This document shows, piece after piece, positions 1-43,607 of a DNA stretch of 43,607 bases (positions are counted from its first letter, which is position 1; each line of letters starts with the position of its first letter). The translations under genes were made by a program, and so were the position numbers. The notes under the pieces were generated by a model, which was given only the letters and a program-made list of their open reading frames with translations, made no database searches and was not told where the DNA came from. The stretch comes from a virus: the IMG/VR virus record IMGVR_UViG_3300049911_000188, positions 1 to 43,607 of that record; one strand, 5' to 3'.

Positions 1-131
1 TAGCCGCCTACGGACAATACCAAGCCGGCAAGGCCCAAGATAAATACTATAAATATTTGGCCGACCAAAACGAGCGCGAGGCAGAAGCGGCGCAACAGAC
101 TGCAGAACAGCAGACAACCATAGCCCGAAAC
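1..131. repeat. Terminal overlap, left copy (circular closure)
   Basis: Bases 1-131 match 43477-43607 except for one difference (G at 127, A at 43603). The overlap lies inside one open reading frame that continues in frame from 43416 through the end and on to base 527. This is what a circular or circularly permuted molecule looks like after assembly, and it gives a unit length of 43,476 bp. A true short direct terminal repeat is possible but less likely, because the junction falls in the middle of a coding sequence. Confidence 0.9.
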
Positions 132-527
132 GAAGCGGCGCAAAGAGCCAAAGAATTAAAAGGCGATGTGTCAAAAGTAAAAGGCGCACAAAGAGCCGCT
201 ATGGCCGCAATGGGAATATACGGCGTAACAGCCGAAGATATCCTGACAGATACCACCAACAGAGCCAAGCTCGATGAAGCAAATATAAGGTATAACGCCG
301 ATATAAGCTCTTGGGCAGCCAAAAAAGAAGCTGCAGAGAAAGGCTGGGCATTGAGAAACCAATCGACACTATTCAGGTTCGCCGGCAAACAAGCCAGGCA
401 GGTCGCAGCAATAAACATGACCACAACCCTTTTAGGAACCGCCTCATCGATAGCGCTGATGGGAGCATGGGGAGGCGGGCCAGGACCAACAAAGCCAACT
501 GCAGCACCTAAACTATATAATGTATAG
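1..527 (+). CDS. Internal virion protein, C-terminal part (gene starts at 43416)
   Basis: This is the 3' part of a 195-residue protein whose ATG is at 43416; the gene is cut by the arbitrary ends of the window. The protein has a short hydrophobic Gly/Ala-rich N-terminus, then a long charged Ala/Gln/Glu-rich helical middle with coiled-coil character, then a second small hydrophobic stretch (GTASSIALMGAWGG) near the C-terminus. Size, composition and position between the tail tubular genes and two larger ejection-type proteins fit a small internal virion protein of T7/P22-like podoviruses, which are ejected with DNA and help form a channel across the envelope. Assignment to this class is by context and composition. 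The next gene follows 8 bases downstream. Confidence 0.7.
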   Translation, partial: AAYGQYQAGKAQDKYYKYLADQNEREAEAAQQTAEQQTTIARNEAAQRAKELKGDVSKVKGAQRAAMAAMGIYGVTAEDILTDTTNRAKLDEANIRYNADISSWAAKKEAAEKGWALRNQSTLFRFAGKQARQVAAINMTTTLLGTASSIALMGAWGGGPGPTKPTAAPKLYNV

Positions 528-535
528 GAGAAAAT

Positions 536-2197
536 ATGCGTGTTCCAACCTATGAGAAACAAACAAGTAGAATAACCCCAACCGTGTCTACGCCTCAGGA
601 GTTAAGGCCTCCTGCCGCAGCCTTTGGAACTGAAATGGCAGAAGCAACAACCCGGCTCGGTGAAACCGGCATGAAGATAGCCTCAGCCATCATGCAAAGA
701 GCAGCAGAACGCAGAAAAGAACTGATGGCAAAGCAGGTATTCGAGCAAGATACCTTATTCCGTCAGGAAATGCAGAATGTTTTATACAACGACCAAGTAG
801 ATAAGAACGGAAAGCCTCTGGGTTTCTTAAGCCGAAAACTCGACCAGACGCAAAACATAACCCCTGAATTCGACCAAGCATATTCCAACATAAAAAAGAA
901 ATACCTGAACAATGTGGCGGCCCCCGAACAGAAAGACGCCCTGGCGAGAATGCTTGACTCAACCTACCTAAGCCACAGGGATAACATAATACGCCACGAA
1001 CGCAATCAGATAGACCAGAGTATTCAAAACTCATTCAAATCTAATTTAGATATCCAGGTAAACGACGCCGCGCAGCTGCAGGACGGTCCTTCTGTAATAA
1101 GGGCAATAGATGCGGCTATAGTTACCCAGGATACGCTCAGCAAAATAAACGGTTATGATGAAAAAACTGCCGAGGCTCAAAGGATAGACGTAAGAGGTAA
1201 AGTAGCCAAGACCGCATTCTCATCTGCGATGGCAGAGAATAACCTGATAAAAGCCCAATCGATTTATAATGCGGTCAAAGGAAAAATACCCGCTGAAATA
1301 GCCGAAAAAATGAAGGAGCAAGTAGAAAGCGGAATCCCCTATGGCATAGCCATACAAGACGCATTCTTAGACCCTATCTCCACTCGCAAGAAGTTAGAGA
1401 CAAACGCCTATGATATCAAAGACCCCGTAAAACGCAAGGCAGCCTATGACTTCACGAATACCCTGGCCGAAAGGATGATCACCGATAGCCAAGAAACCAG
1501 GCATAATGAATTGCTCGATAACTTGGCCAAAGGGAAACTGACCCTGACAGACATAGAAAACGAGATGCAGATACCAGAAGATATCGGGGGCCTGAAGAAA
1601 AAAATCTTGGTGAACTACCAAAAGGCGATCCAGAACGGAATCCAAAAAGACCTCAATAGAATGCTGACAGAAAAAACTCCCGATAAAGACCCGACTGCCC
1701 GGGCAAAAGCAGTGAAGCAATATGTCGACCTAATAGATGCCTTTGTTAACGAAGATACCGATAAATGGCACGCCAGGGAGAAGCTGGCTGAGGCCTACAC
1801 AGATGGAATTATAAATTCACAAGAAGCAGTATTCTTAAACAACTTAAAGACAAACTTAAAAAACATAGAATTCAATCGTAACACTGGGCCGATAAACAGT
1901 GCAATAAAGTCGCTAAAGTCGTGGATGGGGAAAAACAACGCCAGCGACGAGGAAATAACCCTGAGAGTCAAACAGCTATTAGGCACCCTGCAGCAAGGAC
2001 AAGCGAATCCCCAGGATGCAGCAAAAGCGATAATGCAAAACCATATATACCAGAAAATTCCAGAGGCAGCAACCTTATCACCAAAAGGTCAATTGATGAT
2101 GGATGCTTATGGGAATAAGGCCATCGTATATCCGGATGGAACCATCGAGCCAGTGGTAACTTATAAAGAAAAAGCACCAGAAGCGGAGAAAAAATAA
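536..2197 (+). CDS. Internal virion / DNA ejection protein, 553 aa
   Basis: A strong ribosome site (AGGAGA) precedes the ATG. The N-terminus (MRVPTYEKQTSRITPT, then a Pro-rich stretch ending PPAAAFG) is a pattern I associate with virion-internal proteins of BPP-1-like and related podoviruses. The rest is almost wholly predicted helix, rich in Lys, Glu, Gln and Ala, with no membrane segment. It sits between a small internal virion gene and the giant ejection protein, the position of the T7 gp15-type protein. The inferred role is a structural protein stored in the capsid and ejected at infection. There are no catalytic motifs. The stop overlaps the next small reading frame (TAATG). Confidence 0.65.
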   Translation: MRVPTYEKQTSRITPTVSTPQELRPPAAAFGTEMAEATTRLGETGMKIASAIMQRAAERRKELMAKQVFEQDTLFRQEMQNVLYNDQVDKNGKPLGFLSRKLDQTQNITPEFDQAYSNIKKKYLNNVAAPEQKDALARMLDSTYLSHRDNIIRHERNQIDQSIQNSFKSNLDIQVNDAAQLQDGPSVIRAIDAAIVTQDTLSKINGYDEKTAEAQRIDVRGKVAKTAFSSAMAENNLIKAQSIYNAVKGKIPAEIAEKMKEQVESGIPYGIAIQDAFLDPISTRKKLETNAYDIKDPVKRKAAYDFTNTLAERMITDSQETRHNELLDNLAKGKLTLTDIENEMQIPEDIGGLKKKILVNYQKAIQNGIQKDLNRMLTEKTPDKDPTARAKAVKQYVDLIDAFVNEDTDKWHAREKLAEAYTDGIINSQEAVFLNNLKTNLKNIEFNRNTGPINSAIKSLKSWMGKNNASDEEITLRVKQLLGTLQQGQANPQDAAKAIMQNHIYQKIPEAATLSPKGQLMMDAYGNKAIVYPDGTIEPVVTYKEKAPEAEKK

Positions 2198-2314
2198 TGC
2201 CTCGTTATAAAGTAACTATGATCTGTAGGGAAATATGGAGAGCGGAAGTAATAAGAGAATTTTTCTAAAAATCTTGAACAAGAGAATTACACCAAAATAG
2301 AAGAGGTTAAGTAA
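2197..2314 (+). pseudogene. Small gene split by a frameshift at a T-run
   Basis: An ATG overlapping the upstream stop (TAATG) opens a 23-codon frame, 2197-2268. A second open stretch in the next frame runs from 2255 to a TAA at 2312-2314 that overlaps the start of the giant gene (TAATG). The two frames overlap over 2255-2265, which contains five T residues (2260-2264). Dropping one T would give a single 38-residue protein, starting MPRYKVTMICREIW and ending YTKIEEVK, joined by stop-start coupling to both neighbours. This is either an assembly or sequencing indel, a real inactivating mutation, or a programmed frameshift. Function unknown. Confidence 0.5.
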
Positions 2315-5300
2315 TGCCAGGATTTGATATAAAAACAGCCATTCCTATAACAGAAGAAGGTGGGGTAGCTACTATGCCGAAGGAATTTGATATCAACACG
2401 GTCCTGCAGCTTACCGAACCTGTCGATAGCGAAGATGGCTATGATGCATTTCTGCGTTCGCAACTTCATAAGCAGATAAAGGATAACATTAACCGGCCGC
2501 TGAACGCAGGAGAAGTAAAATTCATACTGGATAACGAACAGCAGGATCCCGGAGCATTCCGTTCATTCGCCGTGCCTTATACTGAAGGCATTGTGGGTTT
2601 CTTCACCAAACCATTCGGATATCGGCCAGATTTAACGCGTCCATTTGGACTTAAGAAAGGCCCTAAGACAGAAGCCGAAATTGCAGAGGCAGCGGCCATG
2701 CAGAAAGAGCACCCTGTGGCATTTACTCTGGGCCAGATAATAAGTGGTGTCGCACCATTTATTGCTACAGCCCCATTATTTCCGCAGAGCCTCCTGGGAA
2801 CATTAGGCACATTTGAAACTGTAGGCTTGGTAGGAAAAATAGGCCAGATAAGGACAGAAGAAAGCCTGCTTATGCCTCCAGGCGAGAAGGCCTGGGAGTT
2901 TGGTAAGGAAGCAGTAAAGACAGGAATTATGGCTCCGATTTGGTATTACAGCGGAGCGCTTAGATTTATAGGCCAACCGTATCTTTCTGCATTTACCCGG
3001 GCCGGAGTAAGAGGCATAGGAACCACAGGCCTTGAGACAGTATTCGGAACAGACCTTGAGCAAGCACTAAAACAGGGCGGGATGATTACGGCATTATCGC
3101 TTATTTTTGAAGCACCGGCATTAGCCAAAACAGCCTTGGGGCGCGGAATTATAAATAGAGCAGTAAAAATTGCAGAAGCAAAAGGTCTTAAGCCAATCAT
3201 AGAAACTGTACCTGGGAAAGGTGAGGTTATAACAACCTGGGGCTGGGATGTAGATAAAATGGATGCAGCGGCAACCAGGACAAACATATTTAGTTTGGTG
3301 AAAACCTTTTATAACTTAATGCGAACTAAAATAGAAGGGGCAGCAGGCCCAGCAGAAGCCACAAGACAGGCAACTTATGCCAAATTGACATATAGCCAAT
3401 TTTTAGCCCCCACAGAGCCACCAGCTCAACCAGGCGGGGCAATCTGGGCTCCAAAAGGGGTAGGTATGCCTCCAGGCCAGCCAGCCGCAGGCGGCATGAT
3501 GCATATGCCCGAAAAAGCCCCTGTTTTCTACAGCAAAATGGCGAGCGCATTGGCCGAGAAGATGCCTGAAAGCGCGCCAGCAGACCAAGTGCGAGGTATT
3601 CTGGCCAATTCTGGCATACCTAAAGAAGAGATAGCGTGGTCCGGAGTAGAGGATTTTTTGAAAGGCAAAGATAAAGTAAGCAAGACCGAATTGTTGGACT
3701 ATCTACAAAAGAACCAGCTGACGATAGAGGAGACGATAAAGGGTGGAGATAAAGAAAGTATTACTGAATTAGATAAAGCAAGAGATAAGGCGGCAAAAAA
3801 GATATTTGGAGAAGACAGGTATTTCAACTTACCAGAGGAAATGCGAGCTGAGATAGATGCGGCCTTAGAAGATAAAGGTTATGATACAAGTATTGGAGAA
3901 CGAGGCACCAAATACTCTGACGTCAAATACAACGTCGTCACCGAAAATTATAGGGAGATGTTGTTGAAGGTGCCGGTAGAACCTCCGCAAAAAACAAATT
4001 GGCAAATAGTACCAGACATAAATAATACATTTAATGTCATAAATCCTCGGGGAGAAAAGATGTATACGTCGGGTCGAGGACCCACGACAGAATCCGAAGC
4101 GCAAGAGGATATAAAGGATTTTAAAAGAGGATATGATACTCATGGAGGAGAATATCAAGTACCAGCTCCAAGTACCTACACAGAACCCCACTTCCCAGAA
4201 GATAAAAATACTTTTGCTCATGCCAGAGTTGGAGATGTCACCGATAGCCAGGGCCGCAAGGGTTTATTCGTCAACGAAATTCAGAGCCAATGGGCGCTGG
4301 AAACAAGAAAAGAAAAAATATCTGCCGACAGAATAAATTATATTAGAGAAAGAATAGAGAGTCTAAATAAAAGATTAGAAACTGAGATTGGACCCGAGAG
4401 ACCAGCTATAATTACTGAACGGAATATTCTTAATAAAGAATTGGCAGAAGCAGAACGAGGCGTTCCTTACCACCCTGTCGTCTCCCGCTGGCACGAAGTT
4501 ATTCTCAAGCGCCTATTACGTTACGCCGCAGAGAACGGATACGATTTTGTGACTTGGGCAACAGGAGAGCAGGTGGCGGAGTATTACGATTTAAGTAAAT
4601 ATGTAGATGAGATTAAATATAAGAGTTTCGGTCCGGCTCGAGGATGGCAAGTTGACATTATAAAAGACGACAAGGTTTTAGAGAGTAGGGCAATTGAAAA
4701 TCCCGAGGAATTACGGAACTTCGTTGGAAAAGACCACGCTCAAAAAATTATAGATGGTAAGAAATCGGGGAGTATTAAAGGCAAAGATTTAAAAGTTTCT
4801 CCTGAATGGGCTAAGAATTTATACGATAAGCAAATCCCCAACTGGCTGAATGATTACGCCAAGAAGTTTGGGGCGCAGGTGGAGACGGTAAAGATATCAG
4901 GTATAACCAAAGCAATATTGAGGGCGTTAGAGGTAGATAAGGTGGGCGATAATTATATGATTATAGATAATGATGCTGGCGGAAGAGTAATCGCTCAAGA
5001 CTTTTATACAAGAGAAGAGGCAAAAAAAGCACTTGAAGAAATACTTAAAAAAGAAAGAAATATAGAAACAATAACCCAGCAATCCCTCGCCATCACCCCT
5101 CAAATGAAACAAGCACTACTCACCGAAGGCCAGCCGCTATTCGGCAAGATGCCAACAGAAGTGGGTAAGCTCGGACTCGAGCCTGGTCAGATGAAAATAT
5201 TCCGCATGGATGAGGAAATGAAGATAGTAAACACCAAAGGCGAAATAGTAACTCTGCCTAAAGGCGAAGAATATCGAACCCTTCCTGTCTACGACGTTGA

Positions 5301-8300
5301 AGGCAATATTGTCCCGAACAAAGTAAAACTACAGGACGGTAAGCAGGTGACTGTATATGAGGGCGAACTGAATAAACTCAAAGGCAAGATATTGGGCGAA
5401 GGCGAACAGCCGATGGCGGGAGGGGAAATGCATCCTGCTGTACCCGAAGAAGAGCAGCCAAAGCCCCGCATCGAACAGCGCAAGGAAGATATGGTGCTTT
5501 GGAACACTCCGGATATTGTAGATAAACTCATGACCTCTGAGAAAGAATTCCTGAAGAAATATATAGATGAGGGTAAGAGCCTAAAGCAAATCGCCAAAGA
5601 ACTTGGAGAGAGCATAGAAGATACCAAGAAAACTGAGATGTGGGCATACGCGCACATGCAGGAGATAACAGATGAACTACGCGCAGAAATAGAAGAGGCC
5701 GGCACTGAAGATTATCTTGCGCGCAAAGGAGAACTAAAGACTTATCTTCAAGGCCAGCTCGACCCAGAACTTAAAAAAGAAGGAGAATATCATAACTTGG
5801 CGATGTTGCCTTGGCTCTGGGCTAAGGAAGGCCAAACTCCTCCTGGTGTAAGACCAGACGTTCTGGCCAGCGAAATAGCTGGGATGGGTTATCCAATAGA
5901 AGCAACCGAAGGAGATGTAATAGGTCTTATAGAATCATACTTTAAAAAAGAAATTGAAGGTCGCGCCGCCGGTTTTGAAGCACAATATTCCAAAGCCAGA
6001 CAAGCAGAACTAAAGCGCGGGTTAACAGCCAAAGTAAAAAAAGTCAAACCAAGGGTCCTGGAGCGCGAAATAACCGGCGTAGGCAATGGATCCACTATAT
6101 CTACCCGGGAAGACATAGACTATGAGGAGAGGAACAAGATATTTAAAGGCATGCCTTTTGCTTTATTAGGCAACAAAGCCGAAGTCTTGGCCAGGTTGCC
6201 CAGCAAATTTAAAGCGGCAATAAAACAAGGGATTAAAAAAGTATACGACCTATGGGGAGGGGCAAAAGGATACCGTGCTGGCCTGTTCTCAGATATCCCA
6301 GCTGCAGATTATACCCTAAATGAACTCAGCGACGAGAGATATAACTATTATAAAAACATTCAGGACCCCGAGAAACAAAAAATAATAAAGCAGACGTTGG
6401 TAAATATTATGAACGAGTTCGTTGTTTTGATGAAAGATGCCTTTAATCTTCCGGCTGCTAAAGATAATAAAGATTTTCTCGATATGCTTAATTCTTGGCT
6501 AAAGATGGGGCTAAGAAAAGAACGGTACTATTTTACCAGGGAAGTAATTCAGGAATTTGGAGATAGATTGCTTCAGGAAGCCTCGGCTGATAAGTTCTCC
6601 AGCCCGGAATCCAGCGCGAAATATTACTTTTTAGAAAACACCAGTATATTTTCTATAAGTAAGACTGAAAAGGGATATGCCTGGACCCAAGGTATTATTC
6701 GAACCACCAAAGGCGAATCGGCCATAAGGAATGTTATAGATAAATTAATAGATTTCAATGGGCAGTTAGATGCAGAGTTAAATAGAGACAAGGGGATGCC
6801 GGTAACTCAGGAGAATGCGTGGGATGCAATAGATAGATTGACTGAAGATATTAAAGCTGGCAAGGTAAATTTAGAGGAAACAGTAGTGGTAATAGTAGAT
6901 CCTCAATACCTAAACCCAACAGAAGCCGCTGGAACATATTCAGTAGGCGTAAGCGATACAGCGTGGAAAGGACATAAGCAGAATTTAGAGAAGTCCCTGC
7001 TACCCTTAGTAAAAACAGGTGTCAAGATAATATATACCAATAACGCAGACTATGAATTGATAAACTGGCTGCGCGCCCATAAGCTTCCTTACAATATTAA
7101 TAAGTCGATAGGCGCAGTAGCCGAAAGGAGCGGTCGAGATGAAATCATCAGCTTCATCAACTTTAAACTACCCCAGCAATATGTTTCTGGCGTCGGCGTT
7201 GGTGTTGAACGGCCTATGGGACAACCTGGAGCCCCAGGAGAAGGAGTTATTGAGCCAGGACAGCAATACGTTACCCCAAGAGTTACTGGACAAAGTGCAA
7301 AGTTTATTGAGTGGCTTAGAGAGCATGAGTTAAAGCTTCAAGAGGAGGTACGGAAGCAGGAATTAATAGCTAAAATAAACTTAATAGCAAAGAGCAAAAT
7401 GTTGTCCAATATAACAGTATCGAGAATAAGGAAATATCTTGGCATAAAAGAGTGGAAGAATACCGATATCCCTCAGATACAGAAGCTCGTTGATTATCTT
7501 GAAGGTATGAAGACAGGCGATAAGCTATTGTCTGAAAAACAAATAAATGTATTAAAGGGCCTGTTAGAAGATGTGAAAGATCTCGCTATAATGCCAAAGC
7601 GCATAGCCATAGAACAGTTTGGCAATAATCCACAGCTTCTTGAAGGTTTGATTATGAGCAGGGTAGCAAACGAACTTATTCCGACGGTAGATATAAAAGA
7701 AGGTAATCCTCTGGTACAAAAGATAGTAAACGAGATAAATGAGAGGTTAGAGTTTGCACAAGAAGAAGTTCGCAGGCGTGATAATCAACTCGAGGAGATG
7801 TTGACTAAAGCCGAGAAATCAAGAAAACTTCCCACAAAAGAGAAGGTAAAGAGATTCTTCACATCTCAAAATAAGGAGATTTTCCAGGCCTTAAGCGGCG
7901 AAAAGATAGAACTTACCAAAGAAGAAACGGCCGTGGTAGCGTATCTTAAAAATTTCTTCGCTATGGCAAAAGAAAAACTTGTTCTCCAGAAATTTCGCAA
8001 GAATTATATAACGCATTTGGAGCAGCCTCTGACTGAGAAGATATTCGAGAAAGGGCTAATAGGAGCATTGCAGCAATACTTCAAAGAGCAGGCTGGAGAA
8101 AAAGGGATACCGACTGACATAATGCTTGAGCTGGATAATATCATAGGGAGTGAGAAGTTCTTCCGCTTTGCCTTGCAACGTAAGGGTGGTATAGAACCGA
8201 CGACCAATATCCGTAAAATAGTGCACGAATACTCGTCTTTATTCGAAACAAAGATTGCCCTTGACCGGATACTTCCCCTGGGTCAAGTAGCAACCCAATT

Positions 8301-9318
8301 AATTATTCAAGGAAAAAGTGCTCTGTGGTTGAAAAAATTCCTGCAGAATTTAAAAGGTCGGGGTCTGGATTACGAATTTAGGACCGGAAAAATGGGGTGG
8401 CTGAGTCGCGTGGCCGACGGAATTATAGACTTAGGGTATATAAAATTATTATCTCTTAACTGGAGATCGGCTATCAAGAACATCGTCGCTGGAGAAGCTA
8501 ATGCCATAATATGGCAGGATTTCTCAGCATATTTAAAAGGTAAAGAGCGTTTCTTCTCTCATCCCAAAAAAGCGTATGATATTGCCGTAAAGCATGGGGT
8601 GCTCGAAGGAACATATGCCGACTATACCCAGCGTGGCATAGGAAAATTAAAGAAACTTCAGGACAAGGCTGTGATAGGCCAGCAGGCTGGCGAAGTAGAG
8701 ATAAGGACTTGTATGTTCGTAAGTGAGTTAACTGATCAGGAATGGGAAACTGGGAATATATCGCCGGTTAAATCAAGAAAATTGCGAGATGACATTGCTA
8801 TAACTCAAGGAATATTCTCGAAGACAGAAAGCCCTCTATGGGTGCAAACAGCTCTGGGCCGCATGATTATGCAGATGAACCGGTGGCGTATAACCGACGC
8901 CATGATGCTACGCCGGATAGTAAACGGCGCCAAGGAAGAATGGAAACAGGGTAACTATAAAGGGCAGGATTCGCAGAGATTATCAAAGGCATTATTATTT
9001 TATGCCATAGGAATGTATGTCAGTTATGAACTCGGGAAAGCAGGACTTAAGAAAGCGGCACAGATAGCGCAATCTATGTCCGAAGTGGTTAACAGTTTAA
9101 TAAGCCTAATATCGCAGGGCGACCTGATGAAGATGATAACCGATAACCCGACACTGTCAGTAATAAAGGAATTTTTCTTCACTATGCAGAATCTGGCTAA
9201 ATATTTACATGTTCCCGGAGCTCAAAAACCAAGCAAGATTAAAATTCAACAAGGAATAGAGGAAACCTACATAGCACCTTTAGACACAGTAAAAGATATT
9301 ATAGACGAACTACAATAA
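2314..9318 (+). CDS. Giant internal virion / polyvalent ejection protein, 2334 aa
   Basis: The largest gene, about 16% of the genome, at the T7 gp16-like position. Residues about 139-175 are hydrophobic. Residues about 430-948 carry a module I associate with large phage polyvalent proteins: an EEIAWSG segment, GLFVNEIQSQWALE near 650, LLRYAAENGYDFVTWATGEQ near 735, and ITPQMKQ...EGQPLFGK at the end. Residues about 1278-1625 resemble a D12-class adenine DNA methylase: YDLWGGAKGY (motif I-like), LNELSDERYNYY, then IVDPQYLNP (motif IV, with DPQY in place of DPPY, Asp near 1529) and a following TYSVG. The C-terminal 700 residues are mostly helical with weak hydrophobic patches, typical of an ejected structural protein. 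Expected role: packaged in the head and ejected into the cell. The methylase-like activity is an inference and the altered motif may mean it is inactive. Confidence 0.75.
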   Translation: MPGFDIKTAIPITEEGGVATMPKEFDINTVLQLTEPVDSEDGYDAFLRSQLHKQIKDNINRPLNAGEVKFILDNEQQDPGAFRSFAVPYTEGIVGFFTKPFGYRPDLTRPFGLKKGPKTEAEIAEAAAMQKEHPVAFTLGQIISGVAPFIATAPLFPQSLLGTLGTFETVGLVGKIGQIRTEESLLMPPGEKAWEFGKEAVKTGIMAPIWYYSGALRFIGQPYLSAFTRAGVRGIGTTGLETVFGTDLEQALKQGGMITALSLIFEAPALAKTALGRGIINRAVKIAEAKGLKPIIETVPGKGEVITTWGWDVDKMDAAATRTNIFSLVKTFYNLMRTKIEGAAGPAEATRQATYAKLTYSQFLAPTEPPAQPGGAIWAPKGVGMPPGQPAAGGMMHMPEKAPVFYSKMASALAEKMPESAPADQVRGILANSGIPKEEIAWSGVEDFLKGKDKVSKTELLDYLQKNQLTIEETIKGGDKESITELDKARDKAAKKIFGEDRYFNLPEEMRAEIDAALEDKGYDTSIGERGTKYSDVKYNVVTENYREMLLKVPVEPPQKTNWQIVPDINNTFNVINPRGEKMYTSGRGPTTESEAQEDIKDFKRGYDTHGGEYQVPAPSTYTEPHFPEDKNTFAHARVGDVTDSQGRKGLFVNEIQSQWALETRKEKISADRINYIRERIESLNKRLETEIGPERPAIITERNILNKELAEAERGVPYHPVVSRWHEVILKRLLRYAAENGYDFVTWATGEQVAEYYDLSKYVDEIKYKSFGPARGWQVDIIKDDKVLESRAIENPEELRNFVGKDHAQKIIDGKKSGSIKGKDLKVSPEWAKNLYDKQIPNWLNDYAKKFGAQVETVKISGITKAILRALEVDKVGDNYMIIDNDAGGRVIAQDFYTREEAKKALEEILKKERNIETITQQSLAITPQMKQALLTEGQPLFGKMPTEVGKLGLEPGQMKIFRMDEEMKIVNTKGEIVTLPKGEEYRTLPVYDVEGNIVPNKVKLQDGKQVTVYEGELNKLKGKILGEGEQPMAGGEMHPAVPEEEQPKPRIEQRKEDMVLWNTPDIVDKLMTSEKEFLKKYIDEGKSLKQIAKELGESIEDTKKTEMWAYAHMQEITDELRAEIEEAGTEDYLARKGELKTYLQGQLDPELKKEGEYHNLAMLPWLWAKEGQTPPGVRPDVLASEIAGMGYPIEATEGDVIGLIESYFKKEIEGRAAGFEAQYSKARQAELKRGLTAKVKKVKPRVLEREITGVGNGSTISTREDIDYEERNKIFKGMPFALLGNKAEVLARLPSKFKAAIKQGIKKVYDLWGGAKGYRAGLFSDIPAADYTLNELSDERYNYYKNIQDPEKQKIIKQTLVNIMNEFVVLMKDAFNLPAAKDNKDFLDMLNSWLKMGLRKERYYFTREVIQEFGDRLLQEASADKFSSPESSAKYYFLENTSIFSISKTEKGYAWTQGIIRTTKGESAIRNVIDKLIDFNGQLDAELNRDKGMPVTQENAWDAIDRLTEDIKAGKVNLEETVVVIVDPQYLNPTEAAGTYSVGVSDTAWKGHKQNLEKSLLPLVKTGVKIIYTNNADYELINWLRAHKLPYNINKSIGAVAERSGRDEIISFINFKLPQQYVSGVGVGVERPMGQPGAPGEGVIEPGQQYVTPRVTGQSAKFIEWLREHELKLQEEVRKQELIAKINLIAKSKMLSNITVSRIRKYLGIKEWKNTDIPQIQKLVDYLEGMKTGDKLLSEKQINVLKGLLEDVKDLAIMPKRIAIEQFGNNPQLLEGLIMSRVANELIPTVDIKEGNPLVQKIVNEINERLEFAQEEVRRRDNQLEEMLTKAEKSRKLPTKEKVKRFFTSQNKEIFQALSGEKIELTKEETAVVAYLKNFFAMAKEKLVLQKFRKNYITHLEQPLTEKIFEKGLIGALQQYFKEQAGEKGIPTDIMLELDNIIGSEKFFRFALQRKGGIEPTTNIRKIVHEYSSLFETKIALDRILPLGQVATQLIIQGKSALWLKKFLQNLKGRGLDYEFRTGKMGWLSRVADGIIDLGYIKLLSLNWRSAIKNIVAGEANAIIWQDFSAYLKGKERFFSHPKKAYDIAVKHGVLEGTYADYTQRGIGKLKKLQDKAVIGQQAGEVEIRTCMFVSELTDQEWETGNISPVKSRKLRDDIAITQGIFSKTESPLWVQTALGRMIMQMNRWRITDAMMLRRIVNGAKEEWKQGNYKGQDSQRLSKALLFYAIGMYVSYELGKAGLKKAAQIAQSMSEVVNSLISLISQGDLMKMITDNPTLSVIKEFFFTMQNLAKYLHVPGAQKPSKIKIQQGIEETYIAPLDTVKDIIDELQ

Positions 9319-9328
9319 GGAGGATCTC

Positions 9329-11560
9329 ATGACAGTATCTGCAGGAACAATAAAACATGTTTACAATGGCAACGGAACAACCAGAGATTGGGATTATACC
9401 TTTCCCATCTACACTGCCGATGGAAGCGATATTAAGCTGTATAAAACAGCTATTGGCGGAGCTATAACCGAAATCACCAGCAATTACTCTGTGGATGTGG
9501 TAGCTAAGCATGTTACATATCCAACCGTAGCATCAGGCCTGCCTTTATTAGCCACAGGCGAAAAGATAACATTGCTGCGGACAGAGACATTATCTCAGGA
9601 TGCTGACTGGAAAAACCAAGGGCCATTTAACGCCGAAACAGTAGAATCTGTCGCTGATAAAAATATAATGATTGCCCAGCAACAGAATGAGGCGCTAAGC
9701 CGTGCGGTAAAATATCCTGTAGACCAAACTCCTACCAGTGATACTACTGATACATTTCTTACTACCATAGAGGCAGCCAAGACAGCAGCACAGGCCGCAG
9801 CAACAGCCGCACAAGCTGCGCAGACCGCGGCAGAGACAGCCAAGACCGCAGCACAAGCGGCACAGACCGCGGCAGAAACCGCAAAGACAGGCGCTCAAAC
9901 TGCGCAAACAGCCGCAGAGACCGCTAAGACCGCGGCAGAGACAGCCAAGACCGCAGCGGAAACAGCACAAGCTGCCGCAGTGACAGCTAAAAACGCAGCA
10001 GAGACCGCACAAGCAGCCGCTGCCAGTAGTGCGAGTGCAGCCGCAAGTTCAGCCTCGGCCGCAGCAACCAGTGCCACCAATGCAGCCGCAAGCGCGACCG
10101 CCGCAGCAAACAGTGCGAGTGCCGCAGCCACATCCGCTACCAACGCTGCGAATAGTGCCACTGCAGCCGCAGCATCTGCTACCGAAGCGGCTAATTACGC
10201 AGCTGCCCTCAAAGCCACTTCTACATCATCCGTAGCCATAGGCACGGGCGAAAAAACATTCACTACTCAGGCCTCAAAGCAATTCGCAGCCGGCCAGTTT
10301 ATTTTAATCGTAGATACTGCTAACTCCGCAAACTATATGCACGGCCAGGTAACAAGCTACAGCGGAACAACGCTCGTAGTAGATGTTCAAAATATAGGTG
10401 GAAGCGGGACAATAGCGAGTTGGAATATTTATGTGTCAGGAAGTAGGGGTGCAATAGGAGCGACTGGCCCGACAGGTGCAGACGAAAAAGTCAAGAACGT
10501 CTCGGCTGATGCCTCAGCCGGTTACCTTGCCGAGAAGCTGGCCGCTCTTTACCCAAGTCTCTATCAGCGCGACCAGAAGTGGGTTCTTAAGACGCCATAT
10601 ACCACAGCAGCCAACAGGTATACTATTCTGACACCAGCCAAACTTTCAGTAGATATAAACGGAACGGTCTACTTCTTGACCGCTCAAGCAGAAGTAAATT
10701 TATCCTTGGAAGCTTCATGGGATACCATAGCGGGCACAGATTACAGGACGGCCGCAAATAGAGCAGGCAAAGACTTCTATATTTACGCCTGCGTGCCTGT
10801 TTCTGGCGCAGCTCCTAAGATCGTGCTCTCAGCCAATTCAACCACACCATCAGGATATTCCGGAACAACATCGCGTAAGATAGGCGGTTTTCACGGACTA
10901 TGCGTGGCAGTAGGAACCATATCTGGGCATACCTTAACTACCTTTGTAGCTGGCGACGTTCTACCTGTCTCAATTTGGGATCTCGTACACCGGCCAGTTG
11001 CTAACCCGGAAGGTATGGTATTTAGCGACTCAATCAACAAGTGGGTAGATATCTACCTTGCCTCGGGGACCGGAGCGTCTACAACCTCAGTTTACGGAGG
11101 CACAATATCAGACACCCGCGACTGGAATGACTTTGTAGACGACGGTGGAGCAGTCAAGAAACGTATGCTTGACGACGGCGAATTCCAAGTAATAGCCGCA
11201 GGTTCAAACGAAGAGACTAACATTACTGGATCAGCAGACCCGGGGACCACTGGCGGACATGTAGACACGGCCTCAAGGCGTATGATTTCAAATATAGGCG
11301 TTGAGGATGCTTGCGGTGTATTATTGCAATGGCTTAGCGACCAATCATCTATGCAATCTACCGATGCAGCAGGTTGGTATGATTTACCAGGCTCTAAGGG
11401 ACAGCTATATAGACCCTTGAATTCAAATGATGTGAAGCTGATTGCTGGCGGTGCTTGGGACAACGGCGTGAATTGCGGTTCCCGGGGGCGGTTTACGGCT
11501 TACTCTCGCTGGGTTGCGGGTTCGGTTGTCGGTTGCCGGTTTTGCGCGGAGCCCGTTTAA
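9329..11560 (+). CDS. Tail fibre with DGR-diversified C-terminal domain, 743 aa
   Basis: The receptor-binding fibre. Residues 1-140 resemble the T7 gp17 N-terminal tail-attachment domain (YNGNGTTRDWDYTFP, then LPLLATGEKITLLR). Residues about 148-292 are an Ala/Thr/Ser-rich repeat that should form a trimeric coiled coil. A short collagen-like stretch (GAIGATGPTGA) follows near residue 372, then a beta-rich region. The C-terminal domain (from about 620) has the ASRRMISNIGVEDACG and CGSRGR...GCRFC pattern of the formylglycine-enzyme/C-type-lectin-like fold used by DGR targets. The last 40 residues (703-740) are encoded by the variable repeat. An AGGAGG site sits just before the ATG. Gene position after the ejection proteins matches a fibre gene. 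The variable residues should lie on the binding face. Confidence 0.92.
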   Translation: MTVSAGTIKHVYNGNGTTRDWDYTFPIYTADGSDIKLYKTAIGGAITEITSNYSVDVVAKHVTYPTVASGLPLLATGEKITLLRTETLSQDADWKNQGPFNAETVESVADKNIMIAQQQNEALSRAVKYPVDQTPTSDTTDTFLTTIEAAKTAAQAAATAAQAAQTAAETAKTAAQAAQTAAETAKTGAQTAQTAAETAKTAAETAKTAAETAQAAAVTAKNAAETAQAAAASSASAAASSASAAATSATNAAASATAAANSASAAATSATNAANSATAAAASATEAANYAAALKATSTSSVAIGTGEKTFTTQASKQFAAGQFILIVDTANSANYMHGQVTSYSGTTLVVDVQNIGGSGTIASWNIYVSGSRGAIGATGPTGADEKVKNVSADASAGYLAEKLAALYPSLYQRDQKWVLKTPYTTAANRYTILTPAKLSVDINGTVYFLTAQAEVNLSLEASWDTIAGTDYRTAANRAGKDFYIYACVPVSGAAPKIVLSANSTTPSGYSGTTSRKIGGFHGLCVAVGTISGHTLTTFVAGDVLPVSIWDLVHRPVANPEGMVFSDSINKWVDIYLASGTGASTTSVYGGTISDTRDWNDFVDDGGAVKKRMLDDGEFQVIAAGSNEETNITGSADPGTTGGHVDTASRRMISNIGVEDACGVLLQWLSDQSSMQSTDAAGWYDLPGSKGQLYRPLNSNDVKLIAGGAWDNGVNCGSRGRFTAYSRWVAGSVVGCRFCAEPV
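9771..10205 (+). repeat. Ala-rich coiled-coil repeat in tail fibre
   Basis: About 145 codons of near-repeats (units such as AAQAAQTAAETAKT, later SASAAATSATNAA), highly GCA/GCC-rich and imperfectly tandem. On the opposite strand it gives long spurious open frames. Such tracts can change length by slippage or recombination, which would alter fibre length. Confidence 0.85.
11437..11550 (+). repeat. DGR1 variable repeat (VR1)
   Basis: 114 bp at the 3' end of the fibre gene, aligned without gaps to 11640-11753. There are 18 differences: 17 where the template has A (9 to G, 5 to T, 3 to C) and one T to G that is silent in a Gly codon. Encoded residues change at 10 positions, mostly Asn in the template. 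The last 22 bp (from TCGGTTGCC to GCGCGGA) are identical and would act as the initiation-of-mutagenic-homology region. Confidence 0.97.
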
Positions 11561-11568
11561 CGAAGTAA

Positions 11569-11602
11569 GCCGAACACGTAACACGCTTCGGCGACGTTTT
11601 TT
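11569..11602 (+). terminator. Hairpin and T-run between fibre gene and TR1
   Basis: GCCGAA (11569-11574) pairs with TTCGGC (11587-11592) around a 12-base loop, followed 4 bases later by six T residues (11597-11602). It could be a weak rho-independent terminator for the fibre transcript. It could also be the hairpin that in BPP-1 lies just 3' of the variable repeat and promotes homing. The sequence alone cannot separate these. Confidence 0.45.
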
Positions 11603-11639
11603 GAAAAGTAGTGTAACACAGGCTAATGTGTCATCGGTT

Positions 11640-11753
11640 GCTGATTGCTGGCGGTAATTGGGACAACGGCGTGAATTGCGGTTCCCGAGGTCGGAATACG
11701 AATAACTATCGCTGGAATACGAATTCGAATATCGGTTGCCGGTTTTGCGCGGA
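11640..11753 (+). repeat. DGR1 template repeat (TR1)
   Basis: The invariant template copied into VR1. Read in the VR frame, most sites that differ are AAT/AAC Asn codons (RGRNTNNYRWNTNS). Because AAY codons cannot become stop codons by mutation of their adenines, this pattern allows free diversification. An open frame runs through it (11626-11838) but there is no reason to think it is translated as a protein. Confidence 0.97.
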
Positions 11754-11880
11754 TACAGGGGAGATACACGGAGAAAATAAACTCCTGGCTGGATACATTA
11801 GCCTTGCCCTAAAGGCAAAATACACAACGGAGGGGTAGGGAGGTTAGTAGGGAAACCGAAAGTCTCCTGGCCCAGATTAA
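11754..11880 (+). other. Spacer between TR1 and reverse transcriptase
   Basis: A 127-base non-coding stretch with purine-rich segments and a small GCCTT/AAGGC hairpin. In studied DGRs the RNA around the template is structured and needed for cDNA priming, so this spacer may be part of the template RNA. No clear Shine-Dalgarno lies close to the RT start; a GGGAGG at 11837-11842 is too far upstream. Confidence 0.4.
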
Positions 11881-12915
11881 ATGAGAAGGCATGGCAATCT
11901 TTACGAAAAAATAACTTCTTCTGAAAACATAAAGCTTGCCTATGTCCGCACGCGCAAAGGCAAAACCTGGCAGCAACAGGTAAGAACATTTGACCTGAAC
12001 ATAGAAGAGAACCTAAAGAGGATACAGGAGATACTTATCAACAAGGCATTTAAGACATCGGTATATCGCACCAAACGTATCCACGAGCCTAAAGAGCGCG
12101 TAATTTATATCGTCCCGTTTTCACCAGATAGAATAGTCCACCATGCCTTAATGAACATCTTAGAGCCAATTTATAAGCCGATGTTTATTCACGACTCCTA
12201 TGCTTGTATAGAAGGTAAAGGTCTGCATGGAGGAAGCCAGAGGACTATGGAGTTTGTCCGGGCCAATAAATACTGCCTTAAGTGCGATATCTCTAAGTTT
12301 TACCCGTCTATAAAACACGACATTCTTTTTAATATCTTAAAGCGCAAGATTAAATGCAAAGATACTCTCGGTTTAATCAAAGCCATTATTTACGGCATAG
12401 GCGGCGGCCAGAATGTGCCTATCGGAAACTACACCAGCCAGTGGTTCGGCAACATCTACTTAAACGAATTGGATCAGCACGCCAAGCACATTTATAAAAT
12501 TAAACATTACATTAGGTACTGTGATGACTTCGTATTCTTCCATAACGATAAGGCAGAACTGCGCAAGATTGCTAAAGGTTTAAAAGTATTTTTAGATGAG
12601 CGCCTTGGCTTGAAGATGAGCAAATGTGAGTTGTTCCCTGTATCCCAGGGAGTAGACTTCTTAGGTTACCGACACTTCCCGCGCTACGTCCTTTTAAGAA
12701 AATCAACGGCGATAAGAGTAAAGCGTCGTCTTAAGATATTACCCCGGCTTTTTGAGGCGGGCAGAATCAACTTTGAATATTTCCGCTCTTGTATTGCCTC
12801 ATATACTGGGTGGATGCGCTGGGCCAACTGCCATAATTTAGGCCTTAAGTTACAGATGGACAGATTACAGGAGATATTAAATGTCGCCGGAAAAGCAACC
12901 GCCCAAGCGATTTAG
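11881..12915 (+). CDS. DGR1 reverse transcriptase, 344 aa
   Basis: A DGR-clade reverse transcriptase that copies the TR1 RNA into A-mutagenised cDNA. Visible motifs in order: RIVHHALMNILEPIYKPMFIHDSYA (motif 1 region, residues near 84), LKCDISKFYPSI with catalytic Asp136, VPIGNYTSQWF (181-187), the DGR signature in place of the QGxxxSP of group II intron RTs, YCDD at 213-216, and GVDFLGY (thumb side). The N-terminus (LYEKITSSENIKLAY) is typical of DGR RTs. There is no maturase or endonuclease domain. It is about 45 bases shorter in coding length than a DGR RT with the insertion seen in the second copy of this genome. The 3' end overlaps the next gene by 35 bases. Confidence 0.95.
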   Translation: MRRHGNLYEKITSSENIKLAYVRTRKGKTWQQQVRTFDLNIEENLKRIQEILINKAFKTSVYRTKRIHEPKERVIYIVPFSPDRIVHHALMNILEPIYKPMFIHDSYACIEGKGLHGGSQRTMEFVRANKYCLKCDISKFYPSIKHDILFNILKRKIKCKDTLGLIKAIIYGIGGGQNVPIGNYTSQWFGNIYLNELDQHAKHIYKIKHYIRYCDDFVFFHNDKAELRKIAKGLKVFLDERLGLKMSKCELFPVSQGVDFLGYRHFPRYVLLRKSTAIRVKRRLKILPRLFEAGRINFEYFRSCIASYTGWMRWANCHNLGLKLQMDRLQEILNVAGKATAQAI

Positions 12916-13195
12916 TGAATTCGCCCGGGAGAACATGCCGTTAGACGGCAGCAAGCTTAAACTCGATGATGTGGTCAACCGCGAGATGTTGGTACTGGAT
13001 TACCGCGTTAAAGATAGCCATTATAAAAAAGCGAATTGTGAACTGTGTATGACGCTGCAATTTAAAATAGAGGATAAGGTGTATGTAATGTTTACCGGTT
13101 CCAATGTCCTGCGTGATCAGATAGAGAGATATAAGGCTGAGATACCGTTTATCACGACGATAAAGAAAATAGATAGATATTATACATTCACTTAA
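12881..13195 (+). CDS. Small conserved-looking protein coupled to RT1, 104 aa
   Basis: The start lies inside the end of the RT1 gene, preceded by AGGAG at good spacing, so the two are probably translated together. The protein opens with a charged KRFSEFA segment, then is rich in short beta-type stretches (MLVLDYRVKD, CMTLQFKIED, VYVMFTGSNVL, FITTIKKIDRYYTF). That pattern would suit a small beta-barrel or OB-like fold, but I do not recognise the family. Its coupling to RT1 makes it a candidate DGR1 accessory factor; it does not resemble the four-helix Avd protein of DGR2. It could equally be an unrelated phage gene. Confidence 0.75.
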   Translation: MSPEKQPPKRFSEFARENMPLDGSKLKLDDVVNREMLVLDYRVKDSHYKKANCELCMTLQFKIEDKVYVMFTGSNVLRDQIERYKAEIPFITTIKKIDRYYTFT

Positions 13196-13209
13196 CCAGG
13201 AGGAAGAAG

Positions 13210-13518
13210 ATGAGAGGTTTCCCGAAACACCTAAACACCCGATTTGACGTGGAGTACTGCCTTGAGCATTACCCGGCAGAAACCAAGGCCTTCCTATCCC
13301 AGAAGCTGGTAGAGGTTAAGCAGTGGTTAGTTGCCGGAAAGCTGGCCGAAGGCGATGCCGGGGTTACTAATAAGACGCACAAGGTGGTAGAGGTTAAAGA
13401 TAGAGAAACTGATAAGGTGACAGAGCGTTATCAACACCAATACAAAGACGACCCGAACTGCGAACTGTTCAAGTTAGGTTTTACGGTCAAGGAAGCTGAG
13501 GGGATGATAAAGAAATGA
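13210..13518 (+). CDS. Hypothetical phage protein, 102 aa
   Basis: A perfect AGGAGG site precedes the ATG. The sequence begins MRGFPKHLNTRFDVEYCLEH and has a helical, charged body without membrane segments or obvious catalytic motif. The opening FPKHLNT followed by a YP.ET.AFL segment looks like a small conserved phage protein found near tail and lysis genes, but I cannot give a function. The stop overlaps the next start (ATGA), indicating coupled translation with the membrane protein. Confidence 0.75.
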   Translation: MRGFPKHLNTRFDVEYCLEHYPAETKAFLSQKLVEVKQWLVAGKLAEGDAGVTNKTHKVVEVKDRETDKVTERYQHQYKDDPNCELFKLGFTVKEAEGMIKK

Positions 13519-13994
13519 AAAGTGAATACAAGGTTCAAATTAAGGTATTAGCCAAACTGCTTTGGGTTTGTGGATTTGCCTTACTATACGGACTTGGTGG
13601 GATAGAGTATAAATGGCTCCGGCGTTTTATCGCTCCCCTCTGGCTTGGCGGCGGTATGTATCTGTTCAGCCGGGACTGGCGGGTATTCCTGCAGGTGCCG
13701 CTTTTAATGTTTAGTTTATCTCTGGGGTATGGAGCTGCAAACTTTTGGCTGAAAGTCTGGAAGCGCTTATTATTTGGCTTCGCCAACGGCTTTACGAACA
13801 TTACGCACTTATTCGACCAGAACTTCAATAAGAAGCGATTTTGGACTTTATTCTGCTTGGCAATTACGATTACACCAGTTATTTGTATGGTGCTTGGCAC
13901 AATCAATCCCGTCGTGGCGAGGTCAGAAGAATTATTGTTGGGATTTTTTATAGCAATCTGGTCGATGTTTATAATAGAAGATAAAGAAAAATAA
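13515..13994 (+). CDS. Multi-pass membrane protein, 159 aa
   Basis: About four to five hydrophobic segments: residues roughly 10-28 (LLWVCGFALLYGLGG), 36-52, 57-77, 108-128 and 138-153. No charged catalytic motif, no signal peptidase site. It is translationally coupled to the preceding small gene and stands just before a secreted protein and the lysis-like cluster. It could be a holin-type protein, but the size and segment number are also compatible with other membrane roles such as exclusion of superinfecting phage. Function unknown. Confidence 0.7.
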   Translation: MKSEYKVQIKVLAKLLWVCGFALLYGLGGIEYKWLRRFIAPLWLGGGMYLFSRDWRVFLQVPLLMFSLSLGYGAANFWLKVWKRLLFGFANGFTNITHLFDQNFNKKRFWTLFCLAITITPVICMVLGTINPVVARSEELLLGFFIAIWSMFIIEDKEK

Positions 13995-14023
13995 CAAAGT
14001 AACCTTAAAAAAGGAGGAGTCAA

Positions 14024-14716
14024 ATGTTTAAGAGAATTTTAGCAATTGCAGTAATCGCCCTGTTTATGCTATGCGGCACAGCCCAGGCCGGAAGGGTGTT
14101 AACATCTCAGATAGTGGATACGACCTTCAATAACGTCATCACTACCGTGAACTCAACAGCGACAAATATCCAGGGCTACGATAAGGTGGCATTCTTCGTT
14201 AAGTATGATGAAACCGAGCATGTAGGCGCAGTTAAGGCAAGCCATGTTGCTGCCGGTGGCACAGGGTATAGTGCTAATGATATCTTAACTATAACTGGTG
14301 GAACAGGCGGAGATTGCACCTTAAAAGTTTTAACTGTAACTGAGGGAGCAGTAGCCACCTATGAAGTGGTAACGCAAGGTTTAGGTTATTCTGTTGGAGA
14401 TACTCAAGCGACTACTGTTGTGCCTTCTGGTGGAACGAATTGCACAATTCATATTACGGCTATTGGTGCGGTTTTAAGTGGAGCAGTAACCCTTGAAATA
14501 TCCTACGATAACTCAAACTGGATGGCCGCATCTTTCTATGATTACGCGGGTGGAGCAACCCTTCAAACATCAGAAACTATATCTGCAGATGGCTGGTATT
14601 ATTGCTGGTTCAATAAAGACTTAAATGTTCCTTATGTGAGAATAGCAGTCGCGGCCACTAACACCAATGCCGAAGATATCATTGATGTCGATGCTTATAT
14701 AGTGGCAAAGGAATAA
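14024..14716 (+). CDS. Secreted beta-rich phage protein with inserted repeat domain, 230 aa
   Basis: A strong AGGAGG site and a clear signal peptide (basic start, hydrophobic core LAIAVIALFMLCG, cleavage after AQA near residue 23). The mature part seems to be one beta domain (YDKVAFFVKYDETE ... AVTLEISYDNSNWMAAS ... DGWYYCWFNKDLNVPYVRIAV) interrupted at about residues 65-150 by a different module with two GGTGYS/GLGYSVGD repeats typical of phage structural proteins. The outer domain looks like those of small phage virion or decoration proteins. A signal peptide is unusual for such a protein, so it may act in the periplasm or on the cell surface. Function unknown. Confidence 0.75.
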   Translation: MFKRILAIAVIALFMLCGTAQAGRVLTSQIVDTTFNNVITTVNSTATNIQGYDKVAFFVKYDETEHVGAVKASHVAAGGTGYSANDILTITGGTGGDCTLKVLTVTEGAVATYEVVTQGLGYSVGDTQATTVVPSGGTNCTIHITAIGAVLSGAVTLEISYDNSNWMAASFYDYAGGATLQTSETISADGWYYCWFNKDLNVPYVRIAVAATNTNAEDIIDVDAYIVAKE

Positions 14717-14718
14717 CT

Positions 14719-15018
14719 ATGGACGACCAAACAGCAGAACGCATCCACCTCAGAATTGACGAAACTCACAAGTTAATCAACGAGGTAAAACTTGCCTATA
14801 CTGCCCAATGTCAAGATATGAAAAGCCTCGATGAGACCGTCAAGAATTTTGTCAAAAAGGTAGATAAGAGTATTTTTGATACCGAAGAAGGGTTTATCAT
14901 TAAGACCAAAACTAAATTAAGTAATCTTTGCACCCAAGTTAAAAACCAATGGTATCTGATTACCCTTCTACTTGTAGGAGTTTTGGGGATAGCGTGGGGA
15001 GTGATAAGTAGAAAATGA
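14719..15018 (+). CDS. Coiled-coil protein with C-terminal membrane anchor, 99 aa
   Basis: The first 70 residues are charged and helical (ERIHLRIDETHKLINEV, ETVKNFVKKVDKS), then one hydrophobic segment near the end (WYLITLLLVGVLGIAWGVI) followed by a short basic tail. This tail-anchored topology is like the XhlA-type hemolysin/holin-associated proteins found in phage lysis cassettes. The neighbours (CAP-like protein, small membrane protein, spanin-like pair) support a lysis role. The stop overlaps the next start. Membrane anchoring is clear from sequence; a role in lysis is inferred. Confidence 0.75.
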   Translation: MDDQTAERIHLRIDETHKLINEVKLAYTAQCQDMKSLDETVKNFVKKVDKSIFDTEEGFIIKTKTKLSNLCTQVKNQWYLITLLLVGVLGIAWGVISRK

Positions 15019-15386
15019 TTAAACAAATCATTAACGAATTCCGAAAACAGAACGGCAGGCCACCTGTTAGTTTTGATGACTACATAGAGAATCAATACTG
15101 CTTCTGGCATTGTCATTATATGGCCCGGATTCAGGAATGTTGCCATGCCCCAGAGAATCTGCGCAATGGAAAAGCCGAGGCCGTAGGAGGCAGGGGTATC
15201 TTCCATGATCCATACGATACTCTCCGCGCCATAGTTTTTGGAGCTCCTGATGAAACAGGAAAGATTACAGGAGGATTTGCAAATAGTCCCGAACATAGAG
15301 AAATAATTCTGATGGATAATCTTGCTGGCGCTTTTCATATGGATTTTATGAATCACTTTGTATTCGTAACCATACGTGGTTGGTAA
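15015..15386 (+). CDS. CAP/SCP-like domain protein, 123 aa
   Basis: The sequence follows the order of the CAP (cysteine-rich secretory protein) fold: INEFRKQNGRPPVSFDD at the start, HYMARIQECCHAPEN with a candidate active His near 44, a Glu near 55, ANSPEHREIIL with His94, then GAFHMDFMNHFVFVTIRGW as the closing strand. It has no signal peptide of its own and is shorter than usual family members (about 130-150 residues for the core). It overlaps the membrane-anchored gene upstream and precedes the spanin-like pair, so it may act on the cell envelope during lysis. The family match is by eye. Confidence 0.6.
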   Translation: MIKQIINEFRKQNGRPPVSFDDYIENQYCFWHCHYMARIQECCHAPENLRNGKAEAVGGRGIFHDPYDTLRAIVFGAPDETGKITGGFANSPEHREIILMDNLAGAFHMDFMNHFVFVTIRGW

Positions 15387-15400
15387 AAGAAGGAGGAAGC

Positions 15401-15613
15401 ATGAACCAGATAATGGAAGTAGTAAAATGGTTTCAAGCGAATTGGGCGCAAATAGCGCAGGCAATAGCGGCAATTATCGGCACGGCCAGTATTATAGTGA
15501 AGATAACCCCCACACTGAAAGATGACAATATTCTCTTGGGGATTATTAAGTTTATTGGCAAGTGGATAGCTCTTGATAAATATGGCCCAACAGAAGTAAA
15601 GAGACCCGAATAA
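15401..15613 (+). CDS. Small membrane protein, holin candidate, 70 aa
   Basis: An AGGAGG at 15391 places the start at 15401 rather than at an upstream in-frame ATG at 15380. Residues about 12-38 are hydrophobic (NWAQIAQAIAAIIGTASIIV), followed by a second weakly hydrophobic helix and a charged C-terminus. Size, hydrophobicity and position directly before the spanin-like genes suit a holin. The stop overlaps the next start (TAATG). Confidence 0.65.
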   Translation: MNQIMEVVKWFQANWAQIAQAIAAIIGTASIIVKITPTLKDDNILLGIIKFIGKWIALDKYGPTEVKRPE

Positions 15614-15798
15614 TGGCAACCCAGATACTTACGGTAATAGGTTCTATCTTGGCGATTATCATAGGCCTGTGGAAGTATTTCGGCCGCAAGAATGCAGAGA
15701 AGCGTAAGCAAGCAGAACAGGCACGAAAGGATTTAGATAATGCAAAAGAAAAAGATGATCCAAGTTCTTTTTTGGATAGCTTTGGTCGTATTCGTTAG
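15613..15798 (+). CDS. Putative inner-membrane spanin subunit, 61 aa
   Basis: An N-terminal membrane anchor (ILTVIGSILAIIIGLWKYF) is followed by a highly charged helix (KNAEKRKQAEQARKDLDNAKEKDD), the topology of an Rz-type inner-membrane spanin. It is shorter than classic Rz proteins, which leaves the periplasmic reach in doubt. The downstream lipoprotein gene starts inside it in another frame, the overlapping arrangement often seen for Rz/Rz1. The assignment rests on topology and overlap. Confidence 0.6.
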   Translation: MATQILTVIGSILAIIIGLWKYFGRKNAEKRKQAEQARKDLDNAKEKDDPSSFLDSFGRIR

Positions 15799-15958
15799 CG
15801 GATGCATAAGGACATCTGTTTACGTTTTAGACCAGGCTGAGCTTGTTAGAGTAAAGTCAGGGCAAACAGTAACCTCTAAATATGACGGCTGGTTGTTATC
15901 TGACAGAGCCGTAGATAGGGTATTGAACGCTAAGATAAAAGCGGTTAATTTACAATAA
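15740..15958 (+). CDS. Phage lipoprotein, putative outer-membrane spanin subunit, 72 aa
   Basis: A type II signal sequence is clear: basic MQKKK, hydrophobic LFWIALVVF, lipobox VSGC with lipidated Cys22. The mature 50 residues are charged and mixed. It starts within the preceding membrane gene in a different frame (59-base overlap). Outer-membrane spanins of phages are short lipoproteins overlapping the inner-membrane subunit, so this is the best candidate for the pair. If correct, the host has an outer membrane. An alternative is a small superinfection-exclusion lipoprotein. Confidence 0.65.
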   Translation: MQKKKMIQVLFWIALVVFVSGCIRTSVYVLDQAELVRVKSGQTVTSKYDGWLLSDRAVDRVLNAKIKAVNLQ

Positions 15959-15976
15959 TTAAATAAAGCGTCTTCC

Positions 15977-16003
15977 AGGGCGCCTGCCCAGCGCCCTTTC
16001 TTC
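15977..16003 (+). terminator. Hairpin terminator after lysis cluster
   Basis: AGGGCGC (15977-15983) pairs perfectly with GCGCCCT (15991-15997) over a 7-base loop, followed by a pyrimidine run TTCTTCCC. It lies just after the last gene of the virion/lysis block. Confidence 0.6.
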
Positions 16004-16010
16004 CCAGACA

Positions 16011-16053
16011 AGGCCAGAAGAAGTAGGTCAACCTCCCCTACCTATTCTGGCCT
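16011..16053. terminator. Long second hairpin, possibly bidirectional
   Basis: AGGCCAGAA (16011-16019) pairs with TTCTGGCCT (16045-16053), with an inner GTAGG/CCTAC stem. There is no clear T-run on the plus strand. It may back up the preceding terminator. Confidence 0.4.
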
Positions 16054-16126
16054 CCTCCTTATTGATTGCAAAATATTCTTGTTAGATTTTGTCATCTCTT
16101 ACGTCTATTATAGTAGGAGGTGGAAG

Positions 16127-16267
16127 ATGAAGAGATACCCGAACAAAAAGTTGATTGAGGAAACCAAGCGGATTATCCACTGGCGATTGTTTCTTAATGA
16201 GTGCGGTCTTAAGCGATATTATATCTCAGCGAAAAATATCTTGCGCCTTTCTAAAGCTGTGGTATAA
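16127..16267 (+). CDS. Small basic protein, 46 aa
   Basis: TAGGAGGTGG at good spacing fixes the start at 16127, though the open frame extends upstream. The protein is basic and aromatic (KRYPNKKLIEETKRII, LKRYYISAKNILRL), with no known motif. It lies alone between the terminators and the attachment site, convergent with the integrase operon. Small basic proteins here are sometimes recombination directionality factors, but nothing in the sequence proves that. Confidence 0.55.
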   Translation: MKRYPNKKLIEETKRIIHWRLFLNECGLKRYYISAKNILRLSKAVV

Positions 16268-16434
16268 TTTATAACTTAAGACTTTTAATTTAGGCATAAC
16301 GGGCATCTTGAGTGTAGTGAAATTGTAGTAACTCGTTGTGGAATGACGTTGAGTGATGTGGAATAACATTAATGAATGTTGAAGTGGTCTTTCCGACGAT
16401 AAATATAGTAAATTTGCGTAACTAATTGATATCA
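16268..16434. promoter_or_regulatory. Left arm of attP with repeated short motifs
   Basis: No gene is seen here. It holds TGTAGTGA (16313-16320), a one-off copy TGTAGTAA (16324-16331), and a 14-bp near-repeat: TGTGGAATGACGTT (16337-16350) and TGTGGAATAACATT (16357-16370). TGTAGTGA recurs twice on the other side of the tRNA fragment. Direct repeats flanking a core next to an integrase gene fit arm-type integrase sites and possibly Xis or host-factor sites. Confidence 0.55.
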
Positions 16435-16471
16435 GGGCCCATAGCTCAGTGGTAGAGCAGGTGACTCATAA
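16435..16471 (+). other. attP core: 5' half of a tRNA-Met gene
   Basis: The 37 bases begin GGGCCCA (acceptor strand), have a D-arm (GCTCAGTGGTAGAGC), the 5' anticodon stem GGTGA and the loop CTCATAA with CAT anticodon, then stop matching a tRNA exactly after the loop. There is no 3' anticodon strand, T-arm or acceptor partner downstream, so it is not a working tRNA. Next to a tyrosine integrase, this is best read as the attP identity segment, with crossover at the anticodon loop of a host tRNA-Met gene. Confidence 0.75.
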
Positions 16472-16524
16472 GCTTAAGCATTACCCACCTAACCTACTGG
16501 AATATAACGAGATTAAAGAAAGAC

Positions 16525-16544
16525 TGTAGTGATTAATGTAGTGA
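16525..16544. promoter_or_regulatory. Right-arm integrase-site repeats
   Basis: Two exact copies of TGTAGTGA, 12 bases apart (16525-16532 and 16537-16544), matching the left-arm copy at 16313-16320. They lie between the tRNA fragment and the integrase stop. Confidence 0.5.
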
Positions 16545-16547
16545 TTT

Positions 16548-17561
16548 TTAGAAGTTAAGTTTGTTTATGGCCCCCCGGACATGGTCCGGAGAAAGGTGGC
16601 TATAAATCATCGTAGTGGTAATACTCGAATGCCCCAGGAGTTTGGCCACTGTAGCCAGGTCAACGCCAGCCATGACGAGTTGCGAAGCAAAGGTATGCCT
16701 TAAGCTATGCCATCCGATACCTTGCAGATTAACCTTCCTTATGATCCTGCCAAATAACCTGCGCTGATTAGTAATATCGAAGCACTGACCGCTAATTTTA
16801 GTTAAAGGCTTAAGGATTTTTTTGAGACTGCCATGCAGAGGAATGACCCTAAACTTTCTCGACTTTGGGGCAAAATTATCCTTATTCCGAATAGTTATTT
16901 CCCCGCGTTTAAAATTTACATCCTGCCATTCAAGGCTAAATATCTCTTGCTTACGTAGACCAGCGTACACCCCAGTAGCAATAACCGGATATAGAGAAGG
17001 ATCGCCATCGCAATAATTGTTGGGATTCAGGGTTTCCTTAAGCAGGGCGTTGATTTCCTCGCGGCTTAAGAATCGCTTAGGATTAACCGGCTCCTTGAAC
17101 TTCTTCATACGGGAAAGAGAATTCTCCGGAATGCGCCTATTCTTAACACAAAAATTAAGCCAGGTCTTGATATTAGTGATAATCATATTGGCGGTGCGGG
17201 GGGATATTTTTTCTGTAGCGAAGCGATGGTTTAGGTATTTCTGTAGCCGTTGTTCTGTAATCTGGCTAAAGGTGGTGATGCCAGACCAAGAGAGGAATTT
17301 CTGTATCCGGCCGCAATCGTCAAAATTGGCGTCTTTGGTCTTGCGGTGAAGATTGTAGTTACGAAATTCTTCTAAGAGAGGTGCACAGAGCGTATCTGCC
17401 CGGGGGATAACATCCCGGCCCTCAATAAGTTCTCTATCTTTCTCGGCCTTCTTATAGAGCGCGGTTGAACGATCCCGGGTCCTAAGGCTTATACAGTAAC
17501 TCTTACCATGGAGCCGGAAAGAAAGCCAATAAATGTTATTACGGCGGTAGAGGGAGCTCAT
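16548..17561 (-). CDS. int: Tyrosine integrase, 337 aa
   Basis: A site-specific recombinase that would integrate the phage at the adjacent tRNA-Met attachment site. The catalytic set is complete: Arg203 (GLRKQE), Lys227, His285 and Arg288 (HSLRH), His311 (LGHSS) and Tyr320 (IYSHL). The N-terminal part has a short arm-binding-like domain (MSSLYRRNNIYWLSF) and a SAM-like core-binding domain (residues about 60-150). Its ATG overlaps the stop of a small membrane gene (TAATG), so it is the last gene of the leftward lysogeny operon and its expression should follow that of the repressors. The gene end lies 77 bases from the tRNA fragment. Confidence 0.95.
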   Translation of the reverse strand: MSSLYRRNNIYWLSFRLHGKSYCISLRTRDRSTALYKKAEKDRELIEGRDVIPRADTLCAPLLEEFRNYNLHRKTKDANFDDCGRIQKFLSWSGITTFSQITEQRLQKYLNHRFATEKISPRTANMIITNIKTWLNFCVKNRRIPENSLSRMKKFKEPVNPKRFLSREEINALLKETLNPNNYCDGDPSLYPVIATGVYAGLRKQEIFSLEWQDVNFKRGEITIRNKDNFAPKSRKFRVIPLHGSLKKILKPLTKISGQCFDITNQRRLFGRIIRKVNLQGIGWHSLRHTFASQLVMAGVDLATVAKLLGHSSITTTMIYSHLSPDHVRGAINKLNF

Positions 17562-17728
17562 TAGTGAAACGAATAATTACAAGAGTGTTGGATAATCATC
17601 TTGCCCCAGGGAAGCAATAAGCGTTGATTCTTACAGGTAAGATTAGCTATGCCGCAGACAATAATAAAGTAGGCCAGATAGATATAGCCTATGAATTTTA
17701 AGATAAGTTTCAAAACAATCTTTGTCAT
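17561..17728 (-). CDS. Small membrane protein in lysogeny operon, 55 aa
   Basis: The start overlaps the stop of the upstream XRE gene (ATGA) and the stop overlaps the integrase start (TAATG). The sequence has one clear hydrophobic helix near residues 9-32 (LILKFIGYIYLAYFIIVCGI) and a basic, Cys-containing tail. This double stop-start coupling argues for real translation. Prophage-encoded small membrane proteins made in the lysogen can exclude other phages, but the role here is unknown. Confidence 0.5.
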   Translation of the reverse strand: MTKIVLKLILKFIGYIYLAYFIIVCGIANLTCKNQRLLLPWGKMIIQHSCNYSFH

Positions 17729-17922
17729 AAACCCTTAAATAGCTCAGACTGGGTGATCCCCAGGAATTGGCAAAGTTTCTTTCTCTGTAGGGCATTCGGC
17801 TCCTGGCGGCCCTTCTCCCAGTAAGAAACGGTTGACTGGTCAATACCCAAAGCTTTAGCAATCTGGGCCTGACTCAAGTGCCTCTCGTTTCTAAGACTTT
17901 TTATCCTGTCTTTTAATTCCAT
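17725..17922 (-). CDS. XRE-family HTH regulator, 65 aa
   Basis: A single helix-turn-helix domain: LSQAQIAKALGIDQSTVSYWEKGRQEPN, followed by the LCQFLGITQSELF pattern usual at the end of this fold. There is no dimerisation or peptidase domain. It closely parallels the N-terminus of the gene upstream (both read STVS.W..GRQEPN..QRKKLC), suggesting a duplication. It could bind the same operators and modulate the main repressor. Start and stop both overlap its neighbours. Confidence 0.85.
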   Translation of the reverse strand: MELKDRIKSLRNERHLSQAQIAKALGIDQSTVSYWEKGRQEPNALQRKKLCQFLGITQSELFKGL

Positions 17923-18293
17923 TATTTACACAACGCTAATATCGCCTGTCTCTTCTCTGGTGAAAGATTCGGCAAAGTCTCCAGAAGAGCCTTGATAGTG
18001 TTCTTAATATCCTGCGTATTTTTAAAGGTGATAAGCAAAGCCTTAACCGCTATGGGATCATTGAGAGCTTCTAAGATTTCAGGGTTTATTTTAGAAGGGG
18101 TGCCACCAAAGAGTTCGGCTTCGGTAATATTGAAATACCCACATAGTTTTTTACGCTGGACAGGGTTCGGTTCTTGGCGACCTGATATCCAGTGTGAGAC
18201 AGTAGACTGTCCAACTTTTAAAATCAATGCTAAACTTTTTTGTTGGATTCCACGTTCTTTTATTAACTTTTCTATCTGTTTGCCGATATGCAT
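17922..18293 (-). CDS. CI-like XRE repressor, 123 aa
   Basis: The N-terminal HTH (IQQKSLALILKVGQSTVSHWISGRQEPN, residues about 15-45) is followed by a Glu/Leu-rich C-terminal helix region (residues 75-123) likely used for oligomerisation. No LexA-type Ser/Lys peptidase is present, so induction would not follow the classical RecA cleavage route. It is the first gene of the leftward operon, with a good promoter about 55-85 bases upstream and an operator just behind it. It is the best candidate for the lysogeny repressor. Confidence 0.85.
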   Translation of the reverse strand: MHIGKQIEKLIKERGIQQKSLALILKVGQSTVSHWISGRQEPNPVQRKKLCGYFNITEAELFGGTPSKINPEILEALNDPIAVKALLITFKNTQDIKNTIKALLETLPNLSPEKRQAILALCK

Positions 18294-18347
18294 AGGGTCA
18301 ATATACCATGGGTTTTTTCTTTATGTAAAAAAACAACTATTGACAGA

Positions 18348-18376
18348 ATTATATGTCAGAAGGTCATAGAAGTCAA
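18348..18376 (-). promoter_or_regulatory. Leftward promoter for repressor-integrase operon
   Basis: On the minus strand, TTGACT (complement of 18371-18376) and a perfect TATAAT (complement of 18348-18353) are separated by 17 bases. It reads into the repressor gene with a leader of about 50 bases. Operator copy 1 lies 11 bases upstream of the -35. Confidence 0.85.
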
Positions 18377-18386
18377 TAAAATTATT

Positions 18387-18401
18387 TTCCCATATTGGGA
18401 A
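18387..18401. promoter_or_regulatory. Operator copy 1
   Basis: TTCCCATATTGGGAA, a near-perfect palindrome with the TCCCAwAwTGGGA core, just upstream of the leftward promoter. A repressor here could activate or repress its own promoter. Confidence 0.75.
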
Positions 18402-18459
18402 CGCCCCGACGGAGAAAAAGGCAATTATGCCTTTTTGGAAAGAAAGGGTAAAAAAACAC

Positions 18460-18487
18460 TTGACAAGTTCCCAAAATGGGATATACT
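18460..18487 (+). promoter_or_regulatory. Rightward early promoter
   Basis: TTGACA (18460-18465) and TATACT (18482-18487) are separated by 16 bases and read into the Cro-like gene and early region. Operator copy 2 fills the spacer, so repressor binding should block RNA polymerase directly. Confidence 0.85.
18468..18482. promoter_or_regulatory. Operator copy 2
   Basis: TTCCCAAAATGGGAT, between the -35 and -10 of the rightward promoter. It has the same 13-bp core as copies 1 and 3. Confidence 0.8.
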
Positions 18488-18526
18488 TTTTACCAGAAGC
18501 AAGAAGCATTTTTTTTAACCAATAAT

Positions 18527-18541
18527 ATCCCAAAATGGGAA
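18527..18541. promoter_or_regulatory. Operator copy 3
   Basis: ATCCCAAAATGGGAA, in the leader between the rightward promoter and the Cro-like gene. It contains the in-frame ATG at 18535, which is therefore unlikely to be the translation start. Confidence 0.75.
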
Positions 18542-18552
18542 GTGAGGTAAAA

Positions 18553-18810
18553 ATGAAAGGTGCATTCAGAATCACAGATAAATTAACAAAATGGATAGAG
18601 TTAAAAAATTGGACACAAACTCAACTGGCCGAAGCATTAAGTTGTGACAACAGCGAAATATCGCAGTGGTGCGTGGGCAAGACAGACCCGAAAGATTTAA
18701 AAAACCTCAAGCATCCATCTTGGCAACTGCTCAGGAAGCTATGTTTATTAACTGGGCTTGATATTTCTGAATTACTTACCTTCGACCGTAACATAGAACA
18801 GGAGGATTAA
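18553..18810 (+). CDS. Cro-like HTH regulator, 85 aa
   Basis: The first gene of the rightward early operon. The HTH reads TQTQLAEALSCDNSEISQWC (residues about 18-37), followed by WQLLRKLCLLTGLDISELL. A GTGAGG site places the start at 18553; an upstream in-frame ATG at 18535 lies inside operator copy 3. By position, divergent from the CI-like gene and across shared operators, it should act as the lytic-side switch protein. It is only loosely similar in sequence to the leftward regulators. Confidence 0.85.
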   Translation: MKGAFRITDKLTKWIELKNWTQTQLAEALSCDNSEISQWCVGKTDPKDLKNLKHPSWQLLRKLCLLTGLDISELLTFDRNIEQED

Positions 18811-19005
18811 ATGGGGGGAACGGGATCAGGAAGAAAAAGTATCAAGGGCCAAGCAATAAACTTCGTCTTAGACGTCCAGATTCTCCTTAATGAACTTTTA
18901 CATGAGGATCTTGAGAGCAATATGTCGCGTGAAGAACTTAAGGAGAAAGTGCGGGAATACTGGAAGAAGTCAAAGGTAGTACAAGAGGAATTAGAGCGTT
19001 TATAA
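18811..19005 (+). CDS. Hypothetical early protein, 64 aa
   Basis: AGGAGG upstream, start immediately after the previous stop. The N-terminus MGGTGSGRKSIKG is Gly/basic; the rest is an amphipathic, charged helix (REELKEKVREYWKKSKVVQEEL). No membrane segment. Function unknown. Confidence 0.65.
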   Translation: MGGTGSGRKSIKGQAINFVLDVQILLNELLHEDLESNMSREELKEKVREYWKKSKVVQEELERL

Positions 19006-19015
19006 AGGAAGAGTT

Positions 19016-19195
19016 ATGGTAAGGGAAGTTGTAGATATAAAAACGATAGCTGGTCGTCTTAGTTATTCAGAAAAATATCTGCGTAATAAATGGCCAGAGT
19101 TATTATCGGGCATTAAACCGGTTAAGCTGGGCGCTAACCGTGCAATCAGGTTCTACTGGGACGAGGTTGAAGGCCTATTAGCCCAGCCAAAATAA
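19016..19195 (+). CDS. Small winged-helix/HTH protein, excisionase candidate, 59 aa
   Basis: An AAGGAAGAG site precedes the ATG. The layout (DIKTIAGRLSYSEKYLRNKWPELLSG ... AIRFYWDEVEGLL) is that of AlpA/excisionase-type DNA-binding proteins: a helix-turn-helix followed by a short hairpin ending in an Arg-Phe/Tyr strand and a final helix. Such proteins direct phage excision or act as transcription factors. Its place in the early operon suits an Xis. The family is assigned by eye. Confidence 0.6.
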   Translation: MVREVVDIKTIAGRLSYSEKYLRNKWPELLSGIKPVKLGANRAIRFYWDEVEGLLAQPK

Positions 19196-19204
19196 GGAGG
19201 TGTC

Positions 19205-19345
19205 ATGTTAGTAAATCCGTATTTGAAACAGGTTCATCCCTACTACTACAAACGCATCCGCGAGGCACCGTTCAATGCGGCCGTGGTTTTAATATGTGGG
19301 ATACTTGGGCTGATTATTTTAACCATCGCAACCTTTATTAAATAA
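19205..19345 (+). CDS. Small single-pass membrane protein, 46 aa
   Basis: AAGGAGG at ideal spacing before ATG. The N-terminal 22 residues are polar and Tyr-rich (VHPYYYKRIRE), followed by one membrane helix (AAVVLICGILGLIILTIATF). Function unknown. Confidence 0.6.
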   Translation: MLVNPYLKQVHPYYYKRIREAPFNAAVVLICGILGLIILTIATFIK

Positions 19346-19371
19346 GAAACACCAACGCCTTGGAGGGACGA

Positions 19372-20952
19372 ATGATTAAAAGATTAGTGATAAAAGACTG
19401 CCTCGGGATAGAGGAACTCGCCATAAACCCAGGCAAGGTTAATGTGATAAGCGGCGGCAATGAGCGAGGGAAGACATCAATACTCGAGACTATAGAAAAA
19501 GCCCTTTATAACACCAAGAGGCGCGCGCGTTTTGTCCGAGCCGGAGCAGATAAAGCATATATTGAACTTGAGACCGATAATGGTATCAACATACGCCGGA
19601 CAGTAAAAGAAGACGAGGCAGGATTAGACGCGGGATCAGTAAAGGTAACTGTAGATAACCAGCCGATAAAGGCCCCCGAGACTTTCCTTAAAGAGTTATT
19701 TGGGATATCTGGAAAGCGTGGCCATGACGTCTTCGCCTTCAACCCCGTAGACTTCATGCAGAAGAAGGATACCGAGCAGACCGATATCCTGTTGGGACTG
19801 CTTCCTATTAAAGTAACCGCCCAAGATGCTCAGGCCTGGTTCGGCGAAGCGCCAAAAGTAAACTACGAAAAGCACGGCCTGCAAGTTCTAAAGGACCTCG
19901 AGCAGTGGTTCTATGATGCCAGGCGCGAAGCAAACGCCAGGGTGAAGGCTGTTGAAGACGAATGCGCGGCCGTAACCAAGAGACTCCCGGATAACTATAA
20001 ACTCGAGGAATGGATAGAGATAAACCTGGGCCAATTATTTGCCGAGCTTAGAGATGCCGAAGAGGTAAATAGGGATATTGACGAGAACCTAAAGGTAATT
20101 GAACGCCATCCTGCAGGGGTAGCGGCCATCAACGATAAGTATGCCCTGAAAGAAAAAGAAGCCCAAGAGCAGGAGGACGCCGAATACGAAGAGGTTAAGA
20201 ATGCGATAGAGGATCAGAAAAAAGATATCATGTTGCAGATGGATGTGATAGACGAAGAAATCGAAGAATTGCGAGACCAGATACGGAAACTCGAGGGGAA
20301 AAAGACTCTACTTCAAGATAATATCAGAAGTCTTGCCGAAACAAATCTGGTGGTAAAAAAAGAGGCGTTGACCAGGATCACCAAGGACCGCCTGCTAACC
20401 ATCGCTGACAACAGGAAGAGAGAACTTGCCCAACTGGAGAATAAAAAAACACAGGCAGAATTCTTCCTCGATGTTCACCAATCCATCGACACCGCACCCA
20501 TAAAAGAAAGATGCACCCAGGCTGAACAGATGAAATCCTACATTCCCCTGGCCAAAGAAGTAGAGGCATTAAGACAACGCCTTGAGGCCGAAACCATCAC
20601 AGCGCAGCGTTATGACCATTGCGTAGATACCGCCCGCCTCAAACCACATGAACTACTCACCAAGGTAGAGTTACCAATCAAGGGCCTCGGAGTAGACGGC
20701 AAAGGGATAGTGACGATAAACGATCTGCCCCTGTCAAACCTCTCCACATCCCAGCAGGTAAGGACATGTCTGGATATCGCCAGGGTACTCGCAAAAGATA
20801 ATCCCCTCAAGTTAATCTGTGTAGACAAAATCGAACACCTGGATGAAACAGTAAGGAAAGAATTCCTGAAGCAGATAGGAGAAACCGAGGGCTTCCAGTT
20901 TTTCGTGACTGAAGTCACTGACGGAGAACTCAAAATAGAAACGCGAAGATAA
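19372..20952 (+). CDS. RecF/SMC-like recombination ATPase, 526 aa
   Basis: An ATP-binding protein with Walker A GGNERGKT (residues 28-35) immediately after the KLVIKDCLGIEEL-like opening typical of RecF/RecN/SbcC proteins, a central coiled coil (about 240-420), and a C-terminal part with LSTSQQVRTCLDIARVL (signature-like) and LICVDKIEHLDE (Walker B, with Asp-Lys in place of Asp-Glu). GGAGGG places the start at 19372 rather than the upstream TTG. It is followed within a few bases by a YqaJ exonuclease and then a RecT annealase, so the three form a phage recombination module. It probably assists end processing or loading of recombination proteins. Confidence 0.85.
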   Translation: MIKRLVIKDCLGIEELAINPGKVNVISGGNERGKTSILETIEKALYNTKRRARFVRAGADKAYIELETDNGINIRRTVKEDEAGLDAGSVKVTVDNQPIKAPETFLKELFGISGKRGHDVFAFNPVDFMQKKDTEQTDILLGLLPIKVTAQDAQAWFGEAPKVNYEKHGLQVLKDLEQWFYDARREANARVKAVEDECAAVTKRLPDNYKLEEWIEINLGQLFAELRDAEEVNRDIDENLKVIERHPAGVAAINDKYALKEKEAQEQEDAEYEEVKNAIEDQKKDIMLQMDVIDEEIEELRDQIRKLEGKKTLLQDNIRSLAETNLVVKKEALTRITKDRLLTIADNRKRELAQLENKKTQAEFFLDVHQSIDTAPIKERCTQAEQMKSYIPLAKEVEALRQRLEAETITAQRYDHCVDTARLKPHELLTKVELPIKGLGVDGKGIVTINDLPLSNLSTSQQVRTCLDIARVLAKDNPLKLICVDKIEHLDETVRKEFLKQIGETEGFQFFVTEVTDGELKIETRR

Positions 20953-20953
20953 T

Positions 20954-21868
20954 ATGGAACTAACCAAAGAGCAGATAGAGGCAAGGAAGAATTACATAGG
21001 AGGCAGCGATGCTGCGGCAATCCTGGGACTATCCCGTTACAAGACAGCCCTTGAGGTATGGGCATGGAAGACCGGTCAGGTAGTACCGGATGACATATCC
21101 GACAAGGTCTACATAAAGCTGGGCAATAAGCTCGAGCAGACCGTGGCCGAATTCTTCACAGAGGAAACCGGAAAGAAGGTGCAACGCGTAAACGATACGA
21201 TATTCCATCCTAAATACCCCTTCCTTGGGGCGAATCTGGACCGAAAAGTAATCGGAGAAGATGCAATCCTTGAATGTAAAACAGCGAATATGTTCAAGAC
21301 AAGAGAATGGGAAGGAGAAGAAATACCCATCGAATACATAATCCAATGCGTGCATTACTTGGCCGTAACTGGCATAAAGAAGGCCTACATCGCCGTGCTG
21401 ATAGGCAACATGGATTTCAAGTGGAAAGAGATAACCCGGGACGAGAAGGTAATTAATGACATGGTCGCCAAAGAGGTAGCCTTCTGGAATAACTTCATCG
21501 TGCCGAAAGTCATGCCTATGACTATAACCTCAGAAGACGGCGGCATACTTTATGCCCTATTCCCCAAGGCCGCAGAGGAAAGCATTATCGAACTCGGTGA
21601 TGATACAAACGCACTCGTAGAGGCCCTTGATTCTATGCAGGCAGATTATAAGGTATTAGAGAAAGAAATCGAAGAGCAGAAGAACTGCTTAAGGGCCAAG
21701 CTTAAGACCTTCGAAACCGGGGTGACGAATAAATTCAAGATTACCTGGAAGAACCAAACTGAAAGGAGGATTGATACAGAACTCTTCAAAAAAGAAGAGC
21801 CGGCGATGTATGAAAAATACGCACCACCAAAAGAAAAACGAGTATTGAGATACGCCATAAAGAAATAA
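20954..21868 (+). CDS. YqaJ-type viral recombinase exonuclease, 304 aa
   Basis: A lambda-exonuclease-fold nuclease that resects double-stranded DNA ends to feed the RecT annealase. Visible features: YIGGSDAAAILGLSRYKTALEVW at the start (substrate/active-site loop), LGNKLEQ with Glu61, FLGANLDRKV with Asp96, and ILECKTA with Glu107 and Lys109, giving the D-(E)xK nuclease core. The C-terminal 90 residues are a charged helical extension. The start follows the upstream stop by one base. Confidence 0.92.
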   Translation: MELTKEQIEARKNYIGGSDAAAILGLSRYKTALEVWAWKTGQVVPDDISDKVYIKLGNKLEQTVAEFFTEETGKKVQRVNDTIFHPKYPFLGANLDRKVIGEDAILECKTANMFKTREWEGEEIPIEYIIQCVHYLAVTGIKKAYIAVLIGNMDFKWKEITRDEKVINDMVAKEVAFWNNFIVPKVMPMTITSEDGGILYALFPKAAEESIIELGDDTNALVEALDSMQADYKVLEKEIEEQKNCLRAKLKTFETGVTNKFKITWKNQTERRIDTELFKKEEPAMYEKYAPPKEKRVLRYAIKK

Positions 21869-21878
21869 GGAGGAGGCC

Positions 21879-22958
21879 ATGGCAAAACAGGGAGAAGTAG
21901 GCAAAGTATTAGAGAAGACAGGAGAACAAACCAGTCTGGAAACACTGATAAGACAATCGGCAAAGGAACTCGGGCAAACCTTGCCAGCACACCTTAATCC
22001 GGAACGACTGGTCCGGATAGCGCTAACATCAATACGCATAAACCCAGAACTTGCTAAATGCACACCGCAGAGTTTCTTAGGCAGCCTATTCGTACTCGCC
22101 CAAATAGGTCTTGAGCCGATAGCCGGCCGCGCGTACCTTCTGCCTTTCAGAAATAAGCGCAAGTTGATAGTAAATGGTAAGGAAGAATGGAAGGTAGTTC
22201 CTGAGGTCCAGGCACTCATAGGATATAAGGGCTTGGCTGAGTTATTCTACCGGCACGAAGTCGCCCTATCCATTGAGATGCAGACCGTACACAAAGAGGA
22301 TTCTTTTGATTATGTGTATGGAACAGACAGTTTTATAAAGCATAAGCCAGTGCTTGGCGATCGGGGGCCAGTCATCGGATACTATGCCATAGCTAAGATG
22401 AAAAGTGGCGGTTGCGTATTCCGTTTTATGTCAAAAGACGAGGCTATGGAACACGGCAGGAAGCATGCCAAGACCTACGATAAAGAAAAGGGCGAGTTTT
22501 ACCCCAGCTCCCCATGGGCCAAGGATCCTGACGCAATGTGCATGAAGACGGTCCTGATACAACTGGCCAAGTTACTACCTCTTTCTGTAGAACTGCAGCG
22601 TGCCATAGCAGTAGACGAAACCAGCCGGGAATATCGCAAAGGCATAGATAGTGCAATGGATCTTCCAGATACAACCAGCTGGGAAGAGCCCATAGATGTA
22701 CCGGCAATAACGGATCAGGCCACTAAGAATGCTGCCATACCTGCCAAGGAGATAGAGAAAGGGCCCCCAACAAAATCGCCTCTGCCCCAAAACGTTCAGG
22801 ACACCATAGCCAAAGCCAGGTCAAAGGTAGGGGATAAGATATACCAGAAGGTATTAGGCGGTCTGGGTTATTCGAAGATGGAAGAAATTCCAAGCATTCC
22901 AGAAGCCAATAAGCTGATAGCAGAGTTAGGTAAAGCCTACTCAGCAAGCCAGGGATAA
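21879..22958 (+). CDS. recT: RecT-family single-strand annealing protein, 359 aa
   Basis: The core matches RecT: LNPERLVRIALTSIRINPEL, CTPQSFLGSLFVLAQIGLEP, GRAYLLPF, VVPEVQALIGYKGLAEL, then SPWAKDPDAMCMKTVLIQLAKLLP. The C-terminal tail (from about 265) is Pro/Lys-rich and poorly ordered. It pairs with the exonuclease upstream for homologous recombination, probably for genome circularisation or replication. AGGAGGAGG precedes the start. Confidence 0.95.
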   Translation: MAKQGEVGKVLEKTGEQTSLETLIRQSAKELGQTLPAHLNPERLVRIALTSIRINPELAKCTPQSFLGSLFVLAQIGLEPIAGRAYLLPFRNKRKLIVNGKEEWKVVPEVQALIGYKGLAELFYRHEVALSIEMQTVHKEDSFDYVYGTDSFIKHKPVLGDRGPVIGYYAIAKMKSGGCVFRFMSKDEAMEHGRKHAKTYDKEKGEFYPSSPWAKDPDAMCMKTVLIQLAKLLPLSVELQRAIAVDETSREYRKGIDSAMDLPDTTSWEEPIDVPAITDQATKNAAIPAKEIEKGPPTKSPLPQNVQDTIAKARSKVGDKIYQKVLGGLGYSKMEEIPSIPEANKLIAELGKAYSASQG

Positions 22959-22962
22959 AATC

Positions 22963-23502
22963 ATGAAGCCCGCGCACGCAAAAGCGTCGTTCTTACCACC
23001 ACTATATCAAAAGCTTTACGGAAAAGCAAAAATCCAGGGTTTAATCCCGTGCGGGCTTCTGCTATTTATTCTACTAATTGCTACTCCAGTTCAAGCAGAA
23101 CAAACTACCTATCCGCCAGACCTATGGAAAGTAATAATGGCAGAGGCGGTTTCTGACGGATATGACGGAATGTATGGAGTCGCTTGTGTAATTAGAAATA
23201 GAGGGGGTGATTTGCGTGGATTTGCGGGAACGCATCGGAAAGATTTGGACGCATTTTGTAATCGCCAGGGTAAGAGATATATTGAGATGGCGAAACGAAT
23301 CGAGACTATTGTATTTAAGAATAATGGTCAAGATATTACGAATGGGGCTACGCATTTTGAAAATATACAGAAATTCGGTATCCCTTATTGGGCAAAAAAG
23401 ATGGATAGAGTTGCGGTGATAGGAAGCCATACTTTTTATAAAGAGAGGAGGGCATATGGTCGAAACTATCCAGCACTACGATGCCAGCACACGGAAGCTT
23501 GA
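22963..23502 (+). CDS. SleB/Hydrolase_2-type endolysin, 179 aa
   Basis: A cell-wall hydrolase. Residues about 27-46 form a signal or signal-anchor (GLIPCGLLLFILLIATPVQA, possible cleavage at QA-EQ). The catalytic domain shows the family pattern: MAEAVSDGYDGMYGVACVIRNR with candidate acid Glu61, then GATHFENIQKFGIPYWAKKM and GSHTFYK. The family cleaves peptidoglycan glycan strands. It stands in the recombination operon, well away from the holin/spanin-like cluster at 14.7-16.0 kb. The 3' end overlaps the SWIM gene by 47 bases. Confidence 0.85.
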   Translation: MKPAHAKASFLPPLYQKLYGKAKIQGLIPCGLLLFILLIATPVQAEQTTYPPDLWKVIMAEAVSDGYDGMYGVACVIRNRGGDLRGFAGTHRKDLDAFCNRQGKRYIEMAKRIETIVFKNNGQDITNGATHFENIQKFGIPYWAKKMDRVAVIGSHTFYKERRAYGRNYPALRCQHTEA

Positions 23503-23812
23503 GCAGCCGCTGAATTATAAAGTCAAGAAACTCCTGGAGCTCGGGTTAATCCGGCGCATCACAGATGGACTTTATGAAGTTCTTCCTATCCCCGGCTATA
23601 ACATAACTACCTACACGATCAAGGAACACATGGGCCGGCTCTTTTGTAACTGCCAAGCCGGAAGAAAGCGCGACTGCAGCCATGCCCAGGCGGTCCGGAT
23701 ATACAGGGAGCGGACAGAACCGAGGGAACAACAGTTACATACTTTTGGAGATTTGTTCAAACGCCAGAAAGATAATCATTGGAAAATCAATCCTGAAGAA
23801 AGTTTGCTTTAA
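23456..23812 (+). CDS. SWIM zinc-finger protein, 118 aa
   Basis: A perfect SWIM pattern is seen: CNC at 64-66 and CSH at 74-76 (Cys64, Cys66, Cys74, His76) in RLFCNCQAGRKRDCSHAQAV. The region before it has an LGLIRRITDGLYEV segment and beta strands. SWIM domains bind DNA or proteins and often accompany recombination genes; here it sits between RecT/lysin and SSB. AGGAGGG precedes its ATG within the lysin gene. Confidence 0.85.
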   Translation: MVETIQHYDASTRKLEQPLNYKVKKLLELGLIRRITDGLYEVLPIPGYNITTYTIKEHMGRLFCNCQAGRKRDCSHAQAVRIYRERTEPREQQLHTFGDLFKRQKDNHWKINPEESLL

Positions 23813-23836
23813 GCTTATAAAAAAGGAGGAGAACCA

Positions 23837-24208
23837 ATGCTCAACAAGGCAATTCTTATAGCAAATCTTTGTAAGGATCCCGAACTAAAGTATACCCCCC
23901 AAGGCACCGCAGTCTGTAACCTAAGGCTCGCATCTAACCATACCTTCAAGACAAAATCAGGAGAGGATAAGGAGCAGGTGTTATACATAACAGCCACCGT
24001 CTGGAGTAAGAGGGCCGAAAACTGCGCTGAATATTTAAAGAAAGGCAGCCACATATTTGTAGAGGGCCGGCTACAGACACGCTCCTGGGATGGGCCAGAT
24101 GGTAAGAAGAATTCTGTGATAGAGATACAGATAGAGAATATCCAGTTTCTTGACCGGACTAAAGAGGGGACGTCGTTAGAGGAAACAGCACAAGAAGAAC
24201 AGTCATAA
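23837..24208 (+). CDS. ssb: Single-stranded DNA-binding protein, 123 aa
   Basis: An OB-fold SSB: LNKAILIANLCKDPELKYTPQGTAVCNLRLA, ITATVWSKRAENCAEYLKKGSHIFVEGRLQTRSW, IQIENIQFL. It is somewhat shorter than bacterial SSBs and lacks a clear DDDIPF-like tip; it ends Gln-Glu-Glu-Gln-Ser, acidic but without the Pro-Phe end. It fits the recombination and replication block. Confidence 0.95.
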   Translation: MLNKAILIANLCKDPELKYTPQGTAVCNLRLASNHTFKTKSGEDKEQVLYITATVWSKRAENCAEYLKKGSHIFVEGRLQTRSWDGPDGKKNSVIEIQIENIQFLDRTKEGTSLEETAQEEQS

Positions 24209-24233
24209 AACATTTAACAAAAGAGGAGGAGGC

Positions 24234-24758
24234 ATGAAACAAAAACAAGTGGAAAGGATATTAGAGGATCGCATTGATATTCCCGGAATCGCCCGCGATA
24301 TGCTGGCTGTAGGATACGAGCCAGCCAAAAAAAGAGTAGTAAAGCCTGGAGTACGTTTCATCGATAACAAGAACGGCACCATAACCGACACCAAAACAGA
24401 CCTTATCTGGGTCAAAAATCCTCATACAGACCTGCCGGAAAAGTTTAAGGAATACATGAACTGGCAACCAGCCATAGAAGCCTGTAAAGAACTGAACTTT
24501 GCCGGTTGCAAAGACTGGCGTCTGCCTACGGTTGAGGAGCTGCGCGAGTTGGTAGACTATGCCCGCGGTGCCAAAGATAACGAGCCAGCCATAGATACAA
24601 AATTTTTCCCGGACACCAAATGTTCCTGGTATTGGACCAACACCCCTTGTGCTTGGTGTTCAGGCAGCGCGTGGTACGTGTACTTCAGCCACGGCGGCGT
24701 GGACTACGGCGGTAAGGGCTACAGCAGTTATGTGCGTCCGGTCCGCTCCAGCCAGTGA
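24234..24758 (+). CDS. DGR2 target, DUF1566/Lcl-type lectin-like protein, 174 aa
   Basis: Residues about 40-174 follow the DUF1566 (Lcl C-terminal) pattern: RFIDNKNGTITDTKTDLIWVK, WQPAIEACKELNFAGCKDWRLPTVEELRELVDYA, FFPDTKCSWYWTNT, ending YVRPVRSSQ. This family adopts a C-type-lectin-like fold and is a known DGR target class in bacteria. Residues 140-174 are encoded by VR2 and differ from the template protein at 12 positions, mostly Asn in the template. The N-terminal 40 residues are polar with no signal peptide or membrane segment and no fibre-like repeats. Whether it is assembled on the virion or acts inside or on the host cell is unclear. AGGAGGAGG precedes the ATG. Confidence 0.9.
   Translation: MKQKQVERILEDRIDIPGIARDMLAVGYEPAKKRVVKPGVRFIDNKNGTITDTKTDLIWVKNPHTDLPEKFKEYMNWQPAIEACKELNFAGCKDWRLPTVEELRELVDYARGAKDNEPAIDTKFFPDTKCSWYWTNTPCAWCSGSAWYVYFSHGGVDYGGKGYSSYVRPVRSSQ
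24651..24754 (+). repeat. DGR2 variable repeat (VR2)
   Basis: 104 bp at the end of the target gene, gapless with 25275-25378. There are 14 differences, all at template A (10 to G, 3 to T, 1 to C). The last 24 bp are identical between VR and TR and would be the initiation-of-mutagenic-homology segment. The stop codon follows 1 base later. Confidence 0.98.
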
Positions 24759-24794
24759 TTGGCGATTTGACAATTTTCAAGCGAGGTAATCGAG

Positions 24795-25157
24795 ATGAGT
24801 TTTTACGAACAGCTACCAGTATATAAGAAAGCTTTAGACCTCACCGTGTATTTTAATACAGTGGTTCGTCACTTTGATAAGCACTGTAAATATACCGTAG
24901 GCGCTGATCTCTGCAATCTTTCTCGCAAGATTCTCATCTTGGTTGCTCGGGCAAATGCAAAACAAGAAAGACAGGTAAGACTTCAAGAGGCAATCGAACT
25001 TTTGGAAGAATTAAAGATTCTAATCCATGTCTGTAAAGAGATAAAAGCGTTTCGTTCATTAAATAGTTTTGAATTTGCCACTCGGAAAACTATTGAAGTG
25101 GCAAAGCAGTGCGAAGGGTGGTTAAGAGGCCAGAATTCCTCAAGCAATAAACCTTGA
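24795..25157 (+). CDS. avd: Avd-like accessory protein of DGR2, 120 aa
   Basis: A small, almost all-helical protein (EQLPVYKKALDLTVYFNTVV, GADLCNLSRKILILVARANA, RLQEAIELLEELKILIHVCKE, TRKTIEVAKQCEGWL) with the four-helix-bundle pattern and basic character of the accessory variability determinant. Avd forms a pentamer that binds the RT and template RNA and is required for mutagenic retrohoming in BPP-1. Location between VR2 and TR2 matches BPP-1. A GAGGT site precedes the ATG. Confidence 0.9.
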   Translation: MSFYEQLPVYKKALDLTVYFNTVVRHFDKHCKYTVGADLCNLSRKILILVARANAKQERQVRLQEAIELLEELKILIHVCKEIKAFRSLNSFEFATRKTIEVAKQCEGWLRGQNSSSNKP

Positions 25158-25274
25158 GGAAGCGTGCGATTTTGTATTCCACTGGGCGCTTACTCCACCT
25201 AAACGGTATAAGAACGCAAGGAGTGATACTAAAAAGATTCGCTCCTGAAGATAATAAGTGAGTAAGCAAAAGTT
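25158..25274 (+). other. Spacer between avd and TR2 with hairpin
   Basis: A non-coding stretch of 117 bases. GGAGTGA (25220-25226) can pair with TCGCTCC (25239-25245), with one G-U pair, over a 12-base loop. It lies about 30 bases before the template and could be part of the structured template RNA. Confidence 0.4.
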
Positions 25275-25378
25275 GCTTGGTGTTCAGGCAGCGCGTGGTA
25301 CGTGAACTTCAACAACGGCAACGTGAACAACGACAATAAGGACAACAACAATTATGTGCGTCCGGTCCGCTCCAGCCA
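25275..25378 (+). repeat. DGR2 template repeat (TR2)
   Basis: The template of DGR2. In the VR frame, its variable part is almost wholly AAC/AAT Asn and GAC Asp codons (VNFNNGNVNND, then KDNNNY), an A-rich design that cannot mutate to stop codons except at one AAG, unchanged in VR2. Its last 25 bases overlap the RT2 reading frame. Confidence 0.98.
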
Positions 25379-26457
25379 ACGGTTTACAGAACGAAATATT
25401 CTCGTTCCAAAATATATACCAGTGTTATCTTGATTGTCGCAGGAAAAAGCGTAATACCTATAACGCCTTGCGCTTTGAGATTAACGCCGAAGAGAATATC
25501 CTTAAGCTTGAACAAGAGCTTAAGAGCCATACTTATCGCCCTTCGCGCTCACTTCTTTTTGCCGCCCGTAAACCCAAGCTGAGGGAAATATTCGCCGCAG
25601 ACTTCCGGGATCGCGTAGTGCACCATATTCTGGTAAGAGAACTTGAGAAAATATGGGAGTCAATCTTTATACATGATTCCTATGCAAGCCGGGACGGCAA
25701 AGGTACGCATAAGGCCATTAGCCGGTTACAGAGCTTTCTGCGAAAGATCACCAAGAACGACCACGTCCGCGCCTATTATCTGCAGCTCGATATTAAGAAC
25801 TTTTTTACCAACATAGATAAAGATATTCTCTTTGTTTTAATTAAGTCTAAGGGAACCAATCCCGAATCCCTGTGGCTTACGCAGAAAGTTCTCTTTTGGG
25901 ATTGTACTACTTCATATATCCCAAGAGGCAACAAGGCTCTCTTATCAAACATCCCAATCAACAAAAGCCTTTTCGGCAAAGAGAACCTATGCGGCCTGCC
26001 AATAGGCAACCTTACCAGCCAATTCTTTGCGAATATCTACCTGAACGAGTTAGACCAATTCGTTAAGCACACGCTTAAGACGCATTACTATTTGCGCTAT
26101 GTGGATGACTTTGTTATCCTCTCCCAAGATGCCTCGGAATTAAGCGCCTGGCAGGCAAGGATTGAAGAATTCCTTACTAAGCAGCTTAGTCTACGCCTAC
26201 ATCCCAAAAGACGTAAGCTATTGCCTATCTCAAACGGCATAGACTTCTTGGGCTACATAGTCCGGCCAAGGTATATTCTGGTCCGGAGACGCGTAGTAAA
26301 TAACCTTAAAGAAAAAATCAGGCAGTTTAATCAGACTAAAACAAAAGACTTAAAGAAGCTTCGCGATTCAGTGGCAAGTTACTTAGGTCATTTTCGCTGG
26401 GCTAATGCTTATCGATTAACTCAAAGAATATTTAAGGAGCTACAATGGCTTGGATAG
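25354..26457 (+). CDS. DGR2 reverse transcriptase, up to 367 aa
   Basis: A DGR-type RT distinct from RT1. Motifs: FRDRVVHHILVRELEKIWE, LQLDIKNFFTNI with Asp146, an insertion (GTNPESLWL ... LFGKENLC, about residues 165-212) absent from RT1, LPIGNLTSQFF (217-223), YVDD at 249-252, and GIDFLGY. The only ATG in frame before the conserved region is at 25354, inside TR2; an upstream TGA at 25324 blocks earlier starts. AAGGA at 25338-25342, also in TR2, is the only visible ribosome site. The true start might be a non-ATG codon further in. The 3' end overlaps the next gene by 13 bases. Confidence 0.95.
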   Translation: MCVRSAPANGLQNEIFSFQNIYQCYLDCRRKKRNTYNALRFEINAEENILKLEQELKSHTYRPSRSLLFAARKPKLREIFAADFRDRVVHHILVRELEKIWESIFIHDSYASRDGKGTHKAISRLQSFLRKITKNDHVRAYYLQLDIKNFFTNIDKDILFVLIKSKGTNPESLWLTQKVLFWDCTTSYIPRGNKALLSNIPINKSLFGKENLCGLPIGNLTSQFFANIYLNELDQFVKHTLKTHYYLRYVDDFVILSQDASELSAWQARIEEFLTKQLSLRLHPKRRKLLPISNGIDFLGYIVRPRYILVRRRVVNNLKEKIRQFNQTKTKDLKKLRDSVASYLGHFRWANAYRLTQRIFKELQWLG

Positions 26458-27227
26458 AATCACATCAAGAATTAGAAAAACACCCCAAGGTTTTAATGTT
26501 AATGAGCCTTATGGGATGGAGTAAAGATACAACCATAGGAAAACTGCACCGCTTCTGGTGGTGGTGTGTAAGCTACGCAGAGGATGGAGATCTGCGCAAG
26601 TACCATGTAGATCAGATAGGAGCAGCAGTGGATCTTGCCCCTGGCAAAGAATCAAGTTTGTTTGCCAATAACATGGTCAAGGCTAAATGGATAGACCTAA
26701 AGCCTTACCTTCGGGTACATGATTGGTGGCATTATATAGGGAGGTTCCTGCAGGTAAAATATAAGCTCCATCCCGAGAAATGGGAAAAAGTGAGGGCTCT
26801 ATATACTGATGGTTCTAACAACCCCCCTAACAACGGTGGTAACAACCATATACCTAACCTAACCTTACCTAACCAAACCAAACCTAAAAAGAAACAGCCC
26901 TATTGGGCTGCTTTTAAGGAAAGTTCTCAAGAACAACTAAAAGTAGTAAACAAAGAATTCAATATATACCAATTCCTAACCAAGTTAAAGAAAGACAAAC
27001 AAATAGAGATACCAGAAGAAGTTATTAATAGGATATGTGCCAGCTACGCAAAAAATAAGGCCGGAATCAAGGACTCGTGGCCGTGGTTTATCGTAACAAC
27101 TCAGAAGGAATGGGAGGCATGGAACGCAGAGCAACAGATCAGGGAAGGTCAGGAATGGAAGAAGACGCCGGTGTCACCAGCCATAGCACAAATCTTGGCG
27201 GGGATGAAGATTGTGAGTAAATCATGA
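26445..27227 (+). CDS. Phage replication protein O-like, 260 aa
   Basis: The N-terminal 100 residues form the winged-helix start of phage replisome organisers (AWIESHQELEKHPKVLMLMSLMG, KLHRFWWWCVSYAEDGDL). A low-complexity Asn/Pro/Lys linker follows (NNPPNNGGNNHIPNLTLPNQ), typical of this class, and then a helical C-terminal domain that would bind helicase loader or helicase. It should start phage DNA replication at an origin that may lie in its own linker sequence, as in lambda O. AAGGAGC precedes the ATG, inside the RT2 gene. No phage helicase or polymerase was found, so host machinery must be recruited. Confidence 0.75.
   Translation: MAWIESHQELEKHPKVLMLMSLMGWSKDTTIGKLHRFWWWCVSYAEDGDLRKYHVDQIGAAVDLAPGKESSLFANNMVKAKWIDLKPYLRVHDWWHYIGRFLQVKYKLHPEKWEKVRALYTDGSNNPPNNGGNNHIPNLTLPNQTKPKKKQPYWAAFKESSQEQLKVVNKEFNIYQFLTKLKKDKQIEIPEEVINRICASYAKNKAGIKDSWPWFIVTTQKEWEAWNAEQQIREGQEWKKTPVSPAIAQILAGMKIVSKS
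26812..26890. repeat. Repeat-rich linker of O-like gene, possible origin
   Basis: A tract of short near-repeats: AACAACC/GGTGGT elements, then CCTAACC, CCTTACC, CCTAACC and two AAACC units. It codes for the protein linker, but lambdoid phages place their origin iterons in the same part of the O gene. It is weaker evidence than regularly spaced long iterons. Confidence 0.4.
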
Positions 27228-27604
27228 GTAGGCAACTTGAGCAGAAGCTACAAGAGCAATACACGTTCTATTTATACAGTAAGGGGGTATTATTTTGCGC
27301 TTCAGCCGGAGGTATGCATACACCAAACAAGATGGCCGCAATCCGTATGAAGCGCGCCGGGTATAAGGCTGGACACCCAGACATTGTAATTTATGAACCA
27401 CGCGCAGGCTGGCATGGGATGACTATAGAGCTAAAGGTTAAAAACTATGCCGAAAAAACACAAAGAGACTGGCGGGATGAGCTCTTGAAGCGCGGATATT
27501 ACGCAGTCATCGTACCGGGAAAGTTGGATTTTTTTGGGGCCCGGGCATTTTTAGAAGAAGTTACAGATAAATATCTAAGGGGGGAGATAAAGAATGGCAC
27601 TTAA
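27224..27604 (+). CDS. VRR-NUC domain nuclease, 126 aa
   Basis: The fold of the VRR-NUC (virus-type replication-repair nuclease) family: FYLYSKGVLFCASAGGMHT, AGYKAGHPDIVIYEPR with Asp53, MTIELKVKN with Glu69 and Lys71 (the D...ExK core), then WRDELLKRGYYAVIVPG. Likely acts on branched DNA during replication or recombination, in place of a separate Holliday junction resolvase. The start overlaps the preceding stop (ATGA). Confidence 0.9.
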   Translation: MSRQLEQKLQEQYTFYLYSKGVLFCASAGGMHTPNKMAAIRMKRAGYKAGHPDIVIYEPRAGWHGMTIELKVKNYAEKTQRDWRDELLKRGYYAVIVPGKLDFFGARAFLEEVTDKYLRGEIKNGT

Positions 27605-27983
27605 ACTACAATGTAAGATTTGCGGTAGCGAACACAAAAACACATCCAAGCATTTTCCCGTAGCCCTATATGAGCGTCGCGAAGTATTCGAGGGCAAAGG
27701 CAAAAATAAAAAGTCGTTGGGGATAAAGCCGGTCTTGGTAGGCTATGCCTGCAGTAAGTGTATACAGAAACACGAACTCACCCAATTCATTAAAGAACAC
27801 AACATAAAACCCGGGTCAGGCCAGCGGCTGATGGATGCTGTCCGGAAAAAGGCAGAGGAGCTGAAATTAAAAAGAGTGCCCGTAAATAGAATAATAAAGC
27901 CGAAGCAAGAAAAGCCGCGTTTCTGGCAGCGACTCAAAGACAGATTCCCTATAAGAACCAGGATAAAGAAGGAGGCGAAGTAA
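27594..27983 (+). CDS. Zinc-ribbon-like hypothetical protein, 129 aa
   Basis: Two Cys pairs (CKIC near residue 7 and CSKC near 58) could hold one zinc ion. The rest is highly basic (KGKNKKSLGIK, RFWQRLKDRFPIRTRIKK), suggesting nucleic-acid binding. No family recognised. It overlaps the VRR-NUC gene by 11 bases. Confidence 0.7.
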   Translation: MALKLQCKICGSEHKNTSKHFPVALYERREVFEGKGKNKKSLGIKPVLVGYACSKCIQKHELTQFIKEHNIKPGSGQRLMDAVRKKAEELKLKRVPVNRIIKPKQEKPRFWQRLKDRFPIRTRIKKEAK

Positions 27984-27986
27984 AGA

Positions 27987-28412
27987 ATGAAGACCATCTG
28001 TTTTGATTTTGACGGCGTGATAGCGCACTACGACGGCTGGAAGGGGCCGGATATTTTCGGCAAGCCTAACTGGGATGTGGTAGAAGCAATGCAGATGCTT
28101 AAAGCCGCAGGACACCATATTATAATCTGGACTACCAGGAAGGCAACGCCGGCGCTCAAGGCCTATCTGGCCAGAAACAAGATCCCCTACGACTCGATAA
28201 ACTCAAACGCGCATAATCCCCCGGGCACTTCAACCAAACCGATATACCACGTAATCATAGATGACCGGGCCATCCAATACCGCGGCCAGAAAACAGAGAA
28301 ACTAATCAGGAGTATAAAACACTTAATAGAAAACGGGGCGCCGATATTGGATGGAGAGGAGAAAGGTGAAAATGGAGACACCAAACCAGAAGTCGCACCA
28401 GTTGCCCTTTAA
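27987..28412 (+). CDS. HAD-superfamily phosphatase-like protein, 141 aa
   Basis: Motif I FDFDGVI (Asp7, Asp9) at the extreme N-terminus, motif II-like IIIWTTRK, and a motif IV-like HVIIDDRAIQY. The lack of a large cap domain fits the small HAD type, as in phage 5'-nucleotidase or polynucleotide phosphatase-like proteins. A role in nucleotide or DNA end metabolism is inferred from context with replication genes. AGGAGGCGAAG precedes the start. Confidence 0.8.
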   Translation: MKTICFDFDGVIAHYDGWKGPDIFGKPNWDVVEAMQMLKAAGHHIIIWTTRKATPALKAYLARNKIPYDSINSNAHNPPGTSTKPIYHVIIDDRAIQYRGQKTEKLIRSIKHLIENGAPILDGEEKGENGDTKPEVAPVAL

Positions 28413-28617
28413 GCTATTGGGCGAAGTCTGCTCTGTCATCCAGGATACTGGCTTTATTGGGAGCGCAGAGGATTATGTAAAAGAATTCTACGGCAAGCCA
28501 TTCGCGGAGCTGACCATATGGGAGGCAGAAATGATAGTACGCAACCTTTCAAGTAAAGAAGGTTGCTTGCACGGAACTAAAGAGGGTGGGTATGAAGAGA
28601 ATAAGAAGGTGGATTAA
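28372..28617 (+). CDS. Hypothetical protein, 81 aa
   Basis: AGGAGAAAGG just upstream fixes the start at 28372 rather than an in-frame ATG at 28351. Soluble, mixed helix; no motif recognised. The gene overlaps its neighbours on both sides by some 25-40 bases. Confidence 0.65.
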   Translation: METPNQKSHQLPFKLLGEVCSVIQDTGFIGSAEDYVKEFYGKPFAELTIWEAEMIVRNLSSKEGCLHGTKEGGYEENKKVD

Positions 28618-28753
28618 AAAGTTATTCCACAGACACGAGCACAAATTCACAAATAAACTTACCGTAAGCGGTTACGGCTATACGGAATACGAAATATGGT
28701 TTTGCAAATATTGCCCAGAGGTCTTTGGCAAGCAGACAAAGAATTTTAACTAA
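28592..28753 (+). CDS. Small basic protein, 53 aa
   Basis: The start lies within the previous gene and the stop overlaps the methyltransferase start (TAATG). The N-terminus is very basic (KRIRRWIKKLFHRHEHK), and a CKYC pair lies near residue 41. Coupling suggests real translation. Function unknown. Confidence 0.55.
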   Translation: MKRIRRWIKKLFHRHEHKFTNKLTVSGYGYTEYEIWFCKYCPEVFGKQTKNFN

Positions 28754-30099
28754 TGGAACTCAATAAAATAATTCAAGGTCATACACCCGATATCATAAAG
28801 ACATTTCCAGATGAATCAATAGACTGCGGTGTAACCAGTCCACCCTTTTGGGCTTTGCGGGATTATCAAACTGAACCGCAGATATGGGATGGGGATGAGA
28901 ATTGCCAGCACGAATGGGGGCAATTACAGAAAACGCTAAAGCATAAATCTGGAGAAACAAATCCCAGCAAAGAAGGATGGTATAAAGACAAAGGCGCAAG
29001 TGATGATAGGGGTAACAATTTCTGCTCTAAGTGTGGGGCCTGGCGTGGCTCATTAGGATTAGAGCCAACCTTTGATTTGTATATAAAACATCTCTGCGAT
29101 ATATTTGATGAGTTCAAACGAGTGCTGAAAAAGACAGGAACGCTGTGGGTGAATATTGGAGATACTTATTGGGGTGGTGGTAATAATCGTGGCAGCACCG
29201 AAGAAAATCTATCAGCAAAACAGTTTAGCAATCGGGGTGCAAGAGGACAAAATCAACGAGAGTGGGACAAATCTTATTCTACAAAATCCCTTTGCCTTAT
29301 CCCAGAGAGATTTTGCATTGAAATGGTAAACAGGGGTTGGATAAAAAGAAACACGATAATCTGGTATAAAAGAAATTGCATGCCATCGTCGGTAAAGGAT
29401 AGATTTACGGTGGATTTTGAGTATGTGTTTTTCTTTGTAAAGAATAAAAAGTATTGGTTTGAGCAGCAGTATGAGCAATGGACTGATAATAATATATCAG
29501 ATATTAGAAGAGCAGAAGCAAAACACCCCGGCTATAACGGCAAATATAGGAAAGGATACAATCAGCAATATCGAGATTTATTAGGTGGCCAAGGAATTAA
29601 GGGGCAACCAGTAGGAAATCCATCTCAAGGCCGTAACCGCCGTTGTGTCTGGGATATTCCCACAAAGCCGTTTTCTGGAGCGCACTTTGCTGTGTTCCCA
29701 GAAACATTAGTAGAGCCGATGGTGAAAAGTGGATGTCCAGAGTTTATCTGTAAGAAGTGCGGAAAGGCGAGGGAAAAGATAGAGAAACGAGAAAGTTTTA
29801 TTACGAGGCCGACAACAGGAAGTCCTAATCAAAAACAAAAACAGAAGCCAGAGAACAGTGGAGGATTGGCGAGAACTGGTGGTCATGTTGCTGTTAGGAT
29901 AGAGAATATTGGTTGTACCGACTGTGGCTGTGGGGCAGATTTTGAGCCTGGAGTAGTACTTGATCCTTTCATGGGCGCAGGAACCACGGCCGTAGTAGCC
30001 AAGAACCTGGGTCGGAATTATATCGGCATAGAACTGAATCCAAAATATATTGAGCTCGCCGAAAAGCGACTTTTAGATAAATTCGGGATGTTTAAATAA
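28753..30099 (+). CDS. DNA methyltransferase (N4-cytosine or N6-adenine, beta class), 448 aa
   Basis: A solitary modification enzyme. The catalytic motif SPPF (residues 29-32, in DCGVTSPPFWALRDY) lies at the N-terminus and the SAM-binding motif DPFMGAGTT (from Asp404) at the C-terminus, followed by GRNYIGIELNPKYIELAEKRL: the motif IV-before-I order of the beta class. Two Cys clusters (CSKCG near residue 93, CKKCG near 335) look like inserted zinc ribbons in the target-recognition region. SPPF is more usual for N4-cytosine enzymes, but substrate cannot be fixed. No restriction enzyme partner is present, so it probably protects phage DNA. Confidence 0.92.
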   Translation: MELNKIIQGHTPDIIKTFPDESIDCGVTSPPFWALRDYQTEPQIWDGDENCQHEWGQLQKTLKHKSGETNPSKEGWYKDKGASDDRGNNFCSKCGAWRGSLGLEPTFDLYIKHLCDIFDEFKRVLKKTGTLWVNIGDTYWGGGNNRGSTEENLSAKQFSNRGARGQNQREWDKSYSTKSLCLIPERFCIEMVNRGWIKRNTIIWYKRNCMPSSVKDRFTVDFEYVFFFVKNKKYWFEQQYEQWTDNNISDIRRAEAKHPGYNGKYRKGYNQQYRDLLGGQGIKGQPVGNPSQGRNRRCVWDIPTKPFSGAHFAVFPETLVEPMVKSGCPEFICKKCGKAREKIEKRESFITRPTTGSPNQKQKQKPENSGGLARTGGHVAVRIENIGCTDCGCGADFEPGVVLDPFMGAGTTAVVAKNLGRNYIGIELNPKYIELAEKRLLDKFGMFK

Positions 30100-30127
30100 C
30101 CACACCACCAAAGAAAGGAGCAGCACC

Positions 30128-30397
30128 ATGGGTAAACCAAGACCAAAGGCAATAGGGGAATTCGTAATAGTGCAACTGAAAGAGAAGGAGAGCTCGCCCA
30201 TAGTCATGCCAGATACTGCGCAGCATAAGGCATACGCAGGCTCAGTCTTCAGAGTGATAGATGTAGGCAGGGCTTGTAAATATATAAAGCGTGGGGACCA
30301 GATAATCATATCAGCCCCGGCCTCAACTGAATTTGACTACGCCGGCGAACACTACTTTGCTTTACCAGAGAGCCGGATAGCAGTAGTACTCCGTTAA
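30128..30397 (+). CDS. GroES-like co-chaperonin, 89 aa
   Basis: The Cpn10 pattern is visible: a start strand IGEFVIVQLKEKE, a mobile-loop-like SSPIVMPDTAQHKAYAGSVFRVIDVG, then GDQIIISAPASTEFDYAGEHYFALPESRIAVVL. Phage GroES-like proteins (T4 gp31 type) adapt the host GroEL to fold capsid proteins. No GroEL gene is present here. AAGGAG precedes the start. Confidence 0.8.
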   Translation: MGKPRPKAIGEFVIVQLKEKESSPIVMPDTAQHKAYAGSVFRVIDVGRACKYIKRGDQIIISAPASTEFDYAGEHYFALPESRIAVVLR

Positions 30398-30420
30398 CGC
30401 CAGGGGATGAGAAAAAAGAA

Positions 30421-31080
30421 ATGAGTTTATACAAAACCACAATCGAATGGACTGAGTTCACTTGGAAGATAATCACCGGTTGTAAACACGGCTGCCCCTA
30501 CTGCTACGTGCGCCGTTGGGACAAAGAGATGACGCCACGCTACCATGGTGACCGGCTATACGCGCCTATTCGGCGAAAGAAGCCATCTCGGATATTCGTA
30601 GCCAACACAGGCGATATGTTTGGAGACTGGATCCCGAACGAGTGGATAGTAAACATAAAGAACATCATCCACCAATGCCCCCAGCACATCTTCCAGCTGC
30701 TTACCAAGAATCCCCGGCGCATGGCAGAATGGTCGTGGCCTCAGAACGTCTGGGCCGGCACAACCGTAACCACTCAGGCTGAGATAGAAAGGATCGAAAT
30801 CATAAAGCAAGTGCATGCCAAAATACGATTCGTCTGCTTCGAGCCCATTCTTGGCCCCATAGACTACCCCAGCTTTAAAGGCATAGATTGGATAATAATT
30901 GGCGCAGAGAGCGTAGGCAAATCCTACATTCCCAGAGATGCAGCCGCAGCGCAGCGATGGGCTACGCCTTTGATAGCGCAAATAAAGAAAGAAGGCATAC
31001 CTCTATTCCTAAAACCGAACCTGCAATGGCCGGAGCAGATTAAGGAATTACCTTTGGGAACAGCAGGGGTTGAGACATAA
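30421..31080 (+). CDS. DUF5131 (phage Gp37/Gp68-like) radical-SAM-like protein, 219 aa
   Basis: The N-terminal signature TIEWTEFTWKIITGCKHGCPYCYVRR carries Cys21, Cys25 and Cys28, the CxxxCxxC-type motif expected to bind a 4Fe-4S cluster with SAM. Further conserved blocks are IFVANTGDMFGDWIP, FQLLTKNPRRMAEW, VWAGTTV, FVCFEPILGPI and WIIIGAES. The family is frequent in phages and its substrate is unknown to me. Context is DNA modification and head assembly genes. The start choice is the first ATG of the conserved motif. Confidence 0.85.
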   Translation: MSLYKTTIEWTEFTWKIITGCKHGCPYCYVRRWDKEMTPRYHGDRLYAPIRRKKPSRIFVANTGDMFGDWIPNEWIVNIKNIIHQCPQHIFQLLTKNPRRMAEWSWPQNVWAGTTVTTQAEIERIEIIKQVHAKIRFVCFEPILGPIDYPSFKGIDWIIIGAESVGKSYIPRDAAAAQRWATPLIAQIKKEGIPLFLKPNLQWPEQIKELPLGTAGVET

Positions 31081-31135
31081 ACTATTCAATAACCTCGTCG
31101 AGAAAACACTAATTAAAACAAAAAAGGAGGAAGAG

Positions 31136-31396
31136 ATGAAAAAATCTAAACAACACCAACATGAACTCCCAGGGATGCCGAAGATATCAGCCCTGGCTGA
31201 GAAAGCCACAGAGTACTTAAACGAACGCGATGAGCTGCAGCAACAAAAGGACATTGTAGGAGGAATAAAGCAGAAACTCGCCATAGAATTTCAGAAGGCC
31301 GGGGTAAACAAAATACGGATATCTGGCTGTACTATTATTTATAAACATAAGGAAGCAGACAGTATCACAGTAAAAAAAGACCCAGAGAATATATAA
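31136..31396 (+). CDS. Hypothetical coiled-coil protein, 86 aa
   Basis: AAAGGAGG places the start at 31136; the frame opens further upstream within the previous gene. The region LAEKATEYLNERDELQQQKD is a charged helix, followed by a short beta-type tail. Function unknown; similar small proteins sit beside recombination or replication genes of phages. Confidence 0.65.
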   Translation: MKKSKQHQHELPGMPKISALAEKATEYLNERDELQQQKDIVGGIKQKLAIEFQKAGVNKIRISGCTIIYKHKEADSITVKKDPENI

Positions 31397-31416
31397 ACCG
31401 GCGAGGTTGAGAAAAA

Positions 31417-31593
31417 ATGAACACTCAGAAAATCTATGACATAGTTTTTAAATACCTCGATGACTACCCAGACAAGACAATAGCGGTACAGCACATTGCC
31501 GAATTTATAAAAGGAAGAGAGAGGATAAATGGGCGGGGATGGTTAAAAAAAATATGGCCTTTTAGCCGAACCGCCGAGGTTGAGCCAAAATGA
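31417..31593 (+). CDS. Hypothetical protein, 58 aa
   Basis: A possible GAGGTTGAG site upstream of ATG. The start MNTQKIYDIVFKYLDDYPDK looks like a compact helical domain; the C-terminus is basic. The stop overlaps the start of a 22-codon frame (31590-31658). Function unknown. Confidence 0.5.
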   Translation: MNTQKIYDIVFKYLDDYPDKTIAVQHIAEFIKGRERINGRGWLKKIWPFSRTAEVEPK

Positions 31594-31658
31594 TAACAAA
31601 AGAAAAGCGTAAAGAATTCGTGGTCAAAGATAAAACACCCCTTGACAAATTGTCATAA
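31590..31658 (+). CDS. Possible 22-codon small protein
   Basis: A charged peptide (MITKEKRKEFVVKDKTPL) coupled to the previous gene by ATGA overlap. Its last codons contain a promoter -35 element. It may be the true end of the early operon or a chance frame. Confidence 0.25.
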   Translation: MITKEKRKEFVVKDKTPLDKLS

Positions 31659-31670
31659 TTGTGGTAGGAA
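31642..31670 (+). promoter_or_regulatory. Candidate late promoter before terminase genes
   Basis: TTGACA (31642-31647), 17-base spacer, TAGGAA (31665-31670) with an upstream TG. The spacer holds TTGTCATAAT; TGACAAATTGTCA is an inverted repeat. A closely similar arrangement occurs at 33851-33879. It reads into the packaging and head genes. Confidence 0.5.
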
Positions 31671-31693
31671 GAAACCAGAGAGGATGAGACATA

Positions 31694-31816
31694 ATGCTGG
31701 TTAGAATAACGAACTTTATTGGATACGTGCTATTGGCCTTGCTTGCGGCAGGGATAGCATGGGCAGCAGCGATAACCATACTCACCACCAAATTCTGTCT
31801 ATCATGCAAGACATAA
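31694..31816 (+). CDS. Small single-pass membrane protein, 40 aa
   Basis: GAGAGG upstream of ATG. Mostly one membrane helix (YVLLALLAAGIAWAAAITIL) with a short C-terminal tail ending Cys-Lys-Thr. The stop lies inside the terminase small subunit gene, whose translation may depend on it. Function unknown. Confidence 0.5.
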   Translation: MLVRITNFIGYVLLALLAAGIAWAAAITILTTKFCLSCKT

Positions 31817-32403
31817 AGAAACCAAAAACAAAGCAAGAAAAACCCTACCAGTTACTAACTCCTCGGCAAGAGAAATTCTGCCACGAATACTTAAAAGACC
31901 GCAACGGAATGCAAGCAGCAATCCGCGCTAACTATTCACCAAGATCAGCCAAAGAACAAGCATCGAGATTGTTAACCAAGGATAACGTAAGGTATCGAGT
32001 AAACCAGCTCATCGAGGAGCAATTTAATCGGATAAAACTAAGCGCAGACCTTGTAATTAAAGGCCTGCTAAAGATTTCAGAGGCCGATATCCGAGACGCT
32101 TTTGATGAAGATGGCAACCTAAAACCAATAAAAGACCTCCCGGAGCCCATAGCAAAGGCTATAGCAGGCGTTGAGACAGATGAACTATACGATGGTAAGG
32201 GTAGTGATAGGGAGAAAATAGGTGTTACCCGGAAGATAAAATTCTGGAATAAGAACGAAGCGTTAAGAGACTTAGGCCGCCACTTGAAGATGTTCACTGA
32301 TGTTCAAGAAATACGGGGCCTCGAGAACCTCGCAGAGGACATAAAACAGGCCAGAGTGAGGGCAAAGTATGCAGGAACTACTCGCCGAAAAAGCAGAGAC
32401 TGA
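31804..32403 (+). CDS. terS: Terminase small subunit (Terminase_2 type), 199 aa
   Basis: The N-terminal DNA-binding domain reads LTPRQEKFCHEYLKDRNGMQAAIRANYSPRSAKEQASRLL, the Terminase_2 signature, followed by NVRYRVNQLIEEQ and SADLVIKGLLKISEADIRDAF. The start is taken at 31804 (MQDIKKPK), overlapping the membrane ORF; an earlier in-frame ATG at 31759 lies in the membrane segment of that gene. The subunit recognises the phage pac or cos site and activates the large subunit. Its C-terminus overlaps TerL by 35 bases. Confidence 0.9.
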   Translation: MQDIKKPKTKQEKPYQLLTPRQEKFCHEYLKDRNGMQAAIRANYSPRSAKEQASRLLTKDNVRYRVNQLIEEQFNRIKLSADLVIKGLLKISEADIRDAFDEDGNLKPIKDLPEPIAKAIAGVETDELYDGKGSDREKIGVTRKIKFWNKNEALRDLGRHLKMFTDVQEIRGLENLAEDIKQARVRAKYAGTTRRKSRD

Positions 32404-33841
32404 GCGTCAGCTAAGAGAAGACATGGCCTCATATACCAGCGATCCATATGGGTGGGTTTTTTATGCCTTCAAGTGGGGCCAAGGCGAACTGGAAGGCTAT
32501 GATGGCCCAGATAAATGGCAGACAGAGGCGTTAAAATACTTAAGAGACCAGCTGCAAGCCAGAAGGTTGACTCCCTCCCAAGTTATCCAAATAGCCGTAG
32601 CTTCAGGAAATGGGCCAGGGAAAAGTACACTGGCAGCCTGGATAATCCTCTGGGGCCTATCAACCTTTGAAGACACGCGCGGAGTAATAACCGCCAACAC
32701 CGAAACTCAGCTACGCACTAAGAGCTGGGCAGAACTGAGTAAGTGGCACCGGCTATTCATAGCCAAGCATTGGTTTGAACTTACCGCCACAGCCATCTAT
32801 GCAAAGAACCCGGAGCACGAAAGAACCTGGCGTATAGACCAAGTACCTTGGTCAGAGCACAAGACAGAGGCATTCGCCGGCCTACATAACAAAGGCAAGC
32901 GTATAATCGTGATATTTGATGAAGCCTCAGCCATTCCGGACAAGATATGGGAGGTTTCAGAGGGCGCGCTGACAGATGAGAATACCCAAATACTGTGGCT
33001 TGTTTTTGGAAACCCTACTCGCAACACCGGCCGCTTTAAGGAATGCTGGGGTAAATTCAGGCACCGCTGGAAACAATGGCAGATAGATATCCGTAAGAGC
33101 CATCTCGTAAACCAGCAACAGATAAAACAATGGATAGAAGACTTAGGCATAGATAGTGACTGGGTTAGGGTACACGTCCTCGGCGTATTCCCCAAGGCAA
33201 GCGACCTGCAGTTTATCCCCAATGATATAGTAGAAGCAGCCAGGGGCCGTCAGCTCGAGGCCCATAAATACATCTTCGCCCCCAAGATTATAGGCGTAGA
33301 CAACGCTTGGACCGGCGGGGATGAGATAGTACTTGGTTTAAGACAAGGCTTAGTATACCGGCAGCTGCAGGTCTTCCAAAGGAACGAAGACGATGCAATA
33401 ATAGCCGGAGCAGTAGCCAAGTGGGAGGACGCGGAGAAAGCAGACGCAGTATTTATAGACTTAGGCTATGGTACAGGAGTTTTCTCATTTGGCAAACAAA
33501 TGAATCGGCAATGGATGCTTGTATCCTTCGGAGCAAAATCAAACACTATAGGCTTTGCCAATAAACGCGCAGAGATATGGGGCAAGACGAAACAATGGTT
33601 ACAGGAAGGCGGTTGTATGCCCGATGACCAGAGGTTGGCTGATGACTTAACAGGACCCGAAGCATATCCAAAGTTATCCGGAGAGATACTGCTTGAATCA
33701 AAAGAAGACATGAAGAAAAGAGGATTGGCCTCACCCAACAGAGCAGACGCATTAGCCCTGACATTCGCATATCCCGTCGTGAAAAAGAAAAGCAACGAAG
33801 AAGGTGCAGTTCAGAAAAAAGAATACGACCCTCTCGCCTAA
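32369..33841 (+). CDS. terL: Terminase large subunit, 490 aa
   Basis: The packaging motor. The ATPase domain has a Walker A-type loop GNGPGKST (residues 80-87) and Walker B IIVIFDEAS (Asp184, Glu185), plus a coupling-type motif in FGNPTRNTG. The nuclease domain has Asp311 (IIGVDNAW) and Asp364 (AVFIDLGYGTG) and a final acidic site in SPNRADALALTFAYP. Length is normal for the family. Sequence style is like that of BPP-1-group podoviruses. Confidence 0.95.
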   Translation: MQELLAEKAETERQLREDMASYTSDPYGWVFYAFKWGQGELEGYDGPDKWQTEALKYLRDQLQARRLTPSQVIQIAVASGNGPGKSTLAAWIILWGLSTFEDTRGVITANTETQLRTKSWAELSKWHRLFIAKHWFELTATAIYAKNPEHERTWRIDQVPWSEHKTEAFAGLHNKGKRIIVIFDEASAIPDKIWEVSEGALTDENTQILWLVFGNPTRNTGRFKECWGKFRHRWKQWQIDIRKSHLVNQQQIKQWIEDLGIDSDWVRVHVLGVFPKASDLQFIPNDIVEAARGRQLEAHKYIFAPKIIGVDNAWTGGDEIVLGLRQGLVYRQLQVFQRNEDDAIIAGAVAKWEDAEKADAVFIDLGYGTGVFSFGKQMNRQWMLVSFGAKSNTIGFANKRAEIWGKTKQWLQEGGCMPDDQRLADDLTGPEAYPKLSGEILLESKEDMKKRGLASPNRADALALTFAYPVVKKKSNEEGAVQKKEYDPLA

Positions 33842-33850
33842 AAATATCCC

Positions 33851-33879
33851 TTGACAAAATGACATATTTATGTTAGCAA
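33851..33879 (+). promoter_or_regulatory. Candidate promoter downstream of TerL
   Basis: TTGACA (33851-33856), 17-base spacer, TAGCAA (33874-33879) with TG at -15/-14. It matches 23 of 30 bases with the promoter at 31642. The -10 is poor, so the assignment leans on the similarity. It would transcribe two hairpins ending in a terminator. Confidence 0.45.
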
Positions 33880-33954
33880 TATAAACAATAGCAGGCTGAT
33901 CACCTGCAATAGATTTCAAGCCGTTCTCGTCGACGAGTGAGAGCGGCTTTTTTT
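33880..33954 (+). ncRNA. Candidate small RNA with two hairpins
   Basis: No reading frame is evident. GCAGG/CCTGC (33891-33907) is a first hairpin and the terminator at 33918-33954 the second. A promoter-like sequence lies directly upstream, which would give a transcript of about 70 bases. It could also be only an intergenic terminator. Confidence 0.3.
33918..33954 (+). terminator. Rho-independent terminator after terL
   Basis: AAGCCGTTCTC pairs with GAGAGCGGCTT (one G-U pair) around a GTCGACGAGT loop, followed by a T-run to 33954. Its strength is surprising in the middle of the packaging-head operon and means the portal operon probably has its own promoter. Confidence 0.8.
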
Positions 33955-33955
33955 A

Positions 33956-33985
33956 TTGCCTGCGATAATGTCATAATGACATACT
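33956..33985 (+). promoter_or_regulatory. Candidate promoter for portal-head operon
   Basis: TTGCCT (33956-33961) and CATACT (33980-33985) with an 18-base spacer that contains the palindrome ATGTCATAATGACAT (33968-33982). It lies directly after the terminator and 18 bases before the next gene. The shared TGTCA/TGACA elements with the two other late promoter candidates suggest a common regulator. Confidence 0.45.
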
Positions 33986-34002
33986 AAAAAGCGAGGTAGC
34001 CC

Positions 34003-34284
34003 ATGTGTTTTGGAGGAGGAGGAGGATCACCAAGCCCTGCCCCCGCACCAGCAGCAGTATCAGCCCCACCCCCGTCACCAACACCAACAGCCCCACCTAC
34101 AGCACCAGGATCAGCGGAAGAATTCGCATCAAAGATAGCAGAGAAAAAAAGAAAGCAGCTTGCAGCCATAAAATACGGTATAAGCAGCACGGTTAAGACA
34201 TCCGGAGCAGGAGATACTGGTTCGGTTAATCTTCTTATGCCTGCGCTAATGGGTTCGGGCCTAAAAGAAAAGCTGGGAGTTTAA
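34003..34284 (+). CDS. Pro/Gly-rich small virion protein, 93 aa
   Basis: Starts MCFGGGGGSPSP followed by a Pro/Ala/Ser-rich region (residues 10-37), then a basic helix. A small protein with this composition directly upstream of the portal gene is common in T7- and BPP-1-like podoviruses; its role is not known to me. CGAGGT precedes the start and it abuts the portal gene. Confidence 0.7.
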   Translation: MCFGGGGGSPSPAPAPAAVSAPPPSPTPTAPPTAPGSAEEFASKIAEKKRKQLAAIKYGISSTVKTSGAGDTGSVNLLMPALMGSGLKEKLGV

Positions 34285-36042
34285 ATGCCAGAGACAACCA
34301 CAGTAAAAGAGAAGATAGGCACGGGACTGGACAGAAAAGAATTTGAACGCCGTATAACCGCCATGAAGAATGAAACGCAGTCGTGGCTCTCCACTTGGAA
34401 GGATATAAAAGCCTATATAAATCCTACCAGAGGTTTCTTTGACGACCAGCCGAACAAAGGCCAGGCCATAGACCACAAGACTATGCTTGACGGTTATCCC
34501 AGAAGGTGTGCGCGCACTTTAGGCAGTGGTATGACAAGCGGGATGACATCGCCAGCTCGACCGTGGTTTAGACTCGGAGTAGACGATCCCAGTCTGATGG
34601 AACTTGACAGCGTAAAGTTATGGCTCGATATCGTCCAAGAACGAATGATGAATGTATTTTCGCGTTCGAACATCTACGGCGTCTTAACTTCAACATACGA
34701 AGAAGATGGTTCTTTCGGCACCGCAGCAGCAATAATTCTTGAAGACCCCGATACGGTAATCAGGGCTCGCAACTTTACTATCGGCGAATACTGGCTAAGC
34801 ACTGGACCAGACGGAAGAGTAAACGGATTCGGCCGCAAATACTGGCTGACCGTAGGCCAACTGGTGAAAGAATTCGGCATCGATAATGTAAGCCCCTCCG
34901 TAAAAACCTCATACGAAGGCACAAAAGATATAGATAAGTGGGTCGCAGTAATTCACCTGATAGAAGAAAACGACGACAGAATTCCCGACAAAGTAGACTT
35001 CAAGAACATGCCCTACCGTTCTATCCAATGGGAAGAAGGTTCGCCCTTGGACTGCTTCTTAAGGATAGGCGGTTATGAGGACTTTCCCGTTGTAGGACCA
35101 CGCTGGCAAACGACCACTACAGCAGATATCTACGGCAAATCCCCTGGCTGGGATGCCTTAGGCGATGCCAAGATGCTGCAGAAGATGGTGCGCAAAAAAC
35201 TTCTTGGTCTTGACAAGACAGTAGACCCGCCAGTTCAAAAAGATGGCATGGTAAGCGGAGAAGTAAACACCCTGCCAGGAGGCGTAACCACCTCATCAGC
35301 GAATGTTCCTAACGCCGGAGTAAGGCCAGTCTACCAGGTCCAGATAAACCTTAAGGACTTAGATGCCAGTATACGTGAAACTAAGAATGACATCAGTAGC
35401 ATATTCTATACGGACTTATTCTTAATGCTCATGACGTTGGAGAGAAAACAGATAACCGCCAGGGAAGTAGCGGAAAGACACGAAGAGAAACTGTTGATGT
35501 TAGGGCCAGTGCTTGAAAGCTTAGAAAGCGAACTCCTTGACCCGCTCATTGACCGTGCCTTTGCCATAATGCTACGGGTTGGCCTGATACCAGAGCCACC
35601 GCCTGAATTGGAAGGCCAGGACATAAAAGTGGAATATATCTCCATACTTGCTCAGGCCCAGAAGATGGTAGGTACTACGGCCATAGAGCAGGTATGCGCA
35701 TTTGTAGGTCAGTTGGCTGGGATAAGCCCCAGCGTGCTCGACAAGATAGATTGGGACGAGGCAGTAGAGACCTATGCTGAAATGGTAGGTATACCAGCAA
35801 GGATACTGAGAAGTGCCGAGGCCGTAGCAGCGATACGTGAAGCCAAGGCTGATGCTGAATTAAGGATGAAGCAGGCCCAGTCAGGTATGATGGCAGCAGA
35901 AGGAGCCAAGACTTTATCCCAGGCCAAGATGGGTCAGGATGACAAAGGCCAGAACAGTGCTCTTGACGCAGTTATAGCAGCTCTGACAGGAAAGCCTATG
36001 CCGGCAAATCCTGCAAGAGAAGCAATAGCGTCAGTGAGATAA
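34285..36042 (+). CDS. Portal protein (T7-like head-tail connector), 585 aa
   Basis: Long helical protein with the T7-connector pattern: RITAMKNETQSWLSTWKDIKAYINP near the N-terminus, then GYPRRCARTLGSGMTSGMTSPARPWFRL, SNIYGVLTSTYEEDGSFGTAA, PVVGPRWQTTTTADIYGKSPGW, and QMLMTLERKQITAREVAERHEEK-like helices. The C-terminal 60 residues are Ala/Gln-rich. It forms the dodecameric ring through which DNA is packaged and to which the tail attaches. This family marks the phage as a podovirus. Confidence 0.92.
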   Translation: MPETTTVKEKIGTGLDRKEFERRITAMKNETQSWLSTWKDIKAYINPTRGFFDDQPNKGQAIDHKTMLDGYPRRCARTLGSGMTSGMTSPARPWFRLGVDDPSLMELDSVKLWLDIVQERMMNVFSRSNIYGVLTSTYEEDGSFGTAAAIILEDPDTVIRARNFTIGEYWLSTGPDGRVNGFGRKYWLTVGQLVKEFGIDNVSPSVKTSYEGTKDIDKWVAVIHLIEENDDRIPDKVDFKNMPYRSIQWEEGSPLDCFLRIGGYEDFPVVGPRWQTTTTADIYGKSPGWDALGDAKMLQKMVRKKLLGLDKTVDPPVQKDGMVSGEVNTLPGGVTTSSANVPNAGVRPVYQVQINLKDLDASIRETKNDISSIFYTDLFLMLMTLERKQITAREVAERHEEKLLMLGPVLESLESELLDPLIDRAFAIMLRVGLIPEPPPELEGQDIKVEYISILAQAQKMVGTTAIEQVCAFVGQLAGISPSVLDKIDWDEAVETYAEMVGIPARILRSAEAVAAIREAKADAELRMKQAQSGMMAAEGAKTLSQAKMGQDDKGQNSALDAVIAALTGKPMPANPAREAIASVR

Positions 36043-36044
36043 AT

Positions 36045-36182
36045 ATGCCTAAAGAATTAGAAGAAAAATTAAGAAGAGAGGCAGCAGAGCATAAGTCTTG
36101 GTCTAAGAAGAGAAAAAATGCATACATCTATGGAACCTTAAGAAACACGGGTTGGATACCCTCAACTCAGAAGAAAAAATAA
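36045..36182 (+). CDS. Small basic conserved-type phage protein, 45 aa
   Basis: The sequence MPKELEEKLRREAAEHK ... KRKNAYIYGTLRNTGW is of a kind found next to structural genes in many phages; function unknown. The stop overlaps the next start (TAATG). Confidence 0.65.
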   Translation: MPKELEEKLRREAAEHKSWSKKRKNAYIYGTLRNTGWIPSTQKKK

Positions 36183-36481
36183 TGGATCCCGAAGAGAGAC
36201 AGAAAAAGTTAGAGGAACGCAGCAAACAAGAAAGAGAGCGCGAGTTAAACGATATCAGAAAGGTCTTGGCGCTTCCGGAAGGCCGCCGGTTGTTATGGCG
36301 AATCATGAGTGCGGCAGAAACGTTCCTCGCTTCGACCACAGACAAGAGAATAATCGGTCTGATGTTATTCAACGATATCATGAAAGTAGCGCCCGAGGTA
36401 TTCCTGCAGATGCAGAGGGAGTATAAATCTGAGCAAGAAAGTATTAAAAAACAATTTCCTATAGAAGCAGAAGAGTTTTAA
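36182..36481 (+). CDS. Bbp19-like phage protein, 99 aa
   Basis: The block NDIRKVLALPEGRRLLWRIMSAAETF and GLMLFNDIMKVAPEVF matches the Bbp19 pattern, named from the BPP-1 genome. The gene lies between portal and scaffold, its usual place. It is highly charged at the N-terminus. The start is the ATG overlapping the upstream TAA rather than an earlier in-frame codon. Role in head assembly not known. Confidence 0.7.
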   Translation: MDPEERQKKLEERSKQERERELNDIRKVLALPEGRRLLWRIMSAAETFLASTTDKRIIGLMLFNDIMKVAPEVFLQMQREYKSEQESIKKQFPIEAEEF

Positions 36482-36519
36482 TAACTCTTATCCTTCTATG
36501 AGGACAAAAGGAGGCAGAC

Positions 36520-37344
36520 ATGCCAAACCCAGACGGAACACAAACAGCAGAGAAAATAGCAGCCGCAACAGCAGCAAAGGAAGAAAAGAGTTTATTGGAT
36601 GGCGGCGAAGTACCAGCAGTAACAACACAGACACCAGAAGAGATAGCCGCGGCCAAGGCAACACAGGACGCCAAGGACGCAGAAGATAAACGTATCCTGG
36701 AAACAGAGGATGCCAATTTATCCGCAGAGGACAAGGAAAAGAAGCCAGCGCTCGTAAAGGCAAAGGAAGAGAAGCGCCTGCTCGAGACGCCGGAAGCTGA
36801 CCTATCCGCTGAAGATAAAACAGCAAGAGCAGCCTTAATAAAAGCCAGGGACGATGCAGCAAAAGCAGCGCAAGCCAAGGGTGCACCTGAAAAGTATGCT
36901 GACTTCAAGGTGCCTGAGGGTGTTGAGGTTAATCAGCCGATGCTTGAGGAATTCAAGACAACGGCCAAGAAACATAACCTTACCCAAGAGGCAGCCCAGG
37001 AGTTAATAGACCTTCAGGTAAAACACGTACAAGGCATTTCCGAAGGCCTGCTCACCACTTTTAATCAGATCAAAACAGACTGGAAAAAAGAAACCGTCCA
37101 AGAGTTGGGGGCTGATTATAAGAAAGAGTTGGTCTACGCGGGAAAAGCTATCGACAAGTTCGGCACACCTGAACTGCGTGTATTACTGAACCAGACAGGA
37201 GTAGGAAATCACAAGGAGCTGGTGAAATTCTTTGTGAAGATAGGCAAGACCGTAAGTGAAGATACCTTCGTAGACGGAAAGAACAGAACCGGAAAAAAGA
37301 GTGACGCCGAACTGTTCTACGGCGACTCAATGAAAGAAAAGTAA
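36520..37344 (+). CDS. Capsid scaffolding protein, 274 aa
   Basis: A very acidic and Ala/Lys-rich N-terminal half (residues 1-115, repeats of LLETPEADLSAEDK type) followed by a helical domain with YADFKVPEGVEVNQPMLEEF, AAQELIDLQVKHVQ and a short C-terminal basic part. The DFKVPEGVEV segment is characteristic of T7-like and related scaffolds. It directly precedes the major capsid gene, as expected for an internal scaffold lost before maturation. AGGAGG precedes the ATG. Confidence 0.85.
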   Translation: MPNPDGTQTAEKIAAATAAKEEKSLLDGGEVPAVTTQTPEEIAAAKATQDAKDAEDKRILETEDANLSAEDKEKKPALVKAKEEKRLLETPEADLSAEDKTARAALIKARDDAAKAAQAKGAPEKYADFKVPEGVEVNQPMLEEFKTTAKKHNLTQEAAQELIDLQVKHVQGISEGLLTTFNQIKTDWKKETVQELGADYKKELVYAGKAIDKFGTPELRVLLNQTGVGNHKELVKFFVKIGKTVSEDTFVDGKNRTGKKSDAELFYGDSMKEK

Positions 37345-37369
37345 CCTAACCTAAAAAGGAGAAAGTACC

Positions 37370-38377
37370 ATGCCTACTATTGGAAACACAAATCTAACTC
37401 TGATGGATTATGCGAGGCGTGCTGATCCGGATGGGAAGATACAACGCATAGCAGAAATGCTAAATGTCGTAAACGAAGTACTCGAAGACCTCGTGTTTGT
37501 CGAGGGCAACACCACGACTGGGCATAAGACCACGCTAAGGACAGGTCTACCTTCCGTGGCCTGGAGACAAATCAACAAAGGCACCCAGCCGTCCAAGTCT
37601 CAAACCAAACAGCAGTTATTCACTGCTGGTATTATCGAAGGCCTCGGCCGCGTTGACGAAGAACTCGTCAATATAGCAGTAGATAAGGCGGCATTCAGGC
37701 TTTCAGAGAACGCGCCTTTTATCGAGGCGATTTCTCAGCTCATGGCAACAACCCTATTCTACGGCAACGTGGAAATCAATCCCGACAGGTTCACCGGACT
37801 ATCCCCTTATTACTCATCGACGACTGCAGCATCAGGAGATAATGTGATAAAGGGCGGTGGTTCAGGCTCAGATAACACCTCGCTCTGGCTCGTAGTCTGG
37901 GGCGAAAATACCATCCATGCGTTCTTCCCTCGTGGCACCAAAGCAGGTATTGAGCATAATGACAAAGGCCTTGAACTCGTAAGTGACAGTGAATCACCAG
38001 CTGGCCAGTATTATGCTTATATCGACCAGTACAAGACCCGTTTGGGTTTAGCAGTAAGAGACTGGAGATATGCAGTGCGTATCTGCAACTTGGACGTCTC
38101 CGCTTTAGCAACTGCCAGTGATAGTTCCGACAGCTCCGCTAATGTCATCAAGTTCATGATGCAGGCGCTGAACAAAGTACCGAGCCTGAGAATAGGCCGC
38201 GCAGCTTGGTATTGCAATAAAGAAGTAAAGACGGCTCTCGACATCAAGGCGTACAACCATACGAACGTGAACCTGACCATCGAGAAGTTAGAAGGTGGAG
38301 CCCCGATTTCCAGATTTATGGGGATACCGATTCGTCGCTGCGATGCGATTCTAAACGCCGAAACACTCGTAGCCTAA
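37370..38377 (+). CDS. Major capsid protein (BPP-1-like), 335 aa
   Basis: Position after the scaffold and a start LTLMDYARRADPDGKIQRIAEMLN, then FRLSENAPFIEAISQLMATTLFYGN and GLSPYYSS, match the capsid proteins of BPP-1-like phages. The C-terminal part, RFMGIPIRRCDAILNAE, is typical of the final strand of an HK97-fold capsid. It is the abundant head building block. AAGGAG precedes it. There is no sign of a cleaved delta domain. Confidence 0.9.
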   Translation: MPTIGNTNLTLMDYARRADPDGKIQRIAEMLNVVNEVLEDLVFVEGNTTTGHKTTLRTGLPSVAWRQINKGTQPSKSQTKQQLFTAGIIEGLGRVDEELVNIAVDKAAFRLSENAPFIEAISQLMATTLFYGNVEINPDRFTGLSPYYSSTTAASGDNVIKGGGSGSDNTSLWLVVWGENTIHAFFPRGTKAGIEHNDKGLELVSDSESPAGQYYAYIDQYKTRLGLAVRDWRYAVRICNLDVSALATASDSSDSSANVIKFMMQALNKVPSLRIGRAAWYCNKEVKTALDIKAYNHTNVNLTIEKLEGGAPISRFMGIPIRRCDAILNAETLVA

Positions 38378-38440
38378 ACCTTAAGAGAGGAATAGGACGA
38401 TGCAAGATTTATTAACCACTAACCAAAAAGGAGACCCAAG

Positions 38441-38845
38441 ATGATACGCGACCATGATTTGATTTTCTCGGAAGGACAGGTACTTACTGCTTCTGCGCCA
38501 TCCACCGATGTCGTAGATTTATCGAAAGCAGGCGATGCAGTAGGTGGCCAAGAGCTCTATCTCATAGTGCGTGTAGGCACAGTGCTTGATTCAACTGAAG
38601 AAGATGCGGTTCTTCAGATTTCTATTGAGTCTGATTCAGCTGTTGGCTTTGCCACAGCGAAAGTAGTATTAGCCAAATCGGACTTAATAGCTGAAGCAGC
38701 ATGCACGGCCGACACGATAATCTGGAAGATAAAACTTCCTCCAGGCCTAAAGCAATTTGTGCGCGTGTACTATGCTGTAACAGTGCACAACTTCACAACC
38801 GGCACCATCGATGCGTTCTTAACACCGGATGTGAACATAGCATAA
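38441..38845 (+). CDS. Capsid cement/decoration protein (Bbp16-like), 134 aa
   Basis: Beta-rich small protein: LIFSEGQVLTASAPSTDVVDLSKAGDA, then ELYLIVRVGTVLD, and ending FVRVYYAVTVHNFTTGTIDAFL. This pattern and its place directly after the capsid gene fit the jellyroll cement protein Bbp16 of BPP-1, which sits on the capsid shell. AAGGAG precedes the ATG. Confidence 0.75.
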   Translation: MIRDHDLIFSEGQVLTASAPSTDVVDLSKAGDAVGGQELYLIVRVGTVLDSTEEDAVLQISIESDSAVGFATAKVVLAKSDLIAEAACTADTIIWKIKLPPGLKQFVRVYYAVTVHNFTTGTIDAFLTPDVNIA

Positions 38846-38865
38846 AAGTAGGTAAATGAGTGAGG

Positions 38866-38893
38866 CCTGCTCTACGCTCCAAGGTGGGGCAGG
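38866..38893 (+). terminator. Hairpin after cement gene
   Basis: CCTGCTCTAC and GTGGGGCAGG form a 10-bp stem including two G-U pairs with an 8-base loop, followed by TCTCTTC. Possibly a partial terminator or an RNA stabiliser that lowers expression of the tail genes relative to capsid. Confidence 0.5.
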
Positions 38894-38973
38894 TCTCTTC
38901 AAACTAATCCTTGCCGTAACTAATGGAACGACTAACACTCGCCATTGCTGACGCGTAAGGAGAAAGGAATAAA

Positions 38974-39321
38974 ATGGCAAAGTATCAAGTCTTACGGGAT
39001 TGCTATGGGTTCCAGAACAGGTATTGGGAAAAGGGGATGATAGTAGATATAGGCCCCAAAGAGAATCCTCCCCATCATTTTAAGCTTATAGACGGAAAAA
39101 ACCCAGGACCTAAAGCAACCGAAGGCCAGGAGCCAAAGGAAGCAAGCACTGCCGCTGGAATAGCGCGCGAAGAGATGTTGGCCGAGGCCAAAAGCCGCGG
39201 CATTAAAGATGCTGAATTCCTAAACCAGGATGAACTGCTGGAAGTATTAGCCAAAGATATCAGTCGGCAGAAGATTACGGCTATTATACAGAAGGCTAAG
39301 GCACGTCAGCAAAAAAAGTAA
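38974..39321 (+). CDS. Hypothetical virion protein, 115 aa
   Basis: The start YQVLRDCYGFQNRYWEKGMIVDIGP is a short beta-type domain; the rest is a linker and a small helical domain (LAEAKSRGIKDAEFLNQDELLEVLAKD). It sits between capsid and tail genes, the usual place of neck or completion proteins, but I cannot assign a function. AAGGAGAAAGGAA upstream. Confidence 0.7.
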   Translation: MAKYQVLRDCYGFQNRYWEKGMIVDIGPKENPPHHFKLIDGKNPGPKATEGQEPKEASTAAGIAREEMLAEAKSRGIKDAEFLNQDELLEVLAKDISRQKITAIIQKAKARQQKK

Positions 39322-39338
39322 GATAATCCGGAGGTCTT

Positions 39339-39938
39339 ATGGTTCCTACTTCAGATATTGCAATATGCAATCTGGCGCTATCTCATCTCGGACAGAGCCC
39401 TATAGTAGCGCTGAATGAGGCAAACGAAAGCGCCCGGCAGCTAAGCAGGATATACGATATAACCAGGGATACTGTTCTAAGAGGAAAAGACTGGAGATTT
39501 GCTTCAGTGAAAGCACCACTCGCAGAGGTATCTGGTCAGGAGATACCCGGCTGGGCATACATATATGCCTATCCCGTAAAGTGTTTATGTATCCGCAAGA
39601 TATTCTACGATGCCGAAAGCCAAGACCCCAAACCAATCGAATTCGAAACCCTATTTATCCCAGGAATAAACCAGAAAGTAATTGCCACTAACTACGCCGA
39701 CGCCTACATAGCATATACCTATCAAGTGATTGACCCAGCGTTATTCGATATGTCTTTTGTGATGGCTTTTTCTTTTCTGCTTGCCGCCCAGGTAGGCAAA
39801 CCCCTGACCGGCAACGACGATATAGCCAAACTGATGTTGCAATTATATGGATCGTTGATCTCTGACGCTGGTAGGATTAACGATATAGAACGATACATAA
39901 AGCCAAATCAGACGTCGAGTTTTGAGGATGTAAGATAA
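39339..39938 (+). CDS. Tail tubular protein A-like (T7 gp11), 199 aa
   Basis: The start SDIAICNLALSHLGQSPIVALNE, RIYDITRDTVLRGKDWRFASVKAPL, and GWAYIYAYPVKCLCIRKI are the signature of the T7 gp11-type adaptor that joins portal to nozzle. Length is right. CCGGAGG upstream. Confidence 0.9.
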   Translation: MVPTSDIAICNLALSHLGQSPIVALNEANESARQLSRIYDITRDTVLRGKDWRFASVKAPLAEVSGQEIPGWAYIYAYPVKCLCIRKIFYDAESQDPKPIEFETLFIPGINQKVIATNYADAYIAYTYQVIDPALFDMSFVMAFSFLLAAQVGKPLTGNDDIAKLMLQLYGSLISDAGRINDIERYIKPNQTSSFEDVR

Positions 39939-39948
39939 GGAGGAACGC

Positions 39949-40227
39949 ATGCAAGATTTAGGAACGAAGAGAGACAATATGTACGACCATCCCACATCTG
40001 AGAAGGATATGCCGAAGGTAACATATCCAAAAGTAGATTTACCTTTATCGTTTATCGCAGATAAAGATGTTAAGCGCGATGATGAGGTAGTAATAAAACT
40101 AAAAGGAAGGGTATCTGGTTTTGAGGATAATGAGTGGCGCAAGATAGTCACTTTTGAATTAAAAGAGGGCGAACTTGAAGGCCACGACAAGAAAAAAGAA
40201 GAGGATAATAAAAGTCTCTTAGGATAG
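39949..40227 (+). CDS. Small acidic hypothetical virion-region protein, 92 aa
   Basis: Good AAGGAGG site. The N-terminal segment MQDLGTKRDNMYDH is polar; residues about 45-75 (VVIKLKGRVSGFEDNEWRKIVTFELKEGEL) look like a two-strand motif. It lies between tail tubular A and B. Function unknown. Confidence 0.65.
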   Translation: MQDLGTKRDNMYDHPTSEKDMPKVTYPKVDLPLSFIADKDVKRDDEVVIKLKGRVSGFEDNEWRKIVTFELKEGELEGHDKKKEEDNKSLLG

Positions 40228-40240
40228 TGAAAGGTGATTA

Positions 40241-42910
40241 ATGCCTCAACCAGTTCAGATATTAAAGCCGACCTTCGCAGGCGGCGAACTTGCACCCAGT
40301 TTATATTCTCGCGTAGACCTCCAGCGCTATGCATCAGGATGCAGGAGGTTGCGCAATTTCTTTGTCCATCCACACGGATCCGCATCTAACCGCCCCGGCC
40401 TTCAATTCATATCCAAACCAAAATACGCGAATAAAAAATGTAGAGGTGTAGGTTTTGAGTTCTCCACTGAACAGGTCTACTCAATAGAATTCGGCGAATA
40501 CTACTTCCGCTTCTATATGAACGGCGGCCAGATAATCGCCCCAGTGTCAACAGCCGCATGGGTAACGGCTACGGTCTATTATATCGGCGACTTTGTTAAG
40601 GTAGCTACTGTTATTTACCGTTCCAAAACAAACCATACATCTAATGGAACAGACCACAATACTCCCCCAGGCAATACCACAGACTGGGAAGCCTCAAACA
40701 TCTACGAAATATCCACCCCCTATGTTGAAGCTGACCTGGATACGCTTAAATTTACGCAATCAGCAGATGTGCTATATATTACCCACCGCAATTATTATTC
40801 CCGCACACTAACGAGGTATTCACACATAAGTTGGCGTCTCGAATTATATCCTTTTGAAGATGGCCCGTTTATGCAACAGAATGTCACTACCTTAGCCTTA
40901 ACACCATCAGCTGTGACCGGTACGATAACCTTGGCTGCCTCCGCAGCATTATTCAATGCACTTCATATTGGGGCATTATTTAAACTTGAGCATGATGTAG
41001 AAGGCCAGGCATATACAGGGGCATTTACAGGGACCGGACAAGGCACGGCACTAAAGTGTGGTAATACCTGGCGTATAATTACCCATGGCACCTGGACAGG
41101 TAAAATAAAAGTAGAAAAGTCTATAGACGGCGGCTCAACATGGACCACCATCAGGGTATTTACCTCAGCCGATGACTATAATCCCAACACATATGGCACA
41201 GAGGATGAAGATAAACCATTTCTGGTCCGGATAAATTGCTATGCCTATACAAGCGGAACGATTAATGTAGACCTGACTACCGATGCCTTCACACAGACAG
41301 GTATTGTAAAAATAGCAACATATTCCAGTCCGACCAGCGTAACCGCGACCGTCTTGAAAGAAATAGGCTTAGCAACTGCAACAGCAGATTGGTCAGAAGG
41401 CGCATGGTCAGACTATAGAGGATATCCGGCAACTGTAACTTTTTATCAGGACAGATTAGTTTTTGCCTCCACTAAACACGAACCGCAGACAACCTGGACA
41501 ACCAAGACCAGCAATTATATAAACTTCGGCCGCAGTGACCCTCTGGTAGACTCGGATGGCATAACCGTAAATCTCCCCAGCCGTAAGATGAATGCCATAA
41601 GGCACCTTGTGGGGTTAGGTGAAATCCTTGCCTTTACCTCATCAAGTGAATGGAGCATAGGCCCAGGAGCCAACGCATCTATAACCCCAACATCCATAAG
41701 CCAGAAACTCCATGGCTATAGGGGATGCTCCGAAGTCACCCCAGTAGTAATAGGTAGTAGAGTAATATTCGTTCAGCCAAAAGGTTCAATAGTAAGAGAC
41801 TTGGCTTTTGACTACGCTTCAGACAGTTACACCGGAGATCCATTAAGTCTATTATCAAACCATCTATTTCAGAATCACCAAATAATAGATATGGCCTATC
41901 AAGCAGAGCCAGACAGCCTGCTCTGGTGCATAAGAGACGACGGCATATTATTATCCTTAACTTATTTAAGAGAACAAGAGGTAGTAGCTTGGACATGGCA
42001 CGATACCGACGGAGAATTTGAGTCTGTTTGGACTATTCCCGGAGAGACTTATGACGAAGTCTGGTTTGTGATAAAAAGAGGAAGCGAAAGATTTATCGAA
42101 CGTATGGTGCAGCGCATGGTATCCATCGACCCCCGCGACCAGTTCTTCGTAGATTGCGGTTTAACCTATGATATTCCTAAAACCATAACCGGTATAACCA
42201 AAGCTGCCCAAGCAGTAGTAACGGCAGTAGGACATGGATTTGCAGATGGCGACTTAGTAGACATATCTGATGTTAGGGGAATGACTGAAGTAAACAACCT
42301 AAGATTTAAGGTGTCCGATAAGACAGCTGATACTTTTAAAATTAAAGACTCGGATACTGGCGCCTACATAAATTCAAGCGCATACACCACGTATACCTCC
42401 GCAGGCAAGGCGCGTAAAGCCGTAACGACAATATCTGGCCTGACCCATATCGAAGGCAAAACCGTCTCAGTATTAGCCGACGGCAATGTGATAGATAATC
42501 TGGTAGTAGCAAGCGGCGCAATAACTCTATCTATCGCCGCATCAAGAGTGCACGTGGGGCTTCCTTACCTATCAGACCTGGAAACACTGGACATAGAACT
42601 AAACTTAGCCACAGGAACTACACAAGGCAAGTTATTGAAAGTATCGAATGTGCAATTCAGGTTCTTAAACTCAAGAGGCGGATGGATAGGCCCGGACTCA
42701 GATCACCTTGACGAAATAACCCAGCGTACAAACGAGCCGATGGGGTCGCCAATTGATTTAAAGTCTGGATTCTATAAGCAACCGATAACCGGAAATTATT
42801 CAGAAGGCGGGAGAGTTTTTTATCGGCAGAAGGATCCCTTACCGGTGACAATCCTGGCCGTAATTCCGTCAATAAGTATAGGCGGGATGGGTGGTTCGAA
42901 TGCAAACTGA
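40241..42910 (+). CDS. Tail tubular protein B-like nozzle protein, 889 aa
   Basis: N-terminus ILKPTFAGGELAPSLYSRVDLQRYASGCRRLRNFFVHPHGSASNRPGLQFI is the classical start of T7 gp12-type nozzle proteins. Large beta-rich body with inserted modules (residues about 135-165 with a carbohydrate-binding-like TVYYIGDFVKVATVIYRSKTNHTS, and about 650-690 AQAVVTAVGHGFADGDLVDI). The TFYQDRLVFASTKHEPQTTW and SEWSIGPGANASITPTS segments are conserved in the family. It forms the tail tip. Confidence 0.92.
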   Translation: MPQPVQILKPTFAGGELAPSLYSRVDLQRYASGCRRLRNFFVHPHGSASNRPGLQFISKPKYANKKCRGVGFEFSTEQVYSIEFGEYYFRFYMNGGQIIAPVSTAAWVTATVYYIGDFVKVATVIYRSKTNHTSNGTDHNTPPGNTTDWEASNIYEISTPYVEADLDTLKFTQSADVLYITHRNYYSRTLTRYSHISWRLELYPFEDGPFMQQNVTTLALTPSAVTGTITLAASAALFNALHIGALFKLEHDVEGQAYTGAFTGTGQGTALKCGNTWRIITHGTWTGKIKVEKSIDGGSTWTTIRVFTSADDYNPNTYGTEDEDKPFLVRINCYAYTSGTINVDLTTDAFTQTGIVKIATYSSPTSVTATVLKEIGLATATADWSEGAWSDYRGYPATVTFYQDRLVFASTKHEPQTTWTTKTSNYINFGRSDPLVDSDGITVNLPSRKMNAIRHLVGLGEILAFTSSSEWSIGPGANASITPTSISQKLHGYRGCSEVTPVVIGSRVIFVQPKGSIVRDLAFDYASDSYTGDPLSLLSNHLFQNHQIIDMAYQAEPDSLLWCIRDDGILLSLTYLREQEVVAWTWHDTDGEFESVWTIPGETYDEVWFVIKRGSERFIERMVQRMVSIDPRDQFFVDCGLTYDIPKTITGITKAAQAVVTAVGHGFADGDLVDISDVRGMTEVNNLRFKVSDKTADTFKIKDSDTGAYINSSAYTTYTSAGKARKAVTTISGLTHIEGKTVSVLADGNVIDNLVVASGAITLSIAASRVHVGLPYLSDLETLDIELNLATGTTQGKLLKVSNVQFRFLNSRGGWIGPDSDHLDEITQRTNEPMGSPIDLKSGFYKQPITGNYSEGGRVFYRQKDPLPVTILAVIPSISIGGMGGSNAN

Positions 42911-43415
42911 CACAGAAAGAAAAATATACTACAACAAAAACAGAGTAATAGTAAGAGAATTCCAGCTCAGCGATATTATGATTATGGGTGATAATTTAAG
43001 AGAAACCGACAAGAACGAAATCTGGGCATCTCATCATCATACTCCAGAGGAAGCATTGCTATTATCTTTTAACTCAGCGATATCCTGTTTTACAGTAGAG
43101 AACAAAGGTGTGCCAGTCGCTCTGTTCGGAATATCGCCTTTTACTTTATTAGATAACAAGGCAAGTATATGGCTTCTGGCGACAGATAGTTTTGACGCAT
43201 TGATTAAAAAGAATAGAAAAGAATTTATCAGGCAATCAAAAATATTCATCAGGTTTCTGCTTGAACAATATCCTTTATTAGAAAACTATGTTGACGCAAG
43301 GAATATTCCGTCGGTGAAATGGTTAAAATTATGTAGGGCTAAAGTGGAAGAGGCAAAACCTTTCGGTATAGAAAAACTGCCTTTTCATTATTTTTCATTC
43401 AGGAGGAACAACTAA
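42900..43415 (+). CDS. GNAT-like internal virion protein (T7 gp13-like), 171 aa
   Basis: A region with GNAT-type character: VREFQLSDIMIMGDNLRETDKNEIWAS, then ENKGVPVALFGISPFTLLDNKASIWLLATDSFD, then RFLLEQYPLLENYVDARNIPSVKWLKLCRA. Phages of the T7/P22-like group carry such a small acetyltransferase-like protein before the internal virion proteins. Whether it is an active acetyltransferase is unknown. The start overlaps the tail gene end; the frame extends upstream through a GTG but ATG at 42900 is preferred. Confidence 0.75.
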   Translation: MQTDTERKIYYNKNRVIVREFQLSDIMIMGDNLRETDKNEIWASHHHTPEEALLLSFNSAISCFTVENKGVPVALFGISPFTLLDNKASIWLLATDSFDALIKKNRKEFIRQSKIFIRFLLEQYPLLENYVDARNIPSVKWLKLCRAKVEEAKPFGIEKLPFHYFSFRRNN

Positions 43416-43607
43416 ATGTGCGACCCGGTCACCCTTACAGTTACAGGAGTAGTATTAGCCGCCGCAGCCGGAGGTATAGCCGCCTACGGACAATACCAAG
43501 CCGGCAAGGCCCAAGATAAATACTATAAATATTTGGCCGACCAAAACGAGCGCGAGGCAGAAGCGGCGCAACAGACTGCAGAACAGCAGACAACCATAGC
43601 CCAAAAC
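43416..43607 (+). CDS. Internal virion protein, N-terminal part (continues at base 1)
   Basis: AGGAGG at 43401 precedes the ATG at 43416. The N-terminus MCDPVTLTVTGVVLAAAAGG is hydrophobic Gly/Ala-rich, like the start of other small internal virion proteins. It then continues in frame across the terminal overlap and ends at 527. The whole protein is 195 residues. Confidence 0.75.
   Translation, partial: MCDPVTLTVTGVVLAAAAGGIAAYGQYQAGKAQDKYYKYLADQNEREAEAAQQTAEQQTTIAQN
43477..43607. repeat. Terminal overlap, right copy
   Basis: The second copy of bases 1-131, with A at 43603 where the left copy has G at 127. The mismatch, only 5 bases from the end, may be an assembly-edge error or true variation in the population. 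Confidence 0.9.

Follow-up and report, generated by a model that had tools for sequence, protein, structure and literature searches.

The genome analysed here (IMG/VR record IMGVR_UViG_3300049911_000188, 43,607 nucleotides, referred to below as the window) is that of a virus infecting an uncultured bacterium and carries two diversity-generating retroelements (DGRs), one of which, DGR1, acts on a tail fibre, and the other, DGR2, on a small lectin-like protein encoded among early genes. The phage DGRs that have been studied best serve host attachment. For DGR2, a probability of about 0.6 is given to the reading that its target is an early, cytosolic, diversified binder used for counter-defence or superinfection immunity; that the target is an intracellular, non-virion protein, whatever it binds, is held with considerably greater confidence. 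If such early targets work inside the cell, the targeted hypermutation of phages would also be aimed at intracellular partners, and DGR biology would, if this is true, extend to counter-defence or phage competition.

Two DGRs in One Phage Genome

The genome is that of a circular phage of approximately 43.5 kb, with a 131-base end repeat whose copies are 99% identical, and both a tyrosine integrase and a repressor are encoded in it. DGR1 has the usual phage form. Its target is an Mtd-like tail fibre (9329-11560; mtd_2nd 7.6e-17, phrog_11262 tail 3e-54), with VR1 (11437-11550) at the end of the gene, followed by TR1 (11640-11753), where 17/18 mismatches are at A, and by RT1 (11881-12915; phrog_1423 2.3e-118), which belongs to the tail-type RT clade; all are on the + strand. 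In the DGR of Bordetella BPP-1, Avd, TR and RT bring about A-specific retrohoming into the C-terminal CLec domain of the Mtd tail fibre. DGR1 is of that kind, whereas DGR2 is not. After RT1 lies a 104-aa ORF (12881-13195) with no family match, which is kept 3' of the RT in L059 and L064 (43-45%) and is possibly an accessory gene of DGR1.

DGR2, like DGR1 and the ssb, replication and recombination genes described below, is on the + strand; the interval 24234-25378 comprises the target gene (24234-24758, 174 aa), Avd and TR2, with most of RT2 lying outside it. The variable repeat VR2 (24650-24754) pairs with the 105-nt template repeat TR2 (25274-25378). Between them, the 120-aa Avd (24795-25157) matches phrog_3206, Avd of DGR, at 2.6e-17, and bAvd at 1.2e-9, one bit below the cut-off. 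RT2 (25354-26457, 367 aa), the start codon of which overlaps TR2, matches RVT_1 at 1.7e-22 and phrog_1423 at 3.6e-112 and contains the motifs GLPIGNLTSQ and YVDD. Three features by which a DGR is recognised, TR/VR mismatches confined to A, a DGR-family RT with SQ and YxDD motifs, and an Avd, are present.

An earlier note on this DNA had counted 14 differences between VR2 and TR2, all at template A and 10 of them A>G, altering 12 residues, and alignment of TR2 with VR2 reproduced each of these figures. The residues that differ are 150, 152, 153, 155, 157-160 and 162-165. As TR2 has 30 A in its 105 bases, 14/14 mismatches at A would be expected by chance with a probability of ~2e-9 (hypergeometric); 10 of the TR2 codons in the variable stretch are AAY. 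The probable IMH and downstream cis element (24735-24776) consists of the shared 3' end of VR and TR plus TGATTGGCGATTTGACAATTT, directly after VR2. This downstream part is identical at both targets of L003, a sister phage of the window (~86% identity), and similar at L004, and is probably a cis signal, its function being modelled on that of known DGRs. No significant hairpin was found 3' of VR2 in the window (DNA folding z ~0), and an Rfam search of the window gave zero matches. DGR2 is a complete and probably functional DGR.

A Small Lectin-Fold Target Without an Export Signal

The target matches PF07603 (Lcl_C, equal to DUF1566) at E 1.2e-33, with 116 bits against a cut-off of 34.9 and coverage of the full model (1-117), and consists of a conserved N-terminal tail (residues 1-40) followed by a DUF1566/Lcl_C domain of the CLec fold (~42-174). 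In the AF2 model, pLDDT is >90 for most of residues 41-110 and <50 for most of 1-38; residues before ~41 are unstructured or helical, with no confident structure for 1-40. Among solved structures, the nearest is the C-terminal domain (CTD) of the Legionella surface protein Lcl (8q4e; Z 12.7, 2.8 Å over 120 residues, 20% identity), and the Treponema DGR variable protein TvpA (2y3c) scores Z 8.9. As modelled, the target is a C-type-lectin fold with the variable residues 150-165 in its C-terminal VR. It shares domain family and fold with Lcl (PF07603); however, Lcl is a bacterial surface protein, whereas the phage target lacks an export signal and has a tail of just 40 residues. At the N-terminus, the targets of L003, L004, L007, L012 and L075, the last being an Omnitrophica genome, have in common a short amphipathic helix (ETVLSVLKEIRDLLK-like).

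The 17-residue hydropathy maximum of the target is 0.39 vs ~1.6-3.5 in cellular relatives, hydropathy being a crude measure of export that is not equivalent to SignalP, and the contrast is not independent of the label "exported", which was set partly by hydropathy. By that measure, the target has neither a signal peptide nor a membrane segment, in agreement with the earlier note, and thus lacks what marks exported cellular targets, a signal peptide or a TM anchor. The description of the target as a non-fibre protein also stands, because it contains only the Lcl_C domain and the 40-residue tail and lies outside the tail module; it is neither a tail-module gene nor a carrier of fibre domains.

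One alternative is that the target is a surface binder that arrives at the host surface by some other path, such as in a lysogen or at lysis, as might be thought from the exported or membrane DUF1566 targets of cellular DGR relatives and from the closeness of its model to the CTD of Lcl. This is quite improbable, since signal peptides are absent across three clades of such phage targets, the target has no membrane segment, and no secretion signal of a known type was recognised within its N-terminal 40 residues.

Outside the VR, dN/dS of the target is 0.15 vs L003 and 0.10 vs L004, and that of ssb is 0.14; for residues 1-40 it is 0 to 0.10, and inside the VR it is 5.0, the opposite of the rest of the gene. 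Judged by these ratios, purifying selection is acting on the target outside the VR, the first 40 residues included, which implies that the N-terminal tail is functional. These values bear on a further explanation, that DGR2 is a passenger cassette acquired from a cellular source, with a target that has ceased to matter to the phage. RT loss is indeed common: the records of L155, L168 and L176 lack an RT, and L003 has lost the TR to a deletion that begins within avd and ends within the RT, its record retaining no RT. However, the target is intact in L003 and has outlived its RT there, its non-VR dN/dS of 0.10-0.15 equals the level of ssb, the VR-bearing frames are open, and two cultured phages described below, Haboob and phPA-G, show recent A-directed change, so that a passenger status is very improbable.

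The Early-Gene Setting

The earlier note had placed the target between ssb and a replication gene, and both neighbours were found. The ssb gene (23837-24208; SSB 9e-35) is directly 5' of the target, with a 25-base gap in which the + strand scan found no terminator-like site, and the gene for a replication initiation-like protein (26445-27227; phrog_9474 6.4e-22) overlaps the 3' end of RT2. An early recombination module of RecE-like exonuclease and RecT-like annealing protein (20954-22958; phrog_434 1.4e-92, phrog_148 2.5e-68) lies in the same region. Promoter and terminator scans of the window gave only chance-level results, and the transcription units therefore rest on gene spacing. A DNA methyltransferase ORF (28753-30099, 448 aa) has conserved ends (~1-51 and ~400-442) that are ~350 residues apart, and it may contain an insertion or an intein-like element.

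Relatives of RT2 were collected from viral contigs, bacterial and archaeal genomes and cultured phages, through both RT and target alignment, and one and the same script was used to call TR/VR pairs and targets at every locus. Small export-less targets are common in phages, whereas the related DGRs of bacterial genomes mostly have longer targets with a signal peptide or TM. At least two targets per element, usually as tandem pairs, are present in 37/44 loci with small export-less targets. Among the neighbours in the RT clade of the window, 10/113 match a DNA methyltransferase family and 9/113 are ParB-like; the others are RusA, SSB, YqaJ, RecT, ERF, Rep_O and terminase, with integrase also present in early modules. 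In a second group, made up of proteobacterial prophages, the neighbours are cytosine methyltransferases, integrases and repressors. DGRs with tail targets, passed through the same pipeline, have tail, baseplate, virion and endolysin genes as neighbours. Methyltransferases are common in early regions, and their presence near by is weak evidence for counter-defence. Genes for MoxR or STAND NTPases or for effectors were absent from the top 25 families listed for each neighbour tally.

Phylogeny and Origins

In the RT tree, phage DGRs with small targets form three clades, each with support of 100/99, that lie among cellular DGRs whose targets are exported, and the tail-type DGRs, including RT1 of the window, form one separate clade. 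RT1 and RT2 being in separate clades, the two DGRs of the window differ in origin. The simplest reading of the tree would be that phages repeatedly took up cellular-type DGRs, with subsequent loss of the export signal, the direction of uptake and loss being dependent on rooting with the tail-type clade. The broader proposal, that temperate phages at least three times took up cellular-type DGRs, lost the export signal and made the lectin-fold target a hypermutating intracellular binder that tracks variable host defence factors or proteins of rival phages, is put forward tentatively, as somewhat short of an even chance.

Some loci do not follow the general pattern. L018 has an RT close to RT2 (support 99/92), and its DUF1566 target (8556-9341) has a signal peptide and is located in the head/tail module, 3' of the terminase, portal and capsid genes, which indicates that position and export can change within the RT2 clade. 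A single origin of the small export-less targets was considered and found to be a misfit, as starred branches of the tree force at least four label changes, L018 being part of these. In addition, the assignment of L072 to the tail type, made by index only in a quick tree, was rejected; L072 sits in clade B2.

Cultured Temperate Phages With the Same Kind of Element

Elements of this type are carried by the cultured temperate phages Burkholderia Magia, Shewanella QDWS and Pseudomonas phPA-G, Haboob, LPPA56 and Cruim01, with two or three small lectin-fold targets together with Avd and RT. In the well-annotated carriers, the element is located among repressor, RecT/Bet/exonuclease and integrase genes. 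Its place in Magia, QDWS, Haboob and phPA-G is the leftward early operon, and the structural genes of Magia and QDWS are on the other strand. TR/VR mismatches in these phages are all at A. A 3.15-kb cassette is common to phPA-G and Haboob at 96.9% identity, with mosaic surroundings; their TRs do not differ over the repeat, while the VRs of the two phages have 25 differences, every one at a template A (12/12 and 13/13). Identical templates combined with A-only differences between the VRs show that the element has been active since the common ancestor of the two phages, and they are indirect evidence of mutagenic retrohoming. Magia and QDWS share a 2.56-kb cassette that is 88% identical, and comparison of their head and tail regions gave no blastn match. 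Since the target travels with the RT between unrelated virions, a role as a tail component is hard to square with these data. In Cruim01 (L186), an annotated RT-15 RNA (8726-8918) covers the avd-RT gap, which is the TR region and a place equivalent to that in the window; the Rfam RT-15 family may be a DGR template RNA.

These comparisons are relevant to the explanation that the target belongs to the virion although its gene lies out of cluster, either as a second receptor-binding subunit or as a protein that is injected or internal. The best-studied phage DGRs diversify fibres (PMC8144416), phage tail proteins with DUF1566 domains exist, and the DUF1566 target of L018 lies in a head/tail module. 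Nevertheless, targets are found among early genes in three lineages, those of Magia and QDWS do not share a strand with the structural genes, target and RT move together between phages without nucleotide similarity in their structural genes, and the window already has an Mtd-like fibre with a DGR of its own. A virion protein is therefore considered unlikely.

Proposed Function and Relation to Known Systems

Early expression, cytosolic location and a role in conflict are what we infer for the DGR2 target from its setting and composition. The target would be read together with the early replication and recombination genes and would probably stay in the host cytoplasm. RT2 and Avd would make a cDNA of the TR RNA, with the errors at A, and this cDNA would replace VR2, these steps being those given in the DGR literature. 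Phage lineages would then carry differing 12-residue binding surfaces on a fixed scaffold, and the variable surface would bind an intracellular partner that itself varies, most likely a host defence factor that the phage must neutralise or else part of a rival phage. If the binder is early, cytosolic and variable, its partner would be expected to differ from host to host or from rival to rival, which is why a conflict role is proposed, in which the target would work as a diversified counter-defence or superinfection-immunity factor rather than as a receptor-binding protein. The earlier note had left open a virion, a surface and an intracellular option, and the last is favoured by the conserved early-operon site, the mobility of the target and RT as a block, and the absence of an export signal.

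That note was right to single out an early-region, non-fibre DUF1566 target, but an intracellular target would not be a wholly new role for a DGR, given two precedents (PMC10907252; PMC8008677). In Quimbyvirus, one RT serves both a structural and a non-structural target, the latter in a gene island related to defence (Benler 2021; PMC8008677), so that a non-structural target is not without precedent among phage DGRs. Both phages have a C-type-lectin target that is encoded away from the structural module and close to methyltransferases and other defence-related genes (PMC8008677); unlike Quimbyvirus, the window has a separate DGR for its early target, with its own RT2 and Avd, and the RT2 lineage differs from that of the tail-type RT1. 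For the cellular clade 5 DGRs (Thiohalocapsa PB-PSB1), cytoplasmic CLec targets have been predicted, some of them CLec-only and often paired (PMC10907252). Those targets adjoin MoxR or STAND NTPases and effector genes, whereas the carriers of DGR2-type elements are phages.

The announcement of Magia mentioned its DGR and proposed a part in adaptation or host range (PMC7883833). Like the window, Magia, a temperate phage, combines Avd and RT with short lectin-fold targets in its early operon; its RT, however, is ~41% identical to RT2 and belongs to another RT clade, and neither its third target, gp46, nor the early-operon class is pointed out in that announcement (PMC7883833). For three clades, Roux et al. 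found that most viral targets were structural, and other targets were given as unknown (PMC8144416). In the open-licence literature, no account of the early-operon DGR class as such was found. What is new here is how many independent lineages there are, the conservation of the early-module setting, and the cultured, testable examples; the temperate Pseudomonas, Burkholderia and Shewanella relatives make the role of the target directly testable.

Variation Among Close Relatives

A tblastn search with the 174-aa target against the cultured-phage collection gave 0 matches at 1e-5, and the 154-aa target of L004, used as query, found its own contig only. L004 has a tandem pair of targets, of which the 174-aa one differs at A in 19/19 sites. 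In L003, a second DUF1566 target (150 aa; 4630-5082) lies between excisionase-like and SbcC-like genes and is absent from the same site of the window (~19193-19206), which indicates that targets can move on their own; compared with TR2 of the window, the two L003 VRs have mismatches at A in 14/17 and 20/24 cases. At the L003 deletion junction (10777-10817), avd is cut at a point equivalent to ~25029 of the window and joined to ~26386 in the RT.

The L008 target (9595-10056) abuts its RT (10001-11110), with no Avd and no separate TR, and has a template-like C-terminus (NNGNVNNNNKDNDN); this arrangement looks like the outcome of a recombination between VR and TR that deleted avd. Finally, one residue at the VR of the L075 target (8958-9377) is ambiguous, which would follow if the assembly mixed VR variants.
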